Below are positions 1 through 39,118 of a stretch of DNA of 39,118 nt, one piece after another. Where the stretch lies: assembly GCA_017503545.1 (NCBI GenBank), contig JAFVSW010000122.1, positions 1 to 39,118 of the forward strand, given 5' to 3'. Made by a program: the position numbers and the translations under genes. Source of the DNA: Lentisphaeria bacterium (GTDB taxonomy: Bacteria > Verrucomicrobiota > Lentisphaeria > Victivallales > UBA1829). How positions within the stretch are numbered: the first letter of the stretch is position 1; every line of letters starts with the position of its first letter. Under the pieces are notes generated by a model. It had not been told where the DNA came from. It worked only from the letters and a program-made list of their open reading frames with translations, and did not search any database.

Positions 1-44
1 GAAAAAGGATTGTTGAAGAGATGGAAATGGTAGTTTGTTCCGGC

Positions 45-120
45 GTCGCCATACGGCTATGCCGTGACAAGGCGTGGAAAATAACCATCCACCTTCGCCA
101 AGGCTACGGCGGACAAGCCT
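45..120. repeat. GC-rich double hairpin, likely dispersed repeat
   Basis: A GC-rich patch lies in otherwise AT-richer DNA, downstream of the sialidase-like gene. One hairpin has ACGGC (53-57) and GCCGT (61-65) around a TAT loop, enclosed by CGCC (47-50) and GGCG (71-74). A second has TTCGCC (94-99) and GGCGGA (108-113, one G-U pair) around an 8-base loop. It could be translated on the plus strand, but no gene is recognisable. I infer an intergenic palindromic repeat; its copy number cannot be judged from one copy. I see nothing supportable in bases 1-44. Confidence 0.45.
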
Positions 121-151
121 CAAACGCTCCGTTTTCAGATCTCAACAAGAG

Positions 152-188
152 TTTTCAGGCATTTTTGAAGACTTTTGAAATTGCCTCA
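152..188 (+). repeat. Border motif, copy 1 of 4
   Basis: This is a 37-base motif beginning TTTTCAGGCATTTTTGAAG and ending ATTGCCTCA. It matches 13443-13479 at 35 of 37 positions, and is related to the ends of the 108-bp units at 23859-23966 and 32303-32410. AGGCA near the start can pair with TGCCT near the end, giving a loose AT-rich stem-loop. It lies just past the stop codon of the minus-strand sialidase-like gene. All four copies read the same way on the plus strand. Confidence 0.6.
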
Positions 189-203
189 GTTAAAAAAGAA
201 AAT

Positions 204-1439
204 TCACTGTCCCGTGAACAACGTTTTTGCTGCCTGAAGGCTGCGTTCCACGGCAGCACGGAGATTTTCAACAACACCGTCGTCCCGGTAGACTTCTGCT
301 ATGAAACAGCTTATGAAACTTTTTTCTGCCTCTGTAAAAGAGCGCAGCGGTTCCTCATTCTTACGTTTGGCAGGGAGGAAGGCTTTACTGACGATGTTGT
401 AACAATAGGAACCTTCATCAACGATCTTTCCGGCAAGGATATCATCTTCGGTGATCCGGGCGCAGACGATTTCTCTGGCAGACAGGCGGCCGCGATCCCA
501 GATCAGATAGATCGTTCCATCTTCGCTTTGAACGGCATCGGGATAAGAGTTATTTTCGCCGTTATCCAACAGCAGAGCATAGGGGAAGGTTTTTCCGTCA
601 TCCTCCGAAAGCAGAGCGGTCATGGCGGTTCTTTTCTTGCTGTCCATCTGGTTTATCAGCAGGACTCTGCCGGATTTCAGCCGCAGCAGACAGAAGCGGC
701 TGGAGGGATTGGGGATATCGGTATTTTCCCCATCAGTCCACGATTTGCCGCCGTCAAAGGATTCACATTTGCCGAGAAAACCGGTATTCGTACGGGCAAA
801 GAGCAGAATGGAACGGTCCTGACGTTCCAGAAACATCGCTTCATCAAAATGGGTCGGCACTTTCTTTCCGGCAAAACAGCGTTCAAAGGTTTCGCCGTTG
901 TCGCGACTGACAAAATACTGATATTTTTCGTCTGTCCAGTCGTAAGCCGGCAGAAAAATCCTGCCGTCACTTAATACGGTGGGCTGACAACGGAGGAAAC
1001 CGCAACCGATAAAAAAGGGATCGCACCATTGCAGTTCATCCGCATCGGGATCATCACAACGAATCGCCCATAAATTCAGATGAGCGGGGTTGCTCTGGGG
1101 CAGATAATTGTAATTGCGCTGGGTATAAAAGACCCAGAGCCGTCCGGCGGGATCGATCCAGAGCTGGATATCCAGTGATTGCAGGAGTTCCTGCGGAACG
1201 CTGTTGAGTACGAGAATTGGTTTGCTCCAGTTCAGCCCTTCATCGTCACTGCGGACGAGCAGATTGTAGTTGAAAAGTGACGGTTCCTGCCAGCCGCCGG
1301 TATACCAGCCGGCATAAAGTCTTCCTTTGCGGGTGCGGGCGATGGTGGGGCATCCCTGCCAGAAACGGTTTTCCACATCAAATTCTTTGCCGGGATTTTT
1401 TATGATCTGCGATTGAGAGGTATGTATATATTTCATCAT
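204..1439 (-). CDS. BNR-repeat sialidase-like protein
   Basis: This 411-residue protein has several Asp-box (BNR) repeats typical of the six-bladed sialidase propeller: SDDEGLNWS near residue 64, then SRDNGETF, SFDGGKSW and SEDDGKTF. Such proteins usually release sialic acid or related sugars from glycans, but many BNR proteins have other roles. I do not see the FRIP motif of classical sialidases and could not assign the arginine triad, so the substrate is open. There is no signal peptide, so it is probably intracellular. The start is the first of two adjacent ATGs, with GGAAGGA about 8 bases upstream. It appears monocistronic, separated from nifS by a terminator, with a dyad in its promoter region. 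Confidence 0.8.
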   Translation of the reverse strand: MMKYIHTSQSQIIKNPGKEFDVENRFWQGCPTIARTRKGRLYAGWYTGGWQEPSLFNYNLLVRSDDEGLNWSKPILVLNSVPQELLQSLDIQLWIDPAGRLWVFYTQRNYNYLPQSNPAHLNLWAIRCDDPDADELQWCDPFFIGCGFLRCQPTVLSDGRIFLPAYDWTDEKYQYFVSRDNGETFERCFAGKKVPTHFDEAMFLERQDRSILLFARTNTGFLGKCESFDGGKSWTDGENTDIPNPSSRFCLLRLKSGRVLLINQMDSKKRTAMTALLSEDDGKTFPYALLLDNGENNSYPDAVQSEDGTIYLIWDRGRLSAREIVCARITEDDILAGKIVDEGSYCYNIVSKAFLPAKRKNEEPLRSFTEAEKSFISCFIAEVYRDDGVVENLRAAVERSLQAAKTLFTGQ

Positions 1440-1479
1440 TATTCAGTTCCTTCCATGCCCGTTGAAATCTGTTTGTTCT

Positions 1480-1503
1480 CAGTTTGATAAAATATACAAA
1501 CTG
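1480..1503. promoter_or_regulatory. Dyad upstream of the sialidase-like gene
   Basis: CAGTTTG and CAAACTG are perfect 7-base inverted arms separated by 10 AT-only bases that contain a TATATT-like -10 on the minus strand. The dyad ends about 40 bases before the start codon. I infer an operator; no clear -35 was found and the regulator is unknown. Confidence 0.4.
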
Positions 1504-1557
1504 TTATCAGCCTGAATATAACCTGAAAAACAAGAAAGTCAAGAACAGATTAAAAAA

Positions 1558-1591
1558 ATCCCGTATTTTCCACTCTGAGAAAATACGGGAT
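1558..1591 (-). terminator. Rho-independent terminator of nifUS
   Basis: A perfect 13-bp stem (ATCCCGTATTTTC with its complement GAAAATACGGGAT) has an 8-base loop. On the minus strand it is followed by a run of seven T. It lies 27 bases past the nifS stop codon and insulates nifUS from the sialidase-like gene downstream. Confidence 0.9.
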
Positions 1592-1618
1592 GGATCAACT
1601 GTTTTTACAGCGTATTTA

Positions 1619-2794
1619 TTATTTTTCACGCTTGTTCCAGTAGGGGGAGATCTTACGCAGACGTTCAATCACCGGGGGCAATTTGGATAAAACAAAATCC
1701 ACTTCCTGTTCCGTGTTGTAACGGGAGAAACTGAAACGGATCGCACCATGTGCCGCCGTGTAGGGAACGCCCATCGCGCGCATGACATGAGACGGTTCCA
1801 GACTGCCGGTGGTACATGCACTGCCGCTGGAAGCACAAATGCCATCCAAATCCAGAAGCATCAGGATGGATTCCCCTTCGATATATTCAAAGGAGATGTT
1901 GGCTGTATTGGGGAGACGGCTTGCCGGATCGCCATTGACCCGGACACAGGGGATGGTATTGAGAACCGTCTGTTCCAGTTTATCACGGAGTGCTTTGACT
2001 CTTGTATTTTCTTCGTTGACATGTGCCAATGCCAGTTCTGCTGCTTTGCCCATGCCGACAATGGATGCAATGTTTTCTGTTCCGGCACGCCGTCCGTTTT
2101 CCTGATGTCCGCCGATGATGAACGGATGGAAACGTGTACCCCGTTTGATATAGAGCGCACCCACGCCTTTGGGAGAATGGAATTTATGCCCGGAAATACT
2201 GAGCATGTCAATATTCATATCTTTCAATTTGAACGGGATTTTTCCCGCAGCCTGAACGGCATCGGTATGGAACAACGCACCTGCACGGTGAGCCAATTCC
2301 GCCAATTCTGCAACCGGATGGATATTTCCTGTTTCGTTATTAGCCCACATGACAGAGACGATCACGGTATCATCATCGATCATTTCTCTGGCACGTTCCA
2401 TATCCAGTCTGCCTTTTGCATCGACAGGAATTTCCGCGATGCGGTATCCTTTGCGTTCCAGATCACGGCAGAGATTGAGGATTGCCGGGTGTTCCACACT
2501 AGTTGTTACAATCTTTTTCCGTTTGGGACAGCAGGAGACGGCACTGAGAATCGCCGCACTGTCGCTTTCTGTACCGCAGGAAGTGAAAAGGATTTCGGAA
2601 GGATACGCCGCGCCGAGCATGGCAGCCGTCTGTTCCCGCGCGATTTCCAGATGTTTTGCAAGCTGTCCGCCGAACCGATGGATACTGGAAGGGTTTGCAT
2701 AAAAATCGGTCAGGAATGGGAGCATAGCTTCCACCACTTCCGGGGCAACCTTTGTTGTTGCGTTATTGTCAAAGTAAATAGCGTCTTTGAACAT
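1619..2794 (-). CDS. nifS: Cysteine desulfurase NifS
   Basis: This PLP enzyme of 391 residues takes sulfur from cysteine as a persulfide and gives it to the scaffold NifU for Fe-S cluster assembly in the cytoplasm. The family signatures are clear: YFDNNATTKV at the N-terminus, TSCGTESDSAA, SVEHPAI, NNETG, HTDAVQ, the PLP lysine in SGHKFHSPKG (about residue 204), and the catalytic cysteine in SSGSACTTGSLEPSHV (about residue 325). The length is normal. It starts 6 bases after nifU ends, with GGAGG inside the last nifU codons, so translation is probably coupled. No nitrogenase gene is present, so a general Fe-S role is inferred. Confidence 0.96.
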   Translation of the reverse strand: MFKDAIYFDNNATTKVAPEVVEAMLPFLTDFYANPSSIHRFGGQLAKHLEIAREQTAAMLGAAYPSEILFTSCGTESDSAAILSAVSCCPKRKKIVTTSVEHPAILNLCRDLERKGYRIAEIPVDAKGRLDMERAREMIDDDTVIVSVMWANNETGNIHPVAELAELAHRAGALFHTDAVQAAGKIPFKLKDMNIDMLSISGHKFHSPKGVGALYIKRGTRFHPFIIGGHQENGRRAGTENIASIVGMGKAAELALAHVNEENTRVKALRDKLEQTVLNTIPCVRVNGDPASRLPNTANISFEYIEGESILMLLDLDGICASSGSACTTGSLEPSHVMRAMGVPYTAAHGAIRFSFSRYNTEQEVDFVLSKLPPVIERLRKISPYWNKREK

Positions 2795-2800
2795 GATGAC

Positions 2801-3676
2801 TTACGCTTCCTCCACGGTGAGACCGGGGCTTAAAAGTTCATTGAGTTTTGCCTGTACGAATTTACGCAAAGTAAGTTGGGCATTGGGGCATGTGGCACAA
2901 ACACCTTTGAGCTGGACTTTAACGATGTCGCCATCCAGGTCGATGAGTTCGATGCTGCCGCCGTCATGTTCCAACTGCGGGCGGATTTCCCGTTCAATGA
3001 TTTCCTGAATACGGAGAATCTTTTTGACCGGAGAAAGAGAATCGAATGCCGGACCGGCGGAAACGGCAGTATCTGCGGCAAGGGGATTGCTGACTTTGTT
3101 CAAATCGTCCAGGATTTCCTGGATTTTATCAATACAGAATCCGCATGCGCCACCGGCTTTTGTGTATTCGGTGATCTGTTCAGCTGTGGTCAGATTATTG
3201 ATCTTTGCCACTTTGCGGATCTGGGTGTCAGTGATGCCGAAACAGCGGCAGATGATGCGGCCTTCATGGTCGTCATCCAATTCCACATCGCCACCGGCAA
3301 GCCCGTTGCGTTTGCGGTAATCGGCAATTGCCGCCTGAAGGGCTTCCATGCCCATGACGGAACAGTGCATTTTTTCTTCGGGGAGATCGTCGATGATTTT
3401 GACGATATCCTGATTTGTCACTTTTGCTGCTTCGTCAAGCGTCATACCCTTGACCAATTCGGTAAGTGCCGAGCTGGATGCGATCGCACTTGCGCAGCCG
3501 AAAGTTTGGAATTTAACATCGGCGATTCTGCCTTGATCATCCAGTTTCAAGTACAATTTCAAAGCATCGCCGCACGCCATATTGCCGACTTCTGCAACTG
3601 CATCGGCATTTTCGATCTCGCCCACATTACGCGGGTTGAGAAAGTGATCCATTACTTTTTCATTATAGTTCCACAT
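2801..3676 (-). CDS. nifU: Fe-S cluster scaffold NifU
   Basis: This is a three-domain NifU of 291 residues that builds Fe-S clusters from NifS-derived sulfur. The N-terminal IscU-like domain keeps its three cluster cysteines (NMACGDA, FGCASA, MHCSVMG). The central BFD-like [2Fe-2S] domain has CRC and later CGFC. The C-terminal NFU domain has the CATC motif. The ATG at 3676 (MWNYNEK) is preferred over a TTG three codons upstream, because GGAAGGAG lies 9 bases before it. It is first in a nifU-nifS operon with its own promoter and operator-like dyad. Confidence 0.96.
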   Translation of the reverse strand: MWNYNEKVMDHFLNPRNVGEIENADAVAEVGNMACGDALKLYLKLDDQGRIADVKFQTFGCASAIASSSALTELVKGMTLDEAAKVTNQDIVKIIDDLPEEKMHCSVMGMEALQAAIADYRKRNGLAGGDVELDDDHEGRIICRCFGITDTQIRKVAKINNLTTAEQITEYTKAGGACGFCIDKIQEILDDLNKVSNPLAADTAVSAGPAFDSLSPVKKILRIQEIIEREIRPQLEHDGGSIELIDLDGDIVKVQLKGVCATCPNAQLTLRKFVQAKLNELLSPGLTVEEA

Positions 3677-3725
3677 AGATAACAACTCCTTCCGTTACGT
3701 TCCGCAAAAAATTCTGCAAGATGGT

Positions 3726-3754
3726 AATATACTCCGTAATCCACAGGATTACAA
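3726..3754 (-). promoter_or_regulatory. nifUS promoter with embedded dyad operator
   Basis: On the minus strand TTGTAA (3749-3754) and TATATT (3726-3731) are spaced by 17 bases, a good sigma-70-type promoter about 50 bases before nifU. A perfect dyad, GTAATCC-N3-GGATTAC (3736-3752), fills the spacer and overlaps the -35. That placement is typical of a repressor site. The regulator is unknown; an iron or Fe-S sensor is a guess from context. Confidence 0.7.
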
Positions 3755-3780
3755 GGCAGAATCCCGGAAAATTTGGCTTA

Positions 3781-5403
3781 TTACAGCTTTTTTGCTGTTC
3801 TGCAGGCAAGGTTGAGGCGTTTCAATTCCCCGGGCTGCAAGGTGAGATTCCAATGAATCATGCCTGTCTTGGGATCCAATTCCGCTCCCGCTGTTGTTGC
3901 CGGAAGTAATTTTACGGTCACTTCTTCCACTTCGGATACCGGGATCCGTTGTCTCAGAATCAGACTGACCGGTTTATTGCCCGTGTTGAGCAAGGTCGTT
4001 TGCCAGTGTTCGTAATGACAACTTGTTTTCTGGACCAGGCCTTCTGTTGTGTGTTTGTCTTGCGTTTTCTGACTTGTCACGCTGATGCCATCGACAGAAC
4101 CTGCGTAAAGTTTATTTTTTTCGCCCTGTGCCGTCAAAGGCAGCGTGGATGTTCCGATATAACCGGAATCTCTGGAAATCGCTACTTTACCCGGCAGCAG
4201 CAGATAGGGCGAATCGTTGAGAAATTCGCCGCAGATGAATACGTTGTTACGCAATTCCGGGATGGCTTCGTTCCGGTAATCCGTTTTGAAGGTCCGGCGG
4301 GTGATGACAAATGCGCTTTCCTGATTGCCGTCTGCAATGGTGTATTTCCCCGGCAACGTGTAGGAGACAGAGGCGGCATCGCCTTTGGTGTTGACTTTGG
4401 CAATATTGCCGCTTGTGTTGTTTTGATACATTGCAAAAGCGACGGGCATTGCTGCATCCGCACTTTCCACCGTAACGAGTTTTCGGGCGGATTTTCCTTT
4501 TTGCTGCGGTTCGCCGTACAGAACCCAATTCTTCCATTCCGGCGGCGTGGCGGAGAGGCGTACCGGTGCCGTGGAAAGGGTGAGGTCGATCTGTTCCCAT
4601 TTTTCGCCGGATGCCTGTTTGACATTACCTGAATATTCCAGATCCATTGTCTTTTTGCCGGAAACGATTTTTGCCTGATAACGGGGTGTCCAGCTTGCGG
4701 CATGAGTGACATAGGCGATTTTTAATGTTGCTTTGCAGTCTGCTTTTGCGTCAGCAGTGACAAGAATGGATATTCGTCTGGCGGTCACGCCTTCCGAATG
4801 ATTCCGGAGTTTCTGGTCGACCAAATGCAATTTTTCCTGAAGATCCCGGATCGCTCCTTCCGTATTGCGTTTTTCCGTTTGGGCGTTGCGATAACGTGTT
4901 GTCAACGTGTCATTGGAAGATTGCCAGAGTGTCTTATCTTTGCCGGAGGTATATGCCTGTTCAGCAACCGCTTCGCCATGGATGGTCCGATAGCATTCCA
5001 GCAGAGAAAGAGTTTTTGTCAAGACTTCCACATGATCCTGTTTCTGCAGGATTTTCTGTTGAAGATTTTCTTTTTCCGCTGTCAGTTTGCGTATTTCTTC
5101 GTTCCGGTATAACGTACTGGTGGCACGTTCCCAGGAAATACTGCGTATCGTACAGTCGGGGTGGGTGACGGCTTGTTCTGCCATGCGGATGGTCCCCGTG
5201 TTGATGTTATCCGGAATATTGGCAAAGACGATGAGGTTCCGTCCTTTTTTCAATGCTACATCTGCCGTTCTTGTAAGCAATGCGCCGGAACGATATACGG
5301 TCACCGCGGACGGTTTATGTTCTGCATTGATTGGATGGATTGAGTTTGCCAGGCAAACTGCGACATTCAGACAGAATATTGTAAAAACGGTAATTTTTTT
5401 CAT
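3781..5403 (-). CDS. MuiA-family secreted protein (DUF4140/DUF4139)
   Basis: This 540-residue protein is of the mucoidy-inhibitor MuiA type. After a signal peptide (MKKITVFTIFCLNVAVCLA) comes a DUF4140-like beta domain (VTVYRSGALLTRTADVAL), then a helical, probably coiled-coil region (about residues 100-200), then the DUF4139 beta region (ASWTPRYQAKI onward). The family's biochemical role is unknown; members are exported. The second of two nearby ATGs is chosen, because AAGGAG lies 8 bases before it but only 2 before the first. That AAGGAG overlaps the stop codon of the gene upstream, so the two are probably translationally coupled. It is a paralogue of the upstream gene. Confidence 0.85.
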   Translation of the reverse strand: MKKITVFTIFCLNVAVCLANSIHPINAEHKPSAVTVYRSGALLTRTADVALKKGRNLIVFANIPDNINTGTIRMAEQAVTHPDCTIRSISWERATSTLYRNEEIRKLTAEKENLQQKILQKQDHVEVLTKTLSLLECYRTIHGEAVAEQAYTSGKDKTLWQSSNDTLTTRYRNAQTEKRNTEGAIRDLQEKLHLVDQKLRNHSEGVTARRISILVTADAKADCKATLKIAYVTHAASWTPRYQAKIVSGKKTMDLEYSGNVKQASGEKWEQIDLTLSTAPVRLSATPPEWKNWVLYGEPQQKGKSARKLVTVESADAAMPVAFAMYQNNTSGNIAKVNTKGDAASVSYTLPGKYTIADGNQESAFVITRRTFKTDYRNEAIPELRNNVFICGEFLNDSPYLLLPGKVAISRDSGYIGTSTLPLTAQGEKNKLYAGSVDGISVTSQKTQDKHTTEGLVQKTSCHYEHWQTTLLNTGNKPVSLILRQRIPVSEVEEVTVKLLPATTAGAELDPKTGMIHWNLTLQPGELKRLNLACRTAKKL

Positions 5404-5415
5404 AATCATGTCTCC

Positions 5416-7341
5416 TTATTTCTGCACTTTTGCTGCATCATCTTCCACTCCGAATCCGGGAGTGGGGCGTCCATTGCCGATCCGGTGGGTGATGATGTAA
5501 TTTGCGGGATATTCGACGGAAAATTTTACAACATGCCGGGCAGTTGCACCGGGGGAAAGATTTTTCATTACATCCCGTCCGAATGTGCCGGAATTTTTCA
5601 ACGGGACGTTATCCAGAAATCTTCCGGTGATTTTGATTTTATCCGTGGCGGAGGAGGGAATCTGTTCCAGAAATTCATATTTCATATGTTTCCCGGTTGT
5701 ATTCCGGAATATGGTCTCGATTTCGAATGCCGTTTTCCGCAAATCGGTAAACATACCCGTGTTTTCCGCTTTCTGCCGTACGGTGCGTTTGACTTTGATC
5801 CGTTGATCCACACCCACATTGACCGTGAAATACCGGCTTTCTGTCGGCAGGATCGTCGGCAAGTCTGTGTTACCGACAAATTCCGATCCATAGAAAATAT
5901 TTGCCGGACCGGCGAGTAAGGGCAGGGCTTTTTCCGGGTATACTTTGCATTTCCGGTACGCATGTATGGATTTGCCGGGTACAAAGTGATAATAAACCAT
6001 GCCTTTGAGCGTTTTTGTGGTCAAAGGGATTTTCTGATATTGTCCGTTTGACGGGGCATTGACCGGAGCCGCAGAGGCAAACTTGAAATCCAGTCCGGCA
6101 CTTGTCGATGCCGGATTTTTCAATGTATGTGCGGGATAATCCAAGCCTTGAGAAGCGACGGAAACAGCAGAGATCTGCCGGATTTTTTTCAGATCCAGTG
6201 AGGCTGTTTTACCGTCTTTTGTCCGATAGGTGATGGTATCATCGGAAATCTGCTGCAATGGTTCGCGGATGATGATTTGGCTGCCATCGTTGAACTGGAT
6301 GGTATTTGCCCAGATTCCCTGCTGACGGATGTATTGTTTTTCCATTGCCGGAGCTTGATCTGTCGCTTTCTCGATCCGTAATTTTGCTCCATGTATTTTT
6401 CTCAATGCCGTCTTTGATTTGCGAACGCGTGGCTGGTAGACAGGGCGGGGTTGCGGTGTGGGAGCTTCAAACCGTTCTGTGATTTTTTTTGTTGCAAGTT
6501 GAGGAAGATCCGCAGAAACGGACGGGATTGCACTGGAGAAGAACAGGGGGATATTCTGCCAATTTTCTCCGGTACTTTGTTTGAGCAGAGCATAACAGGC
6601 AAGCTGTACCTGTTCGTTTTCCGGATCGATCCGCAGTTCATACGCAGGATACCAGGAGGCATTGCGGATGAGATAAGAGATTTCCAACGGAGCGCGGACA
6701 GCCTTTTTTGCATCAAGGGAAATTTCCGCCGTGATATTGGAAATCTGATTCCGGCTGAAAAGTTTTTGGAACGTTTCATCGGCAATGGTCAACTCTTTTT
6801 CCAGTATATCCGCTTTCTTTTCCAAGTCGCGTAATGTTTTATATTGTGTTGCAAGGGCATTGGCAATGTAACGGAGAAACGCATCGGCGGCGGCTGGATC
6901 GTATTCTTTCGGCTTGCCGTCGGCTTTCCGTTGCGGGGCAGTGGGGGAGAGTTGTTTCAAGCGTCGTATTTCCGCTTCGACTTGCCGGATGTGATCCCGA
7001 TTATGATCCCGGGCATCCGTGGCTTTCATCACTGCCTGACGGCATTTTTCCACATCGGAATCTGCCGGTTGCGGCTGGACTTTGTACCGGAGAGAGACGG
7101 CGGTGATGGTGACATCCGGCGAACCGATCATGGCGGAAATGGAATTGCTGTCGGCGGATTGGGGCAACCCATTCAGCGTGAGAACGGATTTTCCGGCAGG
7201 AATGTTTACTGTGATACCGCGTTTGACCATGGCGGAGGAATCGTAGACGGTGACCGATTTGATCGGGGCATGGTATCCGGCAGCAGCAGATATCATGGCG
7301 CATACTGTGGTGATGAACAGGAATATCAGTTTGAGTTTCAT
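5416..7341 (-). CDS. MuiA-family secreted protein, long paralogue
   Basis: This 641-residue paralogue of the next gene has a signal peptide (MKLKLIFLFITTVCAMISAAA), a DUF4140-like N-terminus (KSVTVYDSSAMVKRGITV), a charged coiled-coil-like region (about residues 95-195) and a DUF4139-like part (NASWYPAYELRI onward). It is about 100 residues longer, because an extra segment near residues 300-420 interrupts the DUF4139 region. That segment has a basic stretch and a small beta-rich part (NDGSQIIIREPLQQIS). The start has AAAGGTG 7 bases upstream. It is first of a two-gene operon. Function unknown; the pair may form a hetero-oligomer in the envelope, which is inference. Confidence 0.83.
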   Translation of the reverse strand: MKLKLIFLFITTVCAMISAAAGYHAPIKSVTVYDSSAMVKRGITVNIPAGKSVLTLNGLPQSADSNSISAMIGSPDVTITAVSLRYKVQPQPADSDVEKCRQAVMKATDARDHNRDHIRQVEAEIRRLKQLSPTAPQRKADGKPKEYDPAAADAFLRYIANALATQYKTLRDLEKKADILEKELTIADETFQKLFSRNQISNITAEISLDAKKAVRAPLEISYLIRNASWYPAYELRIDPENEQVQLACYALLKQSTGENWQNIPLFFSSAIPSVSADLPQLATKKITERFEAPTPQPRPVYQPRVRKSKTALRKIHGAKLRIEKATDQAPAMEKQYIRQQGIWANTIQFNDGSQIIIREPLQQISDDTITYRTKDGKTASLDLKKIRQISAVSVASQGLDYPAHTLKNPASTSAGLDFKFASAAPVNAPSNGQYQKIPLTTKTLKGMVYYHFVPGKSIHAYRKCKVYPEKALPLLAGPANIFYGSEFVGNTDLPTILPTESRYFTVNVGVDQRIKVKRTVRQKAENTGMFTDLRKTAFEIETIFRNTTGKHMKYEFLEQIPSSATDKIKITGRFLDNVPLKNSGTFGRDVMKNLSPGATARHVVKFSVEYPANYIITHRIGNGRPTPGFGVEDDAAKVQK

Positions 7342-7423
7342 GGGTGAACACCTTTCTTTGTTATCGTTGTTCTCTGTCTATAAAGACGAGTCAGAATCAA
7401 AAAAATTAGGACATAACGGTGAA

Positions 7424-7452
7424 AATATAGTGCAAAAGAGCAAAAAAATCAA
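7424..7452 (-). promoter_or_regulatory. Promoter of the MuiA-type operon
   Basis: On the minus strand TTGATT (7447-7452) and TATATT (7424-7429) are separated by 17 bases. This leaves a leader of about 75 bases before the gene starting at 7341. Confidence 0.6.
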
Positions 7453-7481
7453 ATTTCTTGCATGAAAAATTTATTTTTTTC

Positions 7482-7510
7482 TTGAAAACGATGAAGAGTT
7501 ATGATATAGT
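7482..7510 (+). promoter_or_regulatory. Promoter of the polyamine genes
   Basis: TTGAAA (7482-7487), 17 bases, then TATAGT (7505-7510). The signal is about 70 bases before the carboxynorspermidine dehydrogenase start and is divergent from the MuiA operon promoter. Confidence 0.65.
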
Positions 7511-7585
7511 AAAAAAGTTGTGTTCCTGTACGGAACGGTATCAAATGTACGCAATAATCACAATTTTTACCCGGAGTAGAGAAAA

Positions 7586-8773
7586 ATGGCAAAAGTTTTG
7601 GTTATCGGAGCCGGCGGTGTCGGTTCAGTGGCAACATGGAAATGCGCACAGGCAGAATCTGTATTTGATGAAGTGATGCTTGCCAGTCGCAATGAAGAAA
7701 AATGTAAACAAATCGTTTCCAAGATCAAACGTCCCGTCCGTACTGCACAGGTGGATGCGGATAATGTCCCTCAGTTGGTGGAACTCTTGAAAAGTTACAA
7801 ACCCGATGTCGTCCTCAACGTTGCTCTGCCGTATCAGGACCTGCATATCATGGATGCCTGTCTGGAAGCCGGTTGTCACTACGTTGATACTGCCAATTAC
7901 GAACCGTTGGATGAAGCCCATTTTGAATACAGCTGGCAGTGGGCATATCAGGATCGTTTCAAAGAAAAAGGTCTGACCGCCCTTCTCGGCAGCGGATTTG
8001 ACCCCGGTGTGACCAATGTCTTTACCGCCTGGGCAATGAAAAATCATTTTGATACCATTGATGAATTGGATATTATCGACGCCAACGCAGCGGATAACGG
8101 TCATCCGTTCGCAACCAACTTCAATCCGGAAATTAATATCCGCGAAGTTACTTCCAAAGGCAAATATTATAAAGACGGTCAATTTATCGAAACTCAGCCC
8201 ATGGAATTCAGCCGCGTCTTTGACTTCCCCGCAGGCATCGGACCGAAAAAGATGTATCTGCTTTGGCACGAAGAATTGGAATCCCTGACAAAATTCCTGG
8301 CTCCCAAAGGCTTGAAGGAAGCACGGTTCTGGATGACATTCTCCGATAATTACCTGAAACATCTGGATGTCCTCCAGAATGTTGGCATGACCCGTATCGA
8401 TCCGGTCATGTATAACGGCGTTGAAATCATCCCGCTGCAGTTCCTCAAAAAACTGCTGCCTGACCCCGCAACGCTGGGACCGAAGACTGTCGGCAAAACT
8501 TGTATCGGCTGTTACATCAAAGGTAAAAAGGACGGTAAAGACCGGAAATATTACATTTACAACGTCTGTGATCATCAGGAATGTTACAAAGAACTCGGTT
8601 CTCAGGCAATCAGTTATACGACTGGTGTTCCCGCCATGATCGGTGCCATGATGGTCGCAACCGGAAAATGGTCCGGAGCCGGTGTGTTCAATATGGAACA
8701 GTTCGACCCCGCTCCGTTTATGGAACAGTTGCCCATTTACGGTTTGCCGTGGGTGGAAGAATTTATTGATTGA
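7586..8773 (+). CDS. Carboxynorspermidine dehydrogenase (saccharopine dehydrogenase family)
   Basis: This 395-residue protein has an N-terminal Rossmann fold (VLVIGAGGVGSVATWKCA) and the overall pattern of the saccharopine dehydrogenase family, including VDTANYEPLDEAHFEY and GSGFDPGVTNVFTAW. The subgroup next to nspC reductively condenses aspartate semialdehyde with a diamine to give carboxynorspermidine or carboxyspermidine, using NADPH. The neighbour 15 bases downstream is that decarboxylase, which supports this assignment over saccharopine dehydrogenase of lysine metabolism. The ATG has GGAG 9 bases upstream. Confidence 0.9.
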   Translation: MAKVLVIGAGGVGSVATWKCAQAESVFDEVMLASRNEEKCKQIVSKIKRPVRTAQVDADNVPQLVELLKSYKPDVVLNVALPYQDLHIMDACLEAGCHYVDTANYEPLDEAHFEYSWQWAYQDRFKEKGLTALLGSGFDPGVTNVFTAWAMKNHFDTIDELDIIDANAADNGHPFATNFNPEINIREVTSKGKYYKDGQFIETQPMEFSRVFDFPAGIGPKKMYLLWHEELESLTKFLAPKGLKEARFWMTFSDNYLKHLDVLQNVGMTRIDPVMYNGVEIIPLQFLKKLLPDPATLGPKTVGKTCIGCYIKGKKDGKDRKYYIYNVCDHQECYKELGSQAISYTTGVPAMIGAMMVATGKWSGAGVFNMEQFDPAPFMEQLPIYGLPWVEEFID

Positions 8774-8788
8774 CGGATTTGAACGAGC

Positions 8789-9937
8789 ATGTTAGGTCTT
8801 GATCCTGCACGGGTTCCGGCACCCTGTTTTGTGCTGGACCTTGCCGCTATGCGGCGGAATCTTGCGGTCCTGGATTCTGTCCGGAAGCGTACGGGGGCGA
8901 AAATCCTCCTTGCGCAGAAGGCTTTTTCCATGTATCATGTGTATGGGGAAATTGCACGTACTCTTGACGGATGTTGTGCCAGTTCGCCCCACGAAGCACG
9001 TCTTGCAAAAGAGGAATTCCGGAAAGAAGTCCATTCTTTTGCGGCGGCATTTTCCCGGCAGGATCTGAAAGAACTCCTTTCCTGTTCTGATCATATTGTA
9101 TTCAATTCATTATCTCAATGGGATCGTTTCCGGGATTTGACCGCGCCGTATCAGGGAAAAATTTCTTTCGGTCTGCGCTGTAATCCGGAACATTCGGAAG
9201 CGGATGTGGATTTGTATTCCCCCTGCGGTCCCAATTCCCGTCTGGGCATCCGCAGTGCCACGTTGAAAGAATACGGCGGCATCCCGGATGGGATCGAGGG
9301 GCTCCATTTTCACGCCTTGTGTCAGCGTAATTCCGATGCGTTGGCGCGGACACTTGCCGCATTTGAAGAAAAATTCGGCGAATATATCCCCGGGATGAAA
9401 TGGGTGAATTTCGGCGGCGGACATCATATTACCCGGGCGGATTATGATGTGGATTTGCTTTGCCGGCTGATTACATCATTCCGGGAAAAATACGGTGTGG
9501 AGACTATTTATCTGGAACCGGGCGAGGCCGTTGTCCTCAATGCCGGTTCCCTGTATGCGGAAATTCTGGATATCACCCACAATCAAACTGATATTGCCGT
9601 GATGAACGTTTCCGCAGAGTGTCATACCCCTGATGTGTTGGAAATGCCATACCGTCCGGAGATCGTCAATGCCGGATTGCCGGGGGAATATCCATACCTT
9701 TACCGTCTGGCGGGACATTCCTGTCTGGCGGGAGACATTATGGGGGATTATTCTTTCCCGGAACCGTTGAAAGTCGGCGACCGGATTGAATTGCTTGACA
9801 TGGCATTGTATTCCATGGTCAAAACGAATACCTTCAACGGCTTGCAGTTGCCGTCGATCGCCTCCTGGGATTCCGAAACGGGTGTATTCTGTCTGCACCG
9901 TGAATTTTCTTATTTTGATTTCAAATCCCGCCTCTGA
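8789..9937 (+). CDS. nspC: Carboxynorspermidine decarboxylase
   Basis: This is a fold-III PLP decarboxylase of 382 residues that finishes norspermidine or spermidine synthesis by decarboxylating the carboxy-polyamine. The PLP lysine is K44 in LLAQKAFS. Other family blocks are GLHFHALCQRN, NFGGGHHI, YLEPGEAVVLNAG, VSAECHTPDVLEMPYRP and LAGHSCLAGDIMGDY, which holds the likely catalytic cysteine. It forms a two-gene operon with the dehydrogenase just upstream, together a complete alternative spermidine route. The ribosome-binding site is weak, so translation may depend on coupling. Confidence 0.95.
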   Translation: MLGLDPARVPAPCFVLDLAAMRRNLAVLDSVRKRTGAKILLAQKAFSMYHVYGEIARTLDGCCASSPHEARLAKEEFRKEVHSFAAAFSRQDLKELLSCSDHIVFNSLSQWDRFRDLTAPYQGKISFGLRCNPEHSEADVDLYSPCGPNSRLGIRSATLKEYGGIPDGIEGLHFHALCQRNSDALARTLAAFEEKFGEYIPGMKWVNFGGGHHITRADYDVDLLCRLITSFREKYGVETIYLEPGEAVVLNAGSLYAEILDITHNQTDIAVMNVSAECHTPDVLEMPYRPEIVNAGLPGEYPYLYRLAGHSCLAGDIMGDYSFPEPLKVGDRIELLDMALYSMVKTNTFNGLQLPSIASWDSETGVFCLHREFSYFDFKSRL

Positions 9938-10089
9938 TTCCAATTTCAAATATGAAATGTTTGTTTCCGGGTGGATTATATCCGTATAAAATTTTTTAAT
10001 TTTATTCTTTTTTCCGGTCAGAATCCCCTTTGATTACCAAAAAATACAGAAAAAAAACGGAATGTCATGTTTTTTTCTATTTGCTTTTA

Positions 10090-10124
10090 TTCTAAACCAA
10101 CCTTATTGTATGATTGATTTAGAA
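10090..10124. promoter_or_regulatory. Dyad before the GH38-like gene
   Basis: TTCTAAACCAA (10090-10100) and TTGATTTAGAA (10114-10124) are inverted arms of 11 bases with one mismatch and a 13-base spacer. TATGAT, a possible -10, ends at the edge of the right arm, but no good -35 was found. Operator or leader hairpin are both possible. The rest of 9938-10167 is AT-rich. A weak GGAT/ATCC hairpin at 9972-9982, followed by T-rich DNA, may end nspC. Confidence 0.4.
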
Positions 10125-10167
10125 AGGTAAGATTTTTTTGATATGGAATATTGTTGAGGAGTAACAC

Positions 10168-13100
10168 ATGAAAATAAGTCAAATCCAGTTTGTGCCGCGC
10201 CCGCTGATTACGAATACCGCGCCCGAATTGCAAAAGGTTGATCTGCTCATGCAGGTTGATTTCAATGGACATATCAAGCTCCGCATTTATCAGGATAACG
10301 TCCCTGCCGGAAAGGAATTTGATCTTCCTGTTGCCATCGGCAGAAACAAGAAAACATTTTTGCTGCCTCCGCCGTCAAAAAATGTGGAAGCGCGAGTCAT
10401 TATCGTTACCCCGGACGGCACAGAATACATCTGGCAGGGAGAATGGAAAAAGCCCCGGGATTGGGAACTTTATTTCGTTCTGTCCTCCCACACGGACATC
10501 GGACTTCACAATTCACAATATGTTCAACGGTATCAAAGCGCAAATTTTATTGATAAAGCCATTGAAATGGAAGCGCAGGCGGAACAAATGACACCCCAAC
10601 AGCCTTATCATTATATGGTGGAAGGTACATGGATCTGGAACAATTATGCCGCCGATCATGGGAAAGCGCAGGCACAAAAGGTGCGTGATGAATATATTCT
10701 GCCCGGAAAATTCGGTGTCTTCAGCGGCATTGCAGGAAACTTTGTACAAGTCTTCGGGCTGGAGGAAATGTGTCGCTGCAGTTATGTTCGCAGAGAATTG
10801 AAAGATCAATGGGGGATCGACAGCCGGACGATGGCTATGATTGATAATAACGGGCTTTCCTGGGCGATGATTGCCCCTTTTGCGGAAGCCGGATATGAGA
10901 ATCTGCTGTTCAGCCCCAATCAATGGGCACCGCTTAAATCTTCGGTTTGGACCATGGATGGGAGCAAGCGTGGGGAATGCTGGAATCCGGATGCGGGGGG
11001 AGGCGGTTCCCGGATCGATGTCCGTTATGATTCTGCGTTGCCTATGGTGTTCTATTGGCTTGCACCGGATAAAAAGAATAAACTGCTGGTATGGTCTACC
11101 GCGCAATATGCCTTTGGCGGAGCTGCGTTCGGTCTCTCCTCCTCTAATGTTGTGGATGAATACAACATTATGCAGGTGGAAGATAAAATCGAAGAAACAT
11201 TGGCTTTACTGGAAGAAAAATACCCCTGGAATTTCTGGTTGACCAGTTGTTATGCCGATGACGAAGAGCCGAATCTGCGTCTGACAAAATCCATGGCGGC
11301 ATGGAATAAAAAATGGAAGTGGCCGAGATTGCAATCTCTGGGTGACCCCAACATGCTTTTTGACCGGTTACGTAAGGAGTATGATGCGCAGATACCATGT
11401 CTCAGTGGCGATATTACCGGCGGATGGTATCAGCTTCCGCCCTCCGCCCCCGATTATCTTTCCGATAAATTCGAGGCGGACAGGACTCTGCCCAATGTGG
11501 AAAAGCTCTCCACGATCGCGGCAATGGAGAATCGGGATTATCAATACCCTGCCGATGCTTTTACCCGGGCATGGAAGGCTTTGCTTTTTAATGATGAACA
11601 TTCATACGGCGCCAGCGGTTATTCCGGGCGTAAAGTATATGAAACCTGGATGCAGCACCGGGATTGGATCGATTATGCCGCCGAAGTCAATCAGACGGAA
11701 TCCTGTCGGGCATTCCGGGCTCTGGCTGAAAAAATCGATATCCGGGAAGATTCCATTCTGCTGTTCAATCCTGCCGCATTCCCCCGGAAAGAGATCATTG
11801 CCGCCCCCGATGGCAAGCCCGTCTTGACGCCGGAAATTCCGGCTTTCGGTTATAAAGCCGTTCCCAAGACGAAACTTCATGGCGTTGATACCGAAACGGT
11901 TGCCGTTTCTGCTCCGCCGGTGTTGGAAAATAACTTTTATAAAATCTCTTTCGGTATCGACGGCTCTTGTACATCCATTTATGACAAGGCGTTACAGCGT
12001 GAATTGCTGGATCCTTCCGCACCGTTCCGGGGCAATCAGTTTATTTATACGCAGGATAATCATAAGACCTTTGTTACACCCGGCAACGCGTCCTTTGTTC
12101 TCCGGAAAAATGCCTTGCTTTCTGAAGTCGAAATCCGGATGGCGGAACCCTGTTCCAAAGCCGCGATTACCACGCTCATTTCACTGCCCGCCCATGAAAA
12201 ACGGATCGATATTGTGAATCAGCTGGATCACGTAAAAGATTTGTTCAATACCAACCGTTATTACCGTTACGGATATTATGCGTTCCCATTCCTGGTGGAA
12301 AATGCGGTTCGCAGAGTTCACTTGAACGGGTGCGTGGCATCTCCCGGCGCAGCGGGGCAGACCGGACATGGAACGGAAACGTATCTTGCCGCCCGCGAAT
12401 GGAGCTGTGTGGAAAATGATTCCATTGGTGTGGCATTGCTGCAAATGGATTCACAACTGGTGGAATTCGATCATATTCACCCGGATAAGACGGATGCGTT
12501 CATGAATGAGACCGGCTCAGCCATTTATTCTTATCTTTTCAATGACTGGCTTCAGAAACAGATTCCCGGCGGTTCTCACATCAATCTGAAATTCCGGTAT
12601 ACCATTACATCCTACGTCGGCGATTACAAAACTGCCGGTTTGCTGCGTATGGCGGAACGTATGGCAAATCCGCTGATGACTTCTGTCGTTTCCGCCAATT
12701 CCGGTACGCTTCCGCCGGAAAAAAGTTATTTGCATTTGCCGGAAGGTTTACGGCTTCAGGCATTGAAACGTGCGGAAGATGGAAACGGTATCATTCTGCG
12801 TTTGAAAGAGGTCAATGGTGCGGAAATACAGTTGCCGCAGATCCTGTTTGCCGGATGTCATGCAGTCAGAAATACGGTGGATGAGCGCCCCATGGATGAG
12901 ACGGGCATCTGCCTGCCGTATGGAACTGCAACTTACCGCCTGACCGATTTACAAGTATCGGAAATAAAACTGTCTGATCCGATTCCCGGCGATACGCCTG
13001 CGGCAATTGGCAGCTGGTATACCGGATTGATCACGAAACCCCGTGCCGGACATAGTGGAGATGATGGTGTGCTTTATCTGATCTGGGGGCAGAATATGGA

Positions 13101-13341
13101 ACCGGATCTTTCTCATTATGAATTATATCGTTCTTTGGTTCCGGGCTTTATTCCGGGCAAAGAAAATTTCCTTGACAGAGTGGAGCCGGGTCCGTACCGG
13201 ACTGGAATATACGAAGATACCGGCTTGGAAAATCATACTTGTTATTATTATCGGGTGCGAGCGGTGAATCAGAATGGAATTGCCGGACCATTCAGTGATG
13301 AATTTTCCGGAATCACACGGGAAAGTTATGATTCAATCTGA
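10168..13341 (+). CDS. GH38-like alpha-mannosidase-type protein with C-terminal fibronectin III domain
   Basis: This 1057-residue protein resembles glycoside hydrolase family 38. The segment ELYFVLSSHTDIGLH (about residue 105) fits the family's His-x-Asp metal site. MIDNNGLSW (about residue 225) fits the region of the catalytic nucleophile Asp. The middle and C-terminal beta domains include the block EWSCVENDSIGVALLQMD. Residues of about 960-1050 look like a fibronectin type III domain (SHYELYRS, YYYRVRAVNQNG). No signal peptide is seen, so it may act in the cytoplasm on imported glycans. The start has GAGGAG 6 bases upstream. It stands alone between the polyamine genes and a convergent operon. 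The motifs are divergent, so mannose specificity is not assured. Confidence 0.75.
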   Translation: MKISQIQFVPRPLITNTAPELQKVDLLMQVDFNGHIKLRIYQDNVPAGKEFDLPVAIGRNKKTFLLPPPSKNVEARVIIVTPDGTEYIWQGEWKKPRDWELYFVLSSHTDIGLHNSQYVQRYQSANFIDKAIEMEAQAEQMTPQQPYHYMVEGTWIWNNYAADHGKAQAQKVRDEYILPGKFGVFSGIAGNFVQVFGLEEMCRCSYVRRELKDQWGIDSRTMAMIDNNGLSWAMIAPFAEAGYENLLFSPNQWAPLKSSVWTMDGSKRGECWNPDAGGGGSRIDVRYDSALPMVFYWLAPDKKNKLLVWSTAQYAFGGAAFGLSSSNVVDEYNIMQVEDKIEETLALLEEKYPWNFWLTSCYADDEEPNLRLTKSMAAWNKKWKWPRLQSLGDPNMLFDRLRKEYDAQIPCLSGDITGGWYQLPPSAPDYLSDKFEADRTLPNVEKLSTIAAMENRDYQYPADAFTRAWKALLFNDEHSYGASGYSGRKVYETWMQHRDWIDYAAEVNQTESCRAFRALAEKIDIREDSILLFNPAAFPRKEIIAAPDGKPVLTPEIPAFGYKAVPKTKLHGVDTETVAVSAPPVLENNFYKISFGIDGSCTSIYDKALQRELLDPSAPFRGNQFIYTQDNHKTFVTPGNASFVLRKNALLSEVEIRMAEPCSKAAITTLISLPAHEKRIDIVNQLDHVKDLFNTNRYYRYGYYAFPFLVENAVRRVHLNGCVASPGAAGQTGHGTETYLAAREWSCVENDSIGVALLQMDSQLVEFDHIHPDKTDAFMNETGSAIYSYLFNDWLQKQIPGGSHINLKFRYTITSYVGDYKTAGLLRMAERMANPLMTSVVSANSGTLPPEKSYLHLPEGLRLQALKRAEDGNGIILRLKEVNGAEIQLPQILFAGCHAVRNTVDERPMDETGICLPYGTATYRLTDLQVSEIKLSDPIPGDTPAAIGSWYTGLITKPRAGHSGDDGVLYLIWGQNMEPDLSHYELYRSLVPGFIPGKENFLDRVEPGPYRTGIYEDTGLENHTCYYYRVRAVNQNGIAGPFSDEFSGITRESYDSI

Positions 13342-13442
13342 TCGAAAAGTTTTGCATCATTGACGGCTTTCGCCATAAAATCAGATCTTCCTTGATCTTA
13401 ACTTTTTTCGGATGTAAACGAAAGTATATTTAACAAATTCAT

Positions 13443-13479
13443 TTTTCAGGCGTTTTTGAAGACTTTTGAATTTGCCTCA
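13443..13479 (+). repeat. Border motif, copy 2 of 4
   Basis: This copy matches 152-188 at 35 of 37 positions and can form the same loose stem (AGGCG with TGCCT, one G-U pair). It sits in the 209-base gap between two convergent genes. A weak hairpin (AGATC 13383-13387, GATCT 13394-13398) followed by six T may terminate the GH38-like gene. Confidence 0.6.
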
Positions 13480-13493
13480 ACTGACGCAATAAA

Positions 13494-13528
13494 AAACACC
13501 GTTGCAGAATTTGTCTGCAACGGTGTTT
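13494..13528 (-). terminator. Terminator of the sugar-catabolism operon
   Basis: A perfect 15-bp stem (AAACACCGTTGCAGA and its complement) closes a 5-base loop and, on the minus strand, is followed by a T-rich tract. It lies 22 bases past the stop codon of the deacetylase-like gene. It may also slow transcription from the GH38-like side. Confidence 0.88.
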
Positions 13529-13550
13529 CAGCTTTTAATCTTTCGATGGA

Positions 13551-14237
13551 TCAGCGGACAAGATCGATCACATCCACCCAAACCACATCCGGGTCTGCGG
13601 AGAGTGCTGCGATTTTGTCTTCCAACTGCTGCCAGAGTCCGGGACTGTCCATCATTTCATAGGAATGACCCCAGAAATAAAATGCGCCGACACCGTTGGC
13701 TTTTGCCTCCTGAAATTTGCTCCAGAATCTGCCGTCTTGGAAATGACAATTGGAAGCCAGCCGGTACGGATTTGTATTTTTTGTAACATCCGTTGTATTT
13801 TCGCAGGTACGGGCATAGGCAAATCCGTTTTCTTTCAAAACTTCAATGGCTTCTTCCGTAGCGCCGCCGCATGGCCATGCAAAGCCGGGACATTCTCTCT
13901 GGAACAGGTCTTCCAGATATTTTTTTGCGTCCACCGCACCGGCCTTGAATGTTGCAATATCACATTGGGCGGCGACTTCATGGTGCATACAATGGCTGGC
14001 TACCTGGAAGCCTTTATAAACTTCCAGCAAATCATTTTTACCAAGTCTGCCGCCGTGGAATCCCTGGTATGACCATCCGCATTCATCCAACGCATGCCAA
14101 TGGGGCTTTACTGCGTTGTCCGCCATGAGTCCCGGACAGAGATTGAACGTTGCTTTTGCATTGTATTTACGCAATATTTCTGTAAGTTTGATGTCGGTAT
14201 AAACACCGTCATCCCAACATTGTGCTACTTTGATCAT
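13551..14237 (-). CDS. Polysaccharide deacetylase-family protein
   Basis: This compact NodB-type protein has 228 residues. It keeps the metal-site pattern: WDDG near residue 9 (metal Asp), SHCMHH (His-x3-His) and a GFAWPCGG block in place of the usual RPPYG. Members remove acetyl groups from N-acetylated sugars or act on related amide bonds. No signal peptide is visible, so it likely acts inside the cell on a small sugar derivative rather than on the wall. It is last in an operon with an isomerase-like and a dehydrogenase gene. AAGGGACGG lies 7 bases before the ATG. Confidence 0.82.
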   Translation of the reverse strand: MIKVAQCWDDGVYTDIKLTEILRKYNAKATFNLCPGLMADNAVKPHWHALDECGWSYQGFHGGRLGKNDLLEVYKGFQVASHCMHHEVAAQCDIATFKAGAVDAKKYLEDLFQRECPGFAWPCGGATEEAIEVLKENGFAYARTCENTTDVTKNTNPYRLASNCHFQDGRFWSKFQEAKANGVGAFYFWGHSYEMMDSPGLWQQLEDKIAALSADPDVVWVDVIDLVR

Positions 14238-14258
14238 GAATTATCCGTCCCTTGCTGA

Positions 14259-15131
14259 TCAATAGAATTTTGCTTCCAGTTCTTTCATCTGGGCAGCAAC
14301 TTTTTCAGCCAGAGGCAAATCGGGCAGAACCATATCCGGCAAACGGCTGAACGGGATCATTTCTGCGGTGTACGGGCCTGTGTAATTGATGGCTTTCAGC
14401 GCATCAAAGACGGCTTTGAAATCGACTTCGCCTTTCATCAGGTCATCGCCGAAACCATGGAGTCCACCGCCGCAGTCTGTTTCTTCAAAGTTTTTGATAT
14501 GAACTGCTTTGATATATTTGCCGAGAATTTCCGGGTAATCCTGGGGGCGGCCGTAAAGACAGACATTGCCCACGTCAAAATACATCCCGATTTTCGGAGA
14601 ATCAAATTGATCCAGGAAGAATTTCCATTCCATCGGGGAGATCAGAAAACGGTTCCAGACGTTTTCCAATGCGATGTTGACATCGTATTTTTCTGCGATC
14701 GGGAGCAATTTCTTTACGGATTCCGTGGAGATTTCCCAGGTGGTCTTGTAGCTGACGACCGGGCGGGAGGGATCCCATGCCACACGTGTTGTACCGGCAA
14801 GGAGCAACAGAGATTCTGCGCCGAGCCCGCCGGCGATGCGGAGAGCCTGTTCTGCGCGGGAGAGAGCCAGTTCCCGTTCTTCTTTATCGGGAGAAGCAAT
14901 GCTGCAAGTCCAACCGCCGGAGAAAGCGCAGGAACGGATCCGGATATTTTTGCTTGCGGCATAGGCTTTGATTTCAGCCGCACGTTCATCGGTCGTATCA
15001 AGGGAAAGCAAATCGCCGATGGTCAATTCCACCCCGTCAAGCCCCTGTTCTTTTGCCCAATCGATAAATTCTTCGCAGGTACGTTCTGCGGAAAAACCGC
15101 CGAAAACCCAATAGTTCAATGCTTTATACAT
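14259..15131 (-). CDS. Sugar phosphate isomerase/epimerase (xylose isomerase-like TIM barrel)
   Basis: This AP-endonuclease-2-type TIM barrel has 290 residues. Likely metal ligands appear in order: ALENVWN (Glu, about residue 155), MYFDVGN (Asp), VHIKNF (His) and YTAEMIPF (Glu near the end). These enzymes isomerise or epimerise keto sugars or inositols; the exact substrate is not evident. The operon partner, a Gfo/Idh/MocA oxidoreductase 26 bases upstream, is the classic companion and suggests a pathway through keto-sugar or inosose intermediates. AGGAG lies about 11 bases before the ATG. Confidence 0.85.
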   Translation of the reverse strand: MYKALNYWVFGGFSAERTCEEFIDWAKEQGLDGVELTIGDLLSLDTTDERAAEIKAYAASKNIRIRSCAFSGGWTCSIASPDKEERELALSRAEQALRIAGGLGAESLLLLAGTTRVAWDPSRPVVSYKTTWEISTESVKKLLPIAEKYDVNIALENVWNRFLISPMEWKFFLDQFDSPKIGMYFDVGNVCLYGRPQDYPEILGKYIKAVHIKNFEETDCGGGLHGFGDDLMKGEVDFKAVFDALKAINYTGPYTAEMIPFSRLPDMVLPDLPLAEKVAAQMKELEAKFY

Positions 15132-15157
15132 GATTCTTTTTTCTCCTGTGTTGAAAT

Positions 15158-16198
15158 TCAGTACTGAACGGTGACGCGTTCGCCGCAGTCCACAGATTCC
15201 TGTTCCGCCATGACCACTTTGAATGCATCGGAAACGCTGGCGTAATTCTGGTATTTATCCGGTGTGACATTGTTGAGAATACAGTTGATAAAGTAGTCCA
15301 ATTCAATATGCCAGCCGGTGGTTGCAGGAAGTTCCGGTGTTTCCACAGTGCCGTCGGTCCAATAGATTTTGAACCCTTCACTCATCATGCGGATGGTGCA
15401 TTTTTCGCAGATGATCTGGAATGACATTTCAAACGGGATGGTAGAGGGAGCCCCCCAACCGCCTTCCGCTTCCACTACGGTGCCGTCGCCGTAATGATAC
15501 AGGGTGATCACATGGTCGATACCGCCGTTTTTGCTGCAAAGGGGTCTGCCGATAGAGGTGACAGCCTGCGGTCTGCCGAAGAAGTAGCAAACAGCATCGG
15601 TATCATGCAGGTGCATATCCAGCAAAGCACCGCCGGAACGTTCTTTATCCATGAACCAGTTTTCCCAGTGATTGCCGTCGATGGAGGGAGAAAGACGGCG
15701 GAACGTTGCGGTCAGCATTTTACCGCATTTACCGGATTGGAGCAATTCCCAAGCGTAACGGTATTCGGGCCAGGCACGGACGCACATACCGAAGTTGATG
15801 AATGTTTTTGCATTGGCAATGGCATTTGCGATTTCTTTTTCCTGTTCCCGGTTGCGGCACAGGGGTTTTTCTGCAAAGACGTGTTTGCCCGCTGCCAGGG
15901 CAGCAACGATATATTTTGCATGATCGGGTGTGGGACAGCAGATATCCACCATTTCCACATCCGGATCGTTGATCAGATCAAAGGCATTTTCATATGTTTT
16001 GATTCCTTCCATATTCAGCGGAACGGAGTTATCAGAATTGCCGATATTACCGATCACGGTTGAAATATCGCCCTGACGCTTCTTTGCATCCACATCAGCA
16101 AGAGCGACGATTTTTGCATTGGGATTTGCTTCGTGAATACGGAAGTGTGTACTTCCCATGAAGCCGAGACCGATCAAACCGATTTTGACTTGTTTCAT
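15158..16198 (-). CDS. Gfo/Idh/MocA family oxidoreductase
   Basis: This NAD(P)-dependent dehydrogenase has 346 residues. The N-terminal Rossmann fold is clear (VKIGLIGLGFMGSTHFRIH), as is the EKPL block (HVFAEKPLCRN) whose lysine is conserved in the family. The C-terminal alpha/beta domain holds DMHLHDTDAVCYFFG, where the second His is a plausible catalytic residue. It oxidises or reduces a sugar or cyclitol; the substrate is unknown. It is first in a three-gene operon with a near-consensus promoter, AGGAG before the start, and probable control by the divergent AraC-type regulator. Confidence 0.9.
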   Translation of the reverse strand: MKQVKIGLIGLGFMGSTHFRIHEANPNAKIVALADVDAKKRQGDISTVIGNIGNSDNSVPLNMEGIKTYENAFDLINDPDVEMVDICCPTPDHAKYIVAALAAGKHVFAEKPLCRNREQEKEIANAIANAKTFINFGMCVRAWPEYRYAWELLQSGKCGKMLTATFRRLSPSIDGNHWENWFMDKERSGGALLDMHLHDTDAVCYFFGRPQAVTSIGRPLCSKNGGIDHVITLYHYGDGTVVEAEGGWGAPSTIPFEMSFQIICEKCTIRMMSEGFKIYWTDGTVETPELPATTGWHIELDYFINCILNNVTPDKYQNYASVSDAFKVVMAEQESVDCGERVTVQY

Positions 16199-16241
16199 AA
16201 TTTTTTTCTCCTGTCTGTTAGTTGAAGAATTTTCTTTCTAT

Positions 16242-16270
16242 ATTATACCATGTATTTGTAACTTTGTAAA
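16242..16270 (-). promoter_or_regulatory. Promoter of the sugar-catabolism operon
   Basis: On the minus strand TTTACA (16265-16270) and TATAAT (16242-16247) are spaced by exactly 17 bases. The expected transcription start is near 16235. Confidence 0.8.
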
Positions 16271-16279
16271 TAGATAAAC

Positions 16280-16316
16280 TTGCAAAATGTTTGGATTTTT
16301 TTGCAATATCTTGCAA
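16280..16316. promoter_or_regulatory. Three TTGCAA boxes, likely regulator binding sites
   Basis: TTGCAA occurs at 16280-16285, 16301-16306 and 16311-16316, spaced 21 and 10 bases apart, so all lie on one face of the helix. The nearest is 10 bases upstream of the operon's -35, where AraC-family activators commonly bind. The region also lies before the divergent PocR-AraC gene. Confidence 0.6.
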
Positions 16317-16395
16317 TTTTCTCCATTTTATCCCTTGTATTTCTTCCGGATTGGCATACATTATCGACAGATTTGAAAATCAACAGGTATACAAC

Positions 16396-17241
16396 ATGGC
16401 TGAAGTTTACAATTTACGTATTATTCTCAATGAACGTGTGCAGAAACTTTTGGATAATTTTGCATCCGTCATGGGGGGACATATTGTGTTTTATGACCGG
16501 AACGGGGAGATTTTGACTACGGGAAAAGGGGAGGGGAACAGCCCGTTTTGTCTGTTGATGCAGAAACGTTATTTTTCCCGGGAACAATGTCAGAAGCTGG
16601 ATAATGACATGGAACGCGAATGTGCGGCAACTGGAAAATGTGTCTGTTATACCTGCCACGCATTTCTGCGGGAAGCACTGCTGCCTGTCCGCACCCGGGA
16701 TGCCGGATTATTGGGCTTTGTCATGTTCGGACAATTCCGCAGTGAAGAATCGCTGCCGTCCGCTCTGGCATCCATGGCGAAAACAACACAGGAACGTGAG
16801 GAGTTGGAACGTTTATACCTTACCATGCCGCTGATGTCGGATGATACCATGGAAAACCTGACCGGATTATTGGAAACTCTGGTGTCCTATATTGCGGAAA
16901 GTGAATTGGTCGGATTGTATGCCGACCCGCTTTTGCAGGAAATCCGGAATTTTATTGAAGCCAATTATATACGGAATGTAAAATTGACGGATGCGGCAAA
17001 AACATTACGCCGCAGTGTATCCACATTATCCCATTATCTGCAGTATCACGGCGGAACCTCGTTCAAAAAAATGCTGATTGAAAAACGGTTATCGGCGGCA
17101 GAGGAAATCATGCGGAGTCATCCGGATTGGAACATTGGGGAAGTGGCATCGGCATCCGGTTTTGAGGACCGTTATTATTTTTCCCGTATTTACCGCAAAT
17201 ATCGCGGTTTTACCCCCGGCAAGTTCAAGAAGAAAGATTAA
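16396..17241 (+). CDS. AraC-family regulator with PocR sensory domain
   Basis: This 281-residue transcription factor has an N-terminal PocR-type ligand-binding domain (about residues 5-135), with a cysteine-rich stretch (ECAATGKCVCYTCHAF) and LGFVMFGQFRS. The C-terminal AraC DNA-binding region (about residues 180-281) holds two helix-turn-helix units and ends PDWNIGEVASASGFEDRYYFSRIYRKYRGFTPGKFKK. The ATG at 16396 is preferred over an upstream in-frame TTG at 16291, which would overlap the TTGCAA boxes. The upstream CAGG is weak. It is divergent from the sugar-catabolism operon, which it probably activates. Confidence 0.88.
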   Translation: MAEVYNLRIILNERVQKLLDNFASVMGGHIVFYDRNGEILTTGKGEGNSPFCLLMQKRYFSREQCQKLDNDMERECAATGKCVCYTCHAFLREALLPVRTRDAGLLGFVMFGQFRSEESLPSALASMAKTTQEREELERLYLTMPLMSDDTMENLTGLLETLVSYIAESELVGLYADPLLQEIRNFIEANYIRNVKLTDAAKTLRRSVSTLSHYLQYHGGTSFKKMLIEKRLSAAEEIMRSHPDWNIGEVASASGFEDRYYFSRIYRKYRGFTPGKFKKKD

Positions 17242-17305
17242 TGTAAAAGCAATGTCTGCCGGTTTGATTTTCCGGAAATATTTGAAAAAAAACAGTATTC
17301 AACGG

Positions 17306-17359
17306 TTGACTTTTTATTTCACCATTGTATATTAGAGAAAATGTTATCTTTCAAGATAA
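17306..17359 (+). promoter_or_regulatory. Promoter and dyad before the MBL-fold gene
   Basis: TTGACT (17306-17311), 16 bases, then TATATT (17328-17333). Just past the expected start is a dyad, TTATCTT-N2-AAGATAA (17344-17359), placed like a repressor site or a 5' stem. Confidence 0.6.
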
Positions 17360-17391
17360 AACATGTAACATAACAACAGGATGTTTTTATT

Positions 17392-18225
17392 ATGCAATTC
17401 AAATTTCTTGGTACCGCCGCAGCAGAAGCTGTTCCCGCCCTTTTCTGTGAATGTGAATATTGCCGAAAAGCAACCATTAACAAAGGCAAAGATATCCGCC
17501 GCAGAGCGTCTTATCTGCTGGATGATGATACCCTTGTTGATTTCGGTCCCGATGCGTTTCACCAGAGTCTTCTCTTTGACGTTGATCTGTTGAAAATCAA
17601 ACGGATCCTCTTTACTCACTGTCACGAGGACCACTTGAACCCCATCGAACTTTTGTGGCGTCGCCGCGGGTTCAGCAAAGTTACCAAAGATATCAAAATC
17701 ATGGGCTCAAACGTTATTCTGGCAACTCTGATGCAAGCGTATGCAAAATATACCACCATTACCAGTTTCGATATCGCCCATGTGATCCCGGTCATGCTCA
17801 ATGCCGGTGAGCCGTTGACGGATGAAGAACTGACGGTTCTGCCTTTGCCGGCGAATCATGCGCCCGGCAAAAATGCACAATTCTTTGCGATCACCAAAAA
17901 CGGAAAAAATGTTCTGGTGGGCAACGATACCGGCTATTTCCCCGATGAATCCTGGGATTTGATCAAAGATATGAAATTTGATATGGTTACTCTGGACGGT
18001 ACAATGGGGTTGCTTTATCCCGATAGCAGATATGGTCACATGGGCGTGAATGTGGTTGTTGAAGTCCGTGACCGTTTGTTGGAAATGGGGTGCATCGATG
18101 ATAAAAGCAAAGTCTTTGTGACACACTTCAGTCACAACGGCAACAGTTTGCAGGAAGATCTGGAAGCATTTTTCCTGCCGAAAAATATTACGGTTGCTTA
18201 TGACGGATTGACCGTAGAAATCTGA
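17392..18225 (+). CDS. Metallo-beta-lactamase-fold hydrolase, PhnP-like
   Basis: This 277-residue protein carries the metal motif THCHEDH (about residues 73-79), later NHAPG, GNDTGYF and THFSHNG, so the two-metal site is complete in pattern. Cysteines C19, C21 and C24 (FCECEYCRK) recall the structural zinc site of PhnP-type phosphodiesterases. It probably hydrolyses a phosphodiester, perhaps a cyclic sugar phosphate; the substrate is not known. There is no signal peptide, so it should be cytoplasmic. It has its own promoter and a strong terminator after it. AGGA lies 10 bases before the start. Confidence 0.82.
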   Translation: MQFKFLGTAAAEAVPALFCECEYCRKATINKGKDIRRRASYLLDDDTLVDFGPDAFHQSLLFDVDLLKIKRILFTHCHEDHLNPIELLWRRRGFSKVTKDIKIMGSNVILATLMQAYAKYTTITSFDIAHVIPVMLNAGEPLTDEELTVLPLPANHAPGKNAQFFAITKNGKNVLVGNDTGYFPDESWDLIKDMKFDMVTLDGTMGLLYPDSRYGHMGVNVVVEVRDRLLEMGCIDDKSKVFVTHFSHNGNSLQEDLEAFFLPKNITVAYDGLTVEI

Positions 18226-18240
18226 TTTTTGATAAATGAA

Positions 18241-18283
18241 ATGCGGGGCAGAAAACGGATCAAAAACGTTTTCTGCCCCGCAT
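18241..18283. terminator. Bidirectional terminator
   Basis: A perfect 17-bp stem (ATGCGGGGCAGAAAACG and its complement) has a 9-base loop. It sits between the ends of two convergent genes, 15 bases past the MBL-fold gene. The flanking T- and A-runs are short, but stem length and location make it convincing. Confidence 0.85.
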
Positions 18284-18310
18284 ATTATTTCTGTTTGCGA
18301 CGGGAGAGGA

Positions 18311-19387
18311 TCACCGGAATTCTTTCAAACCGTCTTTTGCTTTTTTCAGTTTAAGATCCTGTAAATTTTTCAAAACTTTTGCCGCTGCTGCCGTATCATT
18401 GTTCCGGATGGCAGCGGTGTATGCTTTTTTCAAAGCCGCAAGCTGATTTTTATTCAAATCCATTTTCACCGCTTCAATCATTTCCCGATCGAATTCGGCA
18501 GTGGAAAGTTGCGGTGTCCAATTGATCTGCATCATGAATTTTTCGATGGCATCGGCATTTTCCATAAAGAACCGATGAACCATATCGGCTGCCGGTTTCT
18601 TCACAAACATACCCAACGCAAAATCGTATTGCTGCGTATTTTTTTTTGTCAGGAGACGCATTGCGACCATGGCACCGGAGCGGGGAACATTAAGTTCTTT
18701 GATTTTCTGATGGGGGAAAATCAGGAAATATCCGGCGGTATCCTGCAGAAATTTGTTGTATAAGGCAATGTATTGACTTTCCGGTTTCAGTTTGAATCCG
18801 GCGGCGGAAATATTGTAATCTTTTTCTTTCATCCGCAAGTGACGTTCCCGGTCTTTCGGGTTGTCCGACTGGTATGGATAGGCATTGAAATCCATACGCC
18901 AGATGGAAAAGTTTTCCGCCGTCACACGCATAAAAATCCAATCCTGATGGGATGGAAACTGAATCATGCGGATCCGTAATTTTCCGGCACCATCGTTGGA
19001 AGGATAAACAAGGTCCGCAACCGCCGCACCGTTAATCACGTTCATGGTTACCTGTTCCGGCAGGAATTTTGCAACCAGATTATGAACGCCCTGTTTATAC
19101 TGGAAACAACCGAAAAAATTCCAAATACTCCATCCGCCATTGGTTCGTGGCTGACGCCCGAATTCCAGACCGAAAAACTGGTCGCCCCATTTTGCTTTTT
19201 TCACCAATGTTTTGCCATCGTTTGTGACATAGGCAAGAATGAGTTTGCCGTTATAAAAATTAACATCATAAGTAATTTTTGTATTTCCGTTTTTCAGTTT
19301 GATCTCTTTCCGGTCAACATGCGGGTTCGCCGCAAAAAGGGAACCCGCAGCGGAAACGGCAAGAAAAATTGCAAGCAAACGTTTCAT
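18311..19387 (-). CDS. Secreted protein of unknown function
   Basis: This 358-residue protein begins with a signal peptide (MKRLLAIFLAVSAAGSLFA, cut likely after FAA). The middle is rich in aromatic beta strands (WGDQFFGLEFGRQPR, GGWSIWNFFGCFQY), like carbohydrate-binding or sugar-mutarotase-like folds, but no family is recognised. The last 80 residues are helical, with lysine- and alanine-rich repeats. It starts 3 bases after the large GH42-like gene ends and is third in the CBM9/GH42-like/unknown operon, so a role in polysaccharide handling outside the cytoplasm is inferred. Confidence 0.75.
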   Translation of the reverse strand: MKRLLAIFLAVSAAGSLFAANPHVDRKEIKLKNGNTKITYDVNFYNGKLILAYVTNDGKTLVKKAKWGDQFFGLEFGRQPRTNGGWSIWNFFGCFQYKQGVHNLVAKFLPEQVTMNVINGAAVADLVYPSNDGAGKLRIRMIQFPSHQDWIFMRVTAENFSIWRMDFNAYPYQSDNPKDRERHLRMKEKDYNISAAGFKLKPESQYIALYNKFLQDTAGYFLIFPHQKIKELNVPRSGAMVAMRLLTKKNTQQYDFALGMFVKKPAADMVHRFFMENADAIEKFMMQINWTPQLSTAEFDREMIEAVKMDLNKNQLAALKKAYTAAIRNNDTAAAAKVLKNLQDLKLKKAKDGLKEFR

Positions 19388-19390
19388 GGC

Positions 19391-22300
19391 TTATTTTACC
19401 TTGAATTGAAGTTTTGTTGTCAACCCGGTCGCCACATCGGTAAGAGCCGCGTTCCATGTGCCGGCAGGTTCGTTATATGCAATGGAACGAACCGGTATGA
19501 TTTGCTTGCGATCGAAGACGTGACGGAATGCCAATTTGCCATTGGGGTACATGATTTCCAGTCTGTACACTCTGCCATCCACGAGGGTAGGAAGTGTGAA
19601 TTGGAGTTTTTCCCCTCTTGCCGCATCATTGATCCGGAACATAGGAGCTTTCTGTTTTTCCGTAAAAAGACTGTACAGTTGGAGCGGTGATTTTTTGAAC
19701 GCACTTGTAATGCCTTTTCCATAACCGGCATACTGATTGTCTACCGAATAGATGTGATATGCACGCGGGAATTTGACTTTGACCGGTTGGTGCATATCCT
19801 GCGGTCTCTGCATGATGCCCAACAGAATAAAATCTTTGTTGATACGTGTCCGGATCATTGTATTTTCCGCAACATTGCCCACCTGGAGCAGGGGGAGTGT
19901 ATTTGCATTTTTCATGAGAGAAAGCAGCCATTGATCGAACATGGCGGGAGATTGTGCGGTATTGGCGGCGGAGGCAATACTGAAATTGCAGAGAATTGCT
20001 TTACCTTTTCCGTATTTACGGGTAACGAATATCTGTTTGCCCTGGGGAACCCGTTTTGCCTGGAAATTACCAAGTTTGAGGGCTTTGAACGTTCTCTGTT
20101 CATGATCGGCAAATGTGATATTGCCGAACAAGTCTTTCAATGGATTGCTTTCCCGTACCCGGAGATTTTCATTCATGATCGCCGGATTGATGTCTGCAAT
20201 CACGATACCGCCGTTTTTCACATAATCCAGAATGGCTTTACATTCTTTGTCGCTGAGGGCAGATGCGCCGCAGAGGAACAGCAGTTTTGCTTTTTTCAGA
20301 CGGTCAAGGGAATTGACGGAAATAAAATCGAATCCGGCACTGGTGCGGTAACAGCTGCGGATCAGAGACGGCAGACCGTCGTGCGGGCTGAAACAGCGTT
20401 TATCCAGCAATGCGGCGGCGGTGGAAGGATGACTCCAGAAGAAATATACGCCGTTATTCGCCAAATCGTTGCGGATCATGAGCTGTGCAGAACCGTTTTT
20501 CAAACGGTCAAGATCGTGCAGATATTTTTTGACATAACCGGCGATGGTCATATCGCAGCCGAAACTGCTGTGATTGCTTCCGGGATTTGCAGCAAACCAG
20601 GCGTTCCCGTTGACTGTGCCGAGAAGCAGATCTTTATTCAGCGGTACAACATGATCACCGCGTCCGCTGTGACTGCCGGGATATCCACCCCACCAGAGAG
20701 AACGGAGTTTTTCTTTGCCGAAACTGCGGAGAAGTTCATCGCCCACCAGATTGGAATAGGGACCCCAATATTCCAGCGTTTTCATGGTCAATTCCAGATT
20801 GCCGGGTTCACTGCCTTCTGCGCCGACAACTGCTTGCGGATCGTATTTCCGGATTTCTTTCCGGAGGAAGGCATGAGCATCTGCATACATCTGTTCAATG
20901 TAAGCCCGATGGTCATTCCAGGCAGGATAAATACCTTTTTCCTTTGCTTCTTTCAAAGGCATGTGTGGTACTTCATCAAAACTCTTGTAGTTATTCTTAT
21001 AGTTGTAATTGAGATTTGCAATGGTTTTGTATTTGTTCTTGAGGAATTGGCGGAAATAGATCAGGTCATAAGGACCGTATCCGCTTTCCAGATTCAAATG
21101 ATTTTCGTCCCCCAGATTGTATACTGCGGCACTGTATTTCGGCAGATTGATCATCCGGTTACGGATCCCTTCCGCCCAAAGTCTTTTGACTTCCGGACGA
21201 TAGAAACAATGGTCGCCATTCAATGCGTTCAAATCTTTTCTGAATTTACCGGGCAGGAAGAACCAGTTTTTCGTTTCCACAGTGCCTGTCGGGGATTTGC
21301 TGAAATAGACACGCACCATGTAGGGGACCATTTTCATGTTCAAAAGAGCGGTTACACGGGCATTGGTACCATCCTGTTTCGGATGATTCAACTGCAGATT
21401 CCAGCCGAGGCGATCCACCATCGGCCGTGCCAGATGTTCTCCGTTGTCGTTTTCCGGACCATCCCAACCGATCTGCCAGTAATCATCCATTCCGGGATTG
21501 GGGAAGAACAATTCTTTGTCCGTAATATCTTTCAGTTTATTCTGCTCTTTCAGTCCTGCGCGGAGATATCCGGCAAGGGTGGGCATGTAATAATCTTTGA
21601 TTTCAAATTTTACACTTGCAGCCCGTGGCGGAACGGTGATTTCCTGCCGTACCCAAATATTTCCGTAAGGAGAATCATACAATTCCAGAACGGCTTTTGT
21701 TGCGCGTGATGCGGGTTTGCTGATAAGCAGTTCGCCGCGGATTGTCTGTTTTTTCGCAAACGCATCGTCCATTTTCAGTGTCAAACCGCCGATATTGGAT
21801 TTGACGGTGAATTCTTCCACCATAAATGCGCCGTTGTTTCCCAATGTATCTTTGTAATAAGTTCCGGCGGGCAGAGCATTTTTCTGTGCTGTGACATCGT
21901 TGTTCCAGGCATCCCGGATACGTGTTACCGTATTCCCGGCGACTTTGATTTCTTTCCCGGCGGCATAACGGAACAGGAGAGAAACGAATGCGGCAGCATT
22001 TTCCTGTTGTGTTTTCCATTGATTGCTGTAAGTGACACTGGGCAGCAAAGTGTGTCCGATGCTGTTTGCTTTTACATTCCAGGAAAGGTTGATGAATTTA
22101 CCTTTTCCCACTTGCCAAGCCTGAATTTTAGCTTTCTTTGCAGGCTGGGCGAATGTTTGGAAGACTTCCGGTACTGCAAGCGGGTTCCGATACAATTTCC
22201 GGTACGGGAGCCGATCGGCTTTTCCGGAATTGATCAGAATCAGACTTTTTCCGTTGCGTACATCGTTGAGAATACGGTATTGTGCTTTTTCGGATAATTT

Positions 22301-22681
22301 ATTGAATGCAAATTGCCCGATTACATATACATCGTAATCCTTGTTCAAGGTTGCGGAAAGTTCATTTTCTTTTTCAAAGAAACTGGTTCCTTCGTGCGTG
22401 CTTTCGTACATGTCTTCCTGAGCAAACGCATATCTTCCGGCAGTCAGGAAAAAAGAGGCATCCATTTCCATACGCTGAAGAACTTCCACGGAATCCCGGG
22501 CACCGGACCGCATCAGAATGAACAGCGTTTTGATCGGTTTTGTATCTTTTTTCTGTTGGAAAGCATAATGGGGTGTGACATATTCCCGGCTGATTTTGTT
22601 CAGATATGCACTGTCATGTTTTGCCGCAAGAAACAATGCCGGCAAACTCAATGTCAGAACGGATAACGTTTTGAAATTCAT
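19391..22681 (-). CDS. Large secreted glycosidase-like protein (GH42-like)
   Basis: This 1096-residue protein has a signal peptide (about residues 1-20). The order of parts recalls GH42-type beta-galactosidases: a central TIM-barrel-like region with acidic sites in NLGDENHLN (about residue 523) and VGAEGSEPG (about residue 620), then a Rossmann/trimerisation-like domain (LSDKECKAILDYVKNGGIVIAD cut here as two parts: LSDKECKAILDY and VKNGGIVIAD, about residues 800-880), then a C-terminal beta domain. An N-terminal region of about 150 residues also looks Rossmann-like. The catalytic pair could not be fixed, so enzyme activity is inferred. AAGGAG lies 5 bases before the start. It is second in a secreted operon. 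Confidence 0.7.
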   Translation of the reverse strand: MNFKTLSVLTLSLPALFLAAKHDSAYLNKISREYVTPHYAFQQKKDTKPIKTLFILMRSGARDSVEVLQRMEMDASFFLTAGRYAFAQEDMYESTHEGTSFFEKENELSATLNKDYDVYVIGQFAFNKLSEKAQYRILNDVRNGKSLILINSGKADRLPYRKLYRNPLAVPEVFQTFAQPAKKAKIQAWQVGKGKFINLSWNVKANSIGHTLLPSVTYSNQWKTQQENAAAFVSLLFRYAAGKEIKVAGNTVTRIRDAWNNDVTAQKNALPAGTYYKDTLGNNGAFMVEEFTVKSNIGGLTLKMDDAFAKKQTIRGELLISKPASRATKAVLELYDSPYGNIWVRQEITVPPRAASVKFEIKDYYMPTLAGYLRAGLKEQNKLKDITDKELFFPNPGMDDYWQIGWDGPENDNGEHLARPMVDRLGWNLQLNHPKQDGTNARVTALLNMKMVPYMVRVYFSKSPTGTVETKNWFFLPGKFRKDLNALNGDHCFYRPEVKRLWAEGIRNRMINLPKYSAAVYNLGDENHLNLESGYGPYDLIYFRQFLKNKYKTIANLNYNYKNNYKSFDEVPHMPLKEAKEKGIYPAWNDHRAYIEQMYADAHAFLRKEIRKYDPQAVVGAEGSEPGNLELTMKTLEYWGPYSNLVGDELLRSFGKEKLRSLWWGGYPGSHSGRGDHVVPLNKDLLLGTVNGNAWFAANPGSNHSSFGCDMTIAGYVKKYLHDLDRLKNGSAQLMIRNDLANNGVYFFWSHPSTAAALLDKRCFSPHDGLPSLIRSCYRTSAGFDFISVNSLDRLKKAKLLFLCGASALSDKECKAILDYVKNGGIVIADINPAIMNENLRVRESNPLKDLFGNITFADHEQRTFKALKLGNFQAKRVPQGKQIFVTRKYGKGKAILCNFSIASAANTAQSPAMFDQWLLSLMKNANTLPLLQVGNVAENTMIRTRINKDFILLGIMQRPQDMHQPVKVKFPRAYHIYSVDNQYAGYGKGITSAFKKSPLQLYSLFTEKQKAPMFRINDAARGEKLQFTLPTLVDGRVYRLEIMYPNGKLAFRHVFDRKQIIPVRSIAYNEPAGTWNAALTDVATGLTTKLQFKVK

Positions 22682-22717
22682 GTTGACTCCTTATTGATAT
22701 ATTCTATTCTACTCTGC

Positions 22718-23752
22718 TCAGTTAAAATCTTTTTCCAATGCGGTTTTCCATTGGAACTGTTCCGCTTTGCGCGCGAATTCATCCAGTGACCGGATCAACT
22801 GGACGGATGGGGGGATCGTTTGCAGCATTTTTTTCAATTCGTTCTGCAATGCTGCCGATTCTTTTTTGTATTTATCCGGTACTTGAGTCGCTTTGATAAT
22901 GTCCCGGACTTTTTTCTGTTGTCCGGTAAGCATGGTATTCAACGTGGTTTGTTGTACACCTTTACCCATATTGTATAATACCTGTTGATCCAGTGCCAGA
23001 CACCAGGGCGGAGTTACTTTTTTATTCAGTTCCGCCGCCAGTTCCTGCATATTGATCTGCTTGCCTTCTTCCATGAAACAGAGAAAACCGAAATTGGAGG
23101 TCGCCGCGTAGTTTCCTCCGGGGGATGAGGTTGTCCCGATAAAACTGCCGGTCCCCCAGGCGTAACGCACATGACAGAAAGTCCAGATATCCCCGGACTT
23201 TGCTTTTTTGCCTAATGCTTCCCACGGCCAGAAGGTTTCCACGTACCAGGCATTTTTGCCGATTTTTACTTTGACTTCCCAGCCGTCCGCATTCCAATCG
23301 TTCCGGATCACGGCTCCATCAATGCGCCAGATATCCATCATGGTTCCGATGGCGTTGACAACAAATTTGCGCCATCCGATACCGGCGGCATCGGAGTCAA
23401 AGTAAATTTCTGTGCAGTCATCCCGCCAGAGTTCGCCGTCATCCCGTTCCGTTACAGTGATACGCAGATTTTTGATATTGTTGTCATAATGTGTGATTCC
23501 CATGTATAATCCCTGTGGAGTATAAACCATCCGGAAGGAATTTTTCAATTTACCGGGCCCGGGATTGGGTTTGAAATATTCGTAAGAGGATGTATACTCC
23601 ATTGCATTTTTCCAGCATGGATCGTTAAGATCTCCATCCAGAACGGGTGCGGCAGCTGCCGGTTTGACGCAATAAAACGAGACTTCCCGCATATTGGCAT
23701 AAAGAGCCGTAGTCATGCACAATAGAAGTCCGGCACAAGACCAGAGTTTCAT
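22718..23752 (-). CDS. Secreted CBM9-like carbohydrate-binding protein
   Basis: This protein has 344 residues. After the signal peptide (MKLWSCAGLLLCMTTALYA) is a CBM9/DOMON-like beta sandwich (about residues 25-225), with the family pattern PVLDGDLNDPCWKNA, LWRDDCTEIYFD and WYVETFWPWEAL. The C-terminal 110 residues are helical and charged. The ATG at 23752 is chosen, since AAGGA lies 10 bases upstream and it yields a clean signal peptide; an in-frame ATG 20 codons earlier would spoil it. It likely binds glycan fragments for the GH42-like protein encoded next. Confidence 0.85.
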   Translation of the reverse strand: MKLWSCAGLLLCMTTALYANMREVSFYCVKPAAAAPVLDGDLNDPCWKNAMEYTSSYEYFKPNPGPGKLKNSFRMVYTPQGLYMGITHYDNNIKNLRITVTERDDGELWRDDCTEIYFDSDAAGIGWRKFVVNAIGTMMDIWRIDGAVIRNDWNADGWEVKVKIGKNAWYVETFWPWEALGKKAKSGDIWTFCHVRYAWGTGSFIGTTSSPGGNYAATSNFGFLCFMEEGKQINMQELAAELNKKVTPPWCLALDQQVLYNMGKGVQQTTLNTMLTGQQKKVRDIIKATQVPDKYKKESAALQNELKKMLQTIPPSVQLIRSLDEFARKAEQFQWKTALEKDFN

Positions 23753-23803
23753 AATCTGTTTTTCCTTCTGTTGAGTTTTGTTATGTTTTATGATATAGCG
23801 GAT

Positions 23804-23831
23804 AAAATACACCTTTTTCTGAAAAAATCAA
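23804..23831 (-). promoter_or_regulatory. Promoter of the CBM9/GH42-like operon
   Basis: On the minus strand TTGATT (23826-23831) and TATTTT (23804-23809) are spaced by 16 bases, about 55 bases before the start codon. Confidence 0.5.
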
Positions 23832-23858
23832 GTCATAGTGTATAAGTAGCCCCGCCAT

Positions 23859-23966
23859 TTCTGTTGTGTGACGACCCGGCTTGTCAATTCTGCCGCCGTT
23901 ATTAAAAGATGCGGATGCAATTTTTAACGTTTTTCAGGTATTTTTTAAGACTTTGAAATTACCTCT
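23859..23966 (+). repeat. 108-bp unit, copy A (copy 3 of the border motif)
   Basis: This stretch matches 32303-32410 at 105 of 108 positions, with the first 80 bases identical, and the similarity stops sharply at both ends. In the other copy the first 47 bases are the last codons and stop of the AAC(3)-fusion gene; here there is no gene around them. The unit ends with the border motif (from 23931), where AGGTA can pair with TACCT. It lies between two divergent promoters. Confidence 0.9.
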
Positions 23967-24050
23967 AACGGATTTTTTTTATAACACTTTTGAAAACAGT
24001 AAGATTACATCTTTTACTTGTTTTTTTGAATAAATTTTATTATATAACAC

Positions 24051-24100
24051 TTGAAATTGTGATCTTCCCATGCTATTTTAAATGGTAAACACGTTTACCA
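24051..24100 (+). promoter_or_regulatory. Promoter and LacI-type operator
   Basis: TTGAAA (24051-24056), 17 bases, then TATTTT (24074-24079). The dyad TGGTAAAC-N2-GTTTACCA (24083-24100) covers the expected start of transcription. It is a typical LacI-family operator and points to autorepression by the gene that follows. Confidence 0.8.
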
Positions 24101-24112
24101 TAGGAGAATAAA

Positions 24113-25156
24113 GTGAAAGAAAGAGCTTCGATCCGTGATGTTGCAAAAATGGCAGGGGTGAGTATAACCACCGTGAGTTTTGTACTCAAAGGTATTGGGC
24201 GCGTCTCGCAGGATACCATTCGCCGGGTATGGGATTGCGTCAATGAATTGGGTTATACTCCGAATCCTTATGTAAATAAGATTCTCAATAAAGAGAATTT
24301 TGAACATAAAAAGACAAATCTGTTGATGCGAGTGTTTTTTCACCCCAGTGATGTGGTGGTGGATAATACCATATTAAACAATTATATCGGCAATTTTGAG
24401 ACTGCCTGTGCAAAATATGATTATTCCGGTACCAGTTATGCTTATCGTGATGTTCTCGGGTTCCGGAGCAAACTTCTTTTGAACGATCTTGTCGATGGCG
24501 TTGTATTGGGGGTGCCCCACAAGAATATTCTGGAAGTGGTACGGAAACGTGTTCCCTGCGTGCTGACCGGGGTGGATGCTGATCCGGATGTTGTTTCCAT
24601 GCCGGTGATCCATTTTGATTATGAAAATGCTTTCAACCGTATTTTTTCCGCATTTGCCAAAAAAAATATGACCGGTTCCCTTGCTATATTCCGCGGTTTT
24701 GGGGAATTGAGTCTGGATGATTCCCTTGTTCACGATTATTCCATTGAATATTTGAAACGTCCTGCGGAGAAAAACAAAATACCTTTCCGGAAATCTCATC
24801 TTTTCAATGTGGAGGCAGATGCAAAAAACAACGCGACCAAATTGGAGGAAATTGCAGATAAAGCCTTCCATCTGATCCGGGAAGAAGGCGTAAGATTTAT
24901 TGCTTTGCACTTGATTACATCTCTGTCGGAATTGAAAGTTCTTCTGGAAAAAAGAGGGATCCGTTTCCCTGAGGAAGCCGTGCTTTTAGGTGTAAATCAC
25001 GTTTCATCGAAATCAACAGGAATTGTGGAAGCGGTGCACGATATTCCGGCACTTATGGAAAAAGCGGTGGAAGTGCTTTTGCGGTGTATGGATGGGAAAG
25101 AAAAGAAAAACAAGAAATATTGGGTCGAATGTAAAACCGATGTAGACAATATTTAA
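24113..25156 (+). CDS. LacI-family transcriptional regulator
   Basis: This 347-residue repressor has the N-terminal LacI helix-turn-helix and hinge (ASIRDVAKMAGVSITTVSFV, then ELGYTPNPYVNKIL) and a periplasmic-binding-protein-like sensor domain (about residues 65-340). It starts with GTG, with AGGAG 6 bases upstream; no better ATG is available that keeps the HTH. It is expected to bind the dyad just before it. Its position between the CBM9/GH42-like operon and the pseudopilin/DUF4838 genes suggests sugar-responsive control of one or both, but no second copy of the operator was found. Confidence 0.92.
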   Translation: MKERASIRDVAKMAGVSITTVSFVLKGIGRVSQDTIRRVWDCVNELGYTPNPYVNKILNKENFEHKKTNLLMRVFFHPSDVVVDNTILNNYIGNFETACAKYDYSGTSYAYRDVLGFRSKLLLNDLVDGVVLGVPHKNILEVVRKRVPCVLTGVDADPDVVSMPVIHFDYENAFNRIFSAFAKKNMTGSLAIFRGFGELSLDDSLVHDYSIEYLKRPAEKNKIPFRKSHLFNVEADAKNNATKLEEIADKAFHLIREEGVRFIALHLITSLSELKVLLEKRGIRFPEEAVLLGVNHVSSKSTGIVEAVHDIPALMEKAVEVLLRCMDGKEKKNKKYWVECKTDVDNI

Positions 25157-25202
25157 CAACTTTTTATAATTACCACAAAGTAGAAAAGGAAAGGATCAAG
25201 TT

Positions 25203-26129
25203 ATGAAGAAAATGCAGTCTGGTAATGTGGCTTGTGCAAGAGTTGTCATGAAGAAAACTTTTACACTCATCGAATTGTTGGTGAGTGCTGCTTGTAAAAT
25301 TAGGGTTTTGCCGTTTTATTACCTCAAAATAATTTATAAAAACGACACATCCTTACGCCCGATAGGGCGCACTTCACGCATTTTTGACAGCGGTCAAAAA
25401 TGCTCTTCACACCTTCACATCTTCACTCAATCAGCGTTCACGCTGATTGAACTTCTGGTGGTCATTGCCATCATTGCCATTCTGGCAGCGATGCTTCTGC
25501 CAGCGTTGAGCAGTGTCAAGGAGAAAGGCCGGTCGATCACCTGTACGAATAACTTGAAACAGGCTGCTATTCTGGCGGCATCTTACGAGAGAGATTTCAA
25601 TGACTGGATCTTACCGGTTGTGGTGCAGAATATGGCAAGACGTGGATACTGGGATACCGGTTGGCGGTATAACATGATACAATATTTCCCTGCGGGAAGA
25701 GCCAGAACCGAAGCCGGTTCCAATCCATATTTCCGTTGTCCTTCGGATCCCAATCCCATGCTTTTTGCAACCTCAAAGGCGAATCTGAAAAGTTCTTATG
25801 GATATTCCGTGTCACTTGGGGATTATTACTGTCAGGTACAGTACAGCAAACCGAACGACCAATATTACAAGTTCAAAAAGCTCAAAAACATCATGTATCC
25901 TTCCAGAGTTGCCAGAATGGCTGACCTTAAAGGTCAAGATGCAGACAATACCATGCAGCATTTCCGCTGGCTTTTTCATGATTTTGGAGCAGGCGGCTTT
26001 TTGAAATACCGTCATTCCCAGAGAGCCAATTTTCTTCATGTGGATGGAAGCACCAAGGCGTATTCCTATGGCGATGTGAATTCATCTGCGAATAAAAAAT
26101 ATCTTATGTTGCAGGCCGGTCTTAAATAA
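25203..26129 (+). CDS. Type II secretion-like pseudopilin with doubled leader
   Basis: This 308-residue protein carries two prepilin leader motifs. The first, [11 protein letters not shown] (F20), is not followed by the usual hydrophobic helix but by about 50 unrelated residues ([19 protein letters not shown] and on). The second, [16 protein letters not shown] (F79), has the full helix, a continuing pilin body, and near the end the H-X9-DG motif ([12 protein letters not shown]). Proteins of this kind are abundant in Lentisphaerota and Planctomycetota; prepilin peptidase would cleave before F. The reading frame is open throughout. Residue -1 is Thr in the first motif and Ala in the second, so the second looks the more usable site. 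Starts at M1 or M16 are both possible; GGAAAGGA precedes M1. Confidence 0.88.
25284..25436 (+). mobile_element. In-frame insert with hairpins inside the pseudopilin leader
   Basis: About 51 codons lie between the two FTLIELLV motifs. They contain a CGCCC/GGGCG hairpin (25356-25369), a perfect 11-bp hairpin (GCATTTTTGAC, loop AGCG, 25378-25403), three CTTCAC-type short repeats (25404-25426), and a perfect 10-bp hairpin (TCAATCAGCG, loop TTCA, 25427-25450) whose right arm enters the second leader motif. No stop interrupts it. I infer a small inserted element without its own protein; transposition has not been shown. Confidence 0.6.
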
Positions 26130-26190
26130 ACCGTGAACGTCTTGTTTTTTATAACCGTTTTTACACACAATTATACAGAAAGGAATCATT

Positions 26191-28521
26191 ATGAAACGGA
26201 ATTATTGTCTGTTTTTCCTTCTTGGATGCCTGTTCTTTGCAGCAAGCCTTCATGGGGAGATCATTCTTACCAATAAGGGTAAAAGCTCTTATTCCATTCT
26301 TTTGCCTCCTGAAGCGACTCCTATGGAACAGCTTGCCGCAAGAGAACTGAAAACTTACCTGAAAAAGAGTACCGGTGCCGATCTTGCCATTGTGGAAAAG
26401 GCAGGGAAAAACAATATCCGCCTTGCCCGGAATAAAAAACTGGGCAGAGATGAGTCCCGGGTCAGTATCAACGGCAAAGAACTTCTTCTGGAAGGGGGAG
26501 ATGAATGGGGTGTAATTTACAGTGTTTATGCCTTCCTTGAAAATCAGCTCGGGATTCGTTGGTTTACTCCTTACGGGGACGAAAAAGTTCCCAAATATGA
26601 GACTCTGAAACTGGATTTCAAGGCATACAAAGAACAGCCTGCACTGGAAATGCGCGGTATGGTCGGTTCTGAATATTACAGACATAAAGATGCTTCCATA
26701 TTCTTTTTCCGGAACCGTCTCAATATGGGGTATAATATGCGTATCAAAGCATATCCGGGAACCAAGCCGCGCTGGTTTTATAACGGCTATGCCTGCCACA
26801 CATTCTTCTATTATATTCCTCCGGCAAAAGGGATTTACCCGCAGAATCTCAAATTCAAAGAGGAAAAATATTACTTCAAGAGCAATCCCGAATTCTTCTC
26901 TATGGATAAAAGTGGACAGCGGGTTTATACGCTTCAGTTGTGCTTCAGCAATAAAGCATTGCGCAAAGAGTTCACAAGACGGTTTGAAGAATACCTTTCT
27001 CTCTCCGGGAAAAAAGGTATTTATACGATCAGTGCGCAGGACTGGCCCGGCTCCTTCTGTTATTGTCCGGATTGTAAAACTCTGGAAAAAAAATATCAGT
27101 GTAATGTGGGACCTCTAATGGATTACCTGATTGAACTTTGCAGCCTGACGGAGAAAAAATACCCTCAAATTCTGATCAAGACATCCGCTTACCGGAAAGA
27201 TCAGAGCGAAAAGCCTCCGGTTCTTGCCCCGGGTAAAAAACTGCCCCGGCAGCTTCTTATCGACTTCGCTCCCATTGATGACGATTTCACCAAGTCTATC
27301 ACCCATAAAAATAATATGGGAACGTATAAGAATCTCAAGGATTACTGTAAAATTGCCAATCGCGTTCTTTTGTACCATTGGCCGATCGTTTATGGCGGCG
27401 GTTATCCATTCGGCGGTTTCTATCGGGTGGCAGAAGATACCAAAATAGCTTATCAAGCCGGACTCAAAGCTGCATTCTATGAACATAATGTGGGGACGAT
27501 GTATGGTTGGAATACGGTAGACCTGATGACCTATCTTATTTTGAAACTGTATCAGAAACCGGATCTGGATTATAAAAAGGTCATCCGGGAATTTTGCGAA
27601 TTTTATTATGGCAATGTTGCAGAAGAAATGCTTTCTTATATTCAGGATTTGGAAGATATTTCTGCAAATAATCCCTCTTTCCATCCGTGGAATGGCGGCA
27701 TTGTTCCCGCTGTTACCGCAGAGAAAAATCTGATTAAATGGACCAAACTTTTCAATGCGATGGAGAAAAAATGTGCATCCGATTCGGTGGTGTTGAAACG
27801 GGTCAAAGATGTGAGAAATCGGCTGGATGTCGCAGTGATGTCATTCAATTTTATGACATTGCATAAGAAATATCCCGATATCATTCCCCCGGCAGATAAG
27901 CTGATGGCATCCATCAAGGCGGGGATCGCAGACTCCATGAAACGCCGGTTCCCGGATTATGCGCGGAGTTTCCGTGACATCTGGTACAAACGCGCACTGG
28001 CAGGATTGGCAGATCTCTATATGGGGGCGACTGTCACTCCGAAACCTTTAAGTCCGGAACTGGAAAAACTCCCCAAAAAATATGTACGTCAGACCTATGC
28101 CGTTGTGACGAATAAATGTCCCCTTGTCAAAGATCCGGATGCCGGTTTCGGACAGGCTATCTATGATTATAAGATCAAAAAGGCACAAGTTCCCTTTTAT
28201 TGCGGGATCTATGATACGGGAAGAAAAAAACGCCTTGTTACAAAAGGGATCAAGGCATCCGAGATCGTACCGGATAAATATCATCTTTATAAACTGGGTT
28301 CATTCCCCATTCCGGAAAATGCTCAAATCTTTACGGGCAGTACCTGGATCTGTTCGATCTCACTCAAAAAGTTTTTCCGCATCGGCGAAGCCATGGATAA
28401 AAAATATGATATTTATATTTCCATGAAATTTGAAGGCAAAGGCTATCATAAGGATAGTAAAAAAGATGTGGACAGAGTCTACATTGACCGCGCCGTAGTA
28501 GTGGAAAATCCAGAGAAGTAA
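26191..28521 (+). CDS. Secreted DUF4838-family protein
   Basis: This 776-residue protein has a signal peptide (MKRNYCLFFLLGCLFFAASLHG), an N-terminal alpha/beta domain like that of alpha-glucuronidases (EQLAARELKTYLKKSTGADL, about residues 30-130) and a DUF4838 TIM-barrel-like region (about residues 150-450), with conserved-looking SAQDWPGSFCYCPDCK and YHWPIVYGGGYPFGG. The C-terminal third is helical, then beta-rich. DUF4838 proteins are common in glycan-degradation loci and thought to be glycosidase-like; the activity is not established. AAAGGA lies 6 bases before the start. It is followed within 60 bases by a hydrolase gene. Confidence 0.85.
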   Translation: MKRNYCLFFLLGCLFFAASLHGEIILTNKGKSSYSILLPPEATPMEQLAARELKTYLKKSTGADLAIVEKAGKNNIRLARNKKLGRDESRVSINGKELLLEGGDEWGVIYSVYAFLENQLGIRWFTPYGDEKVPKYETLKLDFKAYKEQPALEMRGMVGSEYYRHKDASIFFFRNRLNMGYNMRIKAYPGTKPRWFYNGYACHTFFYYIPPAKGIYPQNLKFKEEKYYFKSNPEFFSMDKSGQRVYTLQLCFSNKALRKEFTRRFEEYLSLSGKKGIYTISAQDWPGSFCYCPDCKTLEKKYQCNVGPLMDYLIELCSLTEKKYPQILIKTSAYRKDQSEKPPVLAPGKKLPRQLLIDFAPIDDDFTKSITHKNNMGTYKNLKDYCKIANRVLLYHWPIVYGGGYPFGGFYRVAEDTKIAYQAGLKAAFYEHNVGTMYGWNTVDLMTYLILKLYQKPDLDYKKVIREFCEFYYGNVAEEMLSYIQDLEDISANNPSFHPWNGGIVPAVTAEKNLIKWTKLFNAMEKKCASDSVVLKRVKDVRNRLDVAVMSFNFMTLHKKYPDIIPPADKLMASIKAGIADSMKRRFPDYARSFRDIWYKRALAGLADLYMGATVTPKPLSPELEKLPKKYVRQTYAVVTNKCPLVKDPDAGFGQAIYDYKIKKAQVPFYCGIYDTGRKKRLVTKGIKASEIVPDKYHLYKLGSFPIPENAQIFTGSTWICSISLKKFFRIGEAMDKKYDIYISMKFEGKGYHKDSKKDVDRVYIDRAVVVENPEK

Positions 28522-28527
28522 AAATAT

Positions 28528-28556
28528 CTCCCCGCCGGTTTGCAATATGCGGGGAG
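28528..28556 (+). repeat. Intercistronic hairpin
   Basis: CTCCCCGC and GCGGGGAG form a perfect 8-bp stem with a 13-base loop, starting 7 bases past the DUF4838 gene and ending 5 bases before the next gene's AAAGGA. There is no T-run, so it looks less like a terminator than an mRNA-stabilising or attenuating structure. Confidence 0.6.
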
Positions 28557-28572
28557 AAAGAAAGGAATCAAA

Positions 28573-29871
28573 ATGAAAATCGCCTGGTTCAAAAAAAATA
28601 TTTCACCTGAAATCGGTGCATTTATTGCCGGATACAGTCTGAATGATAAATCGGTTGCAAAACTTGACGACCTTTATGCCTGCGGTATGTGTGCCGATGA
28701 CGGAACGAACAAAATCCTGCTGATCAGTCTTGATTTGATCGGTTTGGATGGCTGGTATATCCGGAAAATACGTAAGGCATGTGCCGATATCCTGCACATC
28801 CCGGAACATGCCGTCATGCTTTCCTGTACTCATACCCATACCGGACCGGAAAGCAGAAGTATTGCCGGACATCCGGAGAAGGTTCATACCGCATATCTGG
28901 AAAAGTTGGAAACGACTTTGATCGATGCTGTTGCCGGATTGACGGATTTCCGTGAATGTGAAGTATCATTTTATTCCTGTAAATGTGATGAAAACCGTAA
29001 TCGCCGTTATGTTTCCGGGGATAATCGTGCCACATTTACCCCGCATCGCAGAGAAGTCCTGCCCGGCGCAACGGAATTTGCTGATCAGGAGTTGGGCGCG
29101 ATCTATTTCTATGATGCCGCAACGAAACTGCCCGTTTATGCCATCGGTAATTATGCGGCACACCCGCTGGCGGGACATGCTCCCGGTTTGGGCGGTTTGC
29201 GTATTTCCGCCGATTATCCCGGCGCATTCCGGAACTATGTGACATCCAACACCGGCGCGGAAACCATGTTTGTTTCCGGTGCTGCCGGTGATTTGGTTCC
29301 CAAAGAAGATGAGTTGGGTGAGGATGCCATGCGTGGAATGGGGGTCCGGCTGGGAAAAGAATTCATCGGCGGTATGATCGAATCCAGACGGAATCCGCGG
29401 CGTTATGGTCTGCCGGATGCCAAAGTCGGTTCCTGCATCAAGCCGTTCAAAGTCCGTTTGCGCAAACATTATGCCAATCAGGCAGAACGTATGCCGGAAG
29501 AATATCTGGGCAGCGATGATGTGACTCTGGAAATCCAGTGTATTTCCATCGGCGATGTGTGCTTTGTCGGTGTACCCGGTGAATTATGTTGCGAATTGGG
29601 GCAGGAGATCAAGTGGCACAGTCCGTTCCGCCGCACGTTTATTGCATACAGTGCAACTGCTTATATCTGCTATATCGTACCGGCGAATTTTCTGGTTTCC
29701 GGCGGTTATGAACCAATTTGCCAATGCTTTACTGCAAAAGGCGGGTTGACATTGCTGAATACAGCGGTGGATGCAATGTTTGATTTGCACGAAACGATTT
29801 ACCCGTCGGAAGGCGAACCCTATCCGGATGGATGCTTCGGCGGTGTTGTCAACATTCTCCCGAATCGTTGA
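28573..29871 (+). CDS. Neutral/alkaline ceramidase-like hydrolase
   Basis: This 432-residue protein resembles the N-terminal catalytic domain of neutral ceramidases. The zinc-site motif SCTHTHTGPE is present (about residue 85), as are NYAAHPLAGH and FVSGAAGDLVPKED. True neutral ceramidases are longer, with a C-terminal immunoglobulin-like domain that is absent here. Many bacterial relatives of this size occur in carbohydrate loci and have no known substrate, so ceramide cleavage is doubtful. No signal peptide is seen. The ATG at 28573 has AAAGGA 7 bases upstream and is preferred to an in-frame ATG at 28540 inside the hairpin. Confidence 0.83.
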   Translation: MKIAWFKKNISPEIGAFIAGYSLNDKSVAKLDDLYACGMCADDGTNKILLISLDLIGLDGWYIRKIRKACADILHIPEHAVMLSCTHTHTGPESRSIAGHPEKVHTAYLEKLETTLIDAVAGLTDFRECEVSFYSCKCDENRNRRYVSGDNRATFTPHRREVLPGATEFADQELGAIYFYDAATKLPVYAIGNYAAHPLAGHAPGLGGLRISADYPGAFRNYVTSNTGAETMFVSGAAGDLVPKEDELGEDAMRGMGVRLGKEFIGGMIESRRNPRRYGLPDAKVGSCIKPFKVRLRKHYANQAERMPEEYLGSDDVTLEIQCISIGDVCFVGVPGELCCELGQEIKWHSPFRRTFIAYSATAYICYIVPANFLVSGGYEPICQCFTAKGGLTLLNTAVDAMFDLHETIYPSEGEPYPDGCFGGVVNILPNR

Positions 29872-29904
29872 GTATGAAATTCCGCCGATTTTGAAATAGA
29901 TGGA

Positions 29905-32349
29905 ATGATAAAAAAGTCAGCCCCGGTGACAGAGATGGAAGAATTGTTTTACAAAATACGTAATCAAATCAATGCGGATGATCTGGTTAATAAAATTGCA
30001 GTCCTGTGTAAGATTGAACAGGGGCAGACATTCCGGCATTATCATCAGGCAGCAGATCATGTTTATCGGTTGTTGTGTGATGCTGGTATCCCCAATGTGG
30101 AAAAACTCGCTTTTCCCGCAGATGGAAAAACTGTATACGAAGATCACAGGATGCCTTTGGCGTGGGAGGCAACGATCGGGAAACTGACCTTGTGTAACAA
30201 TGCACATACCGTTGCCGCCGATTTTCAGAAACATCCGTTTCATCTGATCAAAGGTTCCACCGCAACAGAGCCGGGCGGGGAAATTGTGCGGATCATTACC
30301 GAACAGCAATTCCTTGCCGGGGAATCACCGGAAAATGCCCTTGTGATGCTGGAAACAGATACCTGCCCGGAAGCCCGGGTGTTGACTCCTGTTCTGGATC
30401 AGGGCGGGCGTGGGATCATTACTGATTTTCTTCCGGGGCGTTATGATGATCCCGATGCACTTCCCTGGGTATCATCATGCACAGAAGGAACCCATTGTCA
30501 TGTGCAGAGGGAAGATCGTGATTTTATCGGTTTTACCGTGAATTTGCGGATGGGGTCTTTGATACGACAGCAGGCTACTCACGGAAAATTAACGGCTGAA
30601 ATCGAATGTGACGGACGCCGGTATGAAGGTGTTTTACCCGTCGTGACTGCACTTATTCCCGGTCGGCGTGAAGAAGAAGTGTGGCTGATGGCACATCTTT
30701 TTGAACCGTTGCCGGATCATAATTCCACAGGCGTGATTGCGGGGATCGAGGTTGCCCGGCAGATCATGAAAATGGGAGTGCCGGAATATTCCCTGCGGTT
30801 GATCTTTACAATGAAACAATGTGGATATGCCGCGTTCCATAACCAGTTTCGCGGTAAGGTGATCGGTGGTTCCAATATCGACAGCCTGCCGTCCGGAAAA
30901 GATGATATCTGCAGAATGATTCCACCCATATCCGTTGTTCCGTTTCATGGCATCAATATCATGAAACGAATGACGGAAGAATTGAAGGATATTTTGTCGT
31001 GTGTACCGGATAAACCGGCGTGTCCGGATGATATGGCATTCTCCGATTCCACTACCTGTATTCCGACGGTTTGGTTCCGGAGAGGTGTTGATAAAAACAA
31101 ATCTGCACCGTCCTGTTCTCCGGATCCTGATACCGCAGCGGCTTATACTGCATTGGAAACTTTATGGTTTGCTGAAACATTGTTTTATACCGGAACTCCG
31201 GCAGAACTCCCTGCATTGGAATTTAAAACGGTATCCTCGCCCTGGCGCGATCATGCAAAGCAACAGGTTTTTGCCCGGGCTCAAACCGGATTCCCCCGGG
31301 ATCTGTGCCGTGTCCCGAAAGCGGAGCGGATCCGTTTGCCGGATCATGTTATTTACGGCCCCATGGCATCCCTGCTTGCCCGCATGGACGGGGCAAAAAA
31401 TATGGCTCAAATTATTCAGGAAACAGAGGCGGATCTCCAGGTCACTCTTTCTGATTTTCAAATTAGAAAATACTTGAATGCAATCAATTATCTTGCGGCT
31501 TGGGGGTATCTGACCGTTATCCGCCGCAATGTGTTGACAAGAGAAATGTTGGCTGCTGCCCTTGCAGAATTGGGTGTCAAACGCGGTGATGTGCTGCTGG
31601 TTCACTCCGCCGTTTCCAAGTGGGGATATGTGGATGGCGGAGCGCAAACGATCATCCATGCGGTGATGGATGTGGTCGGACCGGATGGTGCCGCTATGTT
31701 TCCCGCATTTACCATGCCTTATATTTATTTGGGCGAATCCCTTAACCGGGGATGGGGATATCGCCCCTTTGATTCCGCCGATCCTTCTCAGATATGGACC
31801 GGTGCGGTTCCCCGTACCCTTTTGGAAAAGTTTCCGGCTGCCAAACGCAGTAAACATGTGACCCATTCCTGGGGTGGATTGGGTGCAAAAGCCGCAGAAT
31901 GTCTGGCGGAACATGGTCCATACGATCCGCCGACATCGTTAAATTCCCCCATTGGGAAAGCATTGGAAAAGAATGGTAAAGTGCTTTATTTGGGGAATGG
32001 GCTGGCATCGTCTACATTCTTGCATTTTATAGAAACGGTCAATCATGCGCCATATCTTCTGCCCGGAGTTTGCCGTGTAAAAAATCCGGATGGAACACTG
32101 CGGACAGTTCTGATCGAAGAACATTTGCCCGGACACCGGGATTTTTATCGTGAGGATGCGGAAAACTGCAAATTTTACCGTCGTGCAGTTCAGGAAGGAT
32201 TGAAAATCGAAGAAGTCGCTTTCGGTATGGGGAAAATACAGTTGATCGAATTGCGTGAATTTTATGATATTTCTATGAAATTGTGGAAAGAAGACCCCCG
32301 TATTCTGTTGTGTGACGACCCGGCTTGTCAATTCTGCCGCCGTTATTAA
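29905..32349 (+). CDS. Fusion: M28/DUF4910-like domain, winged helix, AAC(3)-like acetyltransferase
   Basis: This 814-residue protein has three parts. Residues of about 1-425 resemble M28/DUF4910 aminopeptidases: MAHLFEPLPDHNSTG (about residue 260) parallels the metal-binding H...DDNASG region. The place where a Glu-Glu pair is expected reads TMKQCGY (about residue 301), so catalysis there may be lost. Residues of about 430-540 look like a winged helix. Residues 545-800 are clearly AAC(3)-like: LLVHSAVSKWGYVDGG, FDSADPSQIWTGAVPRTL, HVTHSWGGLGAKA and SPIGKALEKNGKVLYLGN. A cysteine tail (CDDPACQFC) ends it. The AAC(3) fold acetylates amino groups using acetyl-CoA; many members are not resistance enzymes. 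No strong ribosome site; an ATG at 29935 is an alternative. Confidence 0.8.
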   Translation: MIKKSAPVTEMEELFYKIRNQINADDLVNKIAVLCKIEQGQTFRHYHQAADHVYRLLCDAGIPNVEKLAFPADGKTVYEDHRMPLAWEATIGKLTLCNNAHTVAADFQKHPFHLIKGSTATEPGGEIVRIITEQQFLAGESPENALVMLETDTCPEARVLTPVLDQGGRGIITDFLPGRYDDPDALPWVSSCTEGTHCHVQREDRDFIGFTVNLRMGSLIRQQATHGKLTAEIECDGRRYEGVLPVVTALIPGRREEEVWLMAHLFEPLPDHNSTGVIAGIEVARQIMKMGVPEYSLRLIFTMKQCGYAAFHNQFRGKVIGGSNIDSLPSGKDDICRMIPPISVVPFHGINIMKRMTEELKDILSCVPDKPACPDDMAFSDSTTCIPTVWFRRGVDKNKSAPSCSPDPDTAAAYTALETLWFAETLFYTGTPAELPALEFKTVSSPWRDHAKQQVFARAQTGFPRDLCRVPKAERIRLPDHVIYGPMASLLARMDGAKNMAQIIQETEADLQVTLSDFQIRKYLNAINYLAAWGYLTVIRRNVLTREMLAAALAELGVKRGDVLLVHSAVSKWGYVDGGAQTIIHAVMDVVGPDGAAMFPAFTMPYIYLGESLNRGWGYRPFDSADPSQIWTGAVPRTLLEKFPAAKRSKHVTHSWGGLGAKAAECLAEHGPYDPPTSLNSPIGKALEKNGKVLYLGNGLASSTFLHFIETVNHAPYLLPGVCRVKNPDGTLRTVLIEEHLPGHRDFYREDAENCKFYRRAVQEGLKIEEVAFGMGKIQLIELREFYDISMKLWKEDPRILLCDDPACQFCRRY

Positions 32350-32410
32350 AAGATGCGGATGCAATTTTTAACGTTTTTCAGGCATTTTTAAAGACTTTGA
32401 AATCACCTCT
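32303..32410 (+). repeat. 108-bp unit, copy B (copy 4 of the border motif)
   Basis: This copy matches 23859-23966 at 105 of 108 positions. The first 47 bases encode the cysteine-rich tail and stop of the AAC(3)-fusion protein. The rest runs through the gap and ends 5 bases before the end of the convergent AraC gene. The border motif begins at 32375; its terminal pairing (AGGCA against CACCT) is poorer than in the other copies. Confidence 0.9.
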
Positions 32411-32414
32411 GCAA

Positions 32415-33305
32415 TTAAAATTTATGCAGACGCGGGGCATTTGATTTGCGGTATTCCCGTGGAGAAATGCCGAATTTTCCGCGGAATGCGTTGGAAAAAT
32501 ACAACGGACTTTCGTATCCGCACAAAAATGCAATATTTTTAATGGAAAGATCGTGTTTTGCAAGAAGCGTTTTTGCATAATTCAAACGGGTGTCGCAAAT
32601 GTATTTTCCGGGACTTGAATTCAAATGTTTTGCAAACAATTCTTTCAACGTCGTTTTGCTGATATTGAGTTCGGCAGCCAGGCGTTCCAATGATAACGGC
32701 TCGGAAATATGTTTCTGGATGTAATCCAAACATTTTGTCAACTTTTCCGGGTGATTGGACCGCTGGAGTTTTTCGGCGATTTTGGTAAGCATTTCGAAGA
32801 TCAAAGAGGAAACTGCGGGAATATCTTCCGGATTTTTCTGCTCAAAATAATAGCATATCTTTTCCCGCAGTTCCACCAGTTCCGGTGTTTCATTACCGGA
32901 TACGATCGCAAGTTGATCAAAATGCAATTGCCGTATGATACTGTAAAAAAGTTGCCCGTCCGGAATAAAATAAAACTTACGGCAACCGTTCGTTCCACTT
33001 GCGGCAAGACGGCATGTTCCCGGCGGGATCACGACAGCTTCTCCGGCTTTTATTACATATTCATTTTTGTCGATCGTAACGGTCATTTCCCCCTCAAGAA
33101 TGAATTGTATTGAGACAAAATATTTGTTGTAATGTTTGAGCCAGTATCCTTTGGGCCAGGTATGCAATGTGGAAAAATGAGCCCAGAACATACGGGTGTA
33201 GAAGGAGAGCGGATGCCATGAGAAATCCCGGTTTTCCGAAACGATACGGTTCTTGAGTTTTTCATTATAAATAGTTTTATGAACGTCAGTTGTTGAATCT
33301 TTCAT
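32415..33305 (-). CDS. AraC-family regulator with cupin-like sensor
   Basis: This 296-residue regulator has an N-terminal AraC-type cupin domain (about residues 60-150; ILEGEMTVTIDKNEYVIKAGEAVVIPPG split as ILEGEMTVTIDKNEYV and IKAGEAVVIPPG) and two helix-turn-helix motifs at the C-terminus (LSLERLAAELNISKTTLKEL and SIKNIAFLCGYESPLYFSNA, then FGISPREYR). Such proteins usually activate sugar-use genes when they bind an inducer. It is divergent from the three secreted genes that start at 33609 and probably controls them. The ribosome site is weak (GGATGGG). Confidence 0.92.
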   Translation of the reverse strand: MKDSTTDVHKTIYNEKLKNRIVSENRDFSWHPLSFYTRMFWAHFSTLHTWPKGYWLKHYNKYFVSIQFILEGEMTVTIDKNEYVIKAGEAVVIPPGTCRLAASGTNGCRKFYFIPDGQLFYSIIRQLHFDQLAIVSGNETPELVELREKICYYFEQKNPEDIPAVSSLIFEMLTKIAEKLQRSNHPEKLTKCLDYIQKHISEPLSLERLAAELNISKTTLKELFAKHLNSSPGKYICDTRLNYAKTLLAKHDLSIKNIAFLCGYESPLYFSNAFRGKFGISPREYRKSNAPRLHKF

Positions 33306-33528
33306 AATACACCCATCCGGTTACAGTGTCTCATATCTGATATACGCAATAATAATGTATCACTGATTTATTGATTTGCAAACAGAAAACAGATTGAAAA
33401 ATGATCAAAATAAAAAATATACTGTTTTCCGGTATGCAAAAATCTCATTTTTTTACGGTGAAAATGCCAATCCGGCTTATTTTATATATTTTTCGTCTTT
33501 ATGTGTATGTTTTTGTGAAAAAAATCTC

Positions 33529-33557
33529 TTGAAAAAAGAGGGAAAAAATTTTATATT
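33529..33557 (+). promoter_or_regulatory. Promoter of the three-gene secreted cluster
   Basis: TTGAAA (33529-33534), 17 bases, then TATATT (33552-33557), about 50 bases before the start at 33609. The 303-base gap 33306-33608 is otherwise very AT-rich. A small open frame across it has no ribosome site or recognisable product. No clear operator repeat was found there. Confidence 0.65.
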
Positions 33558-33608
33558 AAGCACTGTAAACTTCGATTATCAAAAAACAACAAAAGAAAGG
33601 TTCATTCG

Positions 33609-34136
33609 ATGAACAGAAAAACGTTCGGCGCAATTTTGTGTCTCGCTTTGACTGCGCTTCTCGATGCCGCAGAGCAAAACATTTTGAAAAATGGCGATTT
33701 CAAAGCCGTTGCGAAAAACAATGTCCCGACATCCTGGCGACTGGATGGAAAAAACGCTGCTGTTACCGATAATAACGGCGTAAAGGAATTTCAGGCTATG
33801 CCGAATTTCCGTTATAAAAGTTATTTTGCCTCTCTGGGGCAATCTCTTGATTTGACTGCGGGAAAATATAAATTCTCCGGCGAAGTCAAAGGAAAAATGA
33901 CACATCTGAATCTTGTTGTGTACTGTGGAAATTTGAATCCGAAAACTTCCTTGCGCAGAGTCAGTTTTACCGGTGAAATGAAGGATTGGAAAACTTTTTC
34001 CACTGAATTCACTCTTTCCGGCGATCAGAAACGTGCCGGATTGACCGTTGTTTTTTATGTTCCCGGCGAAAAAGATCCTGTCTTTATCCGCAACTTGAAA
34101 CTTCAAAAAATTGATAAAGAACAAACAAAAAATTGA
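33609..34136 (+). CDS. Secreted single-module carbohydrate-binding-like protein
   Basis: This 175-residue protein is a signal peptide (MNRKTFGAILCLALTALLDA) plus one jelly-roll-like module (QNILKNGDF, then TSWRLDGKNA, LDLTAGKYKFSGEVKGK, FIRNLKLQKI). The pattern is that of CBM4/9/22-type domains. The same module begins the next two proteins, so this is a free-standing copy. It may bind glycans in the periplasm or act as a partner of those proteins; neither has been shown. Its 3' end carries a 22-bp tandem duplication that changed the stop. AAAGG lies 8 bases before the ATG. Confidence 0.82.
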   Translation: MNRKTFGAILCLALTALLDAAEQNILKNGDFKAVAKNNVPTSWRLDGKNAAVTDNNGVKEFQAMPNFRYKSYFASLGQSLDLTAGKYKFSGEVKGKMTHLNLVVYCGNLNPKTSLRRVSFTGEMKDWKTFSTEFTLSGDQKRAGLTVVFYVPGEKDPVFIRNLKLQKIDKEQTKN

Positions 34137-34149
34137 TAAAGAACAAACT
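34106..34149 (+). repeat. 22-bp tandem duplication at a gene's 3' end
   Basis: Two copies of a 22-base unit (AAAAATTGATAAAGAACAAA begins each) lie at 34106-34127 and 34128-34149, differing only in the last base. As 22 is not a multiple of 3, the second copy is read in another frame and supplies the current TGA stop. Without the duplication the protein would end KEQTKK instead of KEQTKN. Confidence 0.9.
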
Positions 34150-34173
34150 AAAAAATAATAGAGGAAACAACAC

Positions 34174-37100
34174 ATGAAATTGACAACACTGATTACTTCA
34201 TGCTTGCTTCTGTCTGGTTCCCTGCTGATCGGGAAAGATGGAAATTTGTTGCGCAACAGCGATTTTTCATCTGTTGACAGAAAACAGAATTTATACGAAT
34301 GGAGACTGGAACATGCCGGTTATACCCGTACTGCCGTTGATGGAGTACAGGAAATTGCATTGAAACCGATTTTCAAGTTTGGAAAACATTATGTGGCTGT
34401 GTCACAGGGACTCAACAAACTCCCTGCCGGAGCGTATCGTTTTACCGGTGAAATTCAGGGAAATGTCAAAGTGGCTTACCTCGTTGTCGGTATGCCTGCC
34501 GGTCATAAGCCGGTAAATACTCTCTGTACCGTGAACTTCCCGGCGGAATGTAAGGAATGGACTCCTTTCTCCTGTACATTTACCATGCCGGCAGGACATG
34601 TCCGCAGCGGTTTGAATTTCCAGCCTGTTGCTCATGGCGCAAATGATGTTATCAAATTGCGTAAATTCACTCTTGTCCGCACGGGTGATGCCCCGGCAGC
34701 AGCTCCAGTTGTTAAAAAAGCGGCTCCTGCGGCGAAAAAAGCTGCCGTCACAGCAGCCCCGGCAGTCCCGGCAGTTCCGGTCAAAATCACTGGAAATCTG
34801 GTAGCCCGTCCTGCGGCTGCAAGTAATGTAAAATGGCCGGTACACCTGTTTTGCGGGAAAGATTACTGGTTCATGCTGGAACCTGTATGGCGGAAAATGA
34901 AAGGACTTTCCCAGGAAAAATTCATTCAGGAAGCGGGAGTCCGCGGTATTGGTACCCCCTGGAAAGCGGTTGCACCGTATCGCCGTACGGGGTTACAGGA
35001 AATCGAAGTCTGGCAGGGAGGCAAAAATGTCACACCGCAATGTAAATTTCAGTTTATTGCGGAAGAACGCGGCACTCAGTTTTTCTATATTTCGTCCAGT
35101 ACCGATGGTAATATGAAGACCAGCGGTTGGATCTGCGGCGAGACGAAAGATTTCCGTTATATCAATACCGGTGTTCCGTTCCGTGTCCGCATCACATTGC
35201 CGACTGCAGCACCGGTGGAAAAGATCGTATTCCGTACAAATCCCGGTTCTCTGCCTGTGCGTGATGGTGCATTGTATGTTGCAAAAAACGATAAAAAGAT
35301 CGACAATGCCGTTATCAGCAAAGGTAACGTTCTGACGGTACAGAATCTCAATGCGCCGGGTGAAAAAGAAATCTATTTCAAAGGTGTCACGCAGCATACC
35401 GTTTATACAGCTGAAAATGATTTGTCTCCCGCAAACAGAAAACTGGTTGCCAACCGCCCGTTCACCAGTCCGATCTATCAGGGTCCTCTGAAATTCAAAG
35501 GGATCGGTGAATTCAAAATGGAAAACGTGGATCGTGATTCCATCCGCCGTTTCCGTGCAAAATATCCGAACTTTATTCCGGAACAACAGTTGGAAATCAG
35601 TGCCAACTTTTTCCAGCGCCGTGTACATAAATCGAGAGAAGCCTGGGCGGATAACAGTGTGATCGTTCCACCTTATGACCGCAACCGTTATGAAGCGGCG
35701 GAAACATTGCGGAAATATTTCACTTACTATTACGATCTTTTCGGCGGAATCACCATTCTGGAAGGCGGTCTTTGGACGATGCCCTATTATTACGAATGGG
35801 GTGCAGAAATGACGTTTCCGGAAGCATTTAACGAAAGTGCCCGCTATTCCTCCAACCGTCACTTGCTGACATTCTCCCGTGGTGGAGCCAGACAATATGG
35901 CAAAGCCTTCGGTTTTTATCAAACGGTATTCGGGGAAGCGACCAGTGCCAATTCCCTGTATTCCCAGGAAGAAGCACGCCGTCTTGCAAAACTCAAAAAA
36001 AATCCCTGGCAAACCGGGGAAGACTTCGGGGTTTCTCCCACCTATCATAAACGTCTGTTGATGCTTGCTTATTATGCCGGAACCAGTTTCCAGCAGTTTG
36101 AAAGTGAACCCTTCGGTTATGCAAAACGTCTCAAAGATAATACCTGGATTTTGACCGGAAACGGGAAAAGTTTGAAAACGGTGTATGACTGGGTTTCCCG
36201 TCCGGAAGCAAAACGCGGTACATATTATGCCCCGATCCTGCTGCTGAACGATTATTTCTCCGGCAACTGGGAATGGCGTCAAAGCAAAACGGATTCCTGG
36301 AAAGTATGGTATATGTATCCCTATGAAGATGGCGACTATCTGATCCGTCATCTGTTGAATCAGCTTGACCCGCCTGTGGGTGACTGGAAACGGATGCAGG
36401 AACTGAGCAACGGGATGCGCAACTCGGAACTTGCGGACCTGTATGACGTCTACTTTGCCAACGCTCCCTCCGGTGCTGTTACGCCGGAAGAAATGGGCAA
36501 ATATCCGGTCGTCTTCCTTACCGGTCAGATCAGTAAAGTTGATGGACTCAGTGAAAATCTTCAGCAATACGTTCGGGAAGGCGGTACATTGGTTCTGAAC
36601 TCAGCCCAGCTGAATCTGATCCCGGAAAAATTTGCCGGTATCCGTTCCACGAAACAGCATGTCGTTTCCGATAACATGAAGATCCTGAAAGTGATCCCGG
36701 AAGGCGCAGAAATTCTTGCCAAAGATTCCACCGGATTGCCCTTGCTCACCCGTTATAAAAACGGCAAAGGACATGTGATCCTGGCGACTCCGCATCACAT
36801 GCTCAATATCAGCAACAAAAAAGAAAGCATTCCTCTGTTGCGTGCATTGATGCTCCAGCTGCAGAAAGAAGTTCTTCCGGTTTCCGTCAAGGGTGACATT
36901 CTGTTCTGCTTCAACAAAATGTCCGGCAACGATTGGAAACTGATCCTGATCAATAACAAAGGAACCTATAAAGATACCCGTGAAACACATGAAAAAATCT
37001 TCCCGGAATATGCAAAGAAAGTGACCTTCACTCTGCCCAAAGGTGCAACTGCAAAAGAATTGCGTTTGAATCTTCCGATCCGTTTCAAAAACGGACAGGC

Positions 37101-37818
37101 GGAAATCACAGTGCCGTCCGGTGATGTTGCCGTGGTGGAATTGAAGAATATTCCTTTCTCCGATTCTCCGATCAATGCCAAAGTTTTCAACCGCAAACCC
37201 TCTGATCCGAATAAAAAAGATCCGTCCAGAAATCCGGCGATCCTGATCGATTCCAAGTTGGGTGATGGCGGTTTGCATTACAATACGCAAAAACGTGATG
37301 GCGCGCTGTATCTGCCCGGTAAGGAGTCCGGGGTGATCTTCAATTCTCCCGCATTGCCCCAGCTGCCCATGCCGGAAGGCGGTTACTGCTGCTTTGCCAA
37401 GCCGGAAATTGCGGATCCCAATGCTCCGCTTCAGACGGTGATTTCCAATGAATACACCCGTATCGACATTGTAAGAGGTCATTGGCAATTGTTCTTCTAC
37501 GACCTGAAACAGCTGCAGCATTTACGCGGTCCGAAAGTGGTGCCGGGCAAATGGACACACGTTGCGTTTACGTGGAAAAACAATCAGGCGCGCATGTTCA
37601 TTGACGGGAAAGAAATCATGCCTCCCAACGGTCCGATGTTGTTCGGCGGCAGATGCGATGGTTCCAATTCGTTCTATCATCGCTTCATCAATCTGTATAT
37701 CGGAACATTCCATTTGTGGCGGCGCAATCTTTTCAAAGGGTATGTCCGTGACATCAAATTGTTCGGTGTAGCCCCCAGTGAAGAACAAATCAAGAAAATG
37801 GCAGAAGGAAAAAATTGA
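34174..37818 (+). CDS. Very large secreted multidomain glycosidase-like protein
   Basis: This 1214-residue protein has a signal peptide (MKLTTLITSCLLLSGSLLIG) and the shared carbohydrate-binding-like module (NLLRNSDF to LRKFTLVR, about residues 25-170). An Ala/Pro/Lys linker follows (about 172-206). Next is a long central part rich in Trp and Tyr (about 220-760) that resembles a TIM-barrel glycosidase but matches no family I know, then a Rossmann/amidotransferase-like segment (YPVVFLTGQISK, YVREGGTLVLNSAQ). A LamG/concanavalin-like domain ends it (about 1045-1205; WTHVAFTWKNNQARMFIDGK). GAGGAAA lies 7 bases before the start. Its stop overlaps the start of the next gene, so the two are coupled. 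Confidence 0.75.
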   Translation: MKLTTLITSCLLLSGSLLIGKDGNLLRNSDFSSVDRKQNLYEWRLEHAGYTRTAVDGVQEIALKPIFKFGKHYVAVSQGLNKLPAGAYRFTGEIQGNVKVAYLVVGMPAGHKPVNTLCTVNFPAECKEWTPFSCTFTMPAGHVRSGLNFQPVAHGANDVIKLRKFTLVRTGDAPAAAPVVKKAAPAAKKAAVTAAPAVPAVPVKITGNLVARPAAASNVKWPVHLFCGKDYWFMLEPVWRKMKGLSQEKFIQEAGVRGIGTPWKAVAPYRRTGLQEIEVWQGGKNVTPQCKFQFIAEERGTQFFYISSSTDGNMKTSGWICGETKDFRYINTGVPFRVRITLPTAAPVEKIVFRTNPGSLPVRDGALYVAKNDKKIDNAVISKGNVLTVQNLNAPGEKEIYFKGVTQHTVYTAENDLSPANRKLVANRPFTSPIYQGPLKFKGIGEFKMENVDRDSIRRFRAKYPNFIPEQQLEISANFFQRRVHKSREAWADNSVIVPPYDRNRYEAAETLRKYFTYYYDLFGGITILEGGLWTMPYYYEWGAEMTFPEAFNESARYSSNRHLLTFSRGGARQYGKAFGFYQTVFGEATSANSLYSQEEARRLAKLKKNPWQTGEDFGVSPTYHKRLLMLAYYAGTSFQQFESEPFGYAKRLKDNTWILTGNGKSLKTVYDWVSRPEAKRGTYYAPILLLNDYFSGNWEWRQSKTDSWKVWYMYPYEDGDYLIRHLLNQLDPPVGDWKRMQELSNGMRNSELADLYDVYFANAPSGAVTPEEMGKYPVVFLTGQISKVDGLSENLQQYVREGGTLVLNSAQLNLIPEKFAGIRSTKQHVVSDNMKILKVIPEGAEILAKDSTGLPLLTRYKNGKGHVILATPHHMLNISNKKESIPLLRALMLQLQKEVLPVSVKGDILFCFNKMSGNDWKLILINNKGTYKDTRETHEKIFPEYAKKVTFTLPKGATAKELRLNLPIRFKNGQAEITVPSGDVAVVELKNIPFSDSPINAKVFNRKPSDPNKKDPSRNPAILIDSKLGDGGLHYNTQKRDGALYLPGKESGVIFNSPALPQLPMPEGGYCCFAKPEIADPNAPLQTVISNEYTRIDIVRGHWQLFFYDLKQLQHLRGPKVVPGKWTHVAFTWKNNQARMFIDGKEIMPPNGPMLFGGRCDGSNSFYHRFINLYIGTFHLWRRNLFKGYVRDIKLFGVAPSEEQIKKMAEGKN

Positions 37819-39118
37819 TGATGAAACGGAAACTTTCAATCGCAATATTGTTTGCAGTGACCGCCGCGTTTGCGGCGGAGAAAAACTATCTTAACAACGG
37901 TGACTTTGCCCGTCTGGATTCCAAAAAGAACCTGATCAGCTGGAAAGTGGATGCCGCAACATCCAGCGTGATCAAAGACGGTACAAAGAATGTTGTGAAA
38001 GCCACAAGTCGTCTTTCTTACGGGAAGTACAGTGTCAGTCTCCGTCAGACCTTGCGGAATATGGAAGAAGGTGCTTACACTTTTTCCGGCGAAGTCAAAG
38101 GCGAAGTCAAAGAATTGCTCTGTGTTTTTGCATTCCCGAAAGATGTGCAGAAAAGAGTGACATTCACCCGTGGCAGGATGCTTCTGCCGAAAGATGGTTG
38201 GACTCCATTCCAGATTTCCCTGATCGTGCCGAAAAAATCCGCCTGGGTCGGTTCCACGTTGACATTTGTCACTCCCGGTGAAGGCAATAAGGAATTGCAG
38301 TTCCGTTCTTTCTGTATTGCAAAGAAAAAGATGCCGGTATTGGCGATTGCCCCTGCCGCCCCGAAAACGGCAAATAACACGGGCACGGCTGCGGCACAAC
38401 CCCGTAACCGTCAGGCGCAGTTTATGCTTCCGGATGCCATTTATGCGGTTCCCGGTATCGAATCCAATATCTACTACAAAAATATTTTCCTGACTTTGAA
38501 CTATGGTAAATATATGTTTGAAGTGGATTGCGCTGTCGGCAGAAACGATCAGGATCGCTGGAGATTCGTTCCCCGGAAAAACGAAGCCGGGAAAAAATAT
38601 CCGATGACCATCACTGTGAAAGATGAAGACGGCGTTGTGGCAAAAGGCGCGACAACGGTTTATGTTACCCCGGCAGATGCCGGAAAAGGCAAAAGCATTT
38701 CCCTGCTGATGGTTGGAGACAGTTTGACACATGCCACACTGTTTTCCGCCAGAGTCAAAAAATTATTTGACGATGAAAAAAGCGTCAAACTCACCATGAT
38801 CGGTTCCCGGAAAGATCCCAAATTTCCCGGCGTAGCCCACGAAGGATACGGCGGCTGGACCTGGGCAAGTTTCCTTGTTCAGACTCCGGGTGAAGGCGTG
38901 AAAGATCCGAGTAAATTCATGGCGCGCAAAGATGGCGGATTTGCTTTTGATCTGAACGCGTTTCTGAAGAAATACGGCGATGGTAAAGTACCGGACTTCA
39001 TCACATTCCAGTTGGGTGTGAACGATATTTTCGGTGCTACCGATGCCAACCGCAAATATAAAGTTGCGGAAGTATTGGAAAATGCGGACCGTCTTCTGGC
39101 AGAATTCCGTAAATTCGC
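37818..39118 (+). CDS. Secreted SGNH/GDSL esterase with carbohydrate-binding-like module (partial)
   Basis: This frame is open to the window end, with 433 codons visible. The ATG overlaps the previous stop (ATGA); a second ATG follows directly. After a signal peptide (MKRKLSIAILFAVTAAFAA) come the shared module (NYLNNGDFARLDSKKNLISW, to about residue 170), a short linker, a small beta domain, then an SGNH hydrolase domain. Block I is MVGDSLTHA (Ser about residue 302), block II lies in EGYGGWTW, and block III is FQLGVNDIFG. The Asp-x-x-His block should lie beyond the window. Such enzymes often deacetylate polysaccharides, so it may act with the protein upstream. Confidence 0.87.
   Translation, partial: MMKRKLSIAILFAVTAAFAAEKNYLNNGDFARLDSKKNLISWKVDAATSSVIKDGTKNVVKATSRLSYGKYSVSLRQTLRNMEEGAYTFSGEVKGEVKELLCVFAFPKDVQKRVTFTRGRMLLPKDGWTPFQISLIVPKKSAWVGSTLTFVTPGEGNKELQFRSFCIAKKKMPVLAIAPAAPKTANNTGTAAAQPRNRQAQFMLPDAIYAVPGIESNIYYKNIFLTLNYGKYMFEVDCAVGRNDQDRWRFVPRKNEAGKKYPMTITVKDEDGVVAKGATTVYVTPADAGKGKSISLLMVGDSLTHATLFSARVKKLFDDEKSVKLTMIGSRKDPKFPGVAHEGYGGWTWASFLVQTPGEGVKDPSKFMARKDGGFAFDLNAFLKKYGDGKVPDFITFQLGVNDIFGATDANRKYKVAEVLENADRLLAEFRKF

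Follow-up and report, generated by a model that had tools for sequence, protein, structure and literature searches.

Two copies of a 108-bp unit

Why does a stretch of 108 bp form the end of a gene at one place in this Lentisphaeria contig and stand alone between two other genes at another? The window, by which we mean the whole stretch of DNA analyzed (39,118 nucleotides), had previously been interpreted from its letters only, and this sequence-only reading offered two answers: either the end of the gene was copied recently, or a mobile cassette, the unit itself, came to serve as the 3' end of that gene and gave it a cysteine-rich tail. The features concerned are the following.

23859 to 23966, plus strand: copy A of the unit, standalone and intergenic, identical to 32303 to 32410 at 105 of 108 positions
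32303 to 32410, plus strand: copy B of the unit, comprising the end of the fusion gene and its 3' sequence; the presumed source copy, as suggested by the ancestral tail in homologues
24113 to 32349, plus strand: run of five genes (LacI, prepilin-like, 776-aa gene, 443-aa gene, fusion gene), a putative operon to judge from strand and spacing

Ungapped comparison reproduced both the identity and the coordinates that had been given for the two copies. The match is far beyond chance (E = 8e-47 in the 4.06-Mb genome), and the longest run of exact identity is at most about 76 bases. The nucleotide search called for in the sequence-only reading returned two copies of the unit in the genome, and the unit is absent from the 197 other genomes of the class (198 searched, its own included). 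Its description as sharp edged with unrelated flanks also holds: anchored alignment of the right flanks scored 0, and between the left flanks there is only a faint similarity with gaps, some 24 bp long (p about 0.01). In a search for a gene remnant upstream of copy A, tblastn aligned the sequence through FYDI and a weak match was seen at the DNA level; both alignments vary with gaps and parameters. The left edge, too, is sharp, possibly with some microhomology.

The unit is composite, consisting of about 15 codons and a stop, 8 bp, and then a degenerate miniature inverted-repeat element (MITE) of about 52 bp. The last 37 bases or so are the end of a dispersed genome-wide repeat and match dozens of places, and the right edge of the unit coincides with the MITE terminus to within one base. 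Copy B is the gene end, and copy A, the one under which the unit had been listed, is the standalone copy. The two are direct repeats 8.4 kb apart that bracket the same-strand run of five genes.

Copy A lies between a divergent CBM9-like gene (22718 to 23812, minus strand) and the LacI-family gene (24113 to 25156, plus strand), and precedes the latter's likely promoter and operator. It has no usable reading frame, an in-frame stop being present upstream. No terminator was predicted at copy A, the unit folds no better than shuffled sequences, and an Rfam search of the window gave no match. Given the absence of a usable frame and the position upstream of the putative LacI promoter and operator, copy A is most likely a noncoding scar with no evident function. 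Just 5' of the LacI-family gene, positions 24082 to 24101 (ATGGTAAACACGTTTACCAT) form a 9-bp perfect inverted repeat, which is likely a LacI-type operator for autoregulation.

The fusion gene and its cysteine-rich tail

29905 to 32349, plus strand: fusion gene, 814 aa, with a C-terminal Antibiotic_NAT/AAC(3) domain at residues 565 to 792
32303 to 32349, plus strand: coding part of copy B, namely two bases, 14 whole codons, and the stop, encoding the cysteine-rich tail LLCDDPACQFCRRY

The coding part had been described as the last 15 codons and stop; the stop stands, and the first of those codons contributes only two bases. The N-terminal part of the fusion protein has no Pfam match. Its C-terminal domain scores above the Pfam cut-off for PF02522 (109.9 bits; cut-off, 25), and its best solved relative is FrbF. 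The protein falls far under the NCBIfam AAC(3) equivalog cut-offs, so that acetylation of drugs is not implied.

Matches were found in 19 of the 36 genomes of the bacterial family. The gene is widespread there, often with multiple copies per genome. When the 3' ends of 18 full-length homologues were read, 14 carried a C-x4-C-x2-C tail (e.g., CDDPDCLFC), one a degenerate form, and three none. Those with the tail include a paralogue in the same genome with 64% identity (contig C238), which ends in LLCDDPDCQFCKNF. Since most homologues carry it, the tail is ancestral and older than the unit, which settles the homologue comparison that had been proposed in favor of an old tail. This conserved tail could serve as a metal ligand.

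The age of the tail bears directly on the origin of the unit. Delivery of the gene's 3' end, tail included, by a mobile cassette would fit the occurrence of two sharp-edged copies, one of them standalone. However, the 14 homologues with the tail lack the noncoding half of the unit, the unit is found at no homologue's 3' end, and no further copies exist at unrelated sites in the genome or the class. We therefore reject the cassette, to which next to no probability can be assigned. The other proposal, recent copying of a gene end, is supported by the retention of the tail in homologues and the restriction of the unit to two copies in one genome. An ancestral tail also implies that the gene would have been the source of the copy and the intergenic region its destination.

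A degenerate MITE inside the unit

The notion of a mobile element was nevertheless correct in part: a decayed MITE makes up the noncoding half and right edge of the unit, even though no cassette delivered the tail. Members of the MITE family occupy four positions in the window.

152 to 187: member of the MITE family
13443 to 13478: member of the MITE family
23914 to 23965, plus strand: degenerate MITE in copy A, with flanks TGCG/TAAC and no target duplication
32358 to 32409, plus strand: the same degenerate MITE of about 52 bp in copy B, with flanks TGCG/TGCA, a possible target duplication (3 of 4 bases)

The right end of the unit's MITE is a clear family match (E about 1e-7). Its left end, GATGCAATTTTTAACG, lies where it would be expected and shares 12 of 16 bases with the terminal repeat (p about 0.0008), and the layout is that of the 52-bp members L008 1485-1536 and L104 2395-2446. 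Compared with the family consensus, copies A and B each carry at least one change, and the hairpin folds no better than shuffled sequence. In view of the degenerate left end (12/16) and duplication (3/4), the element could also be a mere MITE end fragment.

The MITE family and its probable parent

The family has abrupt ends, GAGG and CCTC, with terminal inverted repeats GAGGYAATTTCAAAAGTC at both ends. Its members are 31 to about 230 bp long, with 165 bp the most frequent length, and their central stem-loop modules are interchangeable. The terminal repeat gave 146 matches per strand with at most two mismatches, about 290 in the 4.06 Mb, against 0 for the reversed control. Many copies are flanked by 4-bp target duplications, such as GAAA/GAAA and ATAA/ATAA. 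The dispersed elements combine high copy number with a lack of coding capacity and a length below 500 bp, and, judged by their structure, they are MITEs. Other genera of the bacterial family (G009 to G011) share these elements at about 90% identity, and 30 of the 198 genomes of the class, other genera and families included, contain the exact terminal repeat. The MITE family was not described in the literature searched, the coverage of which is incomplete, and no paper found there joined Victivallis and MITEs.

The shortest members, at L016 1494-1524 (31 bp), L015 435-468 (34 bp), L107 2353-2392 (40 bp), and L008 1485-1536 (52 bp), amount to little more than two terminal repeats back to back, and several have target duplications. 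Either such elements are still mobile at this size or they collapsed after insertion. Furthermore, an ATG follows many MITE ends at a distance of 13 to 55 bp, usually with an RBS-like sequence (L021, L024, L034, L049, L050, L096, L102, and others). Such copies would belong to 5' untranslated regions, downstream of the promoter and ahead of the start codon, where they could possibly influence expression.

Contigs of this genome (G000) often start or stop inside a MITE, including the window itself at positions 1 to 189, which indicates that the assembly is broken at MITEs. Fragmentation into 353 contigs, many starting or ending in these elements, raises the possibility of an artefact in which two loci were joined via the repeat. 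Yet the copies of the unit have three internal differences and share at most the 76 or so exact bases mentioned above, whereas a collapsed repeat would be expected to yield identical copies, and we consider such an artefact very improbable.

In a related genome, an element of 1,390 bp (G086:C12:23963-25352; L112 464-1853) carries two terminal repeats identical to those of the MITEs. It codes for a 377-aa transposase with the domains DUF772 and DDE_Tnp_1, which is nearest to the IS1182 and IS5 models and below the NCBIfam cut-off for both (IS1182 [NF033551], 101.4 bits, cut-off 270; IS5, 77 bits, cut-off 140). Elements homologous to this one, found in other genomes, resemble it at their ends; 4-bp duplications (ATGT/ATGT and ATCC/ATCC) flank at least two of them. 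Based on the shared ends, the G086 insertion sequence is probably the parent of the MITEs. The genome of the window contains no relative of its transposase at E ≤ 1e-30 and no PF13701 transposase; the one candidate partner is a broken IS5-like copy that lacks the MITE terminal repeats. It would appear that the MITEs are now stranded in this genome, the assembly of which is fragmented.

Origin of copy A

We believe that the unit is best explained by a single ectopic copying event. The fusion gene would be old, with its cysteine tail already in place, when a nonautonomous MITE of about 52 bp, whose family is mobilized by an IS1182/IS5-like transposase acting in trans, landed 8 bp past the stop codon and subsequently decayed. 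The MITE and the 55 bp preceding it would then have been copied once to a site 8.4 kb upstream, between the divergent promoters; the breakpoints would be the MITE terminus on one side and a point inside the gene on the other. The likeliest route would be recombination or template switching begun at a MITE end. We infer the direction from the ancestral tail, and the decay history and exact route likewise belong to the reconstruction. On balance, one ectopic copying event from gene end plus MITE to the intergenic region, with an old tail, is probably what happened.

Several points weigh against this explanation, among them the degeneracy of the left end and of the duplication at copy B. The weak resemblance of the left flanks might be the trace of an older, longer duplicate. 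In addition, all three differences between the copies fall in the MITE half, which could mean that copy A already had its own MITE, although this distribution is not significant (Fisher p = 0.11). The search of relatives revealed no empty site, and the gene neighborhood is not conserved there.

A real alternative, considerably less likely but not to be dismissed lightly, is tandem duplication of the 8.4-kb run followed by near-total deletion of the upstream copy, the last 108 bp remaining as the scar. It shares the direction from gene to intergenic region and differs in route. In its favor, the direct repeats bracket the run of five genes exactly, and no target duplication is needed. Against this, two events are required, both divergent promoters and their spacing are intact, and the position of the junction, at a MITE terminus, is left to coincidence if the MITE did not supply it.

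Transposition itself accounts less well for copy A. The bases bordering the whole repeat there are CCAT and TAAC, that is, without a 4-bp target duplication, which makes clean transposition unlikely. Aberrant or one-ended transposition, in which the transposase paired the right end of the MITE with a cryptic left end within the gene and took the gene end along as passenger, would explain why the right edge falls precisely on the end of a transposon, and a transposase with matching ends does exist in relatives. Apart from the missing duplication, however, the left edge has no sequence resembling a terminal inverted repeat, no such transposase occurs in the genome of the window, and the flanks of other MITEs are not duplicated, so that we regard this route as very unlikely. 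With respect to the last point, none of 12 flanks of six other MITEs searched in the genome was duplicated elsewhere, and the A/B duplication therefore looks like a one-off event.

Ectopic copying next to a MITE would make the 108-bp duplication fairly ordinary: a suggested gene-end cassette is replaced by a partial duplication beside a transposon remnant, which is a known kind of event. It is conceivable, though we give the idea little credence, that MITE ends in these genomes are preferred breakpoints from which short pieces of adjoining host sequence, gene ends among them, are copied elsewhere. If so, direct repeats like A and B would let the enclosed gene run amplify or vanish by recombination. 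The more interesting object is the MITE family. As a useful by-product, the analysis uncovered, in a little-studied class of bacteria, a high-copy family together with the insertion sequence that is probably its parent.

Comparison with known systems

The putative parent resembles IS1182/IS5-type elements in its 1,390-bp length, its DUF772 and DDE_Tnp_1 domains, its terminal repeats, and the 4-bp duplications of its homologues; in contrast to established members, its transposase scores below the family cut-offs, and hence we call it only IS1182/IS5-like. Like prokaryotic MITEs described previously (PMC10969869), the family is short, AT-rich, and noncoding, with terminal inverted repeats and short target duplications, is intergenic and present in high copy number, and has apparently moved in trans. 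It departs from them in its unusually short minimum of 31 bp, and the copy within the unit in being degenerate with a decayed hairpin. Finally, the unit is reminiscent of partial gene duplications that leave gene-end pseudogene fragments, in which a truncated, nonfunctional copy with a few percent divergence lies near an intact parent, except that here one of the breakpoints is a transposon terminus.
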